Origin: Bacteroidales bacterium
GTDB taxonomy: Bacteria; Bacteroidota; Bacteroidia; Bacteroidales; GCA-2748055
DNA: 64,000 nt
Reading direction: 5' to 3'
Assembly (NCBI GenBank): GCA_023138875.1
Contig: JAGLOO010000030.1
Coordinates: 124,001-188,000 of the forward strand
Shown here in pieces: positions 1-64,000 of the stretch. The position numbers and the translations under genes are program-made. Position 1 is the first letter of the stretch, and every line of letters begins with the position of its first letter. A model generated the notes under the pieces. The model searched no databases, was not told where the DNA came from, and was given only the letters and a program-made list of their open reading frames with translations.

Positions 1-1518
1 GGCCATAAGATAAACCATAGCGATATTGGGCGATATTGGCATGAGCTGCACCCTCGCCGGGTCAATCAACTCATTGTCTGGCTTATTGGAAGCTTTCTGG
101 ATCTGAGCTTCTGCCCTTTGCTGAAGAAGAAAAGTGTACAATACATTGTTCAGATTAAACTTACGTTCTATACCTAAAAGCTGACGCTCTTTCACTGGTA
201 ATCCGGCTGCCTTCACATTCAAGCGCCTGATTTGTGAACTGTTTTCATCCATAGCCATCTTATTGGCCCGTATGATCCCCAGCAAGGTCTCTCTTATACT
301 CTGTTTTGTATTTCTTATTTTTAATTCAAGCTGGGACTGTAGAGGGTTTCTTTCACCCACACCACTGCTAAAATACTCCGCTTGTGTGGTTGAAAGTTCC
401 TGCATAAGCCGGGCAAGAAGAGGATCTGAAATACCCATGGTTGCCGGAGAGATAGGTACTTCCTTATTGCTTTCTTTTGAAAGGTATTCTGTAAGATATT
501 CGAAATAGTTCGATTCCAGCTGTAACCTGGCTTTCTCATTTTCAAGTTCCATTGCCTGATCTAAAATCTGTTCTGCCTGGATTGATACATCCATGATCCT
601 GTTCCTGGAGCGGAATTCCTGAAGTGCATTTTCTGTAATCATCAGTGAATCTGATACATCCACCAGTTGTTCATCAATAAAGGCAATGATCCGGTTGGCC
701 TCATGATTTTTCTTCTCCAGATTGCTGGCCAGGAATACATCTGTGAGTTTAGAAAGAAACATCAAGTCTTTGATCTTGTTAGTCCCCTCAAGACTTAATC
801 TGATCACACTACCTTCTCTTGAAAACTTGTCTATTTTAAGTCGTTGCCGATAATAGTCAGTCAGGGTTTCATTATTAAGGAATTTAAAGTAAATCTTATT
901 TGATGGCATCCGATCTGGAAAAAGTGTGGGATCTGGTACAACATTGACAGATGCTCCCATGAAATCAATTTTACTTCCAAACGACACCACGGTATCAACT
1001 GTCCCCATTGGTTTCTTATGATATGAAAGCTTAAAAGACCTGCCTTCCTTCATATCTATGGAAAACTCCCTGTTATGTATGATTTCTGAATTAGAATAAG
1101 GGATTACGTCTATTGGGTGGTATGGATAATATGAAACTCGTTTAAACAGGCCTTTCCTATAATAATCAATCTTAAAGGACAATTCATCCAGTGCTTTATT
1201 GATCATTGACCAGGACGATAGTATTTGAATCTGGTTATCAAGATTCTGGGCACCTGCTTGCAAACCAAAACCCTGCAGCATACTTTCAGTGTCTGGAATA
1301 CCCCTGGAACCACCTTCTTCAATTAAAATAGTTGAACTCACTAGGTAGATCGGAATGGTATACTTATTATAAACAGTTGCACAAGTGCCGGCAACTATAA
1401 GTGAAATCAAGAATAGGTGCCACTTAGACAGAATCAACTTCAGGATCTTACCCAAATTGATAATATCCGGCTGTTTTCGGGAGATGGTTTGATTTGAGTC
1501 AGAGGGATGTGGTTGCAT
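1..1518 (-). CDS. Wzc/GumC-like polysaccharide chain-length / tyrosine autokinase protein (3' part outside window)
   Basis: This is the N-terminal 506 codons of an inner-membrane polysaccharide co-polymerase; the frame stays open to the window edge, so the C-terminus is missing. I chose the ATG at 1518 because it follows the upstream export gene and gives a standard N-terminus: a polar stretch, then a membrane segment at about residues 28-50. The periplasmic Wzz-type region follows (IEEGGSRGIPDTESML, then a long polar coiled-coil rich in Glu, Gln and Arg at about 260-440). The visible end (PARVQLMPISPNIAMVYL) is where the second membrane helix of the family begins. In Bacteroidota such proteins usually continue into a BY-kinase domain, but that part is not visible. 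It controls chain length and export together with the Wza-like protein encoded just upstream. Confidence 0.85.
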   Translation of the reverse strand, partial: MQPHPSDSNQTISRKQPDIINLGKILKLILSKWHLFLISLIVAGTCATVYNKYTIPIYLVSSTILIEEGGSRGIPDTESMLQGFGLQAGAQNLDNQIQILSSWSMINKALDELSFKIDYYRKGLFKRVSYYPYHPIDVIPYSNSEIIHNREFSIDMKEGRSFKLSYHKKPMGTVDTVVSFGSKIDFMGASVNVVPDPTLFPDRMPSNKIYFKFLNNETLTDYYRQRLKIDKFSREGSVIRLSLEGTNKIKDLMFLSKLTDVFLASNLEKKNHEANRIIAFIDEQLVDVSDSLMITENALQEFRSRNRIMDVSIQAEQILDQAMELENEKARLQLESNYFEYLTEYLSKESNKEVPISPATMGISDPLLARLMQELSTTQAEYFSSGVGERNPLQSQLELKIRNTKQSIRETLLGIIRANKMAMDENSSQIRRLNVKAAGLPVKERQLLGIERKFNLNNVLYTFLLQQRAEAQIQKASNKPDNELIDPARVQLMPISPNIAMVYLMA

Positions 1519-1574
1519 TTGTTTAAAGTCTGTTACTAAAGTCTTTTATGAAATAATCTAAGTTCTATATACAA

Positions 1575-2369
1575 TTACTGCAATACGTTATATAAGAGAA
1601 TGGCTGTGGTAACCGTTGATAGTATCAATACGTATGGAAAAGTACTCATCTGAAAGAATTTCCCCTTAAAAGGTTGTGCATATATCACATCATTGGGAAG
1701 AATATAGAAGAATTCTGAATCAACGATTTTGATATCCGTAAGATCAAATTCCTTAACAATTGAGCCATCCGATGTATTGCGAATAATTTGCACCTTATAC
1801 CGATTACTGAAATCACCCATATCACCTGCCATTGCAAGTGCTTGGAAGACATTTAATTGTTCTTTGTAGATAGGATATCTACCAGGTTGGCGTACCTCAC
1901 CAAGAATACTCACATAGTTATTTACTAGTTTAACAGTGATCGCAGCATCTGAAACATAATCATCCAGTATCTCCTGCAGAATTACTTTTACCTCCGGCAA
2001 TGTATGGCCGGCCACCTCCACTGGTCCAAGGTAGGGTATATCTACTGTTCCATCCTGCTGAACCGGATATGATAACAGATCAACGGCCTGAGGGCCTATA
2101 GACATCGTAGCAGAAGCAACAGGAATTGTATTAAACATTTCTGACCATCTCGGATCCGGGGTACTGACACGGATAAACAAATTATCGCTCGACTGTATCC
2201 TGTATATAAGATCTGCAGAATCGGGCTTTGAGAATTCTTCTGAGTCGTAATACTGAAGATAGGTGGTTTTTTTTGAGCTAACACAGGAGCTTACCAATGC
2301 TAATATAAACAAATAATAGATCAGCTTTGAATTCGAACGCCTTGAGGTTTTTTTTCTGCAAATATTCAT
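1575..2369 (-). CDS. Wza-like polysaccharide export lipoprotein
   Basis: A 264-aa outer-membrane polysaccharide export protein of the Poly_export/SLBB family. The N-terminus is a lipoprotein signal with a lipobox ending in Cys29 (LVSSC). The Poly_export region follows (about 50-135: YRIQSSDNLFIRV, then GTVDIPYLGPVEVAGHT), then one SLBB domain (about 145-215: VSILGEVRQPGRYPIYKE, with NVFQALAMAGDMGDFSNR). The last 20 residues are hydrophobic (PYVLILSTVTTAILLYNVL), resembling the C-terminal helix that crosses the outer membrane in Wza. It is 56 bp upstream of the Wzc-like gene on the same strand, the usual export pair. Both look AT-rich compared with the nqr genes to the right, as is common in surface-polysaccharide loci. 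Confidence 0.9.
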   Translation of the reverse strand: MNICRKKTSRRSNSKLIYYLFILALVSSCVSSKKTTYLQYYDSEEFSKPDSADLIYRIQSSDNLFIRVSTPDPRWSEMFNTIPVASATMSIGPQAVDLLSYPVQQDGTVDIPYLGPVEVAGHTLPEVKVILQEILDDYVSDAAITVKLVNNYVSILGEVRQPGRYPIYKEQLNVFQALAMAGDMGDFSNRYKVQIIRNTSDGSIVKEFDLTDIKIVDSEFFYILPNDVIYAQPFKGKFFQMSTFPYVLILSTVTTAILLYNVLQ

Positions 2370-2408
2370 TATTCGTGGTTTTATATTAATAATTTGAAAA
2401 TCCTTAGA

Positions 2409-3050
2409 TTACTCTTGAACTGGTTTACCCCAGTTTCTTTTCAAAATAACTTTACAAGGATTACCCATAGCCACTGAATTTGGAGGGATACTGCTGATGA
2501 CCACACTATTTGCACCAATTACAGAGTTTTTACCTATAGTGACCCCTTTTAATACCATACAGTTCATGCCCAAGAAGACGTTATCTTCGATTACGACTGG
2601 TCGAATGGTTATATCCGTCAAATCTCTTTTCCCTGGATCAGGGTTATGAAAATCAGAATCAAAAATAGTTGTGTATGCCCCAAGCAATACATTATTTCCT
2701 ATCGTAATACTGCCAAAAGCAGCAATTGTGGCTCCAGTGCCGCCAGTGTTCTTCCCTATTCTGATCTCTGCTCCTTTGTTCAGGGTAACAAATGCGCATC
2801 GTTTTACCAATCCAATACGAGCTGAATTCCTGGAAGAGTTGAACAGACAGTTATCTCCGATAGCTATTGTTGAGTTGGGGGCCCTGCTCATTCTGGGGTA
2901 ACCATTGAATTTAACATTCCTTCCATATTTAACCCCTTTAATGAAACAGAGCAGACGTACGAAATAACTAAAGAAATACACCTGCATTCTTACTCGAAAG
3001 ACAAACAGCAGTCTGAAGACCCAGCCTCTTAGATCAAATCTCCTTATCAT
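2409..3050 (-). CDS. Hexapeptide-repeat (left-handed beta-helix) acyltransferase
   Basis: A 213-aa protein of the LbH acyltransferase superfamily (WbbJ/maltose-acetyltransferase-like). After a basic, partly hydrophobic N-terminus there are imperfect hexapeptide turns (AIGDNCLFNSSRNSARIG, IRIGKNTGGTGATIAAFG, SITIGNNVLLGAYTTIFDSD). The conserved C-terminal active-site region contains HNPDPGKRD followed by VVIEDNVFLGMNCMVLKG, and the end is the typical GNPCKVI. Such enzymes transfer acetyl or another acyl group to a sugar during polysaccharide synthesis. It is the first gene of the small minus-strand group with the Wza- and Wzc-like genes (gap 39 bp), so decoration of the exported polysaccharide is a reasonable inference. 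The exact substrate cannot be read from the sequence. Confidence 0.85.
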   Translation of the reverse strand: MIRRFDLRGWVFRLLFVFRVRMQVYFFSYFVRLLCFIKGVKYGRNVKFNGYPRMSRAPNSTIAIGDNCLFNSSRNSARIGLVKRCAFVTLNKGAEIRIGKNTGGTGATIAAFGSITIGNNVLLGAYTTIFDSDFHNPDPGKRDLTDITIRPVVIEDNVFLGMNCMVLKGVTIGKNSVIGANSVVISSIPPNSVAMGNPCKVILKRNWGKPVQE

Positions 3051-3752
3051 GTTCTGTCAAATTAATAATAAGGTGTTGCTGTTGACCAATAACTAACAAG
3101 AAGATCAATTTAAAAAGGGAAGTTATGGAATCCTGTTTGAATAACCTAAGATACAGCTCCGCCCCCTCAGTCCCAGCGACCAAGTAAGCTATTAACTAAC
3201 ATCCACTCCAATAGCCATATGATAGTGGCTATTACAATGAATAGAAAAACTATTAAACTACTGAGGGGTCACTAGACAACTTCAAATAACCTCTTTCAAT
3301 TTGCGTTATCCAGTAACAAACTATCAACAAATTCCCTTATAAAAGACAAATTGAAATCTAAGGTGCCGGGTGGTTAGGGTTTTCATCATCAAATCTTGTT
3401 AAGACCCAGTAATTGTAAAGTCTAATATAGATATTATCCCATTAGGAAATATGAAGAGAGTAATCAATTTGACTAAAGCTTTTCTTGGCTATTTGGATAC
3501 CTGGAATTCAGTCAAATGATTGTTAATAATTGTGTGAAACATGCTCAATCCGCCATGAAATCTACAAGTTATTGTGTGAAGTCTACAAATAAGAAAAAAA
3601 CAACAAGATAATCTAAAAATCATTTATCCAGTTGATTAAGAGATTCATATAAAGAATTTCCTATTTCGTCAAAAACGATCAATAAGAAACCCTCTATCTA
3701 TTTATAAAAAGAATCAATAAAAACTACTAAGTTACTGAGTATTTAAGAGAAA
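3051..3752. other. AT-rich intergenic region with nested inverted repeats
   Basis: About 700 bp without a convincing gene, upstream of the minus-strand polysaccharide genes and downstream of the T9SS cargo gene. The visible structure is an inner hairpin at 3210-3217/3226-3233 (AATAGCCA/TGGCTATT, 8-nt loop) lying inside an outer inverted repeat at 3163-3171/3260-3268 (CCCCTCAGT/ACTGAGGGG). The rest is low-complexity AT-rich sequence with no open frame of interest on either strand. It probably holds the promoter of the 3050-to-1 transcription unit, but I could not place one convincingly. Confidence 0.6.
3163..3268. repeat. Nested inverted repeats upstream of polysaccharide genes
   Basis: The outer arms CCCCTCAGT (3163-3171) and ACTGAGGGG (3260-3268) are perfect 9-bp complements separated by 88 bp. 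The inner arms AATAGCCA (3210-3217) and TGGCTATT (3226-3233) form a second perfect 8-bp stem. The arms are shorter than those of the known invertible capsule promoters of Bacteroides, so any function is speculative. Confidence 0.5.
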
Positions 3753-4994
3753 CTATAGCTTCAAAAAGGGAATGTTTAGTTCTTTCTGCTCGCTTAAACG
3801 GACAGAATAATATCCAGGGGACAGGTGACTAATGTCGATATTGGAGGTTTCATGTGGCAGGACTCCCTCCATCACCACTCTGGCCGCCTGGTCAATCACT
3901 TTAAAAGTTGAGAACCTTTGATCACCACTGATCTTCAATGTAATTACATTGTTTGCAGGATTGGGATAGATCATTATTCCACCAACTCTATCAATGCCCT
4001 GACCTCCTATCAAATCGAGATACTCATGGAGCATCTCACTCAGATCAAATATGTGAAGTTTTTGAGGATTGTTGGCGACAGGTTGAACCACCAACCTCTC
4101 ATTTGAGACATAGTACTTAAGTCCATCATTTGTTGCAATTCCTTCAACCTGATGAAAGGGAAGAGAGACCGTCACCCTTCGCTTATTCCCTGAAAAAAAA
4201 TCATGACCACCGAAATCATATAACAGGTAGAAGAATGGATAAACAAGACTGGTGTAGCCACAGAGCACAAGCAGGTCACTGGATTCCAGGTAGGTGGCAC
4301 CAGTAATTAACCCCTGGATATTATAGGTGGCCCTTTTCTTTGCAGTAAAAGTACCGGGTATCTTTGGCAGGACATACAAACTGGTTTGCACACTAACCCA
4401 CTGCTTTGTAAACAGGTAAATGCTGTCCTCCGAAACAATCAACGCTTCGCAGTCAAAATCGGTCTCATTGGCCTCTTTTGGTTCAAAGTCTACCTGGTCA
4501 CTGTAAGAGAACCAGATGGTATCTATAACCGGACTTCCACTCTTTAAAGAGCCCTTCTCTATCCGTAACAAGTGCAAATCAGTCCTGTTACCACTCACAT
4601 TGTTCCCAAAGTCACCCAGGTATATATATTCATCGTCCAGTGAGATCTCTTCCCAGTCGGTATTCACAACACCCTTCAGGTCATAATCAAGCATGATATC
4701 AGCATTCACTGTGTCCAACCCATACAGCCTGGTGTCTTCACTGTCATTATGGGTCCAAACGTAGCCGTCCCATAGGATCAGCCCTGATGTTTCCGCAAGA
4801 TCATCACTTAAGATGGATGTGCTAACTGGTGACACTGATATGGGGTAATATGTACAGCTGCCATCATTGACAGTAGCCGATGGATCGTAATTATTTGCCA
4901 GTGCATCCGGGCATCCGGGCACCTGCGCCCGGCAGGCCACACTTAACAGCTGAATAACAGCCAGAAAAACAACAAGATGTAGATTGCGTATCAT
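3753..4994 (-). CDS. Secreted T9SS cargo protein, probable beta-propeller-like domain
   Basis: A 413-aa secreted protein. It has a signal peptide (MIRNLHLVVFLAVIQLLSVACRA) and then the short Bacteroidota motif CPDALANNYDPSATVNDGSC, an Asn/Asp-rich element often placed after signal peptides of surface proteins. The middle (about 60-330) alternates strands and Asp/Gly turns (SGLILWDGYVWTHNDSEDTRLYG, YIYLGDFGNN, DFDCEALIVSEDSIYLF, HQVEGIATNDGLKYYVSNE). That pattern suits a beta-propeller that reports or hydrolyses an extracellular substrate, but no catalytic motif is recognised. The last 80 residues are a T9SS type-A sorting domain (IMIYPNPANNVITLKI ... LSPGYYSVRL), so export and surface attachment are expected. 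It appears to be a single-gene unit. Confidence 0.8.
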   Translation of the reverse strand: MIRNLHLVVFLAVIQLLSVACRAQVPGCPDALANNYDPSATVNDGSCTYYPISVSPVSTSILSDDLAETSGLILWDGYVWTHNDSEDTRLYGLDTVNADIMLDYDLKGVVNTDWEEISLDDEYIYLGDFGNNVSGNRTDLHLLRIEKGSLKSGSPVIDTIWFSYSDQVDFEPKEANETDFDCEALIVSEDSIYLFTKQWVSVQTSLYVLPKIPGTFTAKKRATYNIQGLITGATYLESSDLLVLCGYTSLVYPFFYLLYDFGGHDFFSGNKRRVTVSLPFHQVEGIATNDGLKYYVSNERLVVQPVANNPQKLHIFDLSEMLHEYLDLIGGQGIDRVGGIMIYPNPANNVITLKISGDQRFSTFKVIDQAARVVMEGVLPHETSNIDISHLSPGYYSVRLSEQKELNIPFLKL

Positions 4995-5143
4995 TCGTAA
5001 CCTCCCGGATATTATTCCGATATCAAGTTAAGGAATTCTGCGTAATCGAACTATATACTGAAGCATATATCATGTTAGCAGCCTATAGCTGACGCGAAGC
5101 GACAGGTTAAGCTGCGATATGACATATGCGGAAGATCATATCA

Positions 5144-6148
5144 TTACGGCGACTCGATGTATTTGCTCATCCCCTGGGTATACCAGACCTGGTAGGTTCC
5201 CAGGTCAGCTCCATAGATAAAATAGGCATCGGTGTGTTTCAGGCCTTCGATGAATTCCTGAGCCTTCTCCAACCCCATGACCATACAGGCAGTGGCATAG
5301 GCATCGGCCGTCATGCAATCGGCAGTCAGCACCGTAGCGCTAAGCAACCGGGATTCTTTAGGATATCCGGTAGCCGGATCAATGGAATGGGTAATGCGGA
5401 TCCCGTCCTTCTCATAAAACTTCCGGTAGTTCCCCGATGTGGCCAGGGAGCGGTTGTGCATGCTGATGATCACCTGCAACTGCTCGCCCGGGATCATGTT
5501 CCCGTATATGGGCCGGTCGACCCCGATCCTCCAGAAACTACCCTTTGGATTGTTTCCCCGGGTCCTGATCTCTCCCCCGATCTCGACCATGTAATTCCTG
5601 CACCCCAACTCCTCCAGAAAACAGGATGTCACATCAACAGCGTAGCCCTGGGCAATGGCATTCACATTCAGTTTTACTGCGGAATGACTTTTGCTGACCA
5701 CGTCTGCCTCCAGGGCGACTTTATCCATGCCCACATACTGAAGCAAGCTATCCACCATAGCACTGTCCACCTCCAGCTTCTCGCCCGCTCCGAATCCCCA
5801 GGCATTGATCACCGGTCCGAGGGTAATGTCAAAAGCACCCCCGGTAAGCTGGTTCACCCGTCCGGCTTCCCGGAAAACGGTCCTGAAAAGTGTATCGGTG
5901 ACCACCTGCTCCTGGTTCTGGTTAATGCGGCTGATGATGCTGGCCGGCTCATAGGTGGAGAGCGAAAGGTCAAATGCTCCCAACAAAGAATCGACCCTCC
6001 CCTTCAGGTCATGCTCTGTGGGATGCTGATAAGTAATGCGGTAGGTAGTACCCTGGGTAAATCCCTGCAGGGAGTAATACTCCCCTCCTCCGCCAGGTTT
6101 ACATGATGATACCAGGACAAAAATGGTCAGAATGTTTAAGTATTTCAT
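5144..6148 (-). CDS. apbE: FAD:protein FMN transferase (ApbE), lipoprotein
   Basis: A 334-aa ApbE-family flavin transferase, which uses FAD to attach FMN covalently to a Thr in target proteins such as NqrB and NqrC. I start it at the ATG at 6148, not the longer frame, because that gives a clean lipoprotein signal (MKYLNILTIFVLVSSC, lipid Cys16), placing the enzyme at the periplasmic face. Family signatures are present: FDITLGPVINAWGFG, LNVNAIAQGYAVD, VEIGGEIRTRG with FWRIGVDRP, TSGNYRKFYE, ITHSIDPATGYP and the metal-binding TADAYATACMVMG. It lies 112 bp downstream of nqrF on the same strand, so the last step of Nqr maturation appears to be encoded with the pump. Confidence 0.95.
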   Translation of the reverse strand: MKYLNILTIFVLVSSCKPGGGGEYYSLQGFTQGTTYRITYQHPTEHDLKGRVDSLLGAFDLSLSTYEPASIISRINQNQEQVVTDTLFRTVFREAGRVNQLTGGAFDITLGPVINAWGFGAGEKLEVDSAMVDSLLQYVGMDKVALEADVVSKSHSAVKLNVNAIAQGYAVDVTSCFLEELGCRNYMVEIGGEIRTRGNNPKGSFWRIGVDRPIYGNMIPGEQLQVIISMHNRSLATSGNYRKFYEKDGIRITHSIDPATGYPKESRLLSATVLTADCMTADAYATACMVMGLEKAQEFIEGLKHTDAYFIYGADLGTYQVWYTQGMSKYIESP

Positions 6149-6260
6149 TATGGCTGAGGGAATAATAATTTCTGAGGGATGTTTTATAAGTAAACTGGGA
6201 TTTTTGCGAAGCAATAACCACTTTACGGTAAAATATCCCTCAGGAATATTTTGCTTGAGG

Positions 6261-7514
6261 CTATCCAAAATCGTCAAAGTCGATCATCTCTTCGGGCACA
6301 CCCAGATCATGGAGCAGGTTGGACACAGCATCGTTCATCATGGGTGGTCCGCACATGTAATACTCGATCTCCTCGGGTTCCTCGTGATCCCTTAGGTAGT
6401 TGTCATAGAGCACCTTGTGAATAAACCCGGTGTATCCATCCCATTTATCCTCTTCCTGGGGTTCTGACAACGCAATATTGAAGGTAAAATTAGGGAATTC
6501 CTTCTCAATGGCCCTGAAATGGTCCTCGTAGAAGATCTCCCTCCTGGAGCGGGCACCATACCAGTAAGTAACCTTCCGTTCGGTCTTCAGTGTATGGAAC
6601 AGGTGGAAAATGTGGGAACGCATGGGAGCCATACCTGCTCCGCCTCCCACATAGATCATCTCCTTCTTGGTCTCCTTAATGAAGAATTCTCCATAGGGCC
6701 CCGATACAGTCACCTTATCCCCCGGCTTGCATGAGAAAATATAGGAAGAACAGACACCCGGATTAATATTCCTGAACCGTCCATGGCTCACATCCCAGGG
6801 CGGTGTGGCGATCCTGATGTTCAGCATTACAATGTTCCCTTCTGCAGGGTGATTGGCCATGGAATAGGCCCTGTAGGTCTCCTCACTGTTCTTCATGCGG
6901 AGGTCCCACATCTTAAACTTGTCCCACTCATCGCGGTACTCCTCTTCCACATCAATGTCTTTGGAGAAATCCACCTCAAGCCTGGGCACATCGATCTGAA
7001 TGTATCCACCCGATTTGAAATTAAGTCTCTCCCCTTCCGGAAGCCTTACCACAAACTCCTTGATAAAGGTGGCCACATTGTGGTTGGAAACAACTTCGCA
7101 CTCCCATTTCTTGATCCCCATGACCTCTTCCGGGATCTGGATGGCCATGTCCTCCCTGATCTTCACCTGGCAGCCCAGTCTCCATTGCCGTTGTTGTTCT
7201 TTCCTGGTAAAGAAACCTGTCTCCGTCGGAAGGATGCTTCCACCGCCTTCGGTAACCTGGCACTTGCACATGCCACAGGTGCCGCCGCCTCCACAGGCTG
7301 AGGGAAGGAAAATTTCATTGGCCGACAGGGTATTCAGCAAGGTGGATCCCGGTGAAACTGTGAATTCCTTATCGTTGACTTTCAGCTGAACATCACCCTG
7401 GGGTGTCAGTTTATACCTTGCATAGAGTAACATAACAACCAGCAGCAGGATCACGAAAAGAAAGACTGCAACGCTGATCAGGATGACTAAAACTGTTGAA
7501 GTGAGAAATATCAT
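6261..7514 (-). CDS. nqrF: Na+-translocating NADH:quinone reductase subunit F
   Basis: A 417-aa NADH-oxidising subunit of Na+-NQR. An N-terminal membrane anchor (about 8-30) is followed by a plant-type [2Fe-2S] ferredoxin domain with the cluster ligands Cys74, Cys80, Cys83 ([10 protein letters not shown]) and Cys115 (WRLGCQV). The FAD domain shows RAYSMANHP, and the NADH domain shows [14 protein letters not shown] and [13 protein letters not shown]. The C-terminus MIDFDDFG is typical of NqrF. It takes electrons from NADH and passes them through FAD and the 2Fe-2S centre to the membrane subunits. It is the last gene of the nqrABCDEF run, 15 bp from nqrE. Confidence 0.97.
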
Positions 7515-7529
7515 TTTAACTTCGTTTTA

Positions 7530-8147
7530 TTACAATTTGATACCCATAAAACTCATGAAAGCAATACCCATCAAACCGGTAATGATGAAGGTAATTCCCA
7601 GTCCCCTGAGGGGAGCCGGAACGTTGGAGTAACGGATCTTTTCGCGGATGGCCGCAATGCCCACAATGGCCAGTAACCATCCCACACCCGAACCCAGTCC
7701 GAAGACCGTGGCTTCAGCGATGTTGGCATACTCCCTCTCCTGCATAAACAACGATCCGCCCAGGATGGCACAGTTCACCGCGATCAGGGGAAGAAAGATC
7801 CCCAGTGAATTGTAGAGTGCCGGTGTGAACTTTTCGATCACCATCTCCACCAGCTGCACCATGGAGGCTATCACCGCAATGAACATGATGAAGGTTAGAA
7901 AACTCAGGTCCACATCGCCGAGACTGGGACTGATCCATGTAAGTGCCCCTGCTTTGAGGATAAATTTCTCAAGGAGAAAGTTGATGGGAATTGTAAATCC
8001 AAGTACGAAGATCACTGCAATTCCAAGGCCTGTGGATGTTTTGACTGTTTTGGAAACAGCCAGGTACGAACACATGCCCAGGAAATAGGCAAAGATCATG
8101 TTATCAATAAAGATGGACTTGATAAATATGTTGACCAGATTTTCCAT
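7530..8147 (-). CDS. nqrE: Na+-translocating NADH:quinone reductase subunit E
   Basis: A 205-aa integral membrane protein of the NqrDE/RnfAE family with about six hydrophobic helices. Typical sequence includes the N-terminal [20 protein letters not shown], the cysteine-bearing [12 protein letters not shown] and [21 protein letters not shown]. NqrD and NqrE form a pseudo-symmetric pair that holds an intramembrane Fe-S centre through conserved Cys residues, here in FLGMCSYL and VNCAILGG. It lies between nqrD (15 bp) and nqrF. Confidence 0.97.
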
Positions 8148-8162
8148 GGAGTTAGTGTGTTT

Positions 8163-8810
8163 CTAGTTGTTTTCGATCAGATCTTTTCTTCGAGACCGCT
8201 GTATCCAGATAATGATGCCCACCACAATCAGGGCCATGGGGGGAAGTATCATCATCCCGTTGTTCTCATAACCGGCATCATAAAAAGCCTGTGGGATCAC
8301 CTGGTACTCCAGGAGGGTACCCGATCCGAGCAGCTCCCTGAAGAAGGCCACAATGATCAGGATCACACCGTACCCGGCTGCGTTTCCAAGTCCGTCAAGG
8401 AAGGAAGGCCAGGGTTTGTTTGCCAGTGCGAAGGCTTCCAGACGGCCCATAATGATGCAGTTGGTAATGATGAGTCCCACGAACACCGACAGTTGTTTGC
8501 TTACGTCATAAGCATAGGCTTTGAGCACCTGGTCCACCAGGATCACCATGGTGGCAATGACCACCAGCTGGACGATAATCCGGATCCTGGGTGGCACCAT
8601 TTTCCTCAACAGGGAGATGGCCACATTGGATACAGCCATGACCACCACCACCGATAATGCCAGTACAATGGAAGGCTTCAGTTTGACGGTTACTGCCAGT
8701 GCGGAACAGACCCCCAGCACCTGTACAGTGATGGGATTGCTCTGTCCCAGCGGTTCAGTCAGAAGCTTAAGGTTTTTGGTGGAAAATAAAGGTTCCTTCT
8801 CGCTGCTCAT
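8163..8810 (-). CDS. nqrD: Na+-translocating NADH:quinone reductase subunit D
   Basis: A 215-aa multi-helix subunit of the NqrDE/RnfAE family. Diagnostic parts are NPITVQVLGVCSALAVTVKL and ITNCIIMGRLEAFALANKPW, which carry the conserved Cys residues of the intramembrane Fe-S site shared with NqrE, followed by FLDGLGNAAGYGVILI. It carries electrons across the membrane between NqrF and the FMN of NqrC. It sits in tight order between nqrC and nqrE. Confidence 0.97.
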   Translation of the reverse strand: MSSEKEPLFSTKNLKLLTEPLGQSNPITVQVLGVCSALAVTVKLKPSIVLALSVVVVMAVSNVAISLLRKMVPPRIRIIVQLVVIATMVILVDQVLKAYAYDVSKQLSVFVGLIITNCIIMGRLEAFALANKPWPSFLDGLGNAAGYGVILIIVAFFRELLGSGTLLEYQVIPQAFYDAGYENNGMMILPPMALIVVGIIIWIQRSRRKDLIENN

Positions 8811-8832
8811 ATTCTCTTGTTTTTTACTGTTT

Positions 8833-9558
8833 CTACTCAGCCACCTTGCGGAAATGGTTCACATAGCCCGACAGGCAATCACTCAACATCTCTTCCAGTC
8901 CCTTGGAAGTAATGGTTCCGCCGGATATCGCATCCACACCATGTGGATCGGCCGGATTAGCTCCGCCCTTTACCACCTCGATGGAAACAAATTCACCACT
9001 TTCGTCAAAGATGGTCTTCCCGGTAAACGGCTCCTGGAACCATCCCGTATTGATCTCGGAGCCCAGTCCGGGTGTTTCACTCTTATGGTCGAATACGGCC
9101 CCGTTGATGGTATTCATATCCGAATTAAAGGAGACATATCCCCAGATGGGGCCCCAGAGGCCTTTGCCCCTGACAGGTACCACGTACTTCTTGTCCCCGT
9201 CCTCAGCATATATGAATACAGGGTATTTCCGCTCCTCGCGCTCCTTATCCACTTCAACCTTGATATTCAGGGTGACTTCAAATGCATCGGCTTCAACCTC
9301 TGCTCCGTAAAAATCGACCACATACGATTCGGTAATATATTTACCAAACTCCTCAACGATATAGCTCTTCTTATCGCTTGCCTCGGCCACCTTTTCAGCT
9401 TTTCCAACTGAACGCAGAATGTCCTGTTTCTTCTCAATCTCGAGGTTCATCTGCTGAAGCGGCTTTAACTGTGTGGCAACGAAAGATAGCAGCACGGCCA
9501 CGATCGTCACCATGATCAGTGAAAAGACAAATATGTATGTATTGCTAAATTGTTTCAT
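8833..9558 (-). CDS. nqrC: Na+-translocating NADH:quinone reductase subunit C
   Basis: A 241-aa subunit with one N-terminal membrane helix (about 8-28) and a periplasmic FMN-binding domain. The covalent flavin site is visible as ISGGTITS, with the expected FMN-acceptor Thr at about residue 215. GLWGPIWGYVSF and PGLGSEI are family signatures. The substrate motif matches the ApbE enzyme encoded at the end of the same gene run. It lies 16 bp downstream of nqrB. Confidence 0.97.
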   Translation of the reverse strand: MKQFSNTYIFVFSLIMVTIVAVLLSFVATQLKPLQQMNLEIEKKQDILRSVGKAEKVAEASDKKSYIVEEFGKYITESYVVDFYGAEVEADAFEVTLNIKVEVDKEREERKYPVFIYAEDGDKKYVVPVRGKGLWGPIWGYVSFNSDMNTINGAVFDHKSETPGLGSEINTGWFQEPFTGKTIFDESGEFVSIEVVKGGANPADPHGVDAISGGTITSKGLEEMLSDCLSGYVNHFRKVAE

Positions 9559-9574
9559 GCTCGTTTCTATGGTA

Positions 9575-10756
9575 TTAATTTGCAGTAACTTTAGCTCTTT
9601 TCAATCTCCTGCGGATGTTGGCCTCGACCACATAATGATCGATCAGGGGTGCAAAGACATTCATCAACAGGATGGCCAGCATTACACCCTCCGGGTAGGC
9701 CGGATTAAGCACCCTGATCAGGATGGCTAAAAACCCGATAAGGAATCCGTAGATCCACTTCCCACGTTCGGTCTGGGAGGCTGAAACCGGATCGGTAGCC
9801 ATGAAAACCGCACCGAATGCAAATCCTCCAAGCAGGAGGTGGTGCCAGGACGGAATGGCCATAAATTCATTCACCGCAAAGAGATTCAACAACAGGCCCA
9901 TGACGGCTCCGCCTGCGAATACGGAAAAGATGATCTTCCAGCTGGCAATGCCTGTAAATATCAGGAACAATGCTCCCAGCAGAATGGCAATGGTGGAGGT
10001 TTCCCCGATGGAACCAGGAATGGTTCCCAGGAACATGTCCCATGCCGTGTAGGTTTCTCCCAATCCATTCACAAAGGTGGAGGTGTTCTGTGCGGCCTGT
10101 CCGAGTATGGTGGATCCCGAATAACCATCGATCACCCCTGTTCCATCAACAAGACCCGGGATCCATACCTTGTCGCCCGACATCTGGCTGGGGTAGGCAA
10201 AAAACAGAAAAGCCCTGGCTGTCAGCGCCGGATTAAGAATATTCATCCCCGTGCCACCGAAAACTTCTTTACCGATGACCACTGCGAAGACTGTAGCCAC
10301 AGCCACCATCCAGAGAGGTACATCCGCAGGCATCACCAGGGGGATCAGCATCCCCGATACCAGGAATCCTTCGTTCACCTCATGGCCCCTCATCTGGGCA
10401 AAGGCAAATTCAATTCCCAGGCCCACCACATAGGATACCACGATGATGGGGAAAATCTTCAGGAATCCGAACCAGACCATCTGCCAGAACCCGGCGTCGA
10501 TACCCATGGCCTGGAAATGGTGGAATCCCGTATTCCATATCCCGAAAAGCAGAGCAGGCACCATGGCCACGACCACGATGATCATGGTCCGCTTCATATC
10601 GTTGGCATCCCTGATATGAACCCGGCCCGTTGTTACTTTGTCGGGTACAAAGAGAAAGGTTTCAAAAGCTTCAAATGTGGATAGAAACATGTGAAGCTTT
10701 CCCCCTTTCTCGAACGGAGGCTTGATCTTATCTACAAATCTTCTTAAAGCACTCAT
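9575..10756 (-). CDS. nqrB: Na+-translocating NADH:quinone reductase subunit B
   Basis: A 393-aa membrane subunit (RnfD/NqrB family), the probable Na+ channel and quinone-reducing subunit. Visible features are the N-terminal GRVHIRDANDMKR, multiple hydrophobic helices, the GGTGMNILNPALTARAFLF region and DGYSGSTILGQ, where the covalent FMN is expected on the Thr at about residue 216. The C-terminal NPAYPEGVMLAILLMNVFAPLIDHYV is typical. It lies 22 bp downstream of nqrA. Confidence 0.97.
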   Translation of the reverse strand: MSALRRFVDKIKPPFEKGGKLHMFLSTFEAFETFLFVPDKVTTGRVHIRDANDMKRTMIIVVVAMVPALLFGIWNTGFHHFQAMGIDAGFWQMVWFGFLKIFPIIVVSYVVGLGIEFAFAQMRGHEVNEGFLVSGMLIPLVMPADVPLWMVAVATVFAVVIGKEVFGGTGMNILNPALTARAFLFFAYPSQMSGDKVWIPGLVDGTGVIDGYSGSTILGQAAQNTSTFVNGLGETYTAWDMFLGTIPGSIGETSTIAILLGALFLIFTGIASWKIIFSVFAGGAVMGLLLNLFAVNEFMAIPSWHHLLLGGFAFGAVFMATDPVSASQTERGKWIYGFLIGFLAILIRVLNPAYPEGVMLAILLMNVFAPLIDHYVVEANIRRRLKRAKVTAN

Positions 10757-10778
10757 GTGAATTGATTGGTATATGTGA

Positions 10779-12140
10779 TTATTCTTCCATCTCTTTCCTT
10801 AGTGACCTCAACCCGTCCCGGAGGATTTTTGTGACCGGGATTTTCGAAGTACAGACCACTTCGCACAGGGCGAGGTCCTCTTCATCTACCTCGTAAATGC
10901 CCAGTTGCTCCATCTTGTCGATGTCGTTCACCATGATGGCCTTCAGCAGATGCATCGGGTAAATGTCCATGGGTAAAACCTTCTCATACTCGCCGGTCAT
11001 TACAAAGGCCCTCTCCCCTCCATGGTAATTGGTATCCATGTCAAAATGCCTGTTGGGCATAAGCAGGGCGGATGCAAATGAACGCGATGTGGAAAACTTC
11101 TTAAATCCGGGCAACATCCAGCCGAACAGTTCAAAATAATTCCCTTCCGGGATCACGGTCACCTGGGAATCTGAAAAACCGACATACCCTTCGGCGGCAT
11201 CAATCTGCCTGCCGTTGAGTACATTTCCGCTGATGACCCTGTTCTCACCTTCCATAATCCTATTCTCGAGCAGCGGAGCTACAGAGGTTCCCCGAATGGT
11301 CTTGAGATAAATTGGTTTCTCCACCCTCGATCCGGTGAGTGCAACCACCACGGAAGGATCGTATTGGCCGGTTTTGAACAACCGTCCGATGGCCAACACG
11401 TCCTGGGGCTGGACGGTCCAGACCACTTCACCCTTGTTGATGGGATCGAGATTATGGATCTGGATACCCACATTGCCTGCAGGATGCGGTCCCTTAAACC
11501 GGTTGATCTCCACTCCCTTGATGGAAGAGAGCGTTCGCACTGACGGATACCGGCCATCCAGGTTCAGATGGACCTTCCCTTCTGTGAGTCTTTTCAGTAC
11601 ATTCACACCCCACTGGAAATCCTCATCTATATCCTTCAACAGGAAGTCATAATCGGGAGCAAGGGGTGCTGTATCAAATGCCGAAATAAAGATTGATTTT
11701 GGCTGATCCCCAGGCCTGGCAATCACCGTATAGGGACGCCGGCGAATCATGGGCCAGAGGCCGCTTTCAAGCAGGTTCTCAACGATTTGCTCACGGCTCA
11801 AATCAGCCGGATCACCCTGCAGGAAGGTCTCCCGGGTATCCTTTCCGTCATCCTCTATGACCACCTCCACGATCCGCCTGCGATCACCCCGGTTGATGGA
11901 CAGAAGAATTCCGCTCACCGGTGAGGTAAACATAATCTCCGGATGGTATTTATCGTAGAAGATGGGAGTTCCCACCTTCACCGGATCACAGAGCTTGGGA
12001 ATGATTTTCGGAGTAAGTCCGTGCCAGTCTACCGGCTTTATTGCATAGGTTTTTGACCTGGGAGACTTTACATAAATTTTTTCAGCCTGTCCATTCATCT
12101 TTATGTCCAGGCCTTTTTTGATCTTTATTACATCTGCCAT
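10779..12140 (-). CDS. nqrA: Na+-translocating NADH:quinone reductase subunit A
   Basis: A 453-aa cytoplasmic subunit associated with the quinone end of Na+-NQR. The family N-terminus is clear: IKIKKGLDIKMNGQAE, then a RnfC-like barrel and sandwich region (TPIFYDKYHPEIMFTSPVSG). Further signatures are HPAGNVGIQIHNLDPIN and WMLPGFKKFSTSR. It is the first gene of the operon, with a plausible Bacteroidota-type promoter 30-60 bp upstream. Unlike NqrB and NqrC it carries no covalent-flavin motif, as expected. Confidence 0.97.
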   Translation of the reverse strand: MADVIKIKKGLDIKMNGQAEKIYVKSPRSKTYAIKPVDWHGLTPKIIPKLCDPVKVGTPIFYDKYHPEIMFTSPVSGILLSINRGDRRRIVEVVIEDDGKDTRETFLQGDPADLSREQIVENLLESGLWPMIRRRPYTVIARPGDQPKSIFISAFDTAPLAPDYDFLLKDIDEDFQWGVNVLKRLTEGKVHLNLDGRYPSVRTLSSIKGVEINRFKGPHPAGNVGIQIHNLDPINKGEVVWTVQPQDVLAIGRLFKTGQYDPSVVVALTGSRVEKPIYLKTIRGTSVAPLLENRIMEGENRVISGNVLNGRQIDAAEGYVGFSDSQVTVIPEGNYFELFGWMLPGFKKFSTSRSFASALLMPNRHFDMDTNYHGGERAFVMTGEYEKVLPMDIYPMHLLKAIMVNDIDKMEQLGIYEVDEEDLALCEVVCTSKIPVTKILRDGLRSLRKEMEE

Positions 12141-12170
12141 TATGAACTGTGTAACAGTAAAATAAAAGTG

Positions 12171-12200
12171 TAAAATTAGCTATTTTTGTGAACTGACAAA
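12171..12200 (-). promoter_or_regulatory. Probable promoter of the nqr operon
   Basis: On the minus strand a TTTG box (complement at 12197-12200) is followed after 18 bp by TAATTTTA (complement at 12171-12178). This fits the Bacteroidota -33 TTTG / -7 TAnnTTTG consensus with one mismatch in the -7 box. It ends 30 bp before the nqrA start, so a short leader is implied. Confidence 0.5.
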
Positions 12201-12240
12201 CACCAACCCCGGATAATATATTTGAAAGTTTTTACCAGAC

Positions 12241-12837
12241 TCATTCAATCGATGGCTCGATTTTGACGACAAGATTCCCTTTCAGTTTATACTGCTCCTT
12301 GCTTTCCGGACAGGTAGCCATCCCCTCATCATTAAACTCAAGCCGGTGTCCGAAATCACTCATCCAGCCTACCTGCTTAGAAGGATTACCAACTACCAGT
12401 GCGTAGGGTTTTACCTCACGAATTACAACAGCTCCTGCACCAATAAATGCGAATTTGCCAATCCTATTCCCACATACAATGGTGGCATTGGCCCCGATGG
12501 TGGCCCCTTTTTCCACAACTGTTTTCATATACTCGTTCTTCCTGGCAATGGCACTGCGTGGATTGATTACATTGGTGAATACCATGGAGGGGCCCAGGAA
12601 GACATCGTCCTCGCAAATCACCCCTGTATAGATGGAAACATTGTTCTGAACCTTTACATTTTTTCCCAGAACCACATCGGGTGAAACCACCACATTCTGC
12701 CCCAGGTTGCAATTCTCACCGATGACACATCCGGTCATAATGTGACTGAAGTGCCAGATCTTAGTGCCGGAGCCAATCCGGACGCCTTCATCAATGACAG
12801 CCGTTTCGTGTGCAAAATAGTCTTTCGTTCGTTTCAT
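12241..12837 (-). CDS. WbpD/WlbB-like UDP-amino-sugar N-acetyltransferase
   Basis: A 198-aa left-handed beta-helix N-acetyltransferase. It matches the type that acetylates the 3-amino group of UDP-2-acetamido-3-amino-2,3-dideoxy-glucuronate. Typical features are the N-terminal FAHETAVIDEGVRIGSGTKI followed by WHFSHI, the central VFTNVINPRSAIARKNEY with VVEKGATIGANATIVCG, and the C-terminal ALVVGNPSKQVGWMSDFG. It is 6 bp downstream of a DegT-type aminotransferase that would supply the amino substrate, which supports the WbpE/WbpD assignment. The dehydrogenase and oxidase partners (WbpA, WbpB) are not in this window. Confidence 0.85.
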   Translation of the reverse strand: MKRTKDYFAHETAVIDEGVRIGSGTKIWHFSHIMTGCVIGENCNLGQNVVVSPDVVLGKNVKVQNNVSIYTGVICEDDVFLGPSMVFTNVINPRSAIARKNEYMKTVVEKGATIGANATIVCGNRIGKFAFIGAGAVVIREVKPYALVVGNPSKQVGWMSDFGHRLEFNDEGMATCPESKEQYKLKGNLVVKIEPSIE

Positions 12838-12843
12838 GAATTC

Positions 12844-13971
12844 TTAGTTAAAAAAGGCCTGAACCTGACCGGTGATATATTCCAGTTGCTCCTCATCCAG
12901 TTCGGTATGCATGGGCAGTGAGAGCACCGTTTCTGAGAGCTTTTCCGATACAGGCATATCTCCCTTCCGATACCCCAGGTCACTGAAAGCCCGCTGCAGA
13001 TGAAGCGGTACCGGGTAGTAGATCATGGCGGGGACCTGTTTCTCCTGCAGCCATTGTTTCAGTTCATCCCTGGTGCCAGGCGGTACCTGTATGGTGTACT
13101 GATGAAAAATGTGAGTTGAGAAGGGGGATCGTACCGGGACCTGAATATCGGTAATGGTTGATAAAGCGGTGTCATAGAAGGCTGCCGCTTTCTGACGCAA
13201 CCGGTGGTATTCATCCAGGTATCTCAGTTTTACCCTGAGTATGGCAGCCTGCATTGTATCCAAACGAGAATTAACACCCACATAATCATAGTAATAGCGC
13301 CGGCTCATCCCGTGATTTACCAGGGCCCTGAGTAGCTCACCAAGGCTGTCATCATTAGTGAAAAGTGCCCCTCCGTCCCCGAAGGCCCCCAGGTTCTTGG
13401 ATGGAAAAAAGGAAGTGGTCCCGATGTGGCCGATGGTTCCTGCTTTTTGAGTACTACCCCCGGGAAATAGGTAGTCGGCCCCGATGGCTTGCGCATTGTC
13501 CTCGATGACAAACAGAGAATGCCTGGTGGCCACATCCATGATCGCTTCCATGTTGACACACTGTCCGAACAGGTGCACAGGTACAATGGCCTTCGTCCGG
13601 TGGTTCACTGCAACCTCAAGCAGATCAGTATCCAGGTTAAAGGTCTCCTGCTCCACGTCCACAAGCACAGATTTTAGTCCAATCAGCTTGATGACCTCTA
13701 TGGTGGAAATGAATGTGAAAGGCGTGGTGATCACCTCATCGCCGGGTTGAAGCCCCAGTGCCATGATTGCCACCTGCAGGGCATCGGTTCCATTCCCGCA
13801 GGCAACAGCATGCTTGCTCCCCATATAGGCAGCTAATTCTTCCTGGAATTGGTGAACATCCCCACCCCTGATAAAAGCGGATGAATCAATGACCCGCTGA
13901 ATGGCCTGGTTTACTTCGTCTTTGATTTTAAGATACTGACCATGAAGGTCGACCATTTTTATTTCGTTCAT
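12844..13971 (-). CDS. DegT/DnrJ/EryC1 aminotransferase, WbpE/WlbC-like
   Basis: A 375-aa PLP-dependent sugar aminotransferase. The fold signatures are clear: ACGNGTDALQVAIMALGLQPG near the start, the cofactor Asp in VIEDNAQAIGA, and the PLP Lys in TTSFFPSKNLGAFGDGG. The substrate-loop region is GVNSRLDTMQAAILRVKL. With the downstream acetyltransferase it most likely makes a 3-amino then 3-acetamido UDP-sugar for surface glycans. The pair lies alone between nqrA and a T9SS gene, not within a recognisable polysaccharide cluster. The exact sugar is inferred from the partner gene. Confidence 0.9.
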   Translation of the reverse strand: MNEIKMVDLHGQYLKIKDEVNQAIQRVIDSSAFIRGGDVHQFQEELAAYMGSKHAVACGNGTDALQVAIMALGLQPGDEVITTPFTFISTIEVIKLIGLKSVLVDVEQETFNLDTDLLEVAVNHRTKAIVPVHLFGQCVNMEAIMDVATRHSLFVIEDNAQAIGADYLFPGGSTQKAGTIGHIGTTSFFPSKNLGAFGDGGALFTNDDSLGELLRALVNHGMSRRYYYDYVGVNSRLDTMQAAILRVKLRYLDEYHRLRQKAAAFYDTALSTITDIQVPVRSPFSTHIFHQYTIQVPPGTRDELKQWLQEKQVPAMIYYPVPLHLQRAFSDLGYRKGDMPVSEKLSETVLSLPMHTELDEEQLEYITGQVQAFFN

Positions 13972-13999
13972 TTTCTATTATAAAAAATTGATCGTAAAT

Positions 14000-14007
14000 T
14001 ACCTTTG
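14000..14007 (+). promoter_or_regulatory. Candidate -7 box upstream of the T9SS plug-domain gene
   Basis: TACCTTTG matches the Bacteroidota -7 consensus TAnnTTTG exactly. It lies in the divergent gap before the plus-strand gene at 14146, but no good -33 TTTG is visible at the expected distance, so the call is tentative. Confidence 0.3.
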
Positions 14008-14145
14008 CTTAATAACCGCCAAGAGCAAGGGAAATGAACAAAAATACAAATTTTACCGGTCAGCCGGTTGAGCAATACAGATTTATGCGGTTATTTATTG
14101 TTGGCTGTACAACATAAAGGAACGGTTTTTGCAATACCCAAAACC

Positions 14146-15462
14146 ATGAACAAAATGAAAATCCATCACAACAGGAACATACCGGTACTTATCCTTGCAT
14201 CTTTCATCCTGGGATTCCTGTGGAACAACCCGGTTCAGTGTCAGCATCCCTACCAGGACACCGATGGAAAGCTGCGTGAAATGGCACTGGACCCGAACGT
14301 TAAAACCATCCAGCTTTACAGGGAAGGCTGGCCCCTGAGCTATCCTGTTATAAGGCTCCCGGAGGATGTCCCCCTGGTGCTGGAATTTGATGATCTGTCG
14401 AAGGACCAGCCCACTTTCCTCTATAAAGTGGTCCATTGCAATGCCGACTGGACCCCTTCCGGCCTCATAGAGCAGGAGTACCTGGAAGGGTACCCGGAAA
14501 ACGAGGTTCCCGGAAGCACCCCTTCTTTCAATACCTATTACACCTACCGGCATTATACCCTCAACCTCCCTAATGAAAACACCCGGTTCCTGGTTTCAGG
14601 AAATTACATGGTGGTGGTATACCGGGATTGGGACCCCGGCGACGTTGCCTTCACAAAAAGGTTCATGGTCACCGAAGGACTGGTAAACATTCAGGCCAGG
14701 GCAGGTATACCGGTGATGAATCATTATAAAGGTTGCTGCCATGAGGTGGACTTTACAGTAAAGCATGCCGGGGTGAACATTGATGATCCCTTCGGTGATA
14801 CCCGGGCAGCCATATACCAGAACGGACTCTGGGACCTGGGCCTCGAAGGACTGCAACCCTATATGGTCAATCCCCTCGAACTGGTCTATGATTTCCAGGA
14901 AGAGAACATCTTTCCGGGAGGCAACGAATTCAGGTTCTTCGATACCAAGAACACACGCATCCCCACCTATTTCATACAGCACATCGATTATATCGATCCC
15001 TACTTCCACTTCGAGCTGAAACCGGACAAACCCAATCCGCCCCACCTCTACTTTTCAAAAGAAGATATCAACGGGAGGTACTTCATCGAATCGGAAGGCG
15101 GACGGGATCCTGGAGTGGATGCCGATTATGTGTTTGTGCACTTCAGTCTCACCATGCCCAATCCCCTGGATGGCTCGGTGTACATCACCGGGGACCTGAC
15201 CAACTGGCAGTTCAATGATCTGAACCGAATGGAATATGTGGCCGACAAGGGAGCTTACATGAAAACCCTGTTGCTCAAGCAGGGAGTTTACAACTACAGG
15301 TACCTGTTCCTGCCTGCTTTTTCAGAACAGTTTGATATGGCGGAGATCGAGGGAAGTCATTATGAAACGGAGAATGAATACCTGATCCTTTTCTACCACC
15401 GCCCCCCCGGAACACGGTACGACCGTTTACTGGGCCACCAGGTCATCCATTCAAATCAGTAA
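14146..15462 (+). CDS. Type IX secretion system plug-domain protein (DUF5103 family)
   Basis: A 438-aa protein with a signal peptide (IPVLILASFILGFLWNNPVQCQ). It belongs to the DUF5103 family, whose N-terminal part is the T9SS plug-protein domain. Recognisable stretches are VKTIQLYREGWPLSYPVIRL, PLVLEFDDLSKDQPTFLYK, VHCNADWTPSGLIEQEYLEG and, in the C-terminal half, SVYITGDLTNWQFNDLNRM, which resembles a carbohydrate-binding/early-set fold. The frame opens earlier with a TTG at 14068, but the ATG at 14146 gives a signal peptide at the right distance. Plug proteins close the outer-membrane SprA translocon in T9SS; the link to that role is by family. It fits the several T9SS cargo genes nearby. 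Confidence 0.85.
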   Translation: MNKMKIHHNRNIPVLILASFILGFLWNNPVQCQHPYQDTDGKLREMALDPNVKTIQLYREGWPLSYPVIRLPEDVPLVLEFDDLSKDQPTFLYKVVHCNADWTPSGLIEQEYLEGYPENEVPGSTPSFNTYYTYRHYTLNLPNENTRFLVSGNYMVVVYRDWDPGDVAFTKRFMVTEGLVNIQARAGIPVMNHYKGCCHEVDFTVKHAGVNIDDPFGDTRAAIYQNGLWDLGLEGLQPYMVNPLELVYDFQEENIFPGGNEFRFFDTKNTRIPTYFIQHIDYIDPYFHFELKPDKPNPPHLYFSKEDINGRYFIESEGGRDPGVDADYVFVHFSLTMPNPLDGSVYITGDLTNWQFNDLNRMEYVADKGAYMKTLLLKQGVYNYRYLFLPAFSEQFDMAEIEGSHYETENEYLILFYHRPPGTRYDRLLGHQVIHSNQ

Positions 15463-15482
15463 AAAAGGTGCCCATGGGCATC
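15462..15482 (-). terminator. Possible terminator between convergent genes
   Basis: The palindrome TGCCCATGGGCA (15469-15480), read on the minus strand, is followed by CC and six T. It lies 10 bp after the stop of the HD-domain gene. The stem is only about 4 bp if a tetraloop is allowed, so it is a weak candidate. Confidence 0.35.
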
Positions 15483-15489
15483 CCGCATC

Positions 15490-16050
15490 CTAAAGCCCGA
15501 TCTCACCGGAGATCTCCCGCATGGCGTCCACCGAGATCTGTATAAACTCATCCAGTGGGATCCCGGTCTTTTCGCATTCCAGGATGTGATCGCGGTTCAC
15601 ACTGGCCGCGAAAGCCTTCTCTTTCATCCGTTTGCGGACCGACTTGTACTTTACACTGTTAATTTTCCTGTCAGGGTAAACCAGCGTGGTAGCGTATATC
15701 AAACCGGTAATGGTCTCACCGGCAGCCAGTGCATGCTGGAACAGGGTGTACCTGGGGATTCCGGTGGCCTCATCGTTGTGCATGCGAATGGCATCGATCA
15801 TCTCCCCATCCAGGTTAAACTCATCCAGGAGCTCCTCCGCCTTCAGGGCATGCACCTTCGGATCGGCACCGGTCACCTCCACATCAACATCGTGCAGCAG
15901 TCCCGTCAGTCCCCATCGCTCTTCATCCTCCCTCAGCCGTCTGGCCAGAGCCCGCATGACTGCTTCAGATGCAAGACAGTGAATGATGGTCTTCTCGTTT
16001 TTCACATGTTCGTGAAGTTTTGCTAATGCTAAATCACGGGTAATATTCAT
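15490..16050 (-). CDS. HD-domain (HDIG) hydrolase
   Basis: A 186-aa HD-superfamily metal-dependent phosphohydrolase. The metal-binding residues are visible as the first His in IIHCLASEAVMRAL, the HD pair in LTGLLHDVDVE, and later His residues in VHALKAEELL and IRMHNDE. Such single-domain HDIG proteins are usually cytoplasmic and of unknown substrate (nucleotide or other phosphate esters). It converges with the T9SS plug-domain gene and is 4 bp downstream of the stop codon of the large Ig-repeat gene, on the same strand. Confidence 0.85.
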   Translation of the reverse strand: MNITRDLALAKLHEHVKNEKTIIHCLASEAVMRALARRLREDEERWGLTGLLHDVDVEVTGADPKVHALKAEELLDEFNLDGEMIDAIRMHNDEATGIPRYTLFQHALAAGETITGLIYATTLVYPDRKINSVKYKSVRKRMKEKAFAASVNRDHILECEKTGIPLDEFIQISVDAMREISGEIGL

Positions 16051-16054
16051 ACCT

Positions 16055-19000
16055 CTATCTCACAATAATTACTCGATTCACGATCGAATGTTGATCGGCA
16101 TACATTCTGATGAAGTATGGTCCCGGGGGGTACATGGAAAGATCAATCTTGATTAAAGATAACCCAGACTCCGGGATCATATCTATCATTATCGAACCAC
16201 TAAACCCGACAACCTGAATGAGGTCAATATTGTTTTCTCCAACCTCAAGATAGAAAACTCCTTTTGACGGATTGGGATATACCGATAATCCAAACATCTC
16301 ATTTTCATCAACTACGGTTTCCCAGTCATTAATTTTAACAGCATATACGCACTCAACACCTGAACCATCCTGAGCGGTGGCTATAACAATAACTGTACCG
16401 GCCGCTACTGCGGTCAACAATCCGCCTTGGGTAATGGTGGCCTCCCCGGTCTCATTCTCCACCCTCCAGATCACATTTTGGTTAGTTGCATCGGTCGGTA
16501 ACACTTGTAGTATGAATTGCAAAGTCCCACCTATTCCAATCTCTGTCACTCCACTGGTAGTAGTTATATTGATGTCATTTACCAGTATGACAGAACTGGT
16601 GATGGTAAGTTCCATGGTATCCCTTTTGCCGGAACCATCCCAGGTTATTGCTATCACGTCAACAGTCCCTTCTGACTCACTTATGAAGAGCCCCTCCTGG
16701 GTTATTCTTGCATCTCCGGTTTTTTTGTTGACTCTCCAGATAACATCTTTATCCGTGGCATTATATGGTAAAGCTTCCACTGAAAACTGCAGGGAGTTTC
16801 CAATGGGCAACACTGTTATTCCTCCTTCTGAAATAACTGAAATCGAGCTCACCATTACTTTTTGATCCGAGATTGTGATTTGCATGCTGGTCGTTACCCC
16901 CGAACCATCCTGAGCAGTGGCCACAACAGTTACTGTACCCTCCGAAGTTGCCGTAAGCAATCCTCCCTGGGTAATCGTCGCTGAACCCGTCTGGTTAAGC
17001 ACACTCCAGATAATAGCCTTATTAGTCGCACCCGCAGGTAATACCTCCGCTGTGAACTGTAGCGTTCCACCCGTTAACATCTCTGTCACTTCTCCAACAG
17101 AGGTCACATTGATCGTTGTCACCGGCACCACCGGATCAGTGATCATGATCTGCAGGCTGCCCGTTACTCCGGAACCATCCTGAGCAGTGGCCACAACTGT
17201 TATGGTACCCTCCGAAGTTGCCGTAAGCAATCCTCCCTGGGTAATGGTAGCCTCTCCAGTCTGGTTAGTTACACTCCAGGTAATATCCTTATTGGTAGCA
17301 TTCAATGGTAAGACATTTGCTGAAAACTGTAGCGTACCGCCGGTTAACAACTCAGTCACTCCTCCAACCGAGGTCACATTGATTGTGGTCACTAGCACCA
17401 CCGGATCAGTGATTGAGATCTGCAGGCTGCCTGTTGCTCCCGATCCATCCTGAGCAGTGGCCACAACTGTTACTGTACCCTCCGAAGTTGCCGTAAGCAA
17501 TCCTCCCTGGGTAATCGTGCCCGAACCTGTTTGGTCCAACACACTCCAGATAATATCCTTGTTGGTGGCATTCGATGGTAAGACATTTGCTGAAAACTGT
17601 AGCGTACCGCCGGTTAACATCTCAGCCACTCCTCCAACCAAGGTCACATTGATCGTTGTCACTGGCATCACCGGATCAGTGATCATGATCTGCAGGCTGC
17701 CCGTTACTCCCGATCCATCCTGAGCAGTGGCCACAACTGTTACTGTACCCTCCGAAGTTGCCGTAAGCAATCCTCCCTGGGTAATGGTAGCCTCTCCTGT
17801 CTGGTTAGTTACACTCCAGGTAATATCCTTATTGGTAGCATTCGATGGTAAGACATTTGCTGAGAACTGAAGCATACCACCGGTTAACATCTCTGTTACT
17901 CCTCCAACCGAGGTCACATTGATCGTTGTCACTGGCACCACCAGATCAGTGATCGAGATCTGCAGGCTGCCTGTTGCTCCCGATCCATCCTGAGCAGTGG
18001 CCACAACTGTTACTGTACCCTCCGAAGTTGCCGTAAGCAATCCTCCCTGGGTAATGGTAGCCTCTCCTGTCTGGTTAGTTACACTCCAGGTAATATTCTT
18101 ATTTGTTGCATCTGACGGCAGGACTTCCGCTGTGAACTGAAGTGTTCCTCCCGTTAGTATTTCAGTTATTCCTCCAACAGAGGTCACATTAATTGTGGTC
18201 ACTGTCACCACCGGATCGGTGACAGTGATCTGCAGGCCGCCCGTTACCCCTGAACCATCCTGAGCAGTGGCCACAACTGTTACTGTACCTGGTGCCATTG
18301 CTGTTAACAATCCTCCCTGTGTAATCGTGCCCGAACCAGTTTGGTCCAACACACTCCAGGTAATATCCTTATTGGTAGCATTCGATAGTAAGACATCCGC
18401 TGAAAACTGTAGCGTACCGCCCGTTAATAGTTCAGTCACTCCTCCTTCCGAGGTCACATTGATTGTGGTCACAGGTACTTCAGGGTCGGTGATCATGATC
18501 TGCAGGTTGCCCGTTACCCCGGAACCATCCTGAGCAGTGGCCACAACTGTTACTGTACCCTCCGAAGTTGCCGTAAGCAATCCTCCCTGGGTAATCGTGC
18601 CCGAACCAGTTTGATTCGTTACACTCCATACTATCTCCTTGTTGGTAGCATCTGTAGGTAATACCTCTGCTGAAAACTGTAGCGTACCGCCGGTTAACAT
18701 CTCAGTCACTCCTCCAACAGAGGTCACATTGATCAGAGCCACCGGCACCACCGGATCGGTGATCGATATCTGCATGCTGCCCGTTACCCCTGAACCATCC
18801 TGAGCAGTGGCCACAACAGTTACTGTACCCTCCAAAGTTGCCGTAAACAATCCTCCCTGGGTAATCGTGCCCGAACCAGTTTGGTCCAACACACTCCATG
18901 CTATATCCTTATTAGTAGCATCTGTAGGTAATACTTCAGCTGAAAACTGAAGCATACTACCGGTTAACATCTCTGTCACTCCTCCAATAGAGGTCACATT

Positions 19001-20266
19001 GATCGTTGTCACTGGCACCACCGGATCAGTGATAGTGATCTGCAGGCTGCCCGATATCCCTGAACCATCCTGAGCAGTGGCCACAACAGTTACTGTGCCC
19101 TCCGAAGTTGCCGTAAGCAATCCTTCCTGGGTAATGGTAGCCTCTCCTGTCTGGTTAGTTACACTCCAGGTAATATCCTTATTTGTTGCATCTGACGGCA
19201 GGACTTCCGCTGTGAACTGAAGTGTTCCTCCCGTCAGTATTTCAGTCACACCGCCTGCTGAGCTTACATTGATCTGGCTGACCGGCACTGTCACCGGATT
19301 ACCATCCCACCCCGAGATACGAGCCAGAATCCACCACATTGCATAGGCCTTACGATTTGCTGTGATATGTTGCGTGTTATGGGCACCAAATGTAACACTG
19401 CCACCCGGCGATGTTTTATTCTCAAAATAATCTGTACCCAATGCATGTGAATTCTGCCAGTCAACATAGAAATTACCACCATATGAGACAGAATTTCCAT
19501 TGTCACCCGCATCCTCCCAGTAATTATCAACCATATCATGAGTATCAATGGAATAATAATCCAAACAAAAATATCCATTTGCATTGCAGTGATCATTGAT
19601 CAGGGCAGCCAGACTCTTTGGTCTCGATTCTCCAACATTGGCATTGACATTGGCATGACCTGTCATAAATATGAAATTGACAGACAATACCCTCTGTCCT
19701 GTTCCCGTGCCAATTTTGGATCCTCCGACACCATATTCACTGATCAATAAATCCATTCCCGGAAGATAATTGCCAGCAACATCATGCCCGGCAATATTAC
19801 ACCATGACCACATGATCACATTGACATTCGCATTCTCCGGTGCATCCAGATAATTCCTTGTGGTTTGAATAAATGCAGTTTCATCCCTGCTGAGATCAGA
19901 TGCATCTATGCCCACCGGAGCATAACTTGCTAAGGCATAATCTCTGAATTCCAATTTACTCCCCTGCGGGGTAGAGGACACCGCAAAAAGGATCTCATCC
20001 CCTGACTTATAATCCTGTAAACCGAAAACTCCACGGGATACATGCGTTCCATGAGAAGTATGCTGATAAGCAATGACCAGCTCAGTCTTGACAGTGTTGA
20101 TAAACTCCTCCGGGATACTCCTTAATACATCCTCATTCGCCACCTCATAATCAGCTATGTATTTCTGAGAATACATAGGGACAATTATGAGTGTCACAAT
20201 TAAGAATAGGTAGATCTTCCTTATAATTCTACGACCTGACACAACCATTAAGCTACATTTCAACAC
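16055..20266 (-). CDS. Giant secreted protein: HTSHG domain, 11 Big2 repeats, T9SS sorting domain
   Basis: A 1403-aa cell-surface protein. The N-terminal signal and membrane-like stretch (about 15-33) is followed by a 290-residue domain shared with the next two genes (about 35-325; AYQHTSHGTHVSRGVFGL, VIMWSWCNIAG, FIFMTGHANVNAN, TQHITANRKAYAMWWILARI). Eleven bacterial Ig-like Big2 repeats of about 90 residues follow; a typical unit starts INVTSVGGVTEMLTGGTLQF and contains ITWSVTNQTGEATITQGGLL and VTVVATAQDGSG. The last 80 residues are a T9SS type-A sorting domain (LSVYPNPSKGVFYLEV). The repeats probably form a stalk holding the N-terminal domain off the surface. The N-terminal domain has no function I can name with certainty; spaced Ser, Asp and His residues suggest an SGNH-like hydrolase. 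Confidence 0.85.
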   Translation of the reverse strand: MLKCSLMVVSGRRIIRKIYLFLIVTLIIVPMYSQKYIADYEVANEDVLRSIPEEFINTVKTELVIAYQHTSHGTHVSRGVFGLQDYKSGDEILFAVSSTPQGSKLEFRDYALASYAPVGIDASDLSRDETAFIQTTRNYLDAPENANVNVIMWSWCNIAGHDVAGNYLPGMDLLISEYGVGGSKIGTGTGQRVLSVNFIFMTGHANVNANVGESRPKSLAALINDHCNANGYFCLDYYSIDTHDMVDNYWEDAGDNGNSVSYGGNFYVDWQNSHALGTDYFENKTSPGGSVTFGAHNTQHITANRKAYAMWWILARISGWDGNPVTVPVSQINVSSAGGVTEILTGGTLQFTAEVLPSDATNKDITWSVTNQTGEATITQEGLLTATSEGTVTVVATAQDGSGISGSLQITITDPVVPVTTINVTSIGGVTEMLTGSMLQFSAEVLPTDATNKDIAWSVLDQTGSGTITQGGLFTATLEGTVTVVATAQDGSGVTGSMQISITDPVVPVALINVTSVGGVTEMLTGGTLQFSAEVLPTDATNKEIVWSVTNQTGSGTITQGGLLTATSEGTVTVVATAQDGSGVTGNLQIMITDPEVPVTTINVTSEGGVTELLTGGTLQFSADVLLSNATNKDITWSVLDQTGSGTITQGGLLTAMAPGTVTVVATAQDGSGVTGGLQITVTDPVVTVTTINVTSVGGITEILTGGTLQFTAEVLPSDATNKNITWSVTNQTGEATITQGGLLTATSEGTVTVVATAQDGSGATGSLQISITDLVVPVTTINVTSVGGVTEMLTGGMLQFSANVLPSNATNKDITWSVTNQTGEATITQGGLLTATSEGTVTVVATAQDGSGVTGSLQIMITDPVMPVTTINVTLVGGVAEMLTGGTLQFSANVLPSNATNKDIIWSVLDQTGSGTITQGGLLTATSEGTVTVVATAQDGSGATGSLQISITDPVVLVTTINVTSVGGVTELLTGGTLQFSANVLPLNATNKDITWSVTNQTGEATITQGGLLTATSEGTITVVATAQDGSGVTGSLQIMITDPVVPVTTINVTSVGEVTEMLTGGTLQFTAEVLPAGATNKAIIWSVLNQTGSATITQGGLLTATSEGTVTVVATAQDGSGVTTSMQITISDQKVMVSSISVISEGGITVLPIGNSLQFSVEALPYNATDKDVIWRVNKKTGDARITQEGLFISESEGTVDVIAITWDGSGKRDTMELTITSSVILVNDINITTTSGVTEIGIGGTLQFILQVLPTDATNQNVIWRVENETGEATITQGGLLTAVAAGTVIVIATAQDGSGVECVYAVKINDWETVVDENEMFGLSVYPNPSKGVFYLEVGENNIDLIQVVGFSGSIMIDMIPESGLSLIKIDLSMYPPGPYFIRMYADQHSIVNRVIIVR
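16327..19290 (-). repeat. Eleven tandem Big2-coding repeats of 270 bp
   Basis: The coding repeats are 270 bp each. A short marker (CATCCTGAGCAGTGGCCACA) recurs at exact 270-bp steps from about 16906 to about 19066, nine times. Units 2-9 are nearly identical at DNA level, while units 10 and 11 nearest the C-terminus are diverged. The exact phase and high identity indicate recent expansion or homogenisation. The antisense frames along this block are open only because of the repeat. Confidence 0.9.
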
Positions 20267-20292
20267 ACTATAGTTCTTTTCACTTTCTAAAA

Positions 20293-22029
20293 CTATGGTA
20301 GAATAATCACCCTTTTCTGGAGACTAATGCGGTCAACAATTATCATAAACACATACATCCCTGACGAGTAACCTGATAGATCAATTGAAATCAATTGTTC
20401 TCCGGTAGGAGGAATATAATTAAGAATCTCCGACCCAGTGATGCTATATACATTAATCTGGTCTATGATTAAATCCGGATCATTTATATGGAAAAACCCA
20501 AAACCAGGATTAGGATAGAGATTAAAATCTTTTAATTCAAGTTGTTCGAGGTTAGTACTGTTCCTAATTTGAATCGAAATACTTTCGGTGACTTCCGAAC
20601 CATCCTGCGCAGCGGCCACAACATTGACCGTACCCTCGGATACAGCCGTTAATAATCCATCCTGGCTAATGGTAGCCTCTCCTGTCTGGTTCGTTACACT
20701 CCAGGTAATATCCTTATTTTTTGCATCTGACGGCAGGACTTCCGCTGTGAGCTGAAGTGTTCCTCCCGTTAGTATTTCAGTCACGTCACCTGCTGAAGTG
20801 ACATTGATCTGGCTGACAAGCACTGTTGGATCGGTGATCGTAATCTGCATACTGCCAGTAACTCCCGAACCATCCTGGGCGGTGGCTACAACATTGACCG
20901 TACCCTCGGATACAGCCGTCAACAATCCGCCCTGGGTAATGGTAGCCTCTCCTGTCTGGTTCGTTACACTCCAGGTAATATCCTTATTTGTCGCATTGGC
21001 TGGTAATACCTCTTCTGTAAACTGTAAAGTGCCACCAGTGGCCATCTCCGTTGCACCTCCTGCTGAGCTTACATTGATCTGGCTAACGGGAGTGCTGGCT
21101 ATTTCTCCATTCCAACCAGCAATGCGTGCCAGGATCCACCACATGGCATATGCTTTTCTATTTGCTGTAATGTGCTGTGTATTATGAGCTCCAAAGGTAG
21201 CATCGCCACCCAGCGATGTTTTATTCTCAAAATAATCTGTACCCAATGCATGTGAATTCTGCCAATCTTCATAGAAATTACCACCATATGAGACAGAATT
21301 TCCATTGTCACCCGCATCCTCCCAGTAATTATCAACCATATCATGAGTATCAATGGAATAATAATCCAAACAAAAATATCCATTTGTATTGCAGTGATCA
21401 TTGATCAGGGCAGCCAGACTCTTTGGTCTCGATTCTCCAACATTGGCATTGACATTGGCATGACCTGTCATAAATATGAAAGTAACAGACACTTCCCTTT
21501 GTCCTTCACCAGTCCCAATCTTTGATCCGGCAACTCCATATTCACTGATCAATAAATCCATTCCCGGCAGATAATTGCCAGCAACATCATGCCCGGCAAT
21601 ATTACACCAGGACCACATGATCACATTGACATCCGCATTCTCCGGTGCATCCAGGTAATTCCTTGTGGTTTGAATAAATGCTGTCTCGTTCCTGCTAAGA
21701 TCTGAACCATCAATGCCTGCCGGAGCATAACTTCCCAGAGCATAATCTCTGAATTCCAATTTACCACCCTGCGGGGTAGAGGAGACTGCAAAAAGGATCT
21801 CATCCCCTGACTTATAATCCTGCAAACCGAAAACTCCACGGGATACATGCGTCCCATGAGAAGTATGCTGATAAGCAATGACCAGCTCAGTCCTGGCTGT
21901 GTTGATAAACTCCTCCGGGATACTCCTTAATACATCCTCATTCGCCACCTCATGATCAGCTATGTATTTCTGGGAATATGAAGGAAGTGATGCCAGGATC
22001 ATCAGTAAACATACTATGAGTTGTTTCAT
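20293..22029 (-). CDS. Secreted paralogue: HTSHG domain, 2 Big2 repeats, T9SS sorting domain
   Basis: A 578-aa secreted protein. The signal peptide is MKQLIVCLLMILASLPSYSQ. The shared N-terminal domain (about 21-307) is nearly identical to its two neighbours, including YQHTSHGTHVSRG (HTSHG at 55-59), MWSWCNIAGHDVAG, FMTGHANVNAN and TQHITANRKAYAMWW. Two Big2 repeats follow (about 312-490; INVSSAGGATEMATGG and INVTSAGDVTEILTGG). The C-terminal T9SS sorting domain contains LKDFNLYPNPGFGFFHI and SSGMYVFMI. It lies 26 bp upstream of the 1403-aa gene and differs from it mainly in repeat number. Confidence 0.85.
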   Translation of the reverse strand: MKQLIVCLLMILASLPSYSQKYIADHEVANEDVLRSIPEEFINTARTELVIAYQHTSHGTHVSRGVFGLQDYKSGDEILFAVSSTPQGGKLEFRDYALGSYAPAGIDGSDLSRNETAFIQTTRNYLDAPENADVNVIMWSWCNIAGHDVAGNYLPGMDLLISEYGVAGSKIGTGEGQREVSVTFIFMTGHANVNANVGESRPKSLAALINDHCNTNGYFCLDYYSIDTHDMVDNYWEDAGDNGNSVSYGGNFYEDWQNSHALGTDYFENKTSLGGDATFGAHNTQHITANRKAYAMWWILARIAGWNGEIASTPVSQINVSSAGGATEMATGGTLQFTEEVLPANATNKDITWSVTNQTGEATITQGGLLTAVSEGTVNVVATAQDGSGVTGSMQITITDPTVLVSQINVTSAGDVTEILTGGTLQLTAEVLPSDAKNKDITWSVTNQTGEATISQDGLLTAVSEGTVNVVAAAQDGSEVTESISIQIRNSTNLEQLELKDFNLYPNPGFGFFHINDPDLIIDQINVYSITGSEILNYIPPTGEQLISIDLSGYSSGMYVFMIIVDRISLQKRVIILP

Positions 22030-22091
22030 TGTTGGTAGGTTTTTAGCGGATAGGAATTTAACTTATCAATGCCGAATTACCGGGATACTTC

Positions 22092-23291
22092 TTAGTTAGT
22101 TAAGACAACCGTACTATGTTCATCAGTTTTAGAATCCGTTATCAATCTTAATCCATATACACCGGGAGTATGATCCGATAAATCGATGCTTAGAAGAGAT
22201 TCATTCATAACAGGAACAACACTTACTATTTCATTACCGTCGATCCTATATATTTGAATAGCATTAACTTTAAAATCAACGTTCTCTATATACAGCATTC
22301 CGTTAGTAGGATTAGGAAAAACCACCACATGTTTGGCATCTGTCACATTCCTGGCTGAAACAATATTCCCATTCCAACCAGCAATACGTGCCAGGATCCA
22401 CCACATGGCATAGGCCTTACGATTTGCTGTAATGTGCTGTGTGTTATGGGCTCCAAAGGTAGCATCGCCACCCGGAGATGTTTTATTCTCAAAATAATCT
22501 GTACCCAATGCATGTGAATTCTGCCAATCTTCATAGAAATTACCTCCGTATGCGCTGGAGTTTCCATTGTCACCCGCATCCTCCCAGTAATTACCGTCCA
22601 TGTCATGGGTGTCTATCGAATAGTAGTCCAAACAAAAATACCCTTGTGTGTTGCAATGGTCATTGATCAATGCAGCATGACTCTTTGGTTTCAATTCTCC
22701 AACATTGGCATTGACATTGGCATGACCTGTCATAAATATGAAAGTAACAGACACTTCCCTTTGTCCTTCACCTGTCCCAATCTTTGATCCGGCAACTCCA
22801 TATTCACTGATCAATAAATCCATTCCCGGCAGATAATTGCCAGCAACATCATGCCCGGCAATATTACACCATGACCACATGATCACATTGACATCCGCAT
22901 TTTCCGGAGCATCCAGGTAATTCCTTGTGGTTTGAATAAATGCTGTCTCGTTCCTGCTAAGATCTGAACCATCAATGCCTGCCGGAGCATAACTTGACAG
23001 GGCATAATCTCTAAAATCCAGTTTACCTGCCTGTTGCGAAGTGGAGACCGAAAAAAGAACATCGTCTCCAGATTCAAAATCAGGTAGTCCAAATACGCCG
23101 CGAGATACATGGGTTCCGTGAGAAGTATGCTGATAAGCAACATGAAGTTCGGTCCGTGCTTTATCAATAAATTCCTTAGGAATACTCCTCAAAACCTCCT
23201 CCTTGGCAACTTCATTATCGGCAATGTATTTCTGCGCCACCAGAGGGGTTATCAACATCGCCATACCTGTGATCAAACAAATCCTTTTCAT
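22092..23291 (-). CDS. Secreted paralogue: HTSHG domain and T9SS sorting domain, no Big2 repeat
   Basis: A 399-aa protein, the minimal member of the tandem family. A signal peptide (about 1-20, ending PLVAQ) precedes the same 290-residue domain: HTSHG at 55-59, MWSWCNIAG around 138-146, TGHANVNAN at 188-196, IDTHD around 226-230 and QHITANRKA at 285-293. It then passes straight into the T9SS sorting domain (HVVVFPNPTNGMLYIENVDF). The absence of Ig repeats shows that the N-terminal domain is the functional core. It is the first gene of the three on the minus strand and may be the ancestral copy. Confidence 0.85.
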   Translation of the reverse strand: MKRICLITGMAMLITPLVAQKYIADNEVAKEEVLRSIPKEFIDKARTELHVAYQHTSHGTHVSRGVFGLPDFESGDDVLFSVSTSQQAGKLDFRDYALSSYAPAGIDGSDLSRNETAFIQTTRNYLDAPENADVNVIMWSWCNIAGHDVAGNYLPGMDLLISEYGVAGSKIGTGEGQREVSVTFIFMTGHANVNANVGELKPKSHAALINDHCNTQGYFCLDYYSIDTHDMDGNYWEDAGDNGNSSAYGGNFYEDWQNSHALGTDYFENKTSPGGDATFGAHNTQHITANRKAYAMWWILARIAGWNGNIVSARNVTDAKHVVVFPNPTNGMLYIENVDFKVNAIQIYRIDGNEIVSVVPVMNESLLSIDLSDHTPGVYGLRLITDSKTDEHSTVVLTN

Positions 23292-23444
23292 TATCAGAAA
23301 TATTAGATTAATTAATGGTGTTGTACGTTTTTTTAAGCAAATAAGTTATTCTATGAACAGCATGAATGTCCAATCATTGCTTATTTTTAAAAGAAATGGA
23401 TAATAAATTTATGAAGTTTTTGTGAGAGCTCCTAACTATTCATG

Positions 23445-24410
23445 CTAGTAAATCATGCCATTCATCAAAAAATCAGATACATACTCTTTCACACCTACCT
23501 CCAATGAAGTAAATTCCTTCCCATATCCCGCATCTCGCAATTTTCCCATCTTTGCTTCAGTGAAGTACTGGTAACGCTCACGGATGTCCTCCGGGGTGTC
23601 AATAAAAGAGATTGAGGGCTCCTTCCCCATGGCCTGAAAGGTGCAGGTAACCAGGTCGAGGAATGTGGAGGCCCGACCGGTACCCAGGTTATACAATCCG
23701 CTTGCAGGCCGGTTTTCCATCAGGTAGATGATGACATCCACCACATCTTTCACATATATAAAGTCCCGCGCCTGTTCCCCATCCCTGAAATCGGGATGAT
23801 GGGACCGGAACAGCTTCATTCCCCCTGTATCACGGATCTGGTTAAAGGCATGAAATACCACCGAAGCCATCCTTCCTTTATGGTATTCATTGGGACCGTA
23901 CACATTGAAGAATTTCAGACCAGCCCAGAAAAAGGGTTTTCGATCCAGGGAAAGAACCCAACGGTCGAATTCATTCTTGCTGCGCCCGTATGGATTAAGG
24001 GGTTCCAAGCTGGAAACCAACTCATGTGAATCGCTGTACCCCTGTTCACCAATTCCGTAGGTTGCCGCTGAACTGGCATAGATAACGGGCAACCCGAATT
24101 CAATGCTCAGATTGAAGACCTCTTTGGAGTAATCCACATTCAGTTCCTGAAAAACCTCCCAGGATAATTCGGTGGTATCGGTCCGCGCCCCCAGGTGAAG
24201 GATCACCTGGACAAAGCGGTGGTTCTCCCGCACCCAATGAGGAAATTCCCTGCGGTCCACCTTCGTTGTAAACTGCTTGCCCTCATAATTCCTCACCCGG
24301 TCGGGCCGGCTGAAATCATCCACCAGGACCACATCTCGATAGCGGGCCCGGTTCAATCCGGTTACTAGGTTGCTTCCAATAAATCCCGCCGCTCCGGTTA
24401 CTACGATCAT
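23445..24410 (-). CDS. hldD: ADP-L-glycero-D-manno-heptose 6-epimerase
   Basis: A 321-aa SDR epimerase. The NAD(P)-binding glycine motif is VVTGAAGFIGSNLV. Heptose-epimerase signatures are FSRPDRVRN, ILHLGARTDTTE, ASSAATYG, NPYGRSKNEFDRWVLS (the YxxxK catalytic pair) and FNVYGPNEYHKGRMASVVFH. It makes ADP-L-glycero-D-manno-heptose for the inner core of lipopolysaccharide. It is divergent from folE across a 105-bp gap. Confidence 0.93.
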   Translation of the reverse strand: MIVVTGAAGFIGSNLVTGLNRARYRDVVLVDDFSRPDRVRNYEGKQFTTKVDRREFPHWVRENHRFVQVILHLGARTDTTELSWEVFQELNVDYSKEVFNLSIEFGLPVIYASSAATYGIGEQGYSDSHELVSSLEPLNPYGRSKNEFDRWVLSLDRKPFFWAGLKFFNVYGPNEYHKGRMASVVFHAFNQIRDTGGMKLFRSHHPDFRDGEQARDFIYVKDVVDVIIYLMENRPASGLYNLGTGRASTFLDLVTCTFQAMGKEPSISFIDTPEDIRERYQYFTEAKMGKLRDAGYGKEFTSLEVGVKEYVSDFLMNGMIY

Positions 24411-24515
24411 GTCTTAAAGATATATTTTTTATATATTATTTTCGTTTCTTTGTTATGCTATAGTTATGTGGGTGACAATACGTGGAGAGTTAAATACTTT
24501 GGAAATTAGATAAAG

Positions 24516-25154
24516 ATGGAGATTATTAATAATGGCCTGGGTGATAGCCAGACCGCCGGATATGACAGGGTCGACCGCTGGGACGATGCCACAACGTCAA
24601 AACTTACCGCCTATTACGAAGGAATCCTCGGTTTGCTTGGAGATGACAGTCAGCGTGAAGGATTGAAAGAGACCCCCAAACGGGTGGCCAAAGCCATGCA
24701 ATTCCTCACCCAGGGATATGGTACCGATCCCACCGAGATCCTCAAATCTGCCATGTTCCATGAGAACTATGAGGAGATGGTGCTGGTCAAGGATATCGAA
24801 TTGTACTCCATGTGCGAACACCATATGCTGCCCTTTATAGGGAAAGCACACGTGGCATACATTCCGGACGGACGACTCACCGGTCTCAGTAAAATTGCAC
24901 GGGTGGTGGATGGATTTGCCAGGCGGCTCCAGCTCCAGGAGCGACTCACCATGCAGATCAGGGACTGCATCCAGGAGACACTGAAGCCCCTGGGTGTGGC
25001 AGTTGTCATCGAGGCCCTGCACATGTGCATGGTCATGCGCGGTGTTCAGAAACAGCATTCGGTAACCACCACATCTGCATTTACAGGAGCCTTCATGAAG
25101 TCGTATAAAACCCGTGAAGAGTTTATCCATCTCATCGGCTCCGACCTTCGATAA
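24516..25154 (+). CDS. folE: GTP cyclohydrolase I
   Basis: A 212-aa cytoplasmic enzyme that converts GTP to 7,8-dihydroneopterin triphosphate, the first step of folate/pterin synthesis. The Zn ligands and active site are visible in [20 protein letters not shown] and [28 protein letters not shown] is the family signature. The N-terminal 25 residues are less conserved, and I start at the ATG at 24516. fabD follows 35 bp downstream. Confidence 0.96.
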
Positions 25155-25161
25155 CTTTCAT

Positions 25162-25169
25162 TATTTTTG
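25162..25169 (+). promoter_or_regulatory. Candidate -7 box before fabD
   Basis: TATTTTTG fits the TAnnTTTG consensus and lies about 20 bp before the fabD ATG, in the gap after folE. No clear -33 element is seen, so it may simply be an AT-rich gap. Confidence 0.25.
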
Positions 25170-25189
25170 TTGAACTTTAGTTGAAACAT

Positions 25190-26062
25190 ATGCAAGCATT
25201 TGTTTTTCCCGGACAGGGAGCCCAATATGTGGGGATGGGCAAAGATCTGTACGATCAGTATACCCAGGCGAAAGAGTTGTTTGAACAGGCCAATGAACAG
25301 CTGGGATTCAGGATCACCGACCTGATGTTCGAAGGTCAGGATGAAAACCTGAAACAGACCCGTGTCACACAGCCTGCTATTTTCCTGCATTCGGTCATCC
25401 TGGCCAGCACACTGGAAGGATTTCAACCCGGCATGGTAGCGGGCCATTCGCTGGGTGAATTCTCCGCACTTGTGGCCAACGGGACGCTCTGTTTCGAAGA
25501 CGGACTGGACCTGGTTTATAAACGGGCCCTGGCCATGCAGAAGGCATGCGAAGCAGAGCCCTCCACCATGGCAGCCATTATCGGCATGGAGGAGAGCCAG
25601 GTGGAACAGGTGTGTGAAGAGATCGATGAGATCGTGGTACCTGCCAACTACAACAGCCGGGGTCAGATCGTGATCTCCGGTTCTGTTCCAGGCATAAACG
25701 CAGCTGTAGAGAAGCTTACTGCCCTGGGTGCAAAACTTGCCCTTAAACTGGCTGTAGGTGGAGCATTTCATTCACCATTGATGGAACCCGCAAGGGCCGA
25801 ACTGGAAGAGGCCATACAGGCAGCACCCTTCAGTATACCCGTATGCCCGGTATATCAAAATGTGAATGCACTCCCTTCCACTGATCCTGGTGAGATCAAG
25901 CAAAACCTGGTGGCACAGCTTACCGCACCGGTGAAGTGGACCCAGACCGTACAGCACATGATTGCCGACGGGGCCACCTCATTTACGGAAGTGGGACCGG
26001 GAAAAGTATTACAGGGATTGATCAAGAAAGCAGACAGGGGTATGGAGACACGGAGCGCATAA
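25190..26062 (+). CDS. fabD: ACP S-malonyltransferase
   Basis: A 290-aa malonyl-CoA:ACP transacylase of type II fatty acid synthesis. The oxyanion/N-terminal motif is [17 protein letters not shown], the nucleophile Ser is in [13 protein letters not shown], and the catalytic His is in [13 protein letters not shown] start at the ATG at 25190; an in-frame TTG lies three codons upstream but adds nothing conserved. It is 35 bp after folE and 25 bp before thrA, all on the plus strand. Confidence 0.95.
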
Positions 26063-26087
26063 CGCACAACAGCATGATTATTATCAC

Positions 26088-28514
26088 ATGAAAGTCTTAA
26101 AATTCGGCGGTACCTCTGTAGGCAATACAGAGAACATCAGAATCGTCAAAAAGATCCTGGAAGATCAGGACCAGGTCTGTGCTGTGGTTGTCAGCGCATT
26201 CGGTGGTGTGACCGACCAGATCATCCGCACTGCCACCATGGCCAGCGAACGCAATCCTGCTTTCAAAGATGAACTGACCACCATCCGGAACAGGCATATC
26301 GACGCGGTCAATGAACTGATGGAAGGAGAACAGCGCGATTTTACACTGAAGGAGGTGGCCTCAATGGTCAGCGAATTCCAGGATGTGATGCAGGGGGTCT
26401 ACCTGCTGCAGGACCTCAGTAAGAAGACCCTCGATTTCCTCCTCAGCTTCGGAGAACGGCTCTCTGCCACCATCATTGCCAGGTACGCGGATGAGGCTGT
26501 TTACATCGATACAAGAAAGCTGATCCGGACCGACAGCAATTTCGGGAATGCAACAGTGCAATTTGACATCTCCAACAAAAAGATACAGGGCAAATTGGGT
26601 GACATCCGGAAAATTGCATTGCTCCCGGGTTTCATTGGTACCGATGATCAGGGGCGAACCACCACCCTGGGCAGGGGCGGATCAGACTACACTGCTGCCA
26701 TCATTGCAGCAGCCATGAAAGCCGGTGTGCTGGAGATCTGGACCGATGTGGATGGATTCATGACGGCCGATCCGCGAATCGTGCCCAAGGCATACCCGGT
26801 AGAATGTATGAGCTACGAGGAAGCCATGGAGTTATCCCATTTCGGAGCCCGGGTCATCTATACACCCACACTCACCCCTGCTTACAGAGAGAATGTCCCC
26901 ATCCGGGTAAAAAACACCTTCAACAGGGGTGAATCCGGCACACTCATAACGAAGGATACGTTCTGCGAACAGAGTGAGCGGATCAAAGGGATCTCATCGA
27001 TCGATGAGGTTTCCCTGGTGACTGTCAGGGGAACGGGAATGGTGGGTAAGACCGGTACCTCGGCCCGTGTCTTCAGTTCCCTGGCCAGGTACGATGTGAA
27101 CGTGATCCTGATCACACAGGCCTCGTCCGAAATGACCATCTCCTTTGCCGTTTCCCCGGCCGTTACCGCCATTGCGGTGGAAGCACTGCACGAAGAGTTC
27201 GAGATAGAGATCGATCACCGTAAAAATATGGAGATCGAAGTGATCAATGACCTCTCCATTATCGCCATCGTAGGTGAAGGAATGCGGCATACTCCTGGTA
27301 TTTCGGCCATCCTCTTCCGTTCCCTCGGCCGGAACGGGATCAGTGTCATAGCCACAGCCCAGGGTTCCAGCGAACTCAACATCTCGGTGGTCATTGAACA
27401 CCGCAGTCTGAAAAAAGCCCTGAATGTGATCCACGAGGGCTTCTTTCTCTCCGATTACCGGGAGCTGCACCTCTACCTGGCAGGGGTGGGTAAAGTGGGA
27501 CAGAAACTGATGCTCCAGTTGCAGAAGCAACAGGAGAAACTGATTGACACCCTGAAATTGAAGGTCAACCTTGTGGGCATCGCCAACAGCCGTAAGATGG
27601 TGGTTGATCCGCTGGGGATCGACACCTCCACCTATCAGGAAAGGCTGGACCAGGGAGAACCTGCCAACCTGGACGAAATGATCGAAATTATCCGTAAAAA
27701 CAACCTGCGAAACTCGGTCTTCATCGATTGCACGGCCAGTGAATCTGTAGCAAGGTGTTATGAAAAGCTCTTTGACTCCTATGTGTCTGTGGTTACGGCC
27801 AATAAAATTGCCTGCAGCTCCGATTACAGTTTTTACAGTCACCTGAAAAAAACAGCCATCCAAAAGGGAGTAAAGTTCAATTTTGAGACCAACGTGGCCG
27901 CCGGTCTCCCCGTGATCAATACCATTAACGACCTTATCAAGAGCGGAGACAGGATCCTGAAGCTGGAAGCCGTGGTATCGGGAACCCTCAATTACATTTT
28001 CAATATCATGAGCAAAGAGGTACCTTTGAGTAAGGCCATCAGGATGGCCATGGAGGAAGGGTATTCGGAGCCCGATCCAAGGCTTGACCTGAGCGGAACC
28101 GATGTGAAACGAAAATTGCTGATCCTGGCACGGGAATCGGGATACGAACTTGAGGAGACGGATATTGAAGTTATGCCATTCCTGCCTGATTCACTTTTCG
28201 AAGGCTCTCCGGATGCATTCTGGGAGAACGTTGTGAAACTGGATGAAGAGTTTGAGGAGCAACGGCAAATCATAGCCGGCAAGGGACTGAAATGGCGCTA
28301 CCTGGCCACCCTGGACCGTGGGAAAGGGAAGATGGGACTGGTGGAGGTGGATCCCTCTCACCCGGCCTACCCGCTGGAAGCCAGCAACAACATCATCCTG
28401 ATCACCACCGACCGCTACAATGAACTGCCCCTGATCGTTAAGGGATACGGTGCAGGAGCAGAAGTAACGGCAGCCGGAGTTTTTGCGGATGTTATCCGTG
28501 TAGCGAACGTATAG
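26088..28514 (+). CDS. thrA: Bifunctional aspartate kinase / homoserine dehydrogenase I
   Basis: An 808-aa fusion catalysing the first and third steps from aspartate to homoserine. The kinase half (about 1-300) shows [30 protein letters not shown] and [12 protein letters not shown]. Regulatory ACT domains follow (about 310-460, [19 protein letters not shown] and [15 protein letters not shown]). The dehydrogenase half (about 465-808) shows [33 protein letters not shown] and [20 protein letters not shown]. The tandem ACT domains suggest feedback inhibition by threonine. It heads the thr gene set, with no leader peptide or attenuator visible upstream. Confidence 0.97.
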
Positions 28515-28516
28515 AT

Positions 28517-29179
28517 ATGATTAAGGCTGTAATTTTTGATATGGACGGGATACTGATCGATTCGGAGCACTACTGGCAACGAACCGAGAAAACCCTGTTC
28601 CGCGAACTGGGCATTGAGCTCACCGATGAACTGCTTGTACAGACCAGGGGACTGAGGACCGAGGAGATGGTGAAGCACTGGGGCAATCGTTTCCACCTGA
28701 ATTCGGTAACCCCCGAAGAACTGATGCAGCGTTATGACGACCGGATGGTGGAAACCATGCAGGCCGATGTGCCACTGATGGACGGCGCCAGGGAAGCCAT
28801 CATGTTCTTTCACGACCGGCAGATCCCCATTGCCCTGGCCACCTGTTCCACAACTGCCCATATCGATGCTGCCATGGGAAAACATAACCTGAAAAAATAC
28901 TTCAACCATGTAGTCTCGGCTGCCCATCAAATGCCGGGCAAACCCCACCCTGAGGTCTACCTCAAAACCGCAGCCCTGCTGAATATCGATCCCACCTGTT
29001 GTCTGGCCATCGAGGACTCCTTTTTCGGTGTGATTGCTGCAAAAGCAGCCCGGATGAAGGTAATAGCTATGCCCGACAAAACCGAATATGATCAGTCGCG
29101 TTTTTGCGCTGCAGATTTAAAGATCAGGTCATTGCGTGAAATAAACGACGAGGCATTCGATATGCTTCAGAAGATATGA
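28517..29179 (+). CDS. HAD-superfamily phosphatase/phosphomutase (HxpB/PgmB-like)
   Basis: A 220-aa haloacid dehalogenase-type enzyme, subfamily IA. Motif I is FDMDGILIDSE (nucleophile Asp and acid/base Asp), motif II is LATCSTT, the motif III Lys is in GKPHPEVYLK, and motif IV is AIEDSFFGVIAAKAA. It resembles hexitol/2-deoxyglucose-6-phosphatases and beta-phosphoglucomutase. It starts 2 bp after thrA and overlaps the thrB start in an ATGATAA arrangement, so it is translated with the threonine genes. A role in threonine metabolism is not established; sugar-phosphate clean-up is equally possible. Confidence 0.85.
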   Translation: MIKAVIFDMDGILIDSEHYWQRTEKTLFRELGIELTDELLVQTRGLRTEEMVKHWGNRFHLNSVTPEELMQRYDDRMVETMQADVPLMDGAREAIMFFHDRQIPIALATCSTTAHIDAAMGKHNLKKYFNHVVSAAHQMPGKPHPEVYLKTAALLNIDPTCCLAIEDSFFGVIAAKAARMKVIAMPDKTEYDQSRFCAADLKIRSLREINDEAFDMLQKI

Positions 29180-30102
29180 TAAAAGATGAAGTAAAAGTAT
29201 TCGGACCTGCAACCGTCTCCAACGTGGGACCGGGATTTGACCTGATGGGATTTGCACTGGAGGCGCCTGGTGATGAAATGATCATCCGGAGGAACGGGAC
29301 AGGCTCGCTGGTACTGGTGGATGAATCGGGATGCAATCTACCCCTGGATCCTGCAAAGAATGTGGCCGCCGTGGCAGCAGCATCGTTGCTGGATGAGCTT
29401 GAAACCCATGAGGGATTTGACCTGGTGTTTACCAGGAAGATCAATCCGGGTAGCGGAGTGGGATCCAGTGCTGCCAGCTGTGTGGCTGCTGTAGTCGGGA
29501 TCAATGAGCTCCTCGGAAATCCCTTTGAAACCGCTGCACTCATCCCCTATGCCATGGAGGGAGAGAAGATCGCCAGTGGTGCCACCCATGCCGATAACAT
29601 TGCCCCGGCCCTGTTGGGAGGCATTACCCTGATCAGGGGATACGATCCACTGGACATCAAACACATTCCATACCCGGCCGACCTGTGGTGTGCCATTGTA
29701 CATCCCGGCCTGGAGATCAAAACCAGGGAGAGCAGGAAACTGATCCCCACCGAGGTGCCGCTCAAAACGGCCCTGCAACAGTGCGGAAACCTGGCCGGAT
29801 TGGTAGCAGGCCTGACCACAGCAGATTACGCACTGATCAGCCGGTCCATCATTGATGTGTTTGCAGAACCTTACCGCACAGGGCAGCTGCCGGATTTTGA
29901 AGTGCTCAGAAAATCGGCCCTTGATACAGGGTCGCTGGGGACCGGACTTTCGGGATCCGGACCCTCCGTTTTCAGCCTCTGCAGGGGTGAGGATATGGCA
30001 ACAACTGTGGGCGAAGTGATGAAAAAGCATTTTACAGAAAGGAGTATTGAAAGCGAGGTTTACGTTTCAAGGATTAGCCAGGCAGGTTGCAGAATAATAT
30101 AA
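29176..30102 (+). CDS. thrB: Homoserine kinase
   Basis: A 308-aa GHMP-family kinase that phosphorylates homoserine with ATP. The N-terminal VFGPATVSNVGPGFDLMGFA and the ATP-binding PGSGVGSSAASCVAAVVG are diagnostic; LGTGLSGSGPSVFSL near the C-terminus is the third GHMP motif. Its ATG overlaps the end of the HAD gene by 4 bp and thrC follows after 1 bp, so the three are probably translationally coupled. Confidence 0.96.
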   Translation: MIKDEVKVFGPATVSNVGPGFDLMGFALEAPGDEMIIRRNGTGSLVLVDESGCNLPLDPAKNVAAVAAASLLDELETHEGFDLVFTRKINPGSGVGSSAASCVAAVVGINELLGNPFETAALIPYAMEGEKIASGATHADNIAPALLGGITLIRGYDPLDIKHIPYPADLWCAIVHPGLEIKTRESRKLIPTEVPLKTALQQCGNLAGLVAGLTTADYALISRSIIDVFAEPYRTGQLPDFEVLRKSALDTGSLGTGLSGSGPSVFSLCRGEDMATTVGEVMKKHFTERSIESEVYVSRISQAGCRII

Positions 30103-30103
30103 T

Positions 30104-31417
30104 ATGGATTACTACAGCACCAGAAACAGAGCACTTAAATTCGGATTAAAGGAAGCCCTTATGAAGGGACTTGCACCCGACGGGGGACTCTTCATGCCTT
30201 CGCGTATTCCCATCCTTTCCAGGGGTGGACTGGAGGAACTTCGGGAGATGAACCTCACACAGATCGCCCTTAAACTATCGGAATTACTGTTCGGTGAGGA
30301 TATCCCCGGTGAAGATCTTAAAGCAATTGTAGAAGGCGCAGTCAATTTTGACACCCCGCTGGTGAAGGTGGAGGAAGGGATCTATGCACTGGAGCTGTTC
30401 CATGGGCCTACCCTGGCCTTTAAGGATGTGGGTGCACGGTTCCTGGCCAGGCTGCTGGGACACTTTACCCGCGATATGAAAGAGGATATCCATGTACTGG
30501 TAGCCACATCGGGCGATACAGGCAGTGCCGTGGCCAACGGTTTTCTGGGTGTACCGGGAGTAAAAGTGCATGTGCTCTATCCGTCGGGATTGGTGAGTCC
30601 GCTCCAGGAGAAACAATTTACAACCCTGGGAGAGAACATCTCTGCCGTGGAGGTGAAAGGTACATTCGACGATTGCCAGAAATTGGTGAAGGAGGCATTC
30701 ATGGACCAGGAACTAGCCGGCCAGATAACCCTCACCTCGGCCAACTCCATCAACCTGGCACGGTTCCTGCCACAGGCATTCTATTATTTCAGGGCATGGG
30801 CCCAGATGGATCCTGAGACCCGGACGGATCCGGAAACACAGCTTTTCTTTTCAGTTCCCAGCGGGAACTATGGGAATATGACGGCGGGACTGGTGGCACG
30901 GGAGATGGGATTACCCGTTCATACATTCCTGTCTGCCAACAATATTAACGATGTCGTTCCGGTCTACCTGCTCACCGGGAAATTTAAACCAAGACCCTCC
31001 ACCGCCACCATCGCCAATGCCATGGATGTTGGTGATCCCAGCAACTTCGACCGGATCCTGGACCTGTTCGACCATAAACACAAATGGATCACAACCCATA
31101 TGCAGGGTTTCAGTTACTCAGACCATGAGATCCGGGAAATCATCAGCAGGGTATACAGGAAAACCGGTTATCTCTGCGATCCTCATGGAGCCACCGGCTA
31201 CCAGGCCGCCCGCACTTTCATGGACGACCACCCCGGGTACACCGGTATTTTCCTCGAAACCGCCCACCCGGCCAAGTTTAAGGAAAGCGTGGAAGAAGTT
31301 ACAGGCAAACCGGTGGAGATCCCCGAACGACTGGCCGTCTTCGCCGACCGCGAAAAAACATCCACCCCCCTTAAGCCCGCCTACAGGGATTTTAAGTCTT
31401 ACCTGCTCAATCAGTAA
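30104..31417 (+). CDS. thrC: Threonine synthase
   Basis: A 437-aa PLP enzyme that converts O-phosphohomoserine to threonine. The PLP Lys lies in PTLAFKDVGARFLARLL; the phosphate-binding VATSGDTGSAVANGF and the serine-rich SANSINLARFLPQ are family motifs. The N-terminal YYSTRNRALKFGLKEALMKG with LAPDGGLFMP is typical. It is the last gene of the fabD-thrA-HAD-thrB-thrC run and converges with the AMP ligase gene on the other strand, only 12 bp away. Confidence 0.96.
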   Translation: MDYYSTRNRALKFGLKEALMKGLAPDGGLFMPSRIPILSRGGLEELREMNLTQIALKLSELLFGEDIPGEDLKAIVEGAVNFDTPLVKVEEGIYALELFHGPTLAFKDVGARFLARLLGHFTRDMKEDIHVLVATSGDTGSAVANGFLGVPGVKVHVLYPSGLVSPLQEKQFTTLGENISAVEVKGTFDDCQKLVKEAFMDQELAGQITLTSANSINLARFLPQAFYYFRAWAQMDPETRTDPETQLFFSVPSGNYGNMTAGLVAREMGLPVHTFLSANNINDVVPVYLLTGKFKPRPSTATIANAMDVGDPSNFDRILDLFDHKHKWITTHMQGFSYSDHEIREIISRVYRKTGYLCDPHGATGYQAARTFMDDHPGYTGIFLETAHPAKFKESVEEVTGKPVEIPERLAVFADREKTSTPLKPAYRDFKSYLLNQ

Positions 31418-31429
31418 AAGAACTGCTTG

Positions 31430-32899
31430 TTAAGCTTTTTTTATCTTTTTCCCCGTCGCCGCAATTTCTATTGTCTTGCTGAATTGAATGACCTGTGGTA
31501 CTTTTTCCGGAGCAAGCTTTTCAGCACAGAATCGTTTAATTGATGACTCATCAGTTCCCGGATCACTCATGTCTGACAGAACGATAACTGCCTTCAGGGC
31601 TTCTCCCAGGATTTCGTCAAAAATGCCTGAAATAGAACAGTCCACAACTCCCGGCAAGGATACAATTACCTCTTCTATCTCTTTTGGGCTGATCCTTCTT
31701 CCTCCGACTTTTATAATCTCTTTCTTTCTTGCGGTTAGATAAAAAAATCCATCCACATCTCTGTAAGCAAGATCACCGGTGTGCAACCACCCATTTTGCA
31801 GAGCTTTCTTAGAGTCTTCTTCATCACCCAGGTAACCCTTCATAATATTATCTCCCTTCGCCACCAATTCTCCAACAATATCTGGTTCCTGAATGATCTT
31901 CCCGGACTCATCGATAATTTTAAGTTGAACGCCTGGAATAGCTTTGCCCATTGAACCCATCTTATCAGTAACCTTATCAGGTGGAAGGAAAGAAAGTCTG
32001 GCTGTTGCTTCAGTTTGTCCGTACATCACATAAAAATCAGTATCCGGAAAATGCCGCACAAATTCTTCGATGAAGACATTATGCAACTTTCCACCTGCCT
32101 GGGTCACATACCTGAGGTTGGGGAATGTTGTAGTCTTAAATGATTTTGACTTTCGAAGCAAAACCTGGAAATGACTGGGAACTCCTGCAAAGCCTGTGCA
32201 GCCATAATTTTTCAGATCATTGATGACAGATCCGATAAACATGAAGTTGTTGTTAAAGACAATACTTCCACCCACCTTCATATGAGTATGCAGCAACGAA
32301 AGCCCGTAACAATAGTAAAAGGGCAGGACTATTTCAATCACATCATCTCCGGTCAAGTGAAGATAATTAATGATTGAGTCCGTATTGGCAATGATGTTCT
32401 TATGGGTGATCATCACTCCCTTGGGTTCTCCGGTGGACCCCGAAGTGAAAATGATCTCAGCCAATCTGTTTTGATCAAATCCTTCATCCTCAAAGGTGTG
32501 GATAGAAAACCCGTTTTTCCCATTTAATACTTCAGGAATATCATAATATACATTTTTGATGATATCCCATTTGGTGTCTCCCGGTTTGCAGGCGATAAAT
32601 GCAATCTTTGTTTCACATAACTCAACAACATAGGAAAGGTTATGATCCTCAATGGAAGGATTCAAAGGCACACATACATTTCCGGATTTCATGATAGCCA
32701 GATAGGCAATCAGAAAAAAGCCTGAATTGGGACTGATCAGAACAATGTTATTGTTTTGCCCATGCGTTTCTTTCAGGTAACGAGCAAGTTTCAGTGATTT
32801 CTGGTTCAGTTCTGAATATGACATTTGTTCCTTGTTCCCAAGCAAAATGTCCTTATAAAGAAACCCGGACTCTCCAAGAAGATAATCAAAAACGTTCAT
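31430..32899 (-). CDS. AMP-forming acyl/aminoacyl ligase
   Basis: A 489-aa member of the ANL (acyl-CoA synthetase/NRPS adenylation) superfamily. The P-loop-like motif is IIFTSGSTGEPKGVMITHKN, then YGQTEATARLS, GWLHTGDLAYRDVDGFFYL and, at the C-terminus, the catalytic Lys region AATGKKIKK. It should activate a carboxylic acid as the acyl-AMP. With an acyl carrier protein, a NadE-like enzyme and sugar genes on the same strand, it most likely loads the ACP with a group used to decorate a sugar. The substrate pocket cannot be decoded by eye. It is 17 bp after the NadE-like gene. Confidence 0.85.
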   Translation of the reverse strand: MNVFDYLLGESGFLYKDILLGNKEQMSYSELNQKSLKLARYLKETHGQNNNIVLISPNSGFFLIAYLAIMKSGNVCVPLNPSIEDHNLSYVVELCETKIAFIACKPGDTKWDIIKNVYYDIPEVLNGKNGFSIHTFEDEGFDQNRLAEIIFTSGSTGEPKGVMITHKNIIANTDSIINYLHLTGDDVIEIVLPFYYCYGLSLLHTHMKVGGSIVFNNNFMFIGSVINDLKNYGCTGFAGVPSHFQVLLRKSKSFKTTTFPNLRYVTQAGGKLHNVFIEEFVRHFPDTDFYVMYGQTEATARLSFLPPDKVTDKMGSMGKAIPGVQLKIIDESGKIIQEPDIVGELVAKGDNIMKGYLGDEEDSKKALQNGWLHTGDLAYRDVDGFFYLTARKKEIIKVGGRRISPKEIEEVIVSLPGVVDCSISGIFDEILGEALKAVIVLSDMSDPGTDESSIKRFCAEKLAPEKVPQVIQFSKTIEIAATGKKIKKA

Positions 32900-32916
32900 A
32901 GTCTGTTTTAAAGTAA

Positions 32917-33906
32917 TCAGATGAAATCATAATCATTAATTGCCTGCATCCTTAAATATGATGTAGTGTCGCTTTTCCTTTCAAAATTCCTGTATATCAT
33001 TGAAATCACTTCACCAGTCATATCCAGTACCTTTCCAACCTCGGCAGGATTATGATTGTTCTCATAACCATACCATAAAAGATCAAGCTGCTCAAAAGGA
33101 AACTGGTAAAAGAACTCTTCCTGGGTTTGTTCAGCGCTGTAAGTATCTGTTGTGGGTACCCTTTCAATGATCTCCCTGGGTATGTCCAGGTATTCAGCAA
33201 CCTGATATACCTGAGTCTTATACAATTTACCAATGGGAAAAACATCACTTCCACCATCGCCGAATTTTACGAAAAAGCCCTGTTCCACTTCATGTTTATT
33301 TGGAGTTCCTATCACCGCATAATGCATTCTTTCAGCATGATAATAGAGAAAAGACATGCGGGCTCTCTGTTTAAAGTTTGATGCTGCGATAATAGTCCTC
33401 ATCTGCTTTGTGGGCAAACGTTTGATAATCTCAGAGCCGTCAGGCTTCACCACCGTCAGGTGAAAAACCGGAGGCAATTTGGAACCGGGATTACTCTGTT
33501 TGATACCGATCTTCATTTTATGGGATGAAGGGTCATATTCAGGGATAATATCTTTGACTGCCTGGTCCCGTCTCTCGTAGCACTTATAGCCATCCAGGGC
33601 ACCGGTAATATCTTCTACGATGGTCTGCACCTTGAACTGATTGGCCAGATTATTGGCCAGTTCCCGGCTATCAGGGCTGGAATCCTTTTCAGGCATCATA
33701 ACTCCCAGGATGTTTTCTGCACCCAGTGCCCGGACTGCCAGGGCCATTGTAACAGAAGAGTCGATTCCTCCACTTATTCCAATGACACCTCCATATCTTC
33801 GGAGTTTTCCTGTCACATCTTTTCTAAGCCTATCGGTGATTTTTTCGACCAGTTTCTCAACATCATCAATTTTCAGTATATCCTTATGAAATGCCGGAGT
33901 ACTCAT
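32917..33906 (-). CDS. NadE-like ATP pyrophosphatase (NAD+ synthase family)
   Basis: A 329-aa N-type ATP pyrophosphatase. The PP-loop is IGISGGIDSSVTMALAVR; further family parts are AERMHYAVIGTPNKHEVEQG, FVKFGDGGSDVFPIGKLYKTQ and VPTTDTYSAEQTQEEFFY. There is no glutaminase domain, so an NH3-dependent or special amide-forming reaction is implied. It resembles NAD synthase, but its place between an ACP and an AMP ligase in an AT-rich polysaccharide region suggests it may amidate a carrier-bound or sugar carboxylate instead of making NAD. Housekeeping NAD synthesis remains possible; both readings are inference. Confidence 0.8.
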   Translation of the reverse strand: MSTPAFHKDILKIDDVEKLVEKITDRLRKDVTGKLRRYGGVIGISGGIDSSVTMALAVRALGAENILGVMMPEKDSSPDSRELANNLANQFKVQTIVEDITGALDGYKCYERRDQAVKDIIPEYDPSSHKMKIGIKQSNPGSKLPPVFHLTVVKPDGSEIIKRLPTKQMRTIIAASNFKQRARMSFLYYHAERMHYAVIGTPNKHEVEQGFFVKFGDGGSDVFPIGKLYKTQVYQVAEYLDIPREIIERVPTTDTYSAEQTQEEFFYQFPFEQLDLLWYGYENNHNPAEVGKVLDMTGEVISMIYRNFERKSDTTSYLRMQAINDYDFI

Positions 33907-33908
33907 TG

Positions 33909-34127
33909 CTAATTAATATTTGTGAATGACTTATCATATGTTACGGGACATTTTATCCGCATTGAAGTCTCTCTGAAGGAACTGTTCCCCGAAATGAAAA
34001 GGTCCATTAGAATCTGAGTAGATAGAATCCCGGCAACAGCCATGTTATTATTCTCTGTGATGGTTTTACCTGATATCATCAGGCTGAACAAAATTACTAT
34101 GAGGATTATATATACCGGAAATACCAC
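33909..34127 (-). CDS. Small predicted membrane protein, unknown
   Basis: A 72-aa ORF that fits exactly between the ACP gene (11 bp away) and the NadE-like gene (2 bp away). It starts with a hydrophobic helix (VYIILIVILFSLMISG, about 5-21); the rest is short and without recognised motifs. The tight spacing on both sides argues for a real gene, but the codon use is AT-rich and no family is recognised, so it could also be a decayed remnant. Confidence 0.4.
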   Translation of the reverse strand: MVFPVYIILIVILFSLMISGKTITENNNMAVAGILSTQILMDLFISGNSSFRETSMRIKCPVTYDKSFTNIN

Positions 34128-34138
34128 ACATCTCCACC

Positions 34139-34411
34139 TTATTGAACTACGGTGGAGTTCTTTCTGAGCACAAATGCAGTAATCGCGTCGATGGATTCGA
34201 AGTTCTCTTCTATAAGATCTTCATCATCAGTAACAATCTGATAATTCTCCTCCAGGAAATCCAGCAACAATACAAATCCCATGGAATCAAAAATACCCTC
34301 CACAAATAACATTGTATCTGAAGTAAGACTTTTGATCTCCTTGAAGGTATTCTCCTTTACATAAGCAAATAATTCTTTTTGTAGATTTCCTGTATTCTCC
34401 ATAACATTCAA
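34139..34411 (-). CDS. Acyl carrier protein
   Basis: A 90-aa carrier protein. The phosphopantetheine Ser lies in GIFDSMGFVLLLDFLEENY, with Met after the Ser where Leu is usual. The acidic helix and overall length fit the ACP fold, as does TDDEDLIEENFESIDAITAFV near the C-terminus. Translation may begin at Met4 (34402). It would carry a thioester made by the AMP ligase three genes downstream. It is distinct from a fatty-acid AcpP and is best seen as a pathway-specific carrier. Confidence 0.85.
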   Translation of the reverse strand: MNVMENTGNLQKELFAYVKENTFKEIKSLTSDTMLFVEGIFDSMGFVLLLDFLEENYQIVTDDEDLIEENFESIDAITAFVLRKNSTVVQ

Positions 34412-34705
34412 TTAAGACATTATAATCAAACTCCCTGGAATTCAACCCAACAGATTTTTTAAGTATCTGTTTATGAGTATTTTGTGAATATTCGCATTGC
34501 TCCCGGATTGTAGTATTAAATTAACAATTCCTGGAAAGCATTCTATACTATTTTGACCAATCCAAGAATTGCATTGAGAAATGTAGTAGTCGACTCCATA
34601 AAGTGATAATGTTCAAAATAGGGAACAAGGATTATGAGGGAATTGCAGTAATTTAGTGTTGAATGCCGGAACATCTGTGATAAACTTTTATCAATAAGCA
34701 CACAA
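34412..34705. other. AT-rich gap before the ACP cassette
   Basis: About 290 bp without a supported gene. A 7-bp stem (AACAGAT at 34449-34455 with ATCTGTT at 34465-34471) lies about 40 bp upstream of the acyl carrier protein start. The gap separates the cap genes and SGNH-like gene from the ACP cassette and may contain an independent promoter, but no convincing box was seen. Confidence 0.4.
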
Positions 34706-35530
34706 TTATTTCAGTTCTTCTGCAAGAAAAGCTATCATATTGTAAGCCACAATTCTTGCGCCAAAATCATTGAGGTGTCCAAGATCGCTTGTATAGAAAT
34801 CAGGCATGCATGGATATTCACCTCCTTTGTACTTATAAGTTTGAGTCGATCCATCCGGAAGTGTGGTCTCAACACCAGCTAAATCAAATACCGGAAAAAC
34901 ACCTGAAAACTCGTTTATAAGCCTTTCATTAAATTCATTTCTTTTGATATTTTCCAGAACACCTGAAGGTTGTCTGCTTAATATTTTTTTTGCTGTAGCT
35001 TTGATTCCTTTTTGTACGCCTGTCATTGGCACAGTGACCAATATAATATTGCAATTGGAAAAATTATCCTTGAGATAGAGCATCTTCTCCTTATAGTAAT
35101 CAAAGACAACATCAACATCAGATGATCCCGTAATATCAACATAGCAAAATTTAAAGAATGCTACTGATGTGCTGTCTCCCGGGATGCTTTCGACCTGAGA
35201 TACAAAATCGTCAATTTTTGAGTTTGGATCTCCATTCTTACCAACCCTGAAATGAACAAACGGCGCGTTAACGTTTTCTGCAAAATCCCTTGTTTCAACT
35301 CTATCCAGCTGAACTCCCGTCTCCTGCTCCCACTGTTCAATTCCACTTATAATGTTAAATCCTACTGACTGGTGTCCAAAATAGATCTTATGACTGGATA
35401 GTTCCTGGAGAAGTGCGCCAACATCTTCATTGTCGCCTCCGTACATTTTGTGAAATTCATTCATATCGATTTGATAATTATTACAACTGGCAACTAATAG
35501 GATACTAATGATATATACAAGACGTCTCAT
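34706..35530 (-). CDS. SGNH-like lipoprotein with GHQS motif
   Basis: A 274-aa lipoprotein (start at the ATG at 35530, lipid Cys16 in LLVASCNN). The candidate catalytic residues follow SGNH order: Ser in IYFGHQSVGFNI (GHQS at 52-55, replacing the usual GDS) and the C-terminal pair Asp249/His252 in SDLGHLNDFGARIVAYNM. Between them, FFKFCYVDITG and IILVTVPMTG match core strands. It may be a periplasmic or surface esterase or acetyl-transfer enzyme acting on glycan. It lies just downstream of capG on the same strand. A weak resemblance to the HTSHG domain of the 16-23 kb paralogues is noted in the findings. Confidence 0.65.
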   Translation of the reverse strand: MRRLVYIISILLVASCNNYQIDMNEFHKMYGGDNEDVGALLQELSSHKIYFGHQSVGFNIISGIEQWEQETGVQLDRVETRDFAENVNAPFVHFRVGKNGDPNSKIDDFVSQVESIPGDSTSVAFFKFCYVDITGSSDVDVVFDYYKEKMLYLKDNFSNCNIILVTVPMTGVQKGIKATAKKILSRQPSGVLENIKRNEFNERLINEFSGVFPVFDLAGVETTLPDGSTQTYKYKGGEYPCMPDFYTSDLGHLNDFGARIVAYNMIAFLAEELK

Positions 35531-35604
35531 GGTACTTAGGTTTTCAATATAAACAAAAATAACATTTTCCTGAAAATACACTAATATTAATCCTCAAGAA
35601 CTAG

Positions 35605-36738
35605 CTAGACTATCCCATGCCACAGATTACTCAATCCGGCATTGCCCTGTATTAACTTAAGAACCCGCCAGGAAGTATTAGTGATTTTGTAATCAGCAGG
35701 AAGATCAACATATGACCCTTTTTCATGTTCACCGATGACAAGTGCAATTGAATCCAGGACCCGTTGGGGCTCAAAACCTGTCAGGATAATGGTACCCGCG
35801 TCCTGAGCCTCCGGGCGTTCCATGGATTGCCTGATTGAAATGGCAGGGAATGAAAGCATTGCTGACTCTTCACTGATGGTTCCGCTATCGGAGATAGTGC
35901 AAAGCGCATTCATTTGCAGATGAACATAATCCGTGAAACCAAATGGTTTCAGATAACGGATATTTCGTTCCTCTGCCTCGAAACCATGATCCTCTAACCG
36001 CTTCCTGGTACGGGGATGTGTGGATACGATTACAGGGACTCCATATTCCGTTGTAAGACGGTTCAGGACGGTAATGATTTTTTTCAGGTTTCCTGGATTA
36101 TCAACATTTTCTTCCCGGTGGAAACTGGCGACAAAATAATTCTTCCCCTTTAGTTCTAATTCTTTAAGAATTGCAGAATTGGATATTTTGGGTCGGTAGT
36201 AATCCAGCACCTCTTTCATGGGAGATCCGGTTAAATAGATCCTTCGGTGAGGCAATCCTTCACTGATTAAATGCCTCCGTGCATGTTCAGTATATACAAG
36301 GTTGAAATCAGCAATGTGGTCAATGATGCGTCTGTTAAGTTCTTCCGGAACATTGAAATCGAAACTCCGGTTTCCTGCCTCCATATGGAACACCGGGATT
36401 TTGAGTCTTTTCGCCATATACGCGGCCAGACAGGAGTTGGTGTCACCCAGAACCAGTAGTGCGTCGGGCTGAACCTCTTTATATACCATTTCAGACTTTC
36501 GAAAGATATCTCCTACAGTAGCTCCCAGTGAAGATGTATCTGATTCCAGAAAATAATCCGGCTTCCTGAGTTCAAGATCTTGAAAAAAGATCTCATTCAA
36601 TTCATAATCATAATTCTGACCTGTGTGAACCAGGATATGCTCCAGTTTTTCGTCAAGCAATGAAATTACCCTTGATAACCGGATAATCTCAGGGCGGGTG
36701 CCCACTATAGTCATCACCTTCAACTGGGATTTATTCAT
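35605..36738 (-). CDS. capG: UDP-GlcNAc 2-epimerase, CapG/WbjD type
   Basis: A 377-aa non-hydrolysing UDP-N-acetylglucosamine 2-epimerase-family enzyme. Family motifs are MTIVGTRPEIIRLSRVI, HTGQNYDYELNEIFF, VLGDTNSCLAAYMAKRL, FHMEAGNRSFD, PEELNRRIIDHIADFNLVYTE and DSGTISEESAMLSFPAISIR. As third gene after capE and capF it should perform the last epimerisation to UDP-N-acetyl-L-fucosamine. The symbol is assigned from this context. Confidence 0.9.
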   Translation of the reverse strand: MNKSQLKVMTIVGTRPEIIRLSRVISLLDEKLEHILVHTGQNYDYELNEIFFQDLELRKPDYFLESDTSSLGATVGDIFRKSEMVYKEVQPDALLVLGDTNSCLAAYMAKRLKIPVFHMEAGNRSFDFNVPEELNRRIIDHIADFNLVYTEHARRHLISEGLPHRRIYLTGSPMKEVLDYYRPKISNSAILKELELKGKNYFVASFHREENVDNPGNLKKIITVLNRLTTEYGVPVIVSTHPRTRKRLEDHGFEAEERNIRYLKPFGFTDYVHLQMNALCTISDSGTISEESAMLSFPAISIRQSMERPEAQDAGTIILTGFEPQRVLDSIALVIGEHEKGSYVDLPADYKITNTSWRVLKLIQGNAGLSNLWHGIV

Positions 36739-36795
36739 GGTAACTGTTCTATATATAGATTCAAATTCATGCTCAGAAACTAGACGATGTATTTG

Positions 36796-37914
36796 TTATA
36801 CAACTTCATAAAATGTATCCGGATCTTCCGGATCATAAAACTCGTTGATCCAGAACAGGGTAAACAGGTCGTTGCCCCCAATATTCGTTATATTATGGGT
36901 ATACCAGACAGGCATGTCAACATATGAAGGATTTTTTCCATCCAGTTTGTATTCAATCACTTCCTCAGTTCCTATTCTGCGTATTTGAATCAAGGCTTTA
37001 CCTTGTATCACAACAAACCTTTCAATCTTCCTGGTATGATAGTGATTCCCACGTGTAATTCCTGGTTTGGTGGTTGAAAACGAAACCTGACCACCCTGTC
37101 CAAGATGCATGGTTTCTACAAAACTTCCCCGGTCATCTCTATGTTCCCTCAGGTACACCGGATAATGTTTTGGAATATCCATATAACTTCTGAAGGTATT
37201 AAACAGGTTTCTTTCAAATACATTGTTCAGAGATGGAATCATCCCATTTTCCGCATAATTGACCTGGTAGTTCTCCAGGAGATTTAAAAGTTCAGTAACT
37301 TTCAACTCGGAGGTATGGGGTATGCTGAATTTATGATCATTGATCCCATTAGCAATACAATCACGAATTGCCTCAACTAACTCCCCGACATAAACCAGTT
37401 TCATCAGGTTGTCCACATCAAGTCTGGTTTGTTCCCCATGGGTGATCTGATGGGAAAAGGTAGCAACTACTGAATTATAGTAGGGGTTTCCAAAAGGGCC
37501 AAAAACATTGGGGATGACCAGACCTGTGAACAGTGCTCCGGATCTGTCCGCCCAATTGATTAATAACTCCCTGCCTTCCTTTTTTGAACGCCCGTAAGAA
37601 TTATCATACTCTTCCTGGGTTGAACTGGAGAACAGCAGGTGAGGAGTCGATTGCGTCTCTTCCAGGGCAGTTACAAGTTGTTTTACAAGTTCAAGATTGG
37701 TTTGAAAGATTACATCCGGATCATTGTGCCTGTTCAGGGCAGCAAGGTGAACAATTGCATCACATTTGGAAACCCAGTCTTTCAGCACTTCAGGATCCTC
37801 AAAAAAAACATCTTCAAATGGAATCAGTTTAAACTGCACGGAATCCAAGCTCAGAAAATTGAACAAATGGGTTCCAACAAAGCCAGCCTGTCCGGTAATA
37901 CCTACTTTTATCAT
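36796..37914 (-). CDS. capF: Bifunctional CapF/WbjC-type epimerase-reductase
   Basis: A 372-aa protein with an N-terminal SDR domain (VGITGQAGFVGTHL, SSTQEEYDNSYGRSKKEGRE with the YxxxK pair, VIPNVFGPFGNPYYNSVVAT) and a C-terminal cupin domain (about 250-372; RGNHYHTRKIERFVVIQGKA with metal-binding His residues, WYTHNITNIGGNDLF). In CapF the cupin epimerises C3 and the SDR reduces C4 of the UDP-sugar from CapE. It is 14 bp downstream of capE. Confidence 0.93.
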   Translation of the reverse strand: MIKVGITGQAGFVGTHLFNFLSLDSVQFKLIPFEDVFFEDPEVLKDWVSKCDAIVHLAALNRHNDPDVIFQTNLELVKQLVTALEETQSTPHLLFSSSTQEEYDNSYGRSKKEGRELLINWADRSGALFTGLVIPNVFGPFGNPYYNSVVATFSHQITHGEQTRLDVDNLMKLVYVGELVEAIRDCIANGINDHKFSIPHTSELKVTELLNLLENYQVNYAENGMIPSLNNVFERNLFNTFRSYMDIPKHYPVYLREHRDDRGSFVETMHLGQGGQVSFSTTKPGITRGNHYHTRKIERFVVIQGKALIQIRRIGTEEVIEYKLDGKNPSYVDMPVWYTHNITNIGGNDLFTLFWINEFYDPEDPDTFYEVV

Positions 37915-37928
37915 ACTAAAGAACCAAT

Positions 37929-38942
37929 CTAGACTTCTATATCTTCCTGAATAATATCGAGTTTCAACAGCAGCTGTTTCATTCCTTCAACATCCAGCCT
38001 CTCTGTATTATGCGAGTGGTAATCTTCCACCTCAGCTACACTTTCGGTACCCTCAGAAAAGAACCTGGCATAATTCAAGTCTCGTGTATCTGCGGGAATT
38101 CGGTAATAGGATTTTAGATCCTCAGCTTTGATCATATCTTCACGTGTGACAAGTGTCTCATATAGCTTTTCGCCATGACGTGTGCCGATCAATTTGATCT
38201 CAACACTGGAATTATAGATATCCTTGAGTGCCTCAGCTAATGTTTTGATGGTTGCCGCAGGAGACTTCTGTACAAAAAGATCACCATTCTGGCCATGCTG
38301 GAAGGCAAATAATACCAGTTCCACGGCATCTTCTAAGGTCATCATGAAACGGGTCATCCCGGGATCTGTGATGGTGATCGGACTTCCATTTTTAATTTGC
38401 TCAACAAACAGGGGAATCACAGAACCCCTGGAGGCCATCACATTCCCATAACGGGTTCCACAGAATACTGTTCCTGTGCCATTCAGATTGCGTGACCTGG
38501 CAATCATTACTTTCTCCATCATGGCTTTAGACTGACCCATGGCATTAATGGGATATACAGCTTTATCGGTACTTAACACCACCAGTCTCCCTACCCCATA
38601 CTTTTCAGCGGAGATCATTACATTTTCAGCTCCAAGAATATTGGTTCTGACAGCCTCCACAGGGAAAAATTCGCATGAAGGAACCTGTTTCAATGCAGCC
38701 GCATGAAAGATATAATCCACTCCATTTACAACCTGGTCAACTGCCCTGGAATCACGAACATCACCGATATAGAACTTCACGCTGGGATTATTCAACCGTT
38801 TTCGCATGTCATCCTGTTTCTTTTCATCACGGCTAAAAATCCGGATCTCCTTTAATCCGGCGCTCAATAATCGGGTAAGCACAGCGTTTCCAAAGGACCC
38901 TGTCCCACCTGTAATAAGCAGTTTTTTATTCTTGAAATCCAT
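37929..38942 (-). CDS. capE: UDP-GlcNAc 4,6-dehydratase/5-epimerase, CapE type
   Basis: A 337-aa SDR enzyme of the FlaA1/CapE family. The cofactor motif is LLITGGTGSFGNAVLTRLL. The usual catalytic Tyr is replaced by Met in INAMGQSKAMMEKV (MxxxK instead of YxxxK), a hallmark of this inverting dehydratase group; FCGTRYGNVMASRGSVIP is another family stretch. It starts UDP-L-FucNAc synthesis and is the first gene of the capE-capF-capG set. Upstream lies an AT-rich region with hairpins. Confidence 0.93.
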   Translation of the reverse strand: MDFKNKKLLITGGTGSFGNAVLTRLLSAGLKEIRIFSRDEKKQDDMRKRLNNPSVKFYIGDVRDSRAVDQVVNGVDYIFHAAALKQVPSCEFFPVEAVRTNILGAENVMISAEKYGVGRLVVLSTDKAVYPINAMGQSKAMMEKVMIARSRNLNGTGTVFCGTRYGNVMASRGSVIPLFVEQIKNGSPITITDPGMTRFMMTLEDAVELVLFAFQHGQNGDLFVQKSPAATIKTLAEALKDIYNSSVEIKLIGTRHGEKLYETLVTREDMIKAEDLKSYYRIPADTRDLNYARFFSEGTESVAEVEDYHSHNTERLDVEGMKQLLLKLDIIQEDIEV

Positions 38943-39314
38943 TTTGAGTAATCCGGGTTTATTTATGAGGCTGTCTCAAAAGGGCCAGCCTCTCTGTTTT
39001 TCTGAGGGATACTTTTTCGTAACGTGCTTATTTAGCTTTGCTAAAGATATATTGTTTCTTCAGTAATACGATAACATAGTGTTAAAATGTTGGAGTATTT
39101 TTGAGAAAATGCAAATAACCTTACATCAGCTTAACATGGACTTTTGTGGCTGCAACAATGACTAAAGAAGTCCCTGATCCACCATAGCATCGGCCACCAT
39201 CACCAAATATCTCCTCAATCCGGAGAGATAAAAGGCGATATCTTCGTAGTTATCACATTAACTTCATATAAATGACATATTTTTATACATTTAAAGTCTC
39301 ATTTTCGATTCCAA
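38943..39314. other. Intergenic region with hairpins and a gdhA 3'-end copy
   Basis: About 370 bp between capE and the small plus-strand cassette. It contains a stem at 38967-38973/38986-38992 (GAGGCTG/CAGCCTC) whose GAGGCTGTCTCAAAA edge resembles terminal sequences of Bacteroidota insertion sequences. A second stem lies at 39031-39036/39040-39045 (TTTAGC/GCTAAA). A duplicated piece of the gdhA 3' end lies at 39160-39198. No gene is supported here. The sequence is AT-rich. Confidence 0.55.
39160..39198 (-). repeat. Duplicated 3' end of gdhA (distal copy, att-like)
   Basis: This 39-bp stretch matches 40306-40344 at 37 of 39 positions in the same orientation. On the minus strand it still reads VADAMVDQGLL followed by TAG. 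Both mismatches are third-codon-position silent changes, and similarity ends abruptly on either side. This is what a displaced gene end looks like after integration of an element at the 3' end of gdhA. Confidence 0.8.
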
Positions 39315-39440
39315 ATGAGTTATTTGAAAAGAAAGTCTGAATTCAACGACGAAGCGGCTCAACTTTTATTTGATAAGAGTCTTTATGCACCAAGCATTCA
39401 CTGTGCATGCGGTTACATTCGTTCTCAAATTTTTAATTAA
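39315..39440 (+). pseudogene. Short HEPN-like ORF, probably truncated
   Basis: A 41-codon plus-strand frame encodes a protein starting MSYLKRKSEFNDEAAQLLFD and continuing KSLYAPSIHC, then a divergent tail and stop. The EAAxLL ... LYAPSxHC pattern resembles the first two helices of HEPN-domain proteins (often RNase toxins or their relatives), which are normally three or more times longer. The characteristic later RxxxxH motif is absent. It lies 28 bp before the 126-aa gene on the same strand. I call it a truncated remnant; a genuine small protein is possible. Confidence 0.45.
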
Positions 39441-39468
39441 TTATCAGGTAATTATAAAATTTTAAACG

Positions 39469-39849
39469 ATGAAGAAAAAGAACTTCATTAGGAAAAAAAT
39501 ATGCGAGCTTGTACTGCGGTTCCCCAACATTAAGATAGTCTATCAACATAATGAAATGTCAGATACGCATATTCTTGAGATCAAGCCGATTGAGGTATTT
39601 GACTTAAACGAGACCTATCAAGAATTTGAAACCAATATTACCATCGAATTTGATGAAAAGTTCTTTCCCGATTCCATACTTTTTGTTTCAGAAGATTCAC
39701 TAAATAGAGTTACACATCCTGAATTCGAGGCAGTGGGATTAATGTATGGAATGGTGCCAAATGTTTCTTCTCAAAGATCCTACCACTTCAATGTGGAACA
39801 AGGGGAATACAATACACACGACAGAAAGGATTACTACATAGCCGCCTGA
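39469..39849 (+). CDS. Unknown protein paired with a SecB-like gene
   Basis: A 126-aa protein not recognised as any named family. It has a basic N-terminus (MKKKNFIRKKICELV), then alternating strand-like segments rich in Glu, Phe and Ile (ILEIKPIEVFDLNETYQEF, NITIEFDEKFFPDSILFVS), and no signal peptide or membrane helix. It ends 5 bp before the SecB-like ORF, so the two are almost certainly co-expressed. It could be a client, a toxin or an antitoxin of that chaperone, but nothing in the sequence decides this. It is AT-rich relative to gdhA. Confidence 0.65.
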   Translation: MKKKNFIRKKICELVLRFPNIKIVYQHNEMSDTHILEIKPIEVFDLNETYQEFETNITIEFDEKFFPDSILFVSEDSLNRVTHPEFEAVGLMYGMVPNVSSQRSYHFNVEQGEYNTHDRKDYYIAA

Positions 39850-39854
39850 AAACT

Positions 39855-40274
39855 ATGGACAAAGTCGAAAAATCTGCCTTTCAGTTTAAAGGATTTCAGA
39901 TAGTCGAAACACATATTGTTAAAAAAGAGGGACAGGAGGTTAGTGGCAACATACATCTCGATTTTAATCCGAGAGGAAAGATATTAAAAGATCAAAACCT
40001 GTATAAAATCCTTCTTGGTATAACAATTCATGATGATGATGAATCCATCAAGGCAAATGTAGAGGCTATTGGGTATTTTGAATTCTCAGATAGTATCGAC
40101 CAGGACACCTTGGATAATTTGTTTTATGTAAACGCTCCAGCTATTCTCTTCCCTTACATACGAGCCTACATATCAACTTTGACAAATCTTTCCGGTATTG
40201 AAACAGTAACCCTCCCAACAATTAATCTTTCATCTATTGGAGGTGTTCTGCAAAAGAACACGACTGAGTTCTAG
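39855..40274 (+). CDS. SecB-like chaperone
   Basis: A 139-aa protein resembling SecB-family chaperones. The strand-rich N-terminal half (FKGFQIVETHIVKKEGQEV, GNIHLDFNPRG) and the diagnostic C-terminal segment NAPAILFPYIRAYISTLTNL with ETVTLPTINLSSIG fit the SecB fold and its oligomer-interface helix. It is orphaned from any Sec gene and sits directly behind an unknown small gene within a segment bounded by repeats. SecB-like proteins in such places can act as antitoxin-specific chaperones (toxin-antitoxin-chaperone systems); that role is an inference here. Confidence 0.75.
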   Translation: MDKVEKSAFQFKGFQIVETHIVKKEGQEVSGNIHLDFNPRGKILKDQNLYKILLGITIHDDDESIKANVEAIGYFEFSDSIDQDTLDNLFYVNAPAILFPYIRAYISTLTNLSGIETVTLPTINLSSIGGVLQKNTTEF

Positions 40275-40305
40275 TCCTTCTTACCCTGCACAGTTTATAG
40301 TCTTC

Positions 40306-40344
40306 GACTAAAGAAGCCCCTGGTCCACCATAGCATCGGCCACC
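40306..40344 (-). repeat. 3' end of gdhA, proximal copy of the 39-bp repeat
   Basis: This is the coding end of the intact gdhA, including the stop codon (40308-40310), and forms the other half of the direct repeat with 39160-39198. The two copies bracket about 1.1 kb holding three plus-strand ORFs. Confidence 0.8.
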
Positions 40345-41645
40345 TTCAGGAATCCGGCGATGTTGGCACCCTTTACATAATCCACATACCCGTCGGAATT
40401 GGCGCCATGCTTAACGCAGTTCTCATGGATGTTGGTCATAATGTGGTGCAACCGGTTGTCCACCTCTGTCCTGCTCCAGTTGATCTTCATTGAGTTCTGG
40501 GCCATCTCCAGCCCGGATGTGGCCACACCGCCTGCATTGGCAGCCTTGCCGGGGGCAAAGAGGATCTGATTATCCTGGAACTTCTGAATGGCCTCCGGGG
40601 TACACGGCATGTTGGCGCCTTCACAGACACAGATGCAGCCATTGCCGATCAGCTGATCGGCATCCGGCCCGTCCAGTTCATTCTGGGTGGCACAGGGAAG
40701 GGCAATATCCACTTCCACCTCCCAGGGCCTTTTTCCCTGAACAAACTCAGCGCTTTCAAACTCCAGCGCATAAGGTGCTACAATATCCTCATTGGAGGCC
40801 CTCAGCTCCAGCATGTAATCGATCTTTTCATCCGAAACACCGTCCGGATCATAGATATATCCATCGGGTCCCGAAAGGGTTACCACTGTTCCACCAAGCT
40901 CATTCACCTTCTGAGCCGCTCCCCAGGCCACGTTGCCGAAGCCGGAAATAGACACCCGCTTGCCCTCCAGGGTTTCACCCTTTGTGGCCAGCATCTCTTT
41001 TGTAAAGTAAACACATCCGAAACCGGTGGCCTCGGGCCTGATCAGTGATCCGCCCCAGTTGAGTCCTTTCCCGGTAAGCACGCCTGTATTCTCCCTGGCC
41101 AGCTTACGGTACATACCATAGAGGTATCCGATCTCACGGCCACCCACCCCAATGTCTCCCGCAGGAACATCTGTATCGGGACCGATCATGTTCCAGAGTT
41201 CCATCATTAAAGACTGGCAGAAACGCATGATCTCAGCATTGGATTTACCCTTGGGATCAAAGTCGGATCCGCCTTTGGCTCCGCCCATGGGAAGCGAAGT
41301 AAGACTGTTCTTGAAGATCTGCTCAAATCCCAGGAACTTCAGGATGCTCAGGTTCACACTGGGGTGAAACCGCAATCCGCCTTTATAGGGACCAATGGCA
41401 TTGTTGAACTGGATCCGGTAACCCAGGTTTACATGAACCATTCCCTGGTCATCCGCCCAGGGCACCTTGAAGACCAGGACCCTGTCAGGCTCGATGATGC
41501 GGTCAACAATGTTGGCCGACCTGAAATGGGGATTTTCATTGTATACCTCTTCAATGGACTCAAGTACTTCCCGAACGGCCTGGTGGTATTCCACTTCACC
41601 CGGATGCCTCTTGACCAGGTCATTCATGATGGTATCTACATTCAT
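40308..41645 (-). CDS. gdhA: NADP-type glutamate dehydrogenase
   Basis: A 445-aa hexameric-type glutamate dehydrogenase that interconverts 2-oxoglutarate plus ammonia and glutamate. Motifs are GPYKGGLRFHPSVNLSILKF (with FEQIFKN), the catalytic Lys in LPMGGAKGGSDFDPKGKS, PAGDIGVGGREIGYL, and the nucleotide fold VSISGFGNVAWGAAQKV; the C-terminus is GFLKVADAMVDQGLL. Length and sequence match the NADP-dependent short form. Its last 39 bp are copied at 39160, suggesting that this gene end was used as an integration site without damage to the protein. Confidence 0.96.
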   Translation of the reverse strand: MNVDTIMNDLVKRHPGEVEYHQAVREVLESIEEVYNENPHFRSANIVDRIIEPDRVLVFKVPWADDQGMVHVNLGYRIQFNNAIGPYKGGLRFHPSVNLSILKFLGFEQIFKNSLTSLPMGGAKGGSDFDPKGKSNAEIMRFCQSLMMELWNMIGPDTDVPAGDIGVGGREIGYLYGMYRKLARENTGVLTGKGLNWGGSLIRPEATGFGCVYFTKEMLATKGETLEGKRVSISGFGNVAWGAAQKVNELGGTVVTLSGPDGYIYDPDGVSDEKIDYMLELRASNEDIVAPYALEFESAEFVQGKRPWEVEVDIALPCATQNELDGPDADQLIGNGCICVCEGANMPCTPEAIQKFQDNQILFAPGKAANAGGVATSGLEMAQNSMKINWSRTEVDNRLHHIMTNIHENCVKHGANSDGYVDYVKGANIAGFLKVADAMVDQGLL

Positions 41646-41740
41646 ATTAATGTTTTTTTTGTTGGTATTTTTGGTGAAGTAAAATTGGTCTTTCTGCGGA
41701 TATTATACAAGATGGGAAAATATGATTAACAGCAGGTCTG

Positions 41741-41800
41741 GGTTTCATGACTGCGCATCCGGAGGTTTCATGACTGCGCGTCCGGAGGTTTCATGACTGC
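41741..41800 (-). repeat. 23-bp tandem repeat at the 3' end of a gene
   Basis: The unit GGTTTCATGACTGCGCATCC plus GGA is present about 2.6 times (41741-41763, 41764-41786 with one change, partial 41787-41800). The stop codon of the 998-aa protein (41768-41770) lies inside the array. The unit is not a multiple of three, so each copy is read in a different frame. Confidence 0.85.
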
Positions 41801-44764
41801 TCCCCGGTTGGTTTTTCCATCGATCAGGATGGTGAGGTCTGCGTTGAACTGCACATGCCGTATGAAATCATCCTCGAAAGCTGCCGGGAGCGCATCCAAA
41901 AAACCCGGATCATAGTATCCATCATTAATGAATGGATTGATGGTCATGTAGCCTACCCTGAATGAAGTCAGATTCTGGAAGAAATGGGTTCCCTGGCTGG
42001 GATCGATCCTGTAGTTCTCAAGTCCGGACTCAACAATGATCCTGGCCTCCGAGATCTGGGACCACTTCACCGGGATCCCCAGCCACGGATCCGCTGATCC
42101 CCAGCGTCCCGGTCCCACCAGGACATACCCCTTTTCCTGCTCCTTGAAGGTAAGGTTCAACTCCTCTATCCTGACAGCGATATCCTTGCTGCTGGCCGCA
42201 TTGAAGCAGTCCGGTTTCACATAGACAAAATCCCTGATCCCGGTAAACGTCCCATTGCCCAACGCCGACTCTGAATAGAGGATGGTCTCTTCGCAGACCA
42301 CCCTTCCCATATCTATACCACCGCTCTGATCAGTTTCCACGATGGGCCTGATCTGTAAGAAAGTGAATACATACGGGTGGCCTTCGGGTACAGCCATGTT
42401 CACCGCAAACTCTATCTCGATAGGCAGGTTCATTTCATGCTGTCCGATCTCAAGCAACTCTTTCAAAATGGCTGCCAGGGGAAAAGAATCATGTTGCAGA
42501 ATCCCGGCAAAAGTGATGATCTTCCTTCCTTCATAATTGATTCCGTCCCTCACCACATCCGACTGGTAGTCATACACCGACACCACATGGCGCAGCGTTT
42601 TGTCCTTTTCCGCATCCGATATCTTAAGCCGCACCAGGTTCACCGCATCATCGGTGGAAGGATAGTAACTCCCCTCCGTCAGGTTCAGGGCATAGAACTT
42701 ATTTTGTGTATCACGCAGCATCAGCTTGGTGGAAGAGAGCTGCAGGACCTTTTTTGGATAGGAAGGTGAAAAACGCAGGCTGATGCCTCCATCCATAATA
42801 TATTTTCCCAATCCGAATGCCACCTTTGCAATCCCGTCTTCGGGCTTTTCGGGAGCAATGGGATAGAAATTGATGGAACGGGCCACACCCGACAGGGTGG
42901 GGTAATAGCTGTTGCCATGCCTGGTTCCGCATACCTCCTGGAGGACGATCCCCATTTTCTCCTCGTCGATCACATTGGAAGTGGCCTCAATGTAAGCCTT
43001 GCTTTCACGAAAGTAAACCGATGCATACACCGATTTGATGGCGCTGGTAAGCAACTCCATGGTCCGCGCCCGGTCCTCCCTGTTGAGGGGGATCATATAG
43101 GTGGAGTAGACGCCGGCAAAAGGCTGGTAATGTGAATCTTCCAGTTTGCTGGACGAACGTACTGCAATGGGAGCTTCGATTATTGAGATCACCGCGTAGA
43201 GGTCCTGGTGCAACCAGCCTGGCAGTTTGGCCCCTACGAAATGGGTCAGGATCTCCTCATCCGGAAGATCAGACAATCCGATCCCGTAGAGATCATTCAT
43301 CTCCATGAACTCGTCAAACACATCGGTACTTATGACCACCGTTTTCGGCACCTTGATCACCACATTGGGATACTTATCATACAGTTGGTGCTTATCAATC
43401 ACCGAGTTGATGAATGCCAGTCCCCTGGCCTTACCCCCGATGGACTCATCCCCGATCCTGGAAAAGGTGGTGTAAACATCGTGGTTTTTCTTATCAAATT
43501 TGGCGATAATCCCCCTTCCTTTGCTGATCCGGAAACTGGTAATAGCCTCGTAGAGATAGCTTCTTATATCATCCAGGTTTGGGAAATCCTCTTTTGTGAG
43601 GTATTTAAAGAGCTGGGCCACAGGGAATATAGCCCTGGCATTCAGCCATTTTGAGAAATGATTCCGCTCCACATGATAGGCAAGCACCTCATCGGGCACT
43701 TCAAGGAGCTTCTGCTGCAGCGCCTGCAGGTCGGTGGCCCGGGCCACTTCGTTCAACGTTTTCGGATCCCGGAAGATGAACTCCCCGAACGCAAAATTCT
43801 GTATGATGAAATTGCGCAATTCGATGGAAAGGGATTTTGAATACTTATGTAAAAAACCCGCATCGAATTGCTGTGCAAGTACTGCATTGGAAAGGTCTGA
43901 AGATTGCAGCAGTGCCGGGAGATGAGGGTCTTGCTTATGTATTTGCTTTAAAAGCTTTATGCCCAGTTTCTTCTCCTGATCACGTTTGCTCCCTTTCTTG
44001 AAACTCACATCACAGATGATTCCCAACAGATTGTCCTTGTAGGTACCATAAAGTGCCAGGGCTTCATCATAAGTCGTGGCCAGCAGGATCTTGGGCCGTC
44101 CCCGCATCCTGAGCATCCTCTGGTGTTCGTTCAGGGCCTCCTTGGAAAAATTACGCGACTGCTGCATTACGATTCGGTACAGCTCGGGAAGGTAGGTGGA
44201 GGTATAGCGGATGGAGTCTTCCACAAGAATGATGCATTGCACGCCCACTTCCTCGATATCGTAGGGAGCATTCATCTTGTCCTCCAGAAGTTTGATGATG
44301 GCCAACAGCAGGTCCGCATTACCCAGCCAGCAAAATACATAATCGATGGCCGACATATCCTCGTTCTGCAACCGGATGCTCACCTCCCGGTTAAAGTGGG
44401 TAAGCACCACGATGGGAACCAGGTCATATTTTTTCTTGATGCGTTTGGCCAGTGAAAAAGCATCATCTTCCCCCAGATTCAGCATCTCGATCACCAGATC
44501 AATATCCTCCTCCTTCAAGATCCGGAATGCCTCCTTTGCGCTGGTGGCCTTGATAAATACAGGTGGATAACGGAGGTTCAGAGAAACATACTCATTGAAG
44601 ATCTGCTCATCGATGCGGCCATCCTCTTCCAGGGTGAAAAAATCATAATCGCTGCTGATAATAAGCACCCTTCTGATGCGTCTCTGCATCAACAGTTTGA
44701 AAGCAGTATGGCTAAAATCAATGGTGGGGTAAGCCCCGTCACGAAACTTTTTCTTCATAAGCAC
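41768..44764 (-). CDS. PEP/pyruvate-binding-domain protein with receiver-like regions
   Basis: A 998-aa cytoplasmic protein. The N-terminal 400 residues contain two response-regulator-like segments (IRRVLIISSDYDFFTLEED, VQCIILVEDSIRYTSTYLPE, and between and after them LVIEMLNLGEDDA and GIICDVSFKKG). From about residue 440 comes a PPDK/PEP-synthase N-terminal ATP-binding domain: IGDESIGGKARGLAFINSVI, APIAVRSSSKLEDSHYQPFA, FTFLQIRPIVE. No phosphohistidine (TxH) domain is seen; a conserved tail, VGPGRWGSADPWLGIPVKWS, takes its place. It starts with GTG at 44764, overlapping the stop of its paralogue by one base (ATG at 44758 is an alternative). A regulatory or nucleotidyl/phosphoryl-transfer role is likely; the reaction is unknown. 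Confidence 0.75.
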   Translation of the reverse strand: MLMKKKFRDGAYPTIDFSHTAFKLLMQRRIRRVLIISSDYDFFTLEEDGRIDEQIFNEYVSLNLRYPPVFIKATSAKEAFRILKEEDIDLVIEMLNLGEDDAFSLAKRIKKKYDLVPIVVLTHFNREVSIRLQNEDMSAIDYVFCWLGNADLLLAIIKLLEDKMNAPYDIEEVGVQCIILVEDSIRYTSTYLPELYRIVMQQSRNFSKEALNEHQRMLRMRGRPKILLATTYDEALALYGTYKDNLLGIICDVSFKKGSKRDQEKKLGIKLLKQIHKQDPHLPALLQSSDLSNAVLAQQFDAGFLHKYSKSLSIELRNFIIQNFAFGEFIFRDPKTLNEVARATDLQALQQKLLEVPDEVLAYHVERNHFSKWLNARAIFPVAQLFKYLTKEDFPNLDDIRSYLYEAITSFRISKGRGIIAKFDKKNHDVYTTFSRIGDESIGGKARGLAFINSVIDKHQLYDKYPNVVIKVPKTVVISTDVFDEFMEMNDLYGIGLSDLPDEEILTHFVGAKLPGWLHQDLYAVISIIEAPIAVRSSSKLEDSHYQPFAGVYSTYMIPLNREDRARTMELLTSAIKSVYASVYFRESKAYIEATSNVIDEEKMGIVLQEVCGTRHGNSYYPTLSGVARSINFYPIAPEKPEDGIAKVAFGLGKYIMDGGISLRFSPSYPKKVLQLSSTKLMLRDTQNKFYALNLTEGSYYPSTDDAVNLVRLKISDAEKDKTLRHVVSVYDYQSDVVRDGINYEGRKIITFAGILQHDSFPLAAILKELLEIGQHEMNLPIEIEFAVNMAVPEGHPYVFTFLQIRPIVETDQSGGIDMGRVVCEETILYSESALGNGTFTGIRDFVYVKPDCFNAASSKDIAVRIEELNLTFKEQEKGYVLVGPGRWGSADPWLGIPVKWSQISEARIIVESGLENYRIDPSQGTHFFQNLTSFRVGYMTINPFINDGYYDPGFLDALPAAFEDDFIRHVQFNADLTILIDGKTNRGAVMKPPDAQS

Positions 44765-47700
44765 TATTCGGATGCGCCGTTATTAGATGTGCAGGCGTGC
44801 TTTAAGATAATTGAAATTCTTTTCTTTCCGTCCATCAAAATGCAAACAGGCTCCCTGAAACGGATATGTTTCACAAATTCGGTCTCCTCGATCAGCTTCT
44901 GCCGGTTCAAAGTATCCCACTGGACAAAAGAGGTTGATGAGTCATGCTGAATGCTGAAGTAACCCACATTCATGGAGGTCACATTATGGAAAAAATGTGA
45001 TCCCAGCGATGCATCCAGGGGGAATTCCTCCAGGCTGGTTTCCACGATCACCTTTGCATAGGAAATCTGTGACCAGTTCACCGGGATCCCGATAAGCGGA
45101 TCGCGGGTTCCCCACCTGCCCGGACCGATCAGAATATACTTCCTGTCTTCCCCAGCCAACTTACGGTTGAGTTGGTCGATCTGAGCTGCTATTTCCCTGG
45201 TCTTCAGCTTGTCAAATGTGTCTGGATTTACAAACACCAGGTCGGTAATATCATCGACCTTCCCATTGCCCATGCTCTTTTCAGCAAAAATAATCATCTC
45301 CTCACGATCGATCTGGTCCGTGTTAAAAGTGTACTCGACACCGGTTCCATGCATGGGTTTGATCTGGAGGATAAAGAACGAGGATTTCCCATTGCCGGAC
45401 TTATCAAGATCCACGGCATACTCCAGCTCCACGGGAGAACCCAGCGCCTCCTTACATACATCCAGGATCAGGTTGAGCGCTTTGGCCATTGGCACATGCT
45501 CATACTTCAGGATGTTGGCAAAGTTGAGGATCCTGGGACCTGGTGTGGAGAGTCCGGCCTCGATCCTTTCGTTATTCACATCGTAGACCGAAGCCAGGTG
45601 CTTGAGCACATCGTGGGCCTCAGCTTCAGAAATGGGTAGCCGGTGCAGGTTGGCTTCAGAACCATCCTTACAGAAATCCACTTCTGAATTGATCATGTCC
45701 AGCGCAATGAACTCCACCTGCGAGTCGCGCAACTGGTTCTGGAGGGAACTGATCTCCAGGGTGGGATATTTGGGCGAGAACCGGTGAGCCCTCTCCCCGT
45801 TCATCACGTAGTGCCCGAGACCCAGCCCGGCTATGGCAAATCCGTCCTCCGGTTCCATATGGGCCACAGGGTAATAGTTATGTGACTGGCCTGTGCCGCT
45901 GATGTGCGGGTAGTAATAGTCCTTGTGATAGGTACCCACCACATCCTGGACCACCACCCCCATCTTTTCGTCCTCCAGCTTGAAATTGATGGCTTCGAAA
46001 TAGTGCCTTGCCTTGGGAGAATAGATGGAGGAAAAGACCAGCTTGACAGCATCCTTCAGCTGTTCGAACCGCACATTGAAATCGGGATTATTGTTGGGGA
46101 TCAGATACGTTTCAAAAATACCGGAGAAGGGTTGCATGGTGGAGTCTTCCAGCAGGCTGGAGGAACGTATCGCCAGGGGTGTGTTCAACAGCTTCAACAA
46201 CTCTTTCAACCGCTTCTCCAGGTTGTATGAAAGATCCGCTTCCAGGAACAACTTGCGGATCTTTTCATAATCGGTTTCCACATGGATCACATCCATCAGG
46301 TTGTTCCGCTGCATGAAAATATCAAATTCATCGGTCCCGATAATGGCCGTACGGGGTGTACGGATGTTTATATCGGGAATGATCTCCGAGAAATTAAGGT
46401 TGTAGATGAGCGTGTTGATAAAGGCACAGCCCCTTCCCTTTCCCCCAAGGGCCCCACTCCCCATACTCACGATATTGGATTCATCCAGCAGGGCCGTCTC
46501 TTCGAAATGGACGATCTTCCCCGTATTGGATTCATTCCGGTAGTTCTTGATCATATACTGCAGGTAGTTCCTGAACTCATCCGGTGTTTTAAAGTCCTTG
46601 ACCTTGATCGGATGGATCATCTTGGCAATCTTGATCTCCCCCCTGGCCATAAGCCACAGTGAAAAATGATTGCGTTTCCCATGGTATACCAGAGATTCGA
46701 TGGGTATGGTGGTGATGTGTTTTTCAAACTCCTTCAGCGACTTGGCCTCAACAATTTTCCTGCCTCCCGAGTCCCGGTACACAAAACTCCCGAATCCCAG
46801 GTGGTGCATAATGAAGTTGCGGATATCCTGCAACAGGGTTTCGCTGTTCTTATTGATGAAGGTGGATTTCAGCTCAAAGGCACGCTTGGAGTTTTTAATA
46901 TCGAACGACTGGATCACCGTCGGAAGTCCTTTGATCAGCTCCCTGGCATGGACCACCAGGCTGAAACCGGCGTTTTCATCCATCACTTCGTTCCTTGTGA
47001 ATTCTACATCGGAGATCAGGCAGAGGAGCGACTCCTTGTACTTTTTCACAATGTCGATGGCCTCCTCATAAGTGGTGGCCAGCAGGATCTTTGGCCTGGC
47101 CATGAGCCGCAGTACCTTGAACAACTCGTCGGTACTCACATCATCGATGATCCGCTTGGTCTGCTCCAGCACATTGCTATAAAGCAGTGGCAGGTACCGG
47201 GAATAATAGATCTCCGAATCCTCCACCAGCAAGATCACCTTCACCAGTCCCAGCTGCGTATCATTCTCTACATTCACCTTATCCTCCAGGTGTTTCACCA
47301 TGGCAAAAAAGATGTTCGAATCGCCGTTCCACACAAAGAGCCGGTCAATGTTGCTCAACGTGGGATTATTCTGTTTGAAGGATGACACCTCACGGTTGTT
47401 GTTCAGCAGTACATAGATGGGGATGTATGGAAAATCGCGCTTCACCCGGGCCGAAACCTGCATGGGGGTCACCTTATCGGCTCCTATCATAAGGATCACT
47501 ATGTCGAAATGCCTGGAGTTGAGCTGTTCGATGGCTTCATCATAATTGGATACCCCGGTCACCCTCGGCATGGAGATAAGGTTGAGCTGGGAATATTCAC
47601 CCAGGATATGGTCGGAAAATCGCCCCTCCTTTTCAATGCTAAACGCATCATAAAGGGCCGCCACCAGCAGGATCTCCTTCACCTTGTAGCGCATCAGGTC

Positions 47701-48258
47701 GTGGAAGATATCCCGGTTGGCATTTTGCTTGTTCAGGAATTTCTGAAGCAGCATCCTGGAGTTTACTTCCCTGGGGGGCTGAAACCGGCTCAGCTCCCCG
47801 GGGATCGTATCCTCCCCTTTGGATTTGTGAAGGGTCTCCCTGGCCTCCCGGCTGTTCAGGTAGTTGGATATGATGCTGGCAAGGTTCTCGATCAACTGTC
47901 GCTCCTCCTTGAGAAACGGCCCCTCATCCTTCGCCGGGAACTCCTGCAGGTAGAAGATCTCGATCTCACCCTTCCTGTTATCAATGGTTTCAAACTTCTG
48001 AGATTGTTTCCAGTCACCCTCCCGAAATCCGGGACTTACATATTCCTGACCTTCAAACCAGATCCTGGCCACGGTCATCTCCGGGTACTGCCATGCTTTT
48101 GGAAGGATCAGGGAAATCTGGGTTAATAATTCACCAATGGAGCGGCTCTCCTTGATGATCTGGGTGGTTTCGTTGATGCAAGAAAGTTCCTTTAACCGTT
48201 CTTTTCGTTCGGCGATCAGCCTCTGAATATCTTCTTCTGAACGGGGGATCTGGCTCAT
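44764..48258 (-). CDS. PEP/pyruvate-binding-domain protein with GAF-like and receiver-like regions
   Basis: A 1164-aa paralogue of the downstream gene. An extra N-terminal region (about 1-150) looks GAF-like (TQIIKESRSIGELLTQIS, ARIWFEGQEYVSPGF, FLKEERQLIENLASIISNYL). Receiver-like segments follow (IVILMIGADKVTPMQVSARV, VKVILLVEDSEIYYSRYLPL, CLISDVEF). The PEP-synthase-type ATP-binding domain shows GSGALGGKGRGCAFINTLIY, TPLAIRSSSLLEDSTMQPFS and FFILQIKPM; the same novel tail contains IGPGRWGTRDPLIGIPVNWS. It begins immediately after the korB stop codon with no gap, so korA, korB and both paralogues appear to form one transcription unit. Confidence 0.75.
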   Translation of the reverse strand: MSQIPRSEEDIQRLIAERKERLKELSCINETTQIIKESRSIGELLTQISLILPKAWQYPEMTVARIWFEGQEYVSPGFREGDWKQSQKFETIDNRKGEIEIFYLQEFPAKDEGPFLKEERQLIENLASIISNYLNSREARETLHKSKGEDTIPGELSRFQPPREVNSRMLLQKFLNKQNANRDIFHDLMRYKVKEILLVAALYDAFSIEKEGRFSDHILGEYSQLNLISMPRVTGVSNYDEAIEQLNSRHFDIVILMIGADKVTPMQVSARVKRDFPYIPIYVLLNNNREVSSFKQNNPTLSNIDRLFVWNGDSNIFFAMVKHLEDKVNVENDTQLGLVKVILLVEDSEIYYSRYLPLLYSNVLEQTKRIIDDVSTDELFKVLRLMARPKILLATTYEEAIDIVKKYKESLLCLISDVEFTRNEVMDENAGFSLVVHARELIKGLPTVIQSFDIKNSKRAFELKSTFINKNSETLLQDIRNFIMHHLGFGSFVYRDSGGRKIVEAKSLKEFEKHITTIPIESLVYHGKRNHFSLWLMARGEIKIAKMIHPIKVKDFKTPDEFRNYLQYMIKNYRNESNTGKIVHFEETALLDESNIVSMGSGALGGKGRGCAFINTLIYNLNFSEIIPDINIRTPRTAIIGTDEFDIFMQRNNLMDVIHVETDYEKIRKLFLEADLSYNLEKRLKELLKLLNTPLAIRSSSLLEDSTMQPFSGIFETYLIPNNNPDFNVRFEQLKDAVKLVFSSIYSPKARHYFEAINFKLEDEKMGVVVQDVVGTYHKDYYYPHISGTGQSHNYYPVAHMEPEDGFAIAGLGLGHYVMNGERAHRFSPKYPTLEISSLQNQLRDSQVEFIALDMINSEVDFCKDGSEANLHRLPISEAEAHDVLKHLASVYDVNNERIEAGLSTPGPRILNFANILKYEHVPMAKALNLILDVCKEALGSPVELEYAVDLDKSGNGKSSFFILQIKPMHGTGVEYTFNTDQIDREEMIIFAEKSMGNGKVDDITDLVFVNPDTFDKLKTREIAAQIDQLNRKLAGEDRKYILIGPGRWGTRDPLIGIPVNWSQISYAKVIVETSLEEFPLDASLGSHFFHNVTSMNVGYFSIQHDSSTSFVQWDTLNRQKLIEETEFVKHIRFREPVCILMDGKKRISIILKHACTSNNGASE

Positions 48259-49290
48259 CTATCCTTTGGACTCAAACACATTTCCACTGTGCATCAGATC
48301 ATCCATGTTTTTGATCTTCGACTCCTTTTTTGCTTTCTGAACCTGATTGTATAACTCCGATTCAAAGACCGTGGAGTCTACGGCCCGGATCACCCCCATG
48401 GCAACAGGGAACTCGGGTAGCTCCATCCGAACCAGCCGGTAGTGGTTTGTATCGTCAACGTCATAGGCATTATGGACGATCAGATCGTCCTCGGTAATAC
48501 CATTCTCTCCGATGGTGACCGCCTCCATCTTGGAGCATTTCATCATCAGCCCCCTGTTGCGTTCTTTACCGAAGATCATTGGTTCTCCGTGCTTCAGGTA
48601 GATCTGGTTGTCTTTCCGCACATCTTTCCCGGTAATCTCCTTATGAACCTGGTTGGCAAAGATCACGCAGTTTTGCAGGATCTCCACCACGCTGGTCCCT
48701 TTGTGGGCAGCAGCAGCAGCAAATACCTCACGCATCATTTTGGGATCGCTGTCCACCGTCCTTGCATAAAAGGTTCCCTGTGCCCCCATGGTCAGTTCCC
48801 CCGGCTTGAACGCATTTTCAATGGTCCCTTCGGGTGAGGTCTTGGTGATACTCCCCTTGGGCGTGGTAGGAGAATACTGTCCTTTGGTCAGGCCATAGAT
48901 CTTATTGTTAAACAGAAGGATATTTACATTGATGTTGCGCCTGATGATATGGATAAAATGGTTCCCCCCGATGGCCATGGAATCTCCATCACCGGTCACA
49001 ATCCACACACTCAGGCTGGGATTTGCCGCCTTGATCCCGGAGGCAATGGCCATGGCCCTTCCATGCATGCTGTGGAACCCATAAGTATTGATGTAATATG
49101 GGAACCGGGATGAACAGCCGATGCCCGATACGAAAACTATGTTCTCTTTCGGCGCACCCGTTTCAGGCAAAACGTTTATAACGGAGGAAAGCACCGAGTG
49201 CCCTCCGCATCCGGCACACCATTTTACAGGAGCCCCCAGTTTAAAATCCTCTTTTGTCGCTATACTCAGTGGTTCAAATTTAGTTGCCAT
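48259..49290 (-). CDS. korB: 2-oxoacid:ferredoxin oxidoreductase beta subunit
   Basis: A 343-aa thiamine-diphosphate subunit of a 2-oxoglutarate- or pyruvate-type ferredoxin oxidoreductase. Motifs are VKWCAGCGGHSVLSSVINVL, GIGCSSRFPYYINTYGFHSM, the TPP-binding IVTGDGDSMAIGGNHFIH and NNKIYGLTKGQYSPTT. No extra ferredoxin domain is fused. With the gamma-alpha fused KorA (8 bp upstream) it should make an acyl-CoA, CO2 and reduced ferredoxin. The symbol reflects similarity to KorAB; the substrate is not proven. Confidence 0.9.
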   Translation of the reverse strand: MATKFEPLSIATKEDFKLGAPVKWCAGCGGHSVLSSVINVLPETGAPKENIVFVSGIGCSSRFPYYINTYGFHSMHGRAMAIASGIKAANPSLSVWIVTGDGDSMAIGGNHFIHIIRRNINVNILLFNNKIYGLTKGQYSPTTPKGSITKTSPEGTIENAFKPGELTMGAQGTFYARTVDSDPKMMREVFAAAAAHKGTSVVEILQNCVIFANQVHKEITGKDVRKDNQIYLKHGEPMIFGKERNRGLMMKCSKMEAVTIGENGITEDDLIVHNAYDVDDTNHYRLVRMELPEFPVAMGVIRAVDSTVFESELYNQVQKAKKESKIKNMDDLMHSGNVFESKG

Positions 49291-49298
49291 GGCTTCTT

Positions 49299-51146
49299 CT
49301 ATATTGATTCCAACACTTCGTTAAACTTGATCTTCAATTCGGAGATAAAGAGTGGTAATCCCTGTATCTTGTTGTATTGCAGGTACTCAAAACGGGGATG
49401 CTTTGATCGCAGATAACTGGCAAATTGCCCCATGTTCAGTTCACACACCAGTATCTTTTTAAACCTTGAAAACACCTCTTCTGTATTGCCCGGTAAAGGA
49501 TTGATATAGTTAAACTGGGTCAGTGAAATGCTCTTTCCTTCATCCCGCAAGTCGGTCACAGCGCTAATCAGGGCGCCATATGATCCACCCCAGCCCACCA
49601 CAAGCAGATCACCGCTCTCCGGACCGGTTACCTCCTGTTCAGGGATAAATTCAGCTACCTTCTGCACTTTGCATTCACGATGCTCAACCATGATCTGGTG
49701 GTTCATGGGATCGTGTGAAACTTCACCGGTCACATCCCCCTTCTCAAGCCCGCCAATCCTGTGCCGGAGCCCGGGCTGACCGGGGACTGCCCAGTAGCGG
49801 TTCAAACGTTTGGGATCCCGGTGGTATGGATAGAAATCTTTCGCATTGTCCTCCACCCTTGGCGGAACGATGGCCGGCATCTCTTTCATTTTCGGGATCT
49901 TCCACAGCTCCGATCCGTTGGCCAGAAAAGAATCGGTGAGCAGGATCACCGGGGTCATGTGTTCAAGGGAGAGCTTTGCTGCTTCGAAGGCATAATTGAA
50001 ACAGTTGGCAGGAGTGCTTGCTGCTATCACAATGCAGGGCGATTCGCCATTTCTGCCATACAGGGCCTGGAGCAGGTCGGCTTGTTCTGTTTTTGTAGGA
50101 AGACCGGTGGAGGGTCCGCCCCGCTGCACATTTACAATCACCAGGGGCAACTCGGTCATCACCGCAAGCCCAATGGCCTCCCCCTTAAGGGCAAGTCCCG
50201 GACCTGAAGTACTTGTTGCGGCAAGCTTTCCGGCAAAGGAAGCCCCGATGGCCGAACTGATCCCTGCAATTTCATCTTCCGCCTGGAAGGCCACTGCACC
50301 CAGGTGCTTATGCTTTACAATCTCCTGCAGGATCTCGGTTGCAGGAGTGATGGGGTATGAGCCAAGATACAACTCCAGACCAGCTTTCTCAGCTGCAGCC
50401 AGCAATCCCCAGGCCGTTGCCTGGTTGCCGGTAATAGTCCTGAACAGCCCTTTCTTCCCTTTAACAGGATCCACATGAAAAGTTGTCGAAAGCGCTTCAA
50501 TGGTCTCTGCATAATTGTAGCCCTCGTGCAACACTGCAATGTTGGCCTTTACCAGCGCAGGTTTTGACATGAACTTCTGTTTCAGGAAATCCTCCCCGAT
50601 CTTAATATCCCGGTTGAACAGCCAGTAGAGCAATCCGGCTACAAACTGGTTCTTGGTCTTGTCGGCTGTTTTGTTATCCAGGCCCGCGCTCGTGGCCACA
50701 TTCCTCGAAAGCATGGTAATGGGTGCTTTGACCACATTGTACCCTTCCAGAGAATTATCATGGAGCGGATCCTCCACATAGCCTGCCTTCTTGTAATGCT
50801 TGTTATCGAAATTGTCAATGTCGATGATAATGGTAGCGCCGTCCTTCACCCATTTCATATTGGCCTTGAGTGCGGCCGGATTCATGGCCACCAGCACATC
50901 GGCCTGGTCGCCCGGAGTGGATACTTCCTTGTGCCCGATATGAACCTGGAATCCCGAAACACCGGCCACGGTACCCTGCGGAGCCCTGATCTCTGAGGGA
51001 TAATCAGGGAAGGTGGAAAGGTCATTCCCGATAAAGGCTGAAGTATCGGAGAACTGGTCGCCTGTGAGCTGCATTCCGTCGCCCGAGTCACCAGCAAACT
51101 TAACCACCACCTCATCCAGTTCGATTACGCTGTTCTTCTTTGCCAT
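49299..51146 (-). CDS. korA: 2-oxoacid:ferredoxin oxidoreductase alpha (gamma-alpha fused) subunit
   Basis: A 615-aa subunit with the gamma domain first (about 1-190; VVVKFAGDSGDGMQLTGDQF and FPDYPSEIRAPQGTVAGVSG) and then the alpha domain (LYLGSYPITPATEILQEI, EDEIAGISSAIGASFAGKLA, STSGPGLALKGEAIGLA, LPLVIVNVQRGGPSTGLPTK). I start at the ATG at 51146; the frame opens eight codons earlier without conserved residues. It is the upstream partner of korB. Confidence 0.92.
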   Translation of the reverse strand: MAKKNSVIELDEVVVKFAGDSGDGMQLTGDQFSDTSAFIGNDLSTFPDYPSEIRAPQGTVAGVSGFQVHIGHKEVSTPGDQADVLVAMNPAALKANMKWVKDGATIIIDIDNFDNKHYKKAGYVEDPLHDNSLEGYNVVKAPITMLSRNVATSAGLDNKTADKTKNQFVAGLLYWLFNRDIKIGEDFLKQKFMSKPALVKANIAVLHEGYNYAETIEALSTTFHVDPVKGKKGLFRTITGNQATAWGLLAAAEKAGLELYLGSYPITPATEILQEIVKHKHLGAVAFQAEDEIAGISSAIGASFAGKLAATSTSGPGLALKGEAIGLAVMTELPLVIVNVQRGGPSTGLPTKTEQADLLQALYGRNGESPCIVIAASTPANCFNYAFEAAKLSLEHMTPVILLTDSFLANGSELWKIPKMKEMPAIVPPRVEDNAKDFYPYHRDPKRLNRYWAVPGQPGLRHRIGGLEKGDVTGEVSHDPMNHQIMVEHRECKVQKVAEFIPEQEVTGPESGDLLVVGWGGSYGALISAVTDLRDEGKSISLTQFNYINPLPGNTEEVFSRFKKILVCELNMGQFASYLRSKHPRFEYLQYNKIQGLPLFISELKIKFNEVLESI

Positions 51147-51274
51147 CGATTTTAAGTTAAATAATTGCAAACATCCTCAACGTACAAAGTTAGGTATTTT
51201 AAGATCGGGCAATGAACCCCTAACACATTCTTTTTATTTTATTTAACATAAAAAATGCCTGAAAAAAGCATGGA

Positions 51275-52120
51275 TTACTTCCAGATACTCTTCTTCTCCA
51301 GGTGGATCTTTTTGGTGAAGAACATGTTGGCGATGAACTCGAAGTAAGGAGTGGTGTCGGAAACGTAGAACAGATCGATGCCCGCGCGTTTACTACTCAA
51401 CAGTCCCTGCTCAGTCAGGAACTTCTGCACGGCCAGAGCAATAATCTGGGATGTATCGTGTACGTTGACCTCAAAATTGAAGAACCGGCTGATCTGGTTG
51501 CGGATGATGGGATAGTGCGTACAACCGAGGATAAGCGATTCGATCCCTTCCAGCTCCTTGCGCGAGAGGTAGGAACGGATGATGGCATTGGAAATATCAT
51601 CAAAAACAAAACCCTCTTCAATCATGGGAACAAACAATGGAGTAGCCAGAGAACTCACCTGCAGCCGGGGAGAGAGACCGGTTGCTGATCCACCTGAGCA
51701 GTGAACCGATGCAGCCGCAATCTTCTTTTCGTAGGTGCCTGAATCGATGGTGGCCTTGGTGCCAATGATCCCCACAGAGCTGACCGAATCAGTCTCTGAA
51801 CATACATACTTCACTACAGGATCGATCACATTCATAACCACTGCCCTGTCACCCACATGAGCCTTTACCTCATCAAATGCATTGGCTGAAGCACTGTTGC
51901 AGGCAATCAGGATCACCTTGCACTTCTGTTTCAACAGGAAGTCGGCAATCCCCAGTGAATACTGTACAATGGTATCTTTTGATTTGTCACCATACGGCAG
52001 GTGGGCTGTATCCCCGTAATAGATCATCCGTTCGGCAGGCAGCAGGGTATTCAGCGCATGGGCCACGGTCAAACCGCCAACTCCCGAATCAAATATTCCA
52101 ATGGGGCTGTTCTTTCCCAT
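51275..52120 (-). CDS. murI: Glutamate racemase
   Basis: A 281-aa cofactor-independent racemase making D-glutamate for peptidoglycan. The two catalytic Cys residues are in ILIACNSASANAF and LILGCTHYPII; PIGIFDSGVGGLTVAHAL and MIYYGDTAHLPYGDKS are N-terminal signatures. It follows the two ompH genes and bamA on the same strand, an order I recognise from Bacteroidota genomes. Confidence 0.95.
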   Translation of the reverse strand: MGKNSPIGIFDSGVGGLTVAHALNTLLPAERMIYYGDTAHLPYGDKSKDTIVQYSLGIADFLLKQKCKVILIACNSASANAFDEVKAHVGDRAVVMNVIDPVVKYVCSETDSVSSVGIIGTKATIDSGTYEKKIAAASVHCSGGSATGLSPRLQVSSLATPLFVPMIEEGFVFDDISNAIIRSYLSRKELEGIESLILGCTHYPIIRNQISRFFNFEVNVHDTSQIIALAVQKFLTEQGLLSSKRAGIDLFYVSDTTPYFEFIANMFFTKKIHLEKKSIWK

Positions 52121-52151
52121 CCTGTTTTAGGAAAAAATATGATTTTCTGAC

Positions 52152-52658
52152 TTAAAGGCCAATTTTGGCCTTGACCAGCGGGAGCATATCAACGCTCTCT
52201 TCAGAAGTGTAGACAGGGTTGCCCTGACTCAGGTCGAACACATAGATGAGGCCCAGTTCTTTGGCTACCTCGTCGATGGCCTTTCTGGCCTTATCCATTA
52301 CCGGCTGGATGAAAGCAGAACTCTGCTGCTGAAGATCCTGCTGGGCGGTTTGTGCAAAGTTCTGCAGGCGGACCTGCATCTCCTGGATCTCCGATGCTTT
52401 GGCTTCCCTGATCAGGTTGCTTAAAGTAGCTTCGGTCTGGTTGAACTCCTCGATCTTCTTATTGATCTCCACCTGGATCCGTTCGATCTCCAGGTCATAC
52501 TGTTGCCTCAGCTCCTGTACTTTTATCTGTGCGGAATCAAACTCGGGCATGCCCTGGAGCAACTCCTCTGAGGTAATATGACCAAATTTCTGTGCGTTCA
52601 CAGCAAAGGCGATACAGAGTATTCCCATTGCCAGGGTGATTCTTCTTAAAATTTTCAT
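52152..52658 (-). CDS. OmpH/Skp-family periplasmic chaperone
   Basis: A 168-aa Skp-like chaperone. The signal peptide ends near AFAVNAQ; a strand-type start (KFGHITSEELLQGMPE) leads to long charged coiled-coil helices (about 45-125) and a C-terminal strand (LIYVFDLSQGNPVYTS). It should hold unfolded outer-membrane proteins for BamA. It is the second of two adjacent Skp-like genes downstream of bamA. Confidence 0.9.
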   Translation of the reverse strand: MKILRRITLAMGILCIAFAVNAQKFGHITSEELLQGMPEFDSAQIKVQELRQQYDLEIERIQVEINKKIEEFNQTEATLSNLIREAKASEIQEMQVRLQNFAQTAQQDLQQQSSAFIQPVMDKARKAIDEVAKELGLIYVFDLSQGNPVYTSEESVDMLPLVKAKIGL

Positions 52659-52718
52659 TATATGATGTTTGCGTATTTAACTGATTACTTGTAAAAAAGC
52701 GCCTACAAATGTAAGATA

Positions 52719-53234
52719 TTAATTCTTATAACCTAACTTTTTCAGCACCTCATCGCTCAAATCATAACGTGGATTTGAATAGAGAATAGAGGCGCCCGAA
52801 GCAGTGTCAAAGATCACTGCATAACTGCCTTCAGCTGAAAGCTCTTTCACCGCTTTGTAGATGGCATCCTGGATGGGTTTGACAAGTTCCTGACGCTTCT
52901 TGGAGAGGTCGCCGTCGGGTCCGAAATACTTGGACTGGAGCTCCTTCACCTGGCGCTCTCTGGTAATGATCTCCTCTTCTCTTTTTTTCTTCATTTCATC
53001 GGTGAGTAATACACGTTCTGACTGGTAGGTCTTGTACATATTCTGGACCTCCTCGTACTCAACTGATATCTCCTTCTCCCACTCTTCGGATATTTTGTTT
53101 AACTCTTCCTGGGCAGCATTGTAAGATGGAATGTTCTGCAGGACATAGTCTGTGTCCACAAATGCGAACTTCTGTGCCAGGGCCACTCCCACAAAAAGGA
53201 AGAGGGCCATCGAGGTTGCTACTATTTTTTTCAT
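52719..53234 (-). CDS. OmpH/Skp-family periplasmic chaperone
   Basis: A 171-aa Skp-like chaperone with a signal peptide (MKKIVATSMALFLFVGVALAQ), the family start KFAFVDTDYVLQNIPSY, a charged coiled-coil (about 40-120, rich in Glu, Lys and Gln) and a C-terminal YAVIFDTASGASILYSNPRY. It lies 82 bp after bamA and 60 bp before the second copy. The two copies are clearly different in sequence, so they may have distinct clients. Confidence 0.92.
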   Translation of the reverse strand: MKKIVATSMALFLFVGVALAQKFAFVDTDYVLQNIPSYNAAQEELNKISEEWEKEISVEYEEVQNMYKTYQSERVLLTDEMKKKREEEIITRERQVKELQSKYFGPDGDLSKKRQELVKPIQDAIYKAVKELSAEGSYAVIFDTASGASILYSNPRYDLSDEVLKKLGYKN

Positions 53235-53316
53235 AACCGTATGAATTTATATTGATTTATGGTTTTCCTGGTAAATATGGTTCAAACACCGTACCAAAAT
53301 AGAAAATATTCAGGAA

Positions 53317-55818
53317 TTAGAACTGTTGACCAATGGTGAAGTGGAACCGTGATCCACTGATTTCGGGGTGTCCGGGATAATTATCGAATCCCCATCCCCA
53401 GTCAATACCCAGGAGTCCGAACATGGGCAGGAAAGCACGAACACCAACCCCTGCAGCACGGCGTGCAGTGAAGGGATTGAATTCATCGATGCTGTACCAG
53501 GCATTACCGGCCTCAAGGAATGTGAGCACAAAGATGGTGGCTGACGGATTGAGTGATACGGGATATCTCAATTCCAGGGTATACTTGGTATAGACATTCC
53601 CTGACTTCTGATTGCCCACCCGTGGGGTCAGACTCCCATTGGGATACCCACGCTGCGCTATGGTCTCACGTCCGTAGAGGTTGTATCCCGATAATCCGTC
53701 ACCACCCAGGTCAAATCCCTCAAAAGGCGACGGACCGATATCATTGTTATAATGGCCCAGGTATCCGTAATGCAGCCTTGCCATCAGTACCAGGTCGCCC
53801 AGAAGTGCATGGTACCAGTCGGCTTTGAACATCCACCGGTGGTACTCCACCCACTTGTATTTATCTTCATCCACTGCATTGACATAGTCGAATCCCGGAT
53901 TGAAAAGAGAGAACGGCGGGGTGATCTGCAGACTCATGCTGATGTTGGAGCCACCACGGGGATAGATGATCTGGGTTTGTGAATTACGCCCGAGGGTGGT
54001 GGTGAAACTTAAGTTATTGAAGGTCCCGTTCTGCGCCAGGAATCCCGAATAATCCTTCATCTTATAGCGCTGATAAGTGATCGCGTTGTAAAGGGTAAAA
54101 AAGTCGTCCGGCCATGTTAGCCTGCGCCCCAGTCCCAGGGAGGCCCCGGTGATCTTCATGTATTCATCAGGTGCGCCACCCGGTCTCAGGTAACTGTAGT
54201 AGTTCTGGTTGATCTTGGAGTAGTAAACAGATAAGGATAACGAATTGGGTTTCTTGCCTCCGAACCAGGGCTCTACAAATGAAAAGTTGTAAGACTGGTA
54301 GTATTTTCCATTGGTCTGGGCCCTTACAGAAAGTGTCTGCCCGTCGCCCGATGGCACTGGTCGCCAGGCCTTGGGATTGAAGAGCCTGCCGGCAGCAAAG
54401 TTGGAAAACCGGATCCCCACGGTAGCCACCAGCATTCCGGCACCATATCCACCCGAAACCTCCAGCTGGTCGGTGGCCCGTTCTATCAGTTTATATTCTA
54501 TATCAACACTTCCGTCCGACTGGTTGGGGATGGGATTGGGTTCGATCTGTTCCGGATCGAAATGCCCCAGGTTGGCAAGTTCCCTTACAGTACGGATCAG
54601 CTCCTGCTTGCTGAACTTATCGCCGGGGAATGTCCGCAATTCGCGCCTGACCACATGCTCGTTGGTCCGGGTGTTCCCTGAGATGATCACATTGTTGATG
54701 ATGGCGATCTCGCCCTCGTAAATACGCATCTCGAAGTCGATGGTATCGTCCTCAACGCTCACCTCTACAGGGGTTATCTGGAAAAAGAGATAACCATTGT
54801 CAAGGTACACGCCATTGACCGCATCCTCATCGATTAAGAGCCTGTCGTCCAGCACCGTCTGATCAAATATATCTCCCCTTTCAATTCCCAGTACAGCATC
54901 AAGCAGTTCCCCGGGATACTTGGTATTCCCGATCCATTTGATGTCGCCGAAGTGGTATTTATTTCCTTCCTCCATATTGATATAGAGGTCGAGCCTGTTT
55001 TTCATATCGGGCGAGATCGCCACCGAATCGGACAGGACCTTGGCATCCCTGTAGCCATTCTCGTTGTAAAATGCCACCAGGGTGGCCTTGTCCTCCTTGA
55101 AGCTCTCGGCCACCAGTTTAGAAGCCTTGAAAAAATTGAGGTTTACCTTCTTGGTATCCTTCATTTTCCTTCGCAGGAGCGATTCCTTAAAAGCACTGGT
55201 CCCGCTAAAATAGATCTCGTTGATCTTGACCTTGTCATTTTTATCAACCTGCACTTCCATCCGGACCATGTTCACCCGGATGGTATCATCTTTCAGGTTG
55301 ATGCTGACTTCCGTATTCAGGAAACCCTTTTCAATGAAATGCTCTTTAATGATCCGCGTTGTATTGTTCATGATATCGGCGGTCACCTGCTGTCCGTTCC
55401 TCAGGTTGATCTTCTCCATCACGTCCTGGGTCTCCGATTTCCCGATCCCATTGAGGGTAAGCCGTGACATGCGTGACTGCTCGGTGAGGTAGATATCAAG
55501 CCATACACTGTCGTTCCTGATCTGCGTGGCGGTGATCTTGGCATCGGCAAAGAGTCCCTGGCCCCAGAATTTCTTGAGCACATCGGTCACCTCATCACCG
55601 GGGATGGTTATGGTATTTCCTGCCTTCAGTCCTGAAAGGCTCACCAAAACCTCCTTCTGTATGTATTCAATACCACTGACCTTAACGTCAGCAATCACAT
55701 ATTCCTTTGGATTTTCGTAGTCCATCACCCTGAGTGAATCATAATTGATCACCTCCTGGGCAACCAGACCTGAAGCGAAGATCAGGAGCACAATAAAAAG
55801 AAAAGTCCGTTGTATCAT
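53317..55818 (-). CDS. bamA: Outer membrane protein assembly factor BamA
   Basis: An 833-aa Omp85 protein. The signal peptide is about residues 1-20 (MIQRTFLFIVLLIFASGLVA). Five POTRA-like periplasmic domains are expected over about 30-430 (for example VKVSGIEYIQKEVLVSLSGL and IYEGEIAIINNVIISGNTRT). The 16-strand barrel follows and ends on a terminal Phe (FHFTIGQQF), the beta-signal. It inserts outer-membrane beta-barrels, working with the two Skp-like chaperones encoded next. uppS lies 8 bp upstream. Confidence 0.95.
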   Translation of the reverse strand: MIQRTFLFIVLLIFASGLVAQEVINYDSLRVMDYENPKEYVIADVKVSGIEYIQKEVLVSLSGLKAGNTITIPGDEVTDVLKKFWGQGLFADAKITATQIRNDSVWLDIYLTEQSRMSRLTLNGIGKSETQDVMEKINLRNGQQVTADIMNNTTRIIKEHFIEKGFLNTEVSINLKDDTIRVNMVRMEVQVDKNDKVKINEIYFSGTSAFKESLLRRKMKDTKKVNLNFFKASKLVAESFKEDKATLVAFYNENGYRDAKVLSDSVAISPDMKNRLDLYINMEEGNKYHFGDIKWIGNTKYPGELLDAVLGIERGDIFDQTVLDDRLLIDEDAVNGVYLDNGYLFFQITPVEVSVEDDTIDFEMRIYEGEIAIINNVIISGNTRTNEHVVRRELRTFPGDKFSKQELIRTVRELANLGHFDPEQIEPNPIPNQSDGSVDIEYKLIERATDQLEVSGGYGAGMLVATVGIRFSNFAAGRLFNPKAWRPVPSGDGQTLSVRAQTNGKYYQSYNFSFVEPWFGGKKPNSLSLSVYYSKINQNYYSYLRPGGAPDEYMKITGASLGLGRRLTWPDDFFTLYNAITYQRYKMKDYSGFLAQNGTFNNLSFTTTLGRNSQTQIIYPRGGSNISMSLQITPPFSLFNPGFDYVNAVDEDKYKWVEYHRWMFKADWYHALLGDLVLMARLHYGYLGHYNNDIGPSPFEGFDLGGDGLSGYNLYGRETIAQRGYPNGSLTPRVGNQKSGNVYTKYTLELRYPVSLNPSATIFVLTFLEAGNAWYSIDEFNPFTARRAAGVGVRAFLPMFGLLGIDWGWGFDNYPGHPEISGSRFHFTIGQQF

Positions 55819-55826
55819 TCCTGCAT

Positions 55827-56585
55827 TTAATTATTCACTGTAAAAGCCCTGGGCTTTTCATCAACCTTACCGAATCGTCGCTCCCGTCTCTGATAATCGA
55901 TAATGGCTTCATAGAAATGCTCCTTGCGATAATCGGGCCAAAGTACCGGTGTAAAGTACAGCTCGGTATATGCAAGTTGCCAGAGCATAAAATTACTGAT
56001 CCTCCGTTCACCACTTGTGCGAATAAGTAACTCCGGATCGGGCATAAAAGATGTGGTCAGATAGGATTCCAGCAGACAGGAATCCACACCATCAGGATCC
56101 AGTTTCCCGGACCGGACATCCTTACACATCTGTTTTACCGACTCGGTAATCTCCCACCGGCCACTATAACTGAGACCCAGCACCAGCTGGAGCCCTGTAT
56201 TTTCCGATGTGGTTTTCATCGCTTGTGTGAGATTCTTTTGCACGCTGTTTGGAAGGTCAGTAACATTTCCAATCACTAGCAGGCGGACATTATTCTTATT
56301 TAGTTTTCTGGTTTCATTGGCGATGGTGCTGGTAAGCAGGGTCATTAAACCATCAATTTCACTTCTGGGACGTCTCCAGTTCTCGGTGGAAAAAGCATAC
56401 AGGGTAAGGTATTCAATACCCAGTTCACCGGCCGCCTCCACAACCTGGCGTACCGACTCCACACCATTCCGGTGTCCGAACAGGCGCTCTACACCCTTCT
56501 TCTTCGCCCACCGGCCATTGCCGTCCATGATTATGGCGATGTGCCGTGGCAGGCCTTCCCTGTTAATTTGTTCCTTCAAATTCAT
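55827..56585 (-). CDS. uppS: Isoprenyl (undecaprenyl diphosphate) synthase
   Basis: A 252-aa cis-prenyltransferase that makes the C55 lipid carrier for wall and surface glycans. The signature HIAIIMDGNGRWAKKKG with the catalytic Asp, then YLTLYAFSTENWRRP and the C-terminal DPELLIRTSGERRISNFMLW, is complete. I start at the ATG at 56585, seven codons inside the longest frame, giving the usual MNLKEQINREGLPRHIAI start. Confidence 0.95.
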   Translation of the reverse strand: MNLKEQINREGLPRHIAIIMDGNGRWAKKKGVERLFGHRNGVESVRQVVEAAGELGIEYLTLYAFSTENWRRPRSEIDGLMTLLTSTIANETRKLNKNNVRLLVIGNVTDLPNSVQKNLTQAMKTTSENTGLQLVLGLSYSGRWEITESVKQMCKDVRSGKLDPDGVDSCLLESYLTTSFMPDPELLIRTSGERRISNFMLWQLAYTELYFTPVLWPDYRKEHFYEAIIDYQRRERRFGKVDEKPRAFTVNN

Positions 56586-56606
56586 TCTCGGACAGATCCT
56601 TATCAA

Positions 56607-57338
56607 TTAATCGTATGTCGGACACTCTTCCCTGTAATTAAATATCTTATAGGTCAGGAACACCCCCGTAAACAAATACCAGTCGTTGTTCCCAACAGGG
56701 GACTGCACCTCTTCACCACCCAGGTTCGCAACCCCGTCGATCAGGTCATTAAAGGTCTTTCGCATATTGACCTCGATCCCTCCGCTCAGCCTGGCTCCCA
56801 GGTTGGCCTTCATCCCTCCCCCGAAGGGCAGGTAGAGGTGCGATACCGATTCGCCTGTGTAGTTCAGACTGTAACCCAGTCCGGCCGACACATAAGGCGT
56901 ATATTTAGATTTCCTGTGGGCCGTTTTATAGGGCCACCAGTTAAATTCAAAATCAAGGCCCAAATCTACGAAACTTGACTGAAATTCTGCTACTCCACCC
57001 CTGAAATTCTCGTCAGAACCACTTAGATCATAAAAAATAGCATGTGCCCTGAGCGCGTTCCGCATGTTAAAATTATACCTGAGGATGGGACCAATGGCCG
57101 GAGGAACCACATGGAGCACAGGAAGGGTCGCACTCAGATCCCCCATGTACCAGGGCACCCCGGTAAAAAAACCAATATCCGTTTTCCGCTGCGCATGTGC
57201 AGGCGCCGTAAAAAACAATGAAATGGTGATAATTACCAGTAGAAATCCCCAACGAACTCCAGGTCCCTTACCTGTATAATCTCCTGAAAAGGGGCCGCCC
57301 GTTCCTATCGTTCCGTATTTTAAAGATCGCTTTAACAC
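56607..57338 (-). CDS. DUF6089-family outer-membrane beta-barrel protein
   Basis: A 243-aa predicted small outer-membrane barrel of the DUF6089 type. A hydrophobic signal (FLLVIITISLFFTAPAHAQ) is preceded by 29 unusual residues because the only in-frame start is a GTG at 57338 that lies inside the upstream paralogue (71-bp overlap). Family parts are DIGFFTGVPWYMGDLS, AIGPILRYNFNMRNALRAHA and GLDFEFNWWPY. Function is unknown; the position next to bamA and uppS suggests an envelope role. Confidence 0.75.
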   Translation of the reverse strand: MLKRSLKYGTIGTGGPFSGDYTGKGPGVRWGFLLVIITISLFFTAPAHAQRKTDIGFFTGVPWYMGDLSATLPVLHVVPPAIGPILRYNFNMRNALRAHAIFYDLSGSDENFRGGVAEFQSSFVDLGLDFEFNWWPYKTAHRKSKYTPYVSAGLGYSLNYTGESVSHLYLPFGGGMKANLGARLSGGIEVNMRKTFNDLIDGVANLGGEEVQSPVGNNDWYLFTGVFLTYKIFNYREECPTYD

Positions 57339-58035
57339 TGGTTAGGTAATAAGAGTCATTATATTGTGACCAAGCTGAAGAATATCCATCCAGATAATCC
57401 GATAAGGTAAATTGGTATCCTATTTCGACACCAAAGCTCCAGCGGGGATCGATGGAAAACTTGATCCCGCCACCTACCGGAAAAACGGCTGTATATTGCA
57501 TATTATTGTTATACCCGGGATTGGCCAGGGGTTCCTCTCCGTTATTATCCAGGTCCTTGACCTTCGATTTGGATAACACCCCACCGCCACCAGCAAAAAC
57601 ATAAAGGTACAGCTTGTTATAATTGTTGACCATTCCCTTGCGGTTGTATACGGCCCCGGATATGATTGACCTGCCGTCGCCAACGATGAAATACTCTCCC
57701 CTGATGATATGCTGGAATGCATGGCTGTTAAAGGAATAGTTGCGGCCATGGCTTGATCCTTCTTCGTCTTTTCCTCCATAAATCAAATAACCCAGGTCCA
57801 GGCTTACTGCGATATCCTGAGTGATCATAAACCGCGGAATAATTCCAAAACTGGGCCTTATTCCATTGAAATTATTGAGCAGCGGTTTGTTGGCCAAACC
57901 GATGTCCCCATGGAAAGAAACAGCTCCAATATAGATGTCCATTTCATACCTGCGCAGTTTCCACCGTTGACCAAATCCATCTATGGAAGTCAGTAAAAGA
58001 ATAAGAATGATCGGGATCCAGAGATTTTTCTTCAT
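57268..58035 (-). CDS. DUF6089-family outer-membrane beta-barrel protein
   Basis: A 255-aa paralogue of the downstream protein with a signal peptide (MKKNLWIPIILILLLTSIDG, start at the ATG at 58035). Strand-like repeats follow (YEMDIYIGAVSFHGDIGLAN, GIIPRFMITQDIAVSLDLGY, FPVGGGIKFSIDPRWSFGVE). Function is unknown. It lies 45 bp downstream of nadK on the same strand, and its 3' end overlaps the next gene. Confidence 0.8.
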   Translation of the reverse strand: MKKNLWIPIILILLLTSIDGFGQRWKLRRYEMDIYIGAVSFHGDIGLANKPLLNNFNGIRPSFGIIPRFMITQDIAVSLDLGYLIYGGKDEEGSSHGRNYSFNSHAFQHIIRGEYFIVGDGRSIISGAVYNRKGMVNNYNKLYLYVFAGGGGVLSKSKVKDLDNNGEEPLANPGYNNNMQYTAVFPVGGGIKFSIDPRWSFGVEIGYQFTLSDYLDGYSSAWSQYNDSYYLTSVKAIFKIRNDRNGRPLFRRLYR

Positions 58036-58080
58036 GATCTGGGATGTGAGCATTACAAATATAAAAATAGACAAATATTT

Positions 58081-58959
58081 TTAATTACGCTTGTCAGCCC
58101 CCCACATAAGTTTATTACGCAAGGTACTGTAGAAGCTGATGTTCTCGATCCGGACCATTTTCAGGGTGTAATCTGCCTTCCTTACAGTCACCGTTGAATC
58201 CACATCCAGGTCGATGGACCTGGAGTCCAGGGCCATCTGAAACTGCGGGTCCCGGGTATCCACGGAAAGCTGTAATACGGCCGAGTCAGGCAACACTAAA
58301 GGCCTGACTGTCAAATTATGCGGCGCAATGGGCGAGAGGACAAAACTGTTGGACTCAGGCACCACGATGGGTCCGCCCACGCTCAGGTTATAGGCTGTGG
58401 AACCCGTGGGGGTCGAAAGCAAAAGTCCGTCTGCCCAGTAAGCGCTCAGGAATTCATCATTCACTTTCACATGGATGGTGATCAGCGATCCGCTGTTCTT
58501 GTATAACCTCACCTCATTGAGTGCCACATCCAGATCATTCAGCGCCCTGCCCGATACCTCCACCTTCAGCAACATGCGTTCCTCGATATCGAAATTTCCA
58601 CTGAATACACTATCCAGCGACTCTGCCATGTTCTCAAGCGAGATGCAGGAAAGAAATCCCAGCCGTCCTATATTCACCCCCAGTACAGGGATCCCGCTGT
58701 CCCTTACCAGGGTTACCGTCTCAAGGAAAGTTCCGTCACCTCCCAGGGAAAAAAGAAAATCCATGTCCCCCGGCAGGTTGGAATGGTCAGTAAAAAGCCC
58801 TGCCACTTTGGGCCTGAGTCCCGTCTTTTTCTGCAGGAACTCATACAATGGTTCAAAAACCCAGACATCCACATTCAGCAAACTGAATTTGCTGAACATG
58901 GTGGCAATATTTTCGTGGGCATAGGATGGGAAATTCCTTCCGAAAACAGCGACTTGCAT
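58081..58959 (-). CDS. nadK: NAD kinase
   Basis: A 292-aa ATP-NAD kinase that makes NADP. The conserved GGDGTFLETV motif and the NAD-binding region TPTGSTAYNLSVGGPIVVPE, with LSPIAPHNLTVRPLVLP, are clear. The N-terminal VAVFGRNFPSYA is typical. It follows the CBS-domain gene by 2 bp, so the two are probably co-transcribed. Confidence 0.95.
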   Translation of the reverse strand: MQVAVFGRNFPSYAHENIATMFSKFSLLNVDVWVFEPLYEFLQKKTGLRPKVAGLFTDHSNLPGDMDFLFSLGGDGTFLETVTLVRDSGIPVLGVNIGRLGFLSCISLENMAESLDSVFSGNFDIEERMLLKVEVSGRALNDLDVALNEVRLYKNSGSLITIHVKVNDEFLSAYWADGLLLSTPTGSTAYNLSVGGPIVVPESNSFVLSPIAPHNLTVRPLVLPDSAVLQLSVDTRDPQFQMALDSRSIDLDVDSTVTVRKADYTLKMVRIENISFYSTLRNKLMWGADKRN

Positions 58960-58961
58960 CT

Positions 58962-59627
58962 CTATGTATTCAGATATTTAAGAAAAACATCAAACCTTTC
59001 CTGGTAAAACTCATCCAGGTCCTCATCGTTCATGTGAGAAGCCACAACCATGTAGTTGTATCTGTTGAAGGTTTCTATGACTGAAGTGAGATCCGTCTGG
59101 TTGATCTTCAGGGTTACCCTCAGTTTGGTATTATCCTCAGAGGAAGCCACATAAAGGCTCAGGATCCTGGCGTTGTTGCTCTCCACGATCTGCGAGATTT
59201 CTGTGAGCGAGTAGTCCCGTTCGTTCATCTCCAGCTCAATGATCCCCCCGGGCTGCTGCATGGCCGAAAGATGTGCAAATTTCCGGGTCAGGTCCTCCTG
59301 TGTGATCACCCCCAGGTACTGTTTCTCATGGTTTAGAACAGGTACCAGGGTCAACTCGAGACGCGAAAGCAGTTCAATCACCTCATAAATATGCTGGTCC
59401 TCGTTCACAAAAGGCTTCTGAAGTGATAGCTGGTGATTGCCCACCGGCTCATCGGGGTTGTTCAGGTCATAAATATCGGCATCGGAAATGAGCCCCAGGA
59501 ACTCCCTGTGATTCACAATGGGAAGGTGCTTGATCCTGAACAATTCCATCCACGTAAGCGCCTTGGTACCCGTGTCTGAAGTCCTCAGGGCAGTCACCAC
59601 ATCTGATATGAGTTCACGTGCCAGCAT
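58962..59627 (-). CDS. CBS-domain protein
   Basis: A 221-aa protein with two CBS domains at the N-terminal half (about 8-60, LRTSDTGTKALTWMELFRIK with HLPIVNHREFLGLISDADIY; about 75-125, VNEDQHIYEVIELLSRLEL with LVPVLNHEKQYLGVITQEDL). The C-terminal half is ACT-like (YSLTEISQIVESNNARILSL). CBS pairs bind adenosine nucleotides, so it may sense energy state and act on its neighbour; this link to nadK is inferred only from gene order. Confidence 0.85.
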   Translation of the reverse strand: MLARELISDVVTALRTSDTGTKALTWMELFRIKHLPIVNHREFLGLISDADIYDLNNPDEPVGNHQLSLQKPFVNEDQHIYEVIELLSRLELTLVPVLNHEKQYLGVITQEDLTRKFAHLSAMQQPGGIIELEMNERDYSLTEISQIVESNNARILSLYVASSEDNTKLRVTLKINQTDLTSVIETFNRYNYMVVASHMNDEDLDEFYQERFDVFLKYLNT

Positions 59628-59669
59628 TGTGTGTTAAACTTACAGGTTTAACGAATATAAAACAAATAT

Positions 59670-60281
59670 TCAGAGGTTCAGTTTCTTCTCAATCGTATTC
59701 AACAGAACGGAGATGGCCACTTCGTTCATACCTCCCTGTGGTACAATAATATCGGCGTGCCTTTTGGAAGGCTCAATGAACTGCAGGTGCATGGGCTTGA
59801 CCGTCTTTTCATACCGGTCCAGCACATTATTCACCGACCTTCCCCGTTCCATCATGTCCCTCATAATGACCCTTCCAAGCCGGTCGTCAGAATCTGCATC
59901 CACAAAAACCTTGATATCGATCTCCTCAACAAGAGGCAGGTGGGTATAGATCAGTATTCCTTCCAGGATGATCACCTCCCGGGGCTCCACCGGGATGGTC
60001 TCCTCAGCCCTGGTGCAGGTAAGATAACTATAGATGGGTTGCTGAACCACTTTTCCAGCCTTGAGCTGCTTAACATGATCCACCAGCAGGTCAAACTCCA
60101 GCGAATCGGGATGGTCAAAATTCATCTCCTGCCGCTCCTCCAGGGGAAGATGGCTGTTGTCCTTGTAGTATGAATCCTGGGGGATCAGCGCCACCCGGTC
60201 CCTTGGGATTCTTTCCAGGATCTTCTTAACAACGGTGGTCTTTCCCGATCCTGTACCGCCCGCTATACCAATGGTGAACAT
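59670..60281 (-). CDS. udk: Uridine kinase
   Basis: A 203-aa P-loop kinase. The Walker A motif is IGIAGGTGSGKTTVVKKIL; other family parts are DSYYKDNSHLPLEERQEMNF, DHPDSLEFDLLVDHVKQL, PIYSYLTCTRAEETI and IILEGILIYT. It phosphorylates uridine and cytidine in pyrimidine salvage. It is divergent from manA. Confidence 0.95.
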   Translation of the reverse strand: MFTIGIAGGTGSGKTTVVKKILERIPRDRVALIPQDSYYKDNSHLPLEERQEMNFDHPDSLEFDLLVDHVKQLKAGKVVQQPIYSYLTCTRAEETIPVEPREVIILEGILIYTHLPLVEEIDIKVFVDADSDDRLGRVIMRDMMERGRSVNNVLDRYEKTVKPMHLQFIEPSKRHADIIVPQGGMNEVAISVLLNTIEKKLNL

Positions 60282-60382
60282 AGCTCAATGTGTTTGTGCA
60301 AGAGTAAAAGTAATAAATATTAAAAGTAAAAGATCAACAGCTATGTCGAAAAACAGACTGCCGGTTAGATAAAACTTTATCC

Positions 60383-60390
60383 TAACTTTG
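60383..60390 (+). promoter_or_regulatory. Candidate -7 box for manA
   Basis: TAACTTTG matches the Bacteroidota -7 consensus TAnnTTTG exactly and lies 27 bp before the manA start in the divergent gap with udk. A -33 element is not clear. Confidence 0.4.
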
Positions 60391-60416
60391 CGGCTGAAAA
60401 TAACAGCAACAACTTT

Positions 60417-61400
60417 ATGGAAAATACCCTATACCCCATCCGGTTCCGGCCCATCTACAAAAAACTGATCTGGGGCGGAGAGAAACTCAGAGAAGAGTAC
60501 GGAAAGACCGGCGCTCCGGAGATGACCGGAGAGAGTTGGGAGATTTCCAACGTTGAGGATAACATTTCCATCGCATCCAACGGATTTCTTGCCGGTAACT
60601 CACTGGAGGAGCTCATAGAGATCTATATGGGAGACATAATGGGTGACAGGATCTTTGAAAAGTTCGGAACCTTTTTTCCCATCCTTACCAAATTTATTCA
60701 CTCCAATGACAACCTCAGCATCCAGGTTCATCCCGGAGATGATTATGCCATGGAGCATCACGGGGAAAACGGGAAGACCGAGATGTGGTACATACTGGAA
60801 GCCGAAAAGGATGCCCGCCTGATCGTTGGTTTCAACCGTGATATTGACGAGAATGAATTTCTCGCAAGTCTGAACAGCGGAACCCTGGTGGATTTGATGA
60901 ATTTTGAACCGGTGCAGAAAGGAGACGTGCTTTTTATACCTACTGGCAGGGTGCACGCATTGGGCCCGGGCATTGTACTGGCTGAAATCCAGCAAACCTC
61001 CAATATGACCTACCGGATCTATGACTGGGAGCGCAAAGATGCAGATGGAAATGCCAGGGAACTGCACATCGATCATGCCCTGAACGTCATGGATTATGTG
61101 CACCGGGAAAATTACAAAACCGACTATACTCCCCTGATGAACAGCTCCGTCAGCCTGGCCGACTGCCCTTACTTTACCACCCGGTATATGCAATTTGATC
61201 AGCCGGTAGATAAGGACTACAACCTGATCGATTCCTTCATCATCTACATGTGTATGGAGGGGGAAGTTGATATCCACTACCCTGGCAGAACTCCCGAAAC
61301 AATCCGGAAAGGGGACAGCATCCTGATCCCTGCCGTCCTGAAGGAAATATCACTGATCCCTCAGAAAACCAGCACCTTACTGGAAATCTATATGATATGA
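60417..61400 (+). CDS. manA: Mannose-6-phosphate isomerase, class I
   Basis: A 327-aa zinc-dependent isomerase linking fructose-6-P and mannose-6-P. The N-terminal IRFRPIYKKLIWGGEKLREE and the cupin core DNLSIQVHPGDDYAMEHHGE (Gln/His metal ligands) with KTEMWYIL, then PTGRVHALGPGIVLAEIQQT, are typical. It would supply mannose units to glycan synthesis. Its stop overlaps the engB start by 4 bp. Confidence 0.94.
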   Translation: MENTLYPIRFRPIYKKLIWGGEKLREEYGKTGAPEMTGESWEISNVEDNISIASNGFLAGNSLEELIEIYMGDIMGDRIFEKFGTFFPILTKFIHSNDNLSIQVHPGDDYAMEHHGENGKTEMWYILEAEKDARLIVGFNRDIDENEFLASLNSGTLVDLMNFEPVQKGDVLFIPTGRVHALGPGIVLAEIQQTSNMTYRIYDWERKDADGNARELHIDHALNVMDYVHRENYKTDYTPLMNSSVSLADCPYFTTRYMQFDQPVDKDYNLIDSFIIYMCMEGEVDIHYPGRTPETIRKGDSILIPAVLKEISLIPQKTSTLLEIYMI

Positions 61401-61996
61401 ACATTACCAGTGCAGAATTTATTTCCAGCAGTCCGAATGTGACCCTGTGTCCGAAGGATCTCATCCCCGAGTATGCTTTCATAGGCCGTTCCAACGTAGG
61501 CAAATCCTCCCTGATCAATATGCTTACGGAGCGAAAAAAACTGGCGAAAACCTCGACCACTCCCGGAAAAACCAGGTTGATCAACCATTTCAGGATCAAT
61601 GATGAATGGTACCTGGCCGACCTGCCGGGCTATGGCTACGCCAAGGTTTCCAAAAAGGATCGGGAATCCTTTGCCCGCATGATCAGACAGTATGCCACCC
61701 AGAGGCAGAACCTGGTCAGTTTCTTTGTGCTGGTCGATGCCCGCCATCCTCCGCAGCAGCTGGACCTGGACTTTATCGAATGGCTGGGCGACAGCAATTT
61801 GCCATTTGTCATTGTATACACCAAGGTAGATAAGGTGACCCAGAGAGAGAAGTCGAAAAACCTGAGCCTGCTCAAGGACAAGTTGTCCGAAAGCTGGGAA
61901 GAACTACCCCTTATTTTTGAATCGAGTGCAATCAAAGGAACCGGCAGGGATGAGATCATGGGATTCATCAATGCCACCAATGCAAATCTGGGCTAG
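61397..61996 (+). CDS. engB: Ribosome biogenesis GTP-binding protein EngB/YsxC
   Basis: A 199-aa Era-type GTPase needed for large-subunit assembly. G1 is GRSNVGKSSLINML, the G2/switch region is TSTTPGKTRLINHF, G3 is DLPGYGYAKVSK, and G4 is TKVDKV. Its stop codon lies in the first copy of a 19-bp tandem duplication (61988-62025), beyond which a truncated hydrolase runs in the opposite direction. Confidence 0.95.
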   Translation: MNITSAEFISSSPNVTLCPKDLIPEYAFIGRSNVGKSSLINMLTERKKLAKTSTTPGKTRLINHFRINDEWYLADLPGYGYAKVSKKDRESFARMIRQYATQRQNLVSFFVLVDARHPPQQLDLDFIEWLGDSNLPFVIVYTKVDKVTQREKSKNLSLLKDKLSESWEELPLIFESSAIKGTGRDEIMGFINATNANLG

Positions 61997-62025
61997 ACAT
62001 TCAGAACTGGGCTAGACATTCAGAA
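61988..62025. repeat. Perfect 19-bp tandem duplication at a gene junction
   Basis: CTGGGCTAGACATTCAGAA occurs twice in direct succession (61988-62006 and 62007-62025). The first copy holds the engB stop codon. The second abuts the point where an opposite-strand hydrolase gene is cut off, so the repeat probably marks a deletion or rearrangement joint. Confidence 0.9.
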
Positions 62026-62150
62026 AATACCTCGAAATCAGAGGAAAGCTCCCGGGCAATGGAAATCCAGTTATCGCCCGAACCATAAAGTCCGTGTACA
62101 ATCACCAGAGGAGGCCCGGCCTCACCATATTTGCGAAAAAAGAGCTCCAT
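62001..62150 (-). pseudogene. Truncated alpha/beta-hydrolase (N-terminal fragment)
   Basis: About 42 residues of a typical YbfF-like alpha/beta-hydrolase start are readable (MELFFRKYGEAGPPLVIVHG, then LYGSGDNWISIAREL), including the HG oxyanion motif. The frame then runs into junction sequence (SECLAQF, stop) instead of the nucleophile-elbow and His regions. Family members are about 250 residues, so this copy is non-functional. It begins 5 bp after the DUF4924 stop, consistent with a former gene in the pdxJ-DUF4924 run whose 3' part was lost. Confidence 0.75.
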
Positions 62151-62154
62151 GGCG

Positions 62155-62682
62155 CTACCTGGTTCCCTCCATATACCTTGATGAGAGTTCAGCCACCAGT
62201 CCGGTGATGGTTTCAAAAGCCTTTGTGGTCTCTTCTGTAATCGGGGTCTTCTTCAGTTTCAGGATGAGCAGTCCATACAATCCGTTCAGTGCCACCTGGA
62301 TGTCATTTTCCTTCCCGTAAACAGATCTCATTCTGAGCGCTTCAATATTGGCCTTTGCCCTGTTGAACGTCTCTTTGTAAGAAGTATCCATGCCCTGCTC
62401 AAGGATCTGGTGATGCATCTCATGAAGCTGGTCAGCGATATTGTTCAGGATGTTCAGATGCCCTTTCTCCTCCTTCTGTTCATTACGCATCATGGCAATG
62501 AGCGATTTGTACCACTCCCGCATATCCTGCTTCACCTCGTAGGAGACATCGAATCTGTTGATCAGTGTTTTCTCAATGTTGTCAATATCCAGTTCGTTCG
62601 CACGGATCATGTCCTCCACCTGGTACATGTACAGCAAGTACTCAGCAATATTTTCTTTTCGTTTTTGTTCAGCAATAATCAT
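62155..62682 (-). CDS. DUF4924-family protein
   Basis: A 175-aa, mostly helical, highly charged cytoplasmic protein without signal peptide (starts [20 protein letters not shown]). It has the look of the Bacteroidota DUF4924 family. Function is unknown. It overlaps the end of pdxJ by 4 bp (ATGA-type) and is followed by the hydrolase fragment. Confidence 0.8.
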
Positions 62683-63395
62683 ACACGTAGCTGTCGGAGG
62701 TACATCTGGATGGTGTTCTGGAGTCCGTAGTAAAGGGCATCGGCTATGAGTGCATGTCCGATGGAGACCTCGCTGAGCCAGGGGATGTTCAGCTTCATGT
62801 ACCGCAGGTTATCCAGGTTCAGGTCGTGCCCCGCATTCAGCTCCAGTCCCGCATCCCTTGCCACAGTAGCCGCCTCCACAAAAGGCTTTATTGCTGCCCC
62901 GGGATCCTTCGGGTAATTTGTTGCATAGGGTTCGGTGTATAGCTCCACCCTGTTGGTCCCCACCTTTGCAGCACCCTCCACAAGCCTGGTTTCCGTTCCC
63001 ACAAAAATGGAGGTCCTGATCCCGTGGCGCTGGAATTCACTGATCACATCCACCAGTAAATCATGGTTCTGAATGGTATCCCACCCTTCAGACGAAGTAA
63101 TGGCATCGGGTGGATCAGGTACCAGGGTGACCTGTTCGGGTTTCACCTCCGTCACCAGTCTGATGAACGATTCGGACGGATACCCCTCAATATTGAATTC
63201 GGTGGTCACCAGTGGTCTGAGCAGCTCCACATCCCTGTACCGGATATGGCGCTCATCGGGCCTGGGATGCACGGTAATCCCCTGTGCCCCGAACTGCTCA
63301 CAGTCAACCGCCGTCTTCTGCACATCGGGAACGTTCCCTCCCCGGGCATTGCGCAGCGTGGCGATCTTATTGATATTTACGCTTAGTCTTGTCAA
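62679..63395 (-). CDS. pdxJ: Pyridoxine 5'-phosphate synthase
   Basis: A 238-aa TIM-barrel enzyme that completes the DXP-dependent route to vitamin B6. Typical sequence: [75 protein letters not shown] and [17 protein letters not shown]. The start codon is TTG at 63395, which gives the standard [12 protein letters not shown] start. Confidence 0.95.
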
Positions 63396-63488
63396 TGGTT
63401 AGTCTCAATTTTGTAATAGACCTAATAAACGGATCAAATTTAAAGATAATTCAAACATCATGGTGATTTTCTTTCCGGTCCATTAAGC

Positions 63489-63797
63489 TTATTCCACAGA
63501 CAAATGCAATCTTGCTCCCAAACCCTGATTGATTATTCTCATTAGAGTTGATAGCCTGATATCACTTGCATCATTTTCAATCCGGCTGATGTAGGATTTA
63601 GTGGTACCGCATTTCTCCGCAAGTTGCTGTTGAGTAAGTTTTCTCTTTTTCCTAAGCTCATAAATAATCACACCAAGTTTGAAAGCTTCATATTCCTGCT
63701 CCCATTCATCCCTCTCAGGTTGACCATTTTTTCCATATTTTTGGTCCAGGAGATCGTCAAAAGACTTTATGCTGTAATAATCAATTTCCTTTTTCAT
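63489..63797 (-). CDS. XRE-family helix-turn-helix protein (HigA-like antitoxin)
   Basis: A 102-aa DNA-binding protein. The N-terminal half is charged (FDDLLDQKYGKNGQPERDEW); the C-terminal half is a Cro/C1-type HTH (LGVIIYELRKKRKLTQQQLA, EKCGTTKSYISRIENDASDI, RLSTLMRIINQGLG). This architecture matches HigA/XRE antitoxins encoded downstream of a HigB/RelE toxin. An upstream frame overlaps its start by 17 bp, but a complete toxin is not visible before the window ends. Confidence 0.8.
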   Translation of the reverse strand: MKKEIDYYSIKSFDDLLDQKYGKNGQPERDEWEQEYEAFKLGVIIYELRKKRKLTQQQLAEKCGTTKSYISRIENDASDIRLSTLMRIINQGLGARLHLSVE

Positions 63798-63855
63798 CGA
63801 AATATTCCTTTTTGAGTCTTAATGCCTTTACAATACGAAATTCGTTCTGTTGCAT
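63781..63855 (-). other. Short overlapping frame upstream of the HTH gene
   Basis: A 24-codon ATG frame (MQQNEFRIVKALRLKKEYFD and so on) ends inside the HTH gene. The same frame stays open upstream to about 63933. It sits where a HigB/RelE toxin end would be, but it is too short and not recognisable as one, so it may be a remnant. Nothing else is supported in 63798-64000. Confidence 0.25.
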
Positions 63856-64000
63856 GGCAAAGTTAGCTAAATAGGTAACATTTCCCAAGCGACGACACCA
63901 CTTTTCAGGACCAACGCATTTAAAACTCAGGGATTAGGCTTCTGTCAACATTGGGCTCTGATATCTTTCTCCAAATTCCCAACTCTTTTTTTTTCAAGAT

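Follow-up and report, generated by a model that had tools for sequence, protein, structure and literature searches.

Why should a single genome carry, side by side, three genes for surface proteins that share one N-terminal domain but set it on stalks of very different length? In the 64,000-nucleotide stretch analyzed here (the window), from the genome of an uncultured-type Bacteroidales bacterium, three minus-strand open reading frames follow one another head to tail, separated by 62 and 26 bp. Open reading frames and Pfam together bear out what a first-pass annotation had read from the letters, namely three adjacent T9SS genes with one head and 11, 2, and 0 Big_2 repeats, the figure of 11 being the least certain datum among these Pfam counts. 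The locus sits at approximately 140 to 147 kb on a contig of 216,685 bp, far from the contig ends, and the source genome is 99.6% complete. We name the genes by their A-type head and their number of Big_2 units, so that gene 3 is A0, gene 2 is A2, and gene 1 is A11. A0 (22092–23291, minus strand, as are all features given below) encodes a secreted, stalkless protein of 399 aa, in which a likely signal peptide at residues 1–19 (MKRICLITGMAMLITPLVA; 23235–23291), read from the sequence by eye, is followed by a 294-aa head (22353–23234), delimited by alignment and model, and a T9SS type A sorting tail (22122–22322). A2 (20293–22029; 578 aa) has the same head (21091–21972), a stalk of 2 Big_2 units (20548–21087), and a sorting tail (20302–20520), and A11 (16055–20266; 1403 aa, with a GTG start) has the same head, placed by alignment (19286–20167), 11 Big_2 units, and a sorting tail (16064–16282). 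A scan for promoters and terminators gave counts close to the shuffled expectation. No pointer to a glycan is present among the neighboring genes of the window.

All three tails are type A sorting domains that score above the curated cut-off of 27 for Por_Secre_tail (PF18962), with 35.2 bits in A0, 33.5 bits in A2, and 34.2 bits in A11, and two of the genes also pass the cut-off of 23 for TIGR04183, at 28.5 and 29.9 bits, with gene 1 just under it at 22.6. The type A domains stand together with N-terminal Sec signals (these signal peptides were read by eye), the genome encodes the T9SS machinery protein SprA at 2653 bits, and 83 T9SS tails above cut-off are present across it. From the tails, SprA, and the genome-wide complement of tails, we infer that the three proteins are exported by the T9SS and located at the surface. 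The first-pass annotation had described the tails as the same kind of sorting domain, and this stands at the level of the family, but they are only 29–38% identical to each other and so are not constant in the way that the head is.

The head itself had been called nearly constant, and over its 294 aa this holds, with amino acid identities of 89% between genes 3 and 2 and 83% between genes 3 and 1. The alignment of heads and dN/dS calculation that had been proposed as a check give (NG86, whole domain) a dS of 0.35 and a dN of 0.050 for A11 and A2 (ratio 0.14), 0.56 and 0.062 for A2 and A0 (0.11), and 0.88 and 0.089 for A11 and A0 (0.10). These ratios of approximately 0.10–0.14 support purifying selection on the heads, although as whole-domain averages they mislead, because silent divergence runs in blocks, with pS switching block-wise between gene pairs from 0 to 0.94.

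Read block by block in pS, the head of A2 is a mosaic in which segments like gene 1 alternate with segments like gene 3. Domain nt 1–234 (21739–21972) are like gene 1, with pS of approximately 0.06–0.20 against gene 1 and 0.76–0.94 against gene 3, nt 235–540 (21433–21738) are like gene 3 (pS approximately 0.05–0.16), nt 541–702 (21271–21432) return to gene 1 (pS approximately 0), and past nt 702 the affinity is mixed. When the longest runs of concordant variable sites were compared with 20,000 column shuffles, the longest A11/A2 run had P ≤ 5e-5 for all sites and 4e-4 for silent sites, and the longest A2/A0 run had P ≤ 4.5e-4 and 3.8e-3, respectively. No mosaic blocks were found in the tandem pairs of 2 related genomes, G002 and G008. 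Over the first block, which is unconverted, A2 and A11 lie nearer to the orthologue in another relative, G010 (81 and 79%), than to A0 (76 and 72%); this points to copies that predate that species split and have been partly homogenized since. The likeness of the heads within this genome thus comes at least partly from gene conversion, and, given such conversion, near-identity alone is no evidence of recent duplication or of constraint.

The stalks carry a record of a different kind. Their unit is exactly 90 aa (270 bp) in both stalked genes, and 13 of the 14 Big_2 units in the genome sit in genes 1 and 2. Within A11, units 1–9 on the head side (16853–19282) are 76–94% identical in DNA among themselves, a young amplification, whereas units 10 and 11 on the tail side (16313–16852) share only 50–64% with all other units. 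In a unit tree covering 5 species, unit 10 of A11 joins, at supports of 0.98 and 0.90, the last sampled stalk units of G002 and G003, and units 1–9 join the units of A2. With units 1–9 young and units 10–11 old, recent growth of the stalk seems to have taken place on the side toward the head, above a base of 2 old units. The stalk units of the other species are old, with a mean identity of 45–49% within a protein. Units 1–9 form an array of highly similar folded domains (Big_2 being Ig-like) between head and anchor, the arrangement that characterizes Periscope proteins, and by analogy with these, the stalk would set the distance between head and membrane.

A search for the domain in other genomes, also proposed in the first-pass annotation, recovered an orthologous locus in the genus and relatives of the head in several phyla. 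The orthologous site was identified by its landmark genes, in the window an NAD-dependent epimerase-like gene (23445–24410) on one side and a gene for an HD-domain protein (PF01966; 15490–16050), 4 bp from gene 1, on the other, both of them conserved neighbors, and the locus is a syntenic site of the genus between these 2 genes. Many of its occupants carry a second SGNH-like head, B, which has an invariant DxDH-type motif (DGDH in most members) and is distantly related to A (hhalign probability 98.4, E 5e-15). G002 has B0 followed by B7, G008 has B0 (cut by a contig end) followed by B5, G010 has A0 followed by a B gene of at least 3 units (itself cut), G003 has B6 alone, a stalked gene without a stalkless partner, and G011 has A0 (cut). 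The site is empty in G009, with approximately 15 bp between the landmark coding regions, the landmarks lie less than 0.4 kb apart in G020 and G019, and an unrelated membrane protein occupies the site in some other genera. Every species with a stalked gene has a different repeat number, which across the species of the genus comes to 11, 7, 6, 5, and at least 3 units. Variation of this kind in stalk repeat number could be neutral.

At this site, heads do not keep to their own stalks and tails. The A0 head of G010 falls inside the A clade with the window genes (support 100/99), but its tail is 59 and 49% identical to the B0 tails of G008 and G002 and 16% identical to the tail of gene 3; the longest DNA word that this gene has in common with any B gene is 15 bp. 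The stalked tails of A11 and of B5, B7, and B6 are 36–45% identical despite the different head type. An A head on a B-type tail, together with like tails under unlike heads, indicates that heads have been exchanged against stalks and tails. The proposal that the family varies reach rather than activity fares accordingly: the conserved head under purifying selection, the stalk of 0 to 11 units, and the recurrence of the order stalkless then stalked at the orthologous site in G002, G008, and G010, with other repeat numbers, speak for it, but across species the same slot holds an A or a B head. The proposal is thus partly supported, for reach and head both vary, on different time scales, with stalk length varying most.

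What, then, might the head do? Searches of the A head against Pfam, NCBIfam, and PHROGs give chance-level matches only (e.g., KWL1 and Imm47, at E 0.0085 or worse and well short of the cut-offs), and no PDB relative was found by sequence search, either for the A head as a single protein or profile or for the B head. An AlphaFold2 model of the A head, built from 64 aligned homologues that span several phyla, has a mean pLDDT of 95.9 and a pTM of 0.93. A model of full-length gene 2 made from only 3 sequences had a fair stalk and a head with pLDDT of approximately 20–30, and its head part was set aside. Foldseek matches to the head model are weak (best E 0.0055 in the PDB and 0.0045 among viral proteins), but their top names are SGNH/GDSL acylhydrolases, and the viral fold library gave nothing beyond SGNH/GDSL names. 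Structural re-alignment of these candidates yielded Z-scores of 8.0–10.5 over 157–184 residues (the top one 10.5 over 162 residues, rmsd 3.4), and the re-aligned entries are almost exclusively SGNH/GDSL esterases and O-acetyltransferases (OatA, PatB). The A head is thus predicted to adopt the SGNH alpha/beta/alpha fold, and on the strength of the model we assign it to an uncatalogued family of SGNH-fold domains.

The motifs are mixed when set against the published SGNH definitions (PMC9487903). Ser38, within the motif HTSHG, is invariant in 64 of 64 homologues and opens helix 38–52 directly after strand 31–35, as in Block I. Also invariant are His36, His39, Gly40, Asp76 (at the end of strand 2 in the model), Trp120, Trp122, Cys123, Thr169, His171, Asp203, Asp219, and Lys273; altogether, 28 head columns are invariant across Bacteroidota, Desulfobulbales, Spirochaetota, and Lokiarchaeota, and the invariant family residues are retained in all 3 window copies. 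The Block II Gly of the oxyanion hole, however, is not evident, the position of the Block III Asn (GxND) is taken by WSWC followed by a variable N/S/D, and in place of the Block V DxxH there is GAHNTQHIT, which lacks the Asp and has its His in 60 of 64 rows. Given these departures in Blocks II, III, and V, the A head may not be an esterase. There are, however, atypical SGNH families that use a Ser-His dyad or other oxyanion residues, and since some atypical families also do without the Block II and III residues (PMC9487903), only membership in a canonical family is made less probable, and catalysis by the modeled A head is plausible.

Outside the genus, the A-type relatives are mostly stalkless, secreted proteins of a single domain, those of Bacteroidales often having a lipoprotein-like Cys after the signal, and head-then-tail proteins are also present in Carboxylicivirga and Labilibacter. 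The A head is rare across the phylum (4 of 392 genomes drawn from it), and no relative was found in plasmid records. By eye, the neighbors of the single-domain relatives are mixed housekeeping genes, with no conserved partner or pathway. The source genome itself has a fourth copy, of the single-domain type and in a separate clade of the gene tree, on contig C56; this was considered as a possible pseudogene, which we rejected since the stop codons lie beyond the end of the reading frame and the gene is intact at 324 aa.

We think it probable that the locus is a modular surface-display locus composed of SGNH-fold heads, variable stalks, and T9SS tails, with heads exchanged between species. Each protein would be exported by Sec and carried over the outer membrane by the T9SS via its C-terminal tail, the SGNH-fold head would be presented at the far end, at the cell surface, and how far it stands from the membrane would depend on whether zero, two, or eleven Ig-like Big_2 units lie between. 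The likeliest activity of the head would be that of a carbohydrate O-acyl esterase or acyltransferase, directed at a glycan that is extracellular or on the surface, with Ser38 of the modeled domain as the nucleophile. Gene conversion would keep the heads within the genome alike, unequal exchange between 270-bp units would lengthen the stalk on the head side of its 2 old base units, and A or B heads would be swapped against orthologous stalks and tails between species. The weakest step in this scheme is the enzymatic activity of the head and its substrate, toward which we incline only slightly. The SGNH fold points to a possible role in the O-acyl editing of glycans, and a weak further hint comes from 2 other genera, where B-type genes have an MBOAT O-acyltransferase gene and the gene of a Pel9A-like beta-helix T9SS protein in their vicinity. 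We also infer an advantage in having several stalk lengths at once. A fuller version, which we put forward tentatively and with some doubt, is that one genome shows the same enzyme at several fixed surface distances simultaneously, that conversion keeps the specificity of the heads alike, and that stalk length and, between species, heads are exchanged as cassettes, amounting to combinatorial display built on an uncharacterized SGNH-fold family.

If the head has no catalytic role and is instead an adhesin or glycan-binding module, then the 3 proteins would be fibrillar adhesins of different length. The non-canonical active-site motifs would fit such a role, as would the combination of Ig-like stalk and head, a plan found in fibrillar adhesins and in Periscope proteins (PMC8201768, PMC9210967), but the 28 invariant columns, which place His/Ser/His, Asp, and Cys at motif positions, resemble an active site more than the fast-evolving face of an adhesin, and the prevalence of stalkless single-domain relatives, secreted or lipoprotein-like, sits poorly with it as well. 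We consider this reading somewhat unlikely. An ordinary recent tandem triplication, in which the heads are alike only through youth and stalk length follows neutral tandem-repeat drift, seems to us distinctly unlikely; repeats of this sort do readily change in number, and the 3 window heads do form one clade in the gene tree (support 99/95), but youth does not account for unconverted blocks near silent saturation (pS 0.76–0.94) beside others that are nearly identical, nor for the recurrence of stalkless-plus-stalked pairs in other species, and for the heads it is largely refuted.

The first-pass annotation had also raised the concern that the region might be an assembly artefact. Identical DNA of up to approximately 120 bp between units of the array, and 2 related contigs (L116 and L117) that end within the head domain, are what one might expect of an artefact or chimera in a metagenome-type assembly. 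No exact repeat in the region reaches 127 bp, however, the copies differ even inside their shared tracts, and the genes lie on a 216,685-bp contig and have syntenic tandem counterparts in independent assemblies, which together make this explanation very improbable.

If modular display is the correct reading, the locus is a natural experiment in which an enzyme is held near-constant by gene conversion while its distance from the outer membrane varies, which would allow a direct test of how Gram-negative bacteria make use of stalk length. It would also add to the catalogue a broadly spread SGNH-fold family, found in Bacteroidota, Desulfobulbales, Spirochaetota, and Lokiarchaeota, and document, for one orthologous site, that T9SS proteins are modular in head, stalk, and tail.

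Parts of this picture have counterparts in well-described systems. RgpA and RgpB of Porphyromonas gingivalis, in the excerpts of PMC5266723 that we draw on, have near-identical catalytic domains, which carry additional adhesin domains in one case and not in the other, and are exported by the T9SS, and the same excerpts describe variation in the number of hagA direct repeats and the shuffling of domains by recombination. Like the window genes, these encode Bacteroidales T9SS surface proteins in which one head occurs both alone and extended, but they join a C25 protease head to adhesin domains, whereas here an SGNH-fold head is joined to Big_2 units; the window genes have no Peptidase C25 match, and the likeness to gingipains is one of layout, not of membership. 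Those excerpts make no mention of heads being exchanged on a conserved tail at an orthologous site. In Periscope proteins, arrays of folded domains have been shown to set distance (PMC8201768), but in these (SasG, Rib, Sgo_0707, CdrA) one gene varies between strains, whereas the window has several lengths as coexisting tandem paralogues, in a T9SS context and with an enzyme-like head. SGNH/GDSL proteins with atypical motifs (the CE2 Ser-His dyad enzymes, SASA, OatA, and PatB) are like the A head in its predicted fold and in the position of the invariant Ser (PMC9487903), but the A head has no sequence-detectable similarity to Pfam, NCBIfam, or PDB families and differs in its Block II, III, and V motifs. 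Ig-like units of Bacteroidota glycan proteins (BACON, DUF1735) have been proposed as spacers from the membrane to a catalytic or binding module (PMC11216935), but those are N-terminal and in lipoproteins, while the stalk here is C-terminal, has multiple units, and precedes a T9SS tail. Gene conversion, stalk-length variation, and head exchange are each known elsewhere; none of the open-licence papers searched has them combined, as mosaic, length variation, and head swapping, at a single T9SS locus built on an uncatalogued SGNH-fold family. Set beside these systems, what stands out is the gene-conversion mosaic, together with the recurrence of a locus that both swaps its heads and varies its length.

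Beyond the three tandem genes of the window, an intact fourth gene for the predicted SGNH-hydrolase head (324 aa) lies on another contig of the same genome (C56; L009:6611-7585), and it falls in a different clade of the head family from the window genes. Its product carries a lipoprotein-like signal (LMSCEKN) and has neither a stalk nor a T9SS tail. The congeneric species G011 has the head joined, on its N-terminal side, to a region of about 370 aa (L014:256-2367 and L062), which by eye looks transglutaminase-like (HCGHF...GHHGINEIW); a Pfam search of this region returned no match.

In G016, also of this genus, the end of a gene with Big_2 units and a T9SS tail (L179:3-461) lies on the opposite side of the conserved epimerase-like gene, with the same orientation. 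The Big_2 units of window gene 1 (16055-20266) match NCBIfam NF041112, a model of a CsgH-like curli chaperone, at 37.4 bits, above the cut-off of 35; the Ig-like repeat most likely causes a spurious match here. In the stalked genes of other genera with the distantly related B-type head (L188:8984-11254 and L156:1675-5761), an fn3-like stretch replaces the Big_2 units, and the C-terminal region of their products (..NNVDSEKLDYFQE), common to neighbouring tandem proteins, is perhaps another type of tail.

In two genera (L156:8394-12989 and L188:207-4957), the genes around a B-type gene include those for an MBOAT O-acyltransferase and for a Pel9A-like beta-helix T9SS protein, possibly a glycan acetylation cluster. 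A further SGNH-like family (FLHHSTG ... DSHPN), with no match in a Pfam search, adjoins B-type or A-type head genes in 3 genomes (L156:7492-8397, L188:7996-8889 and L038).

Head proteins of Desulfobulbales (L059, L063, L093, L111 and L113) continue C-terminally into a Pro/Gly/Ser-rich linker of 20-40 residues and finish with a short hydrophobic stretch (..APLLLHN, ..TTLLLNN, ..NSFLLKN), perhaps an undescribed sorting signal. Relatives from Lokiarchaeota MAGs (L104-L108, L112 and L115) form a single clade, with 35-40% identity to the head, and keep its HTSHG, WSWC and TGH motifs.
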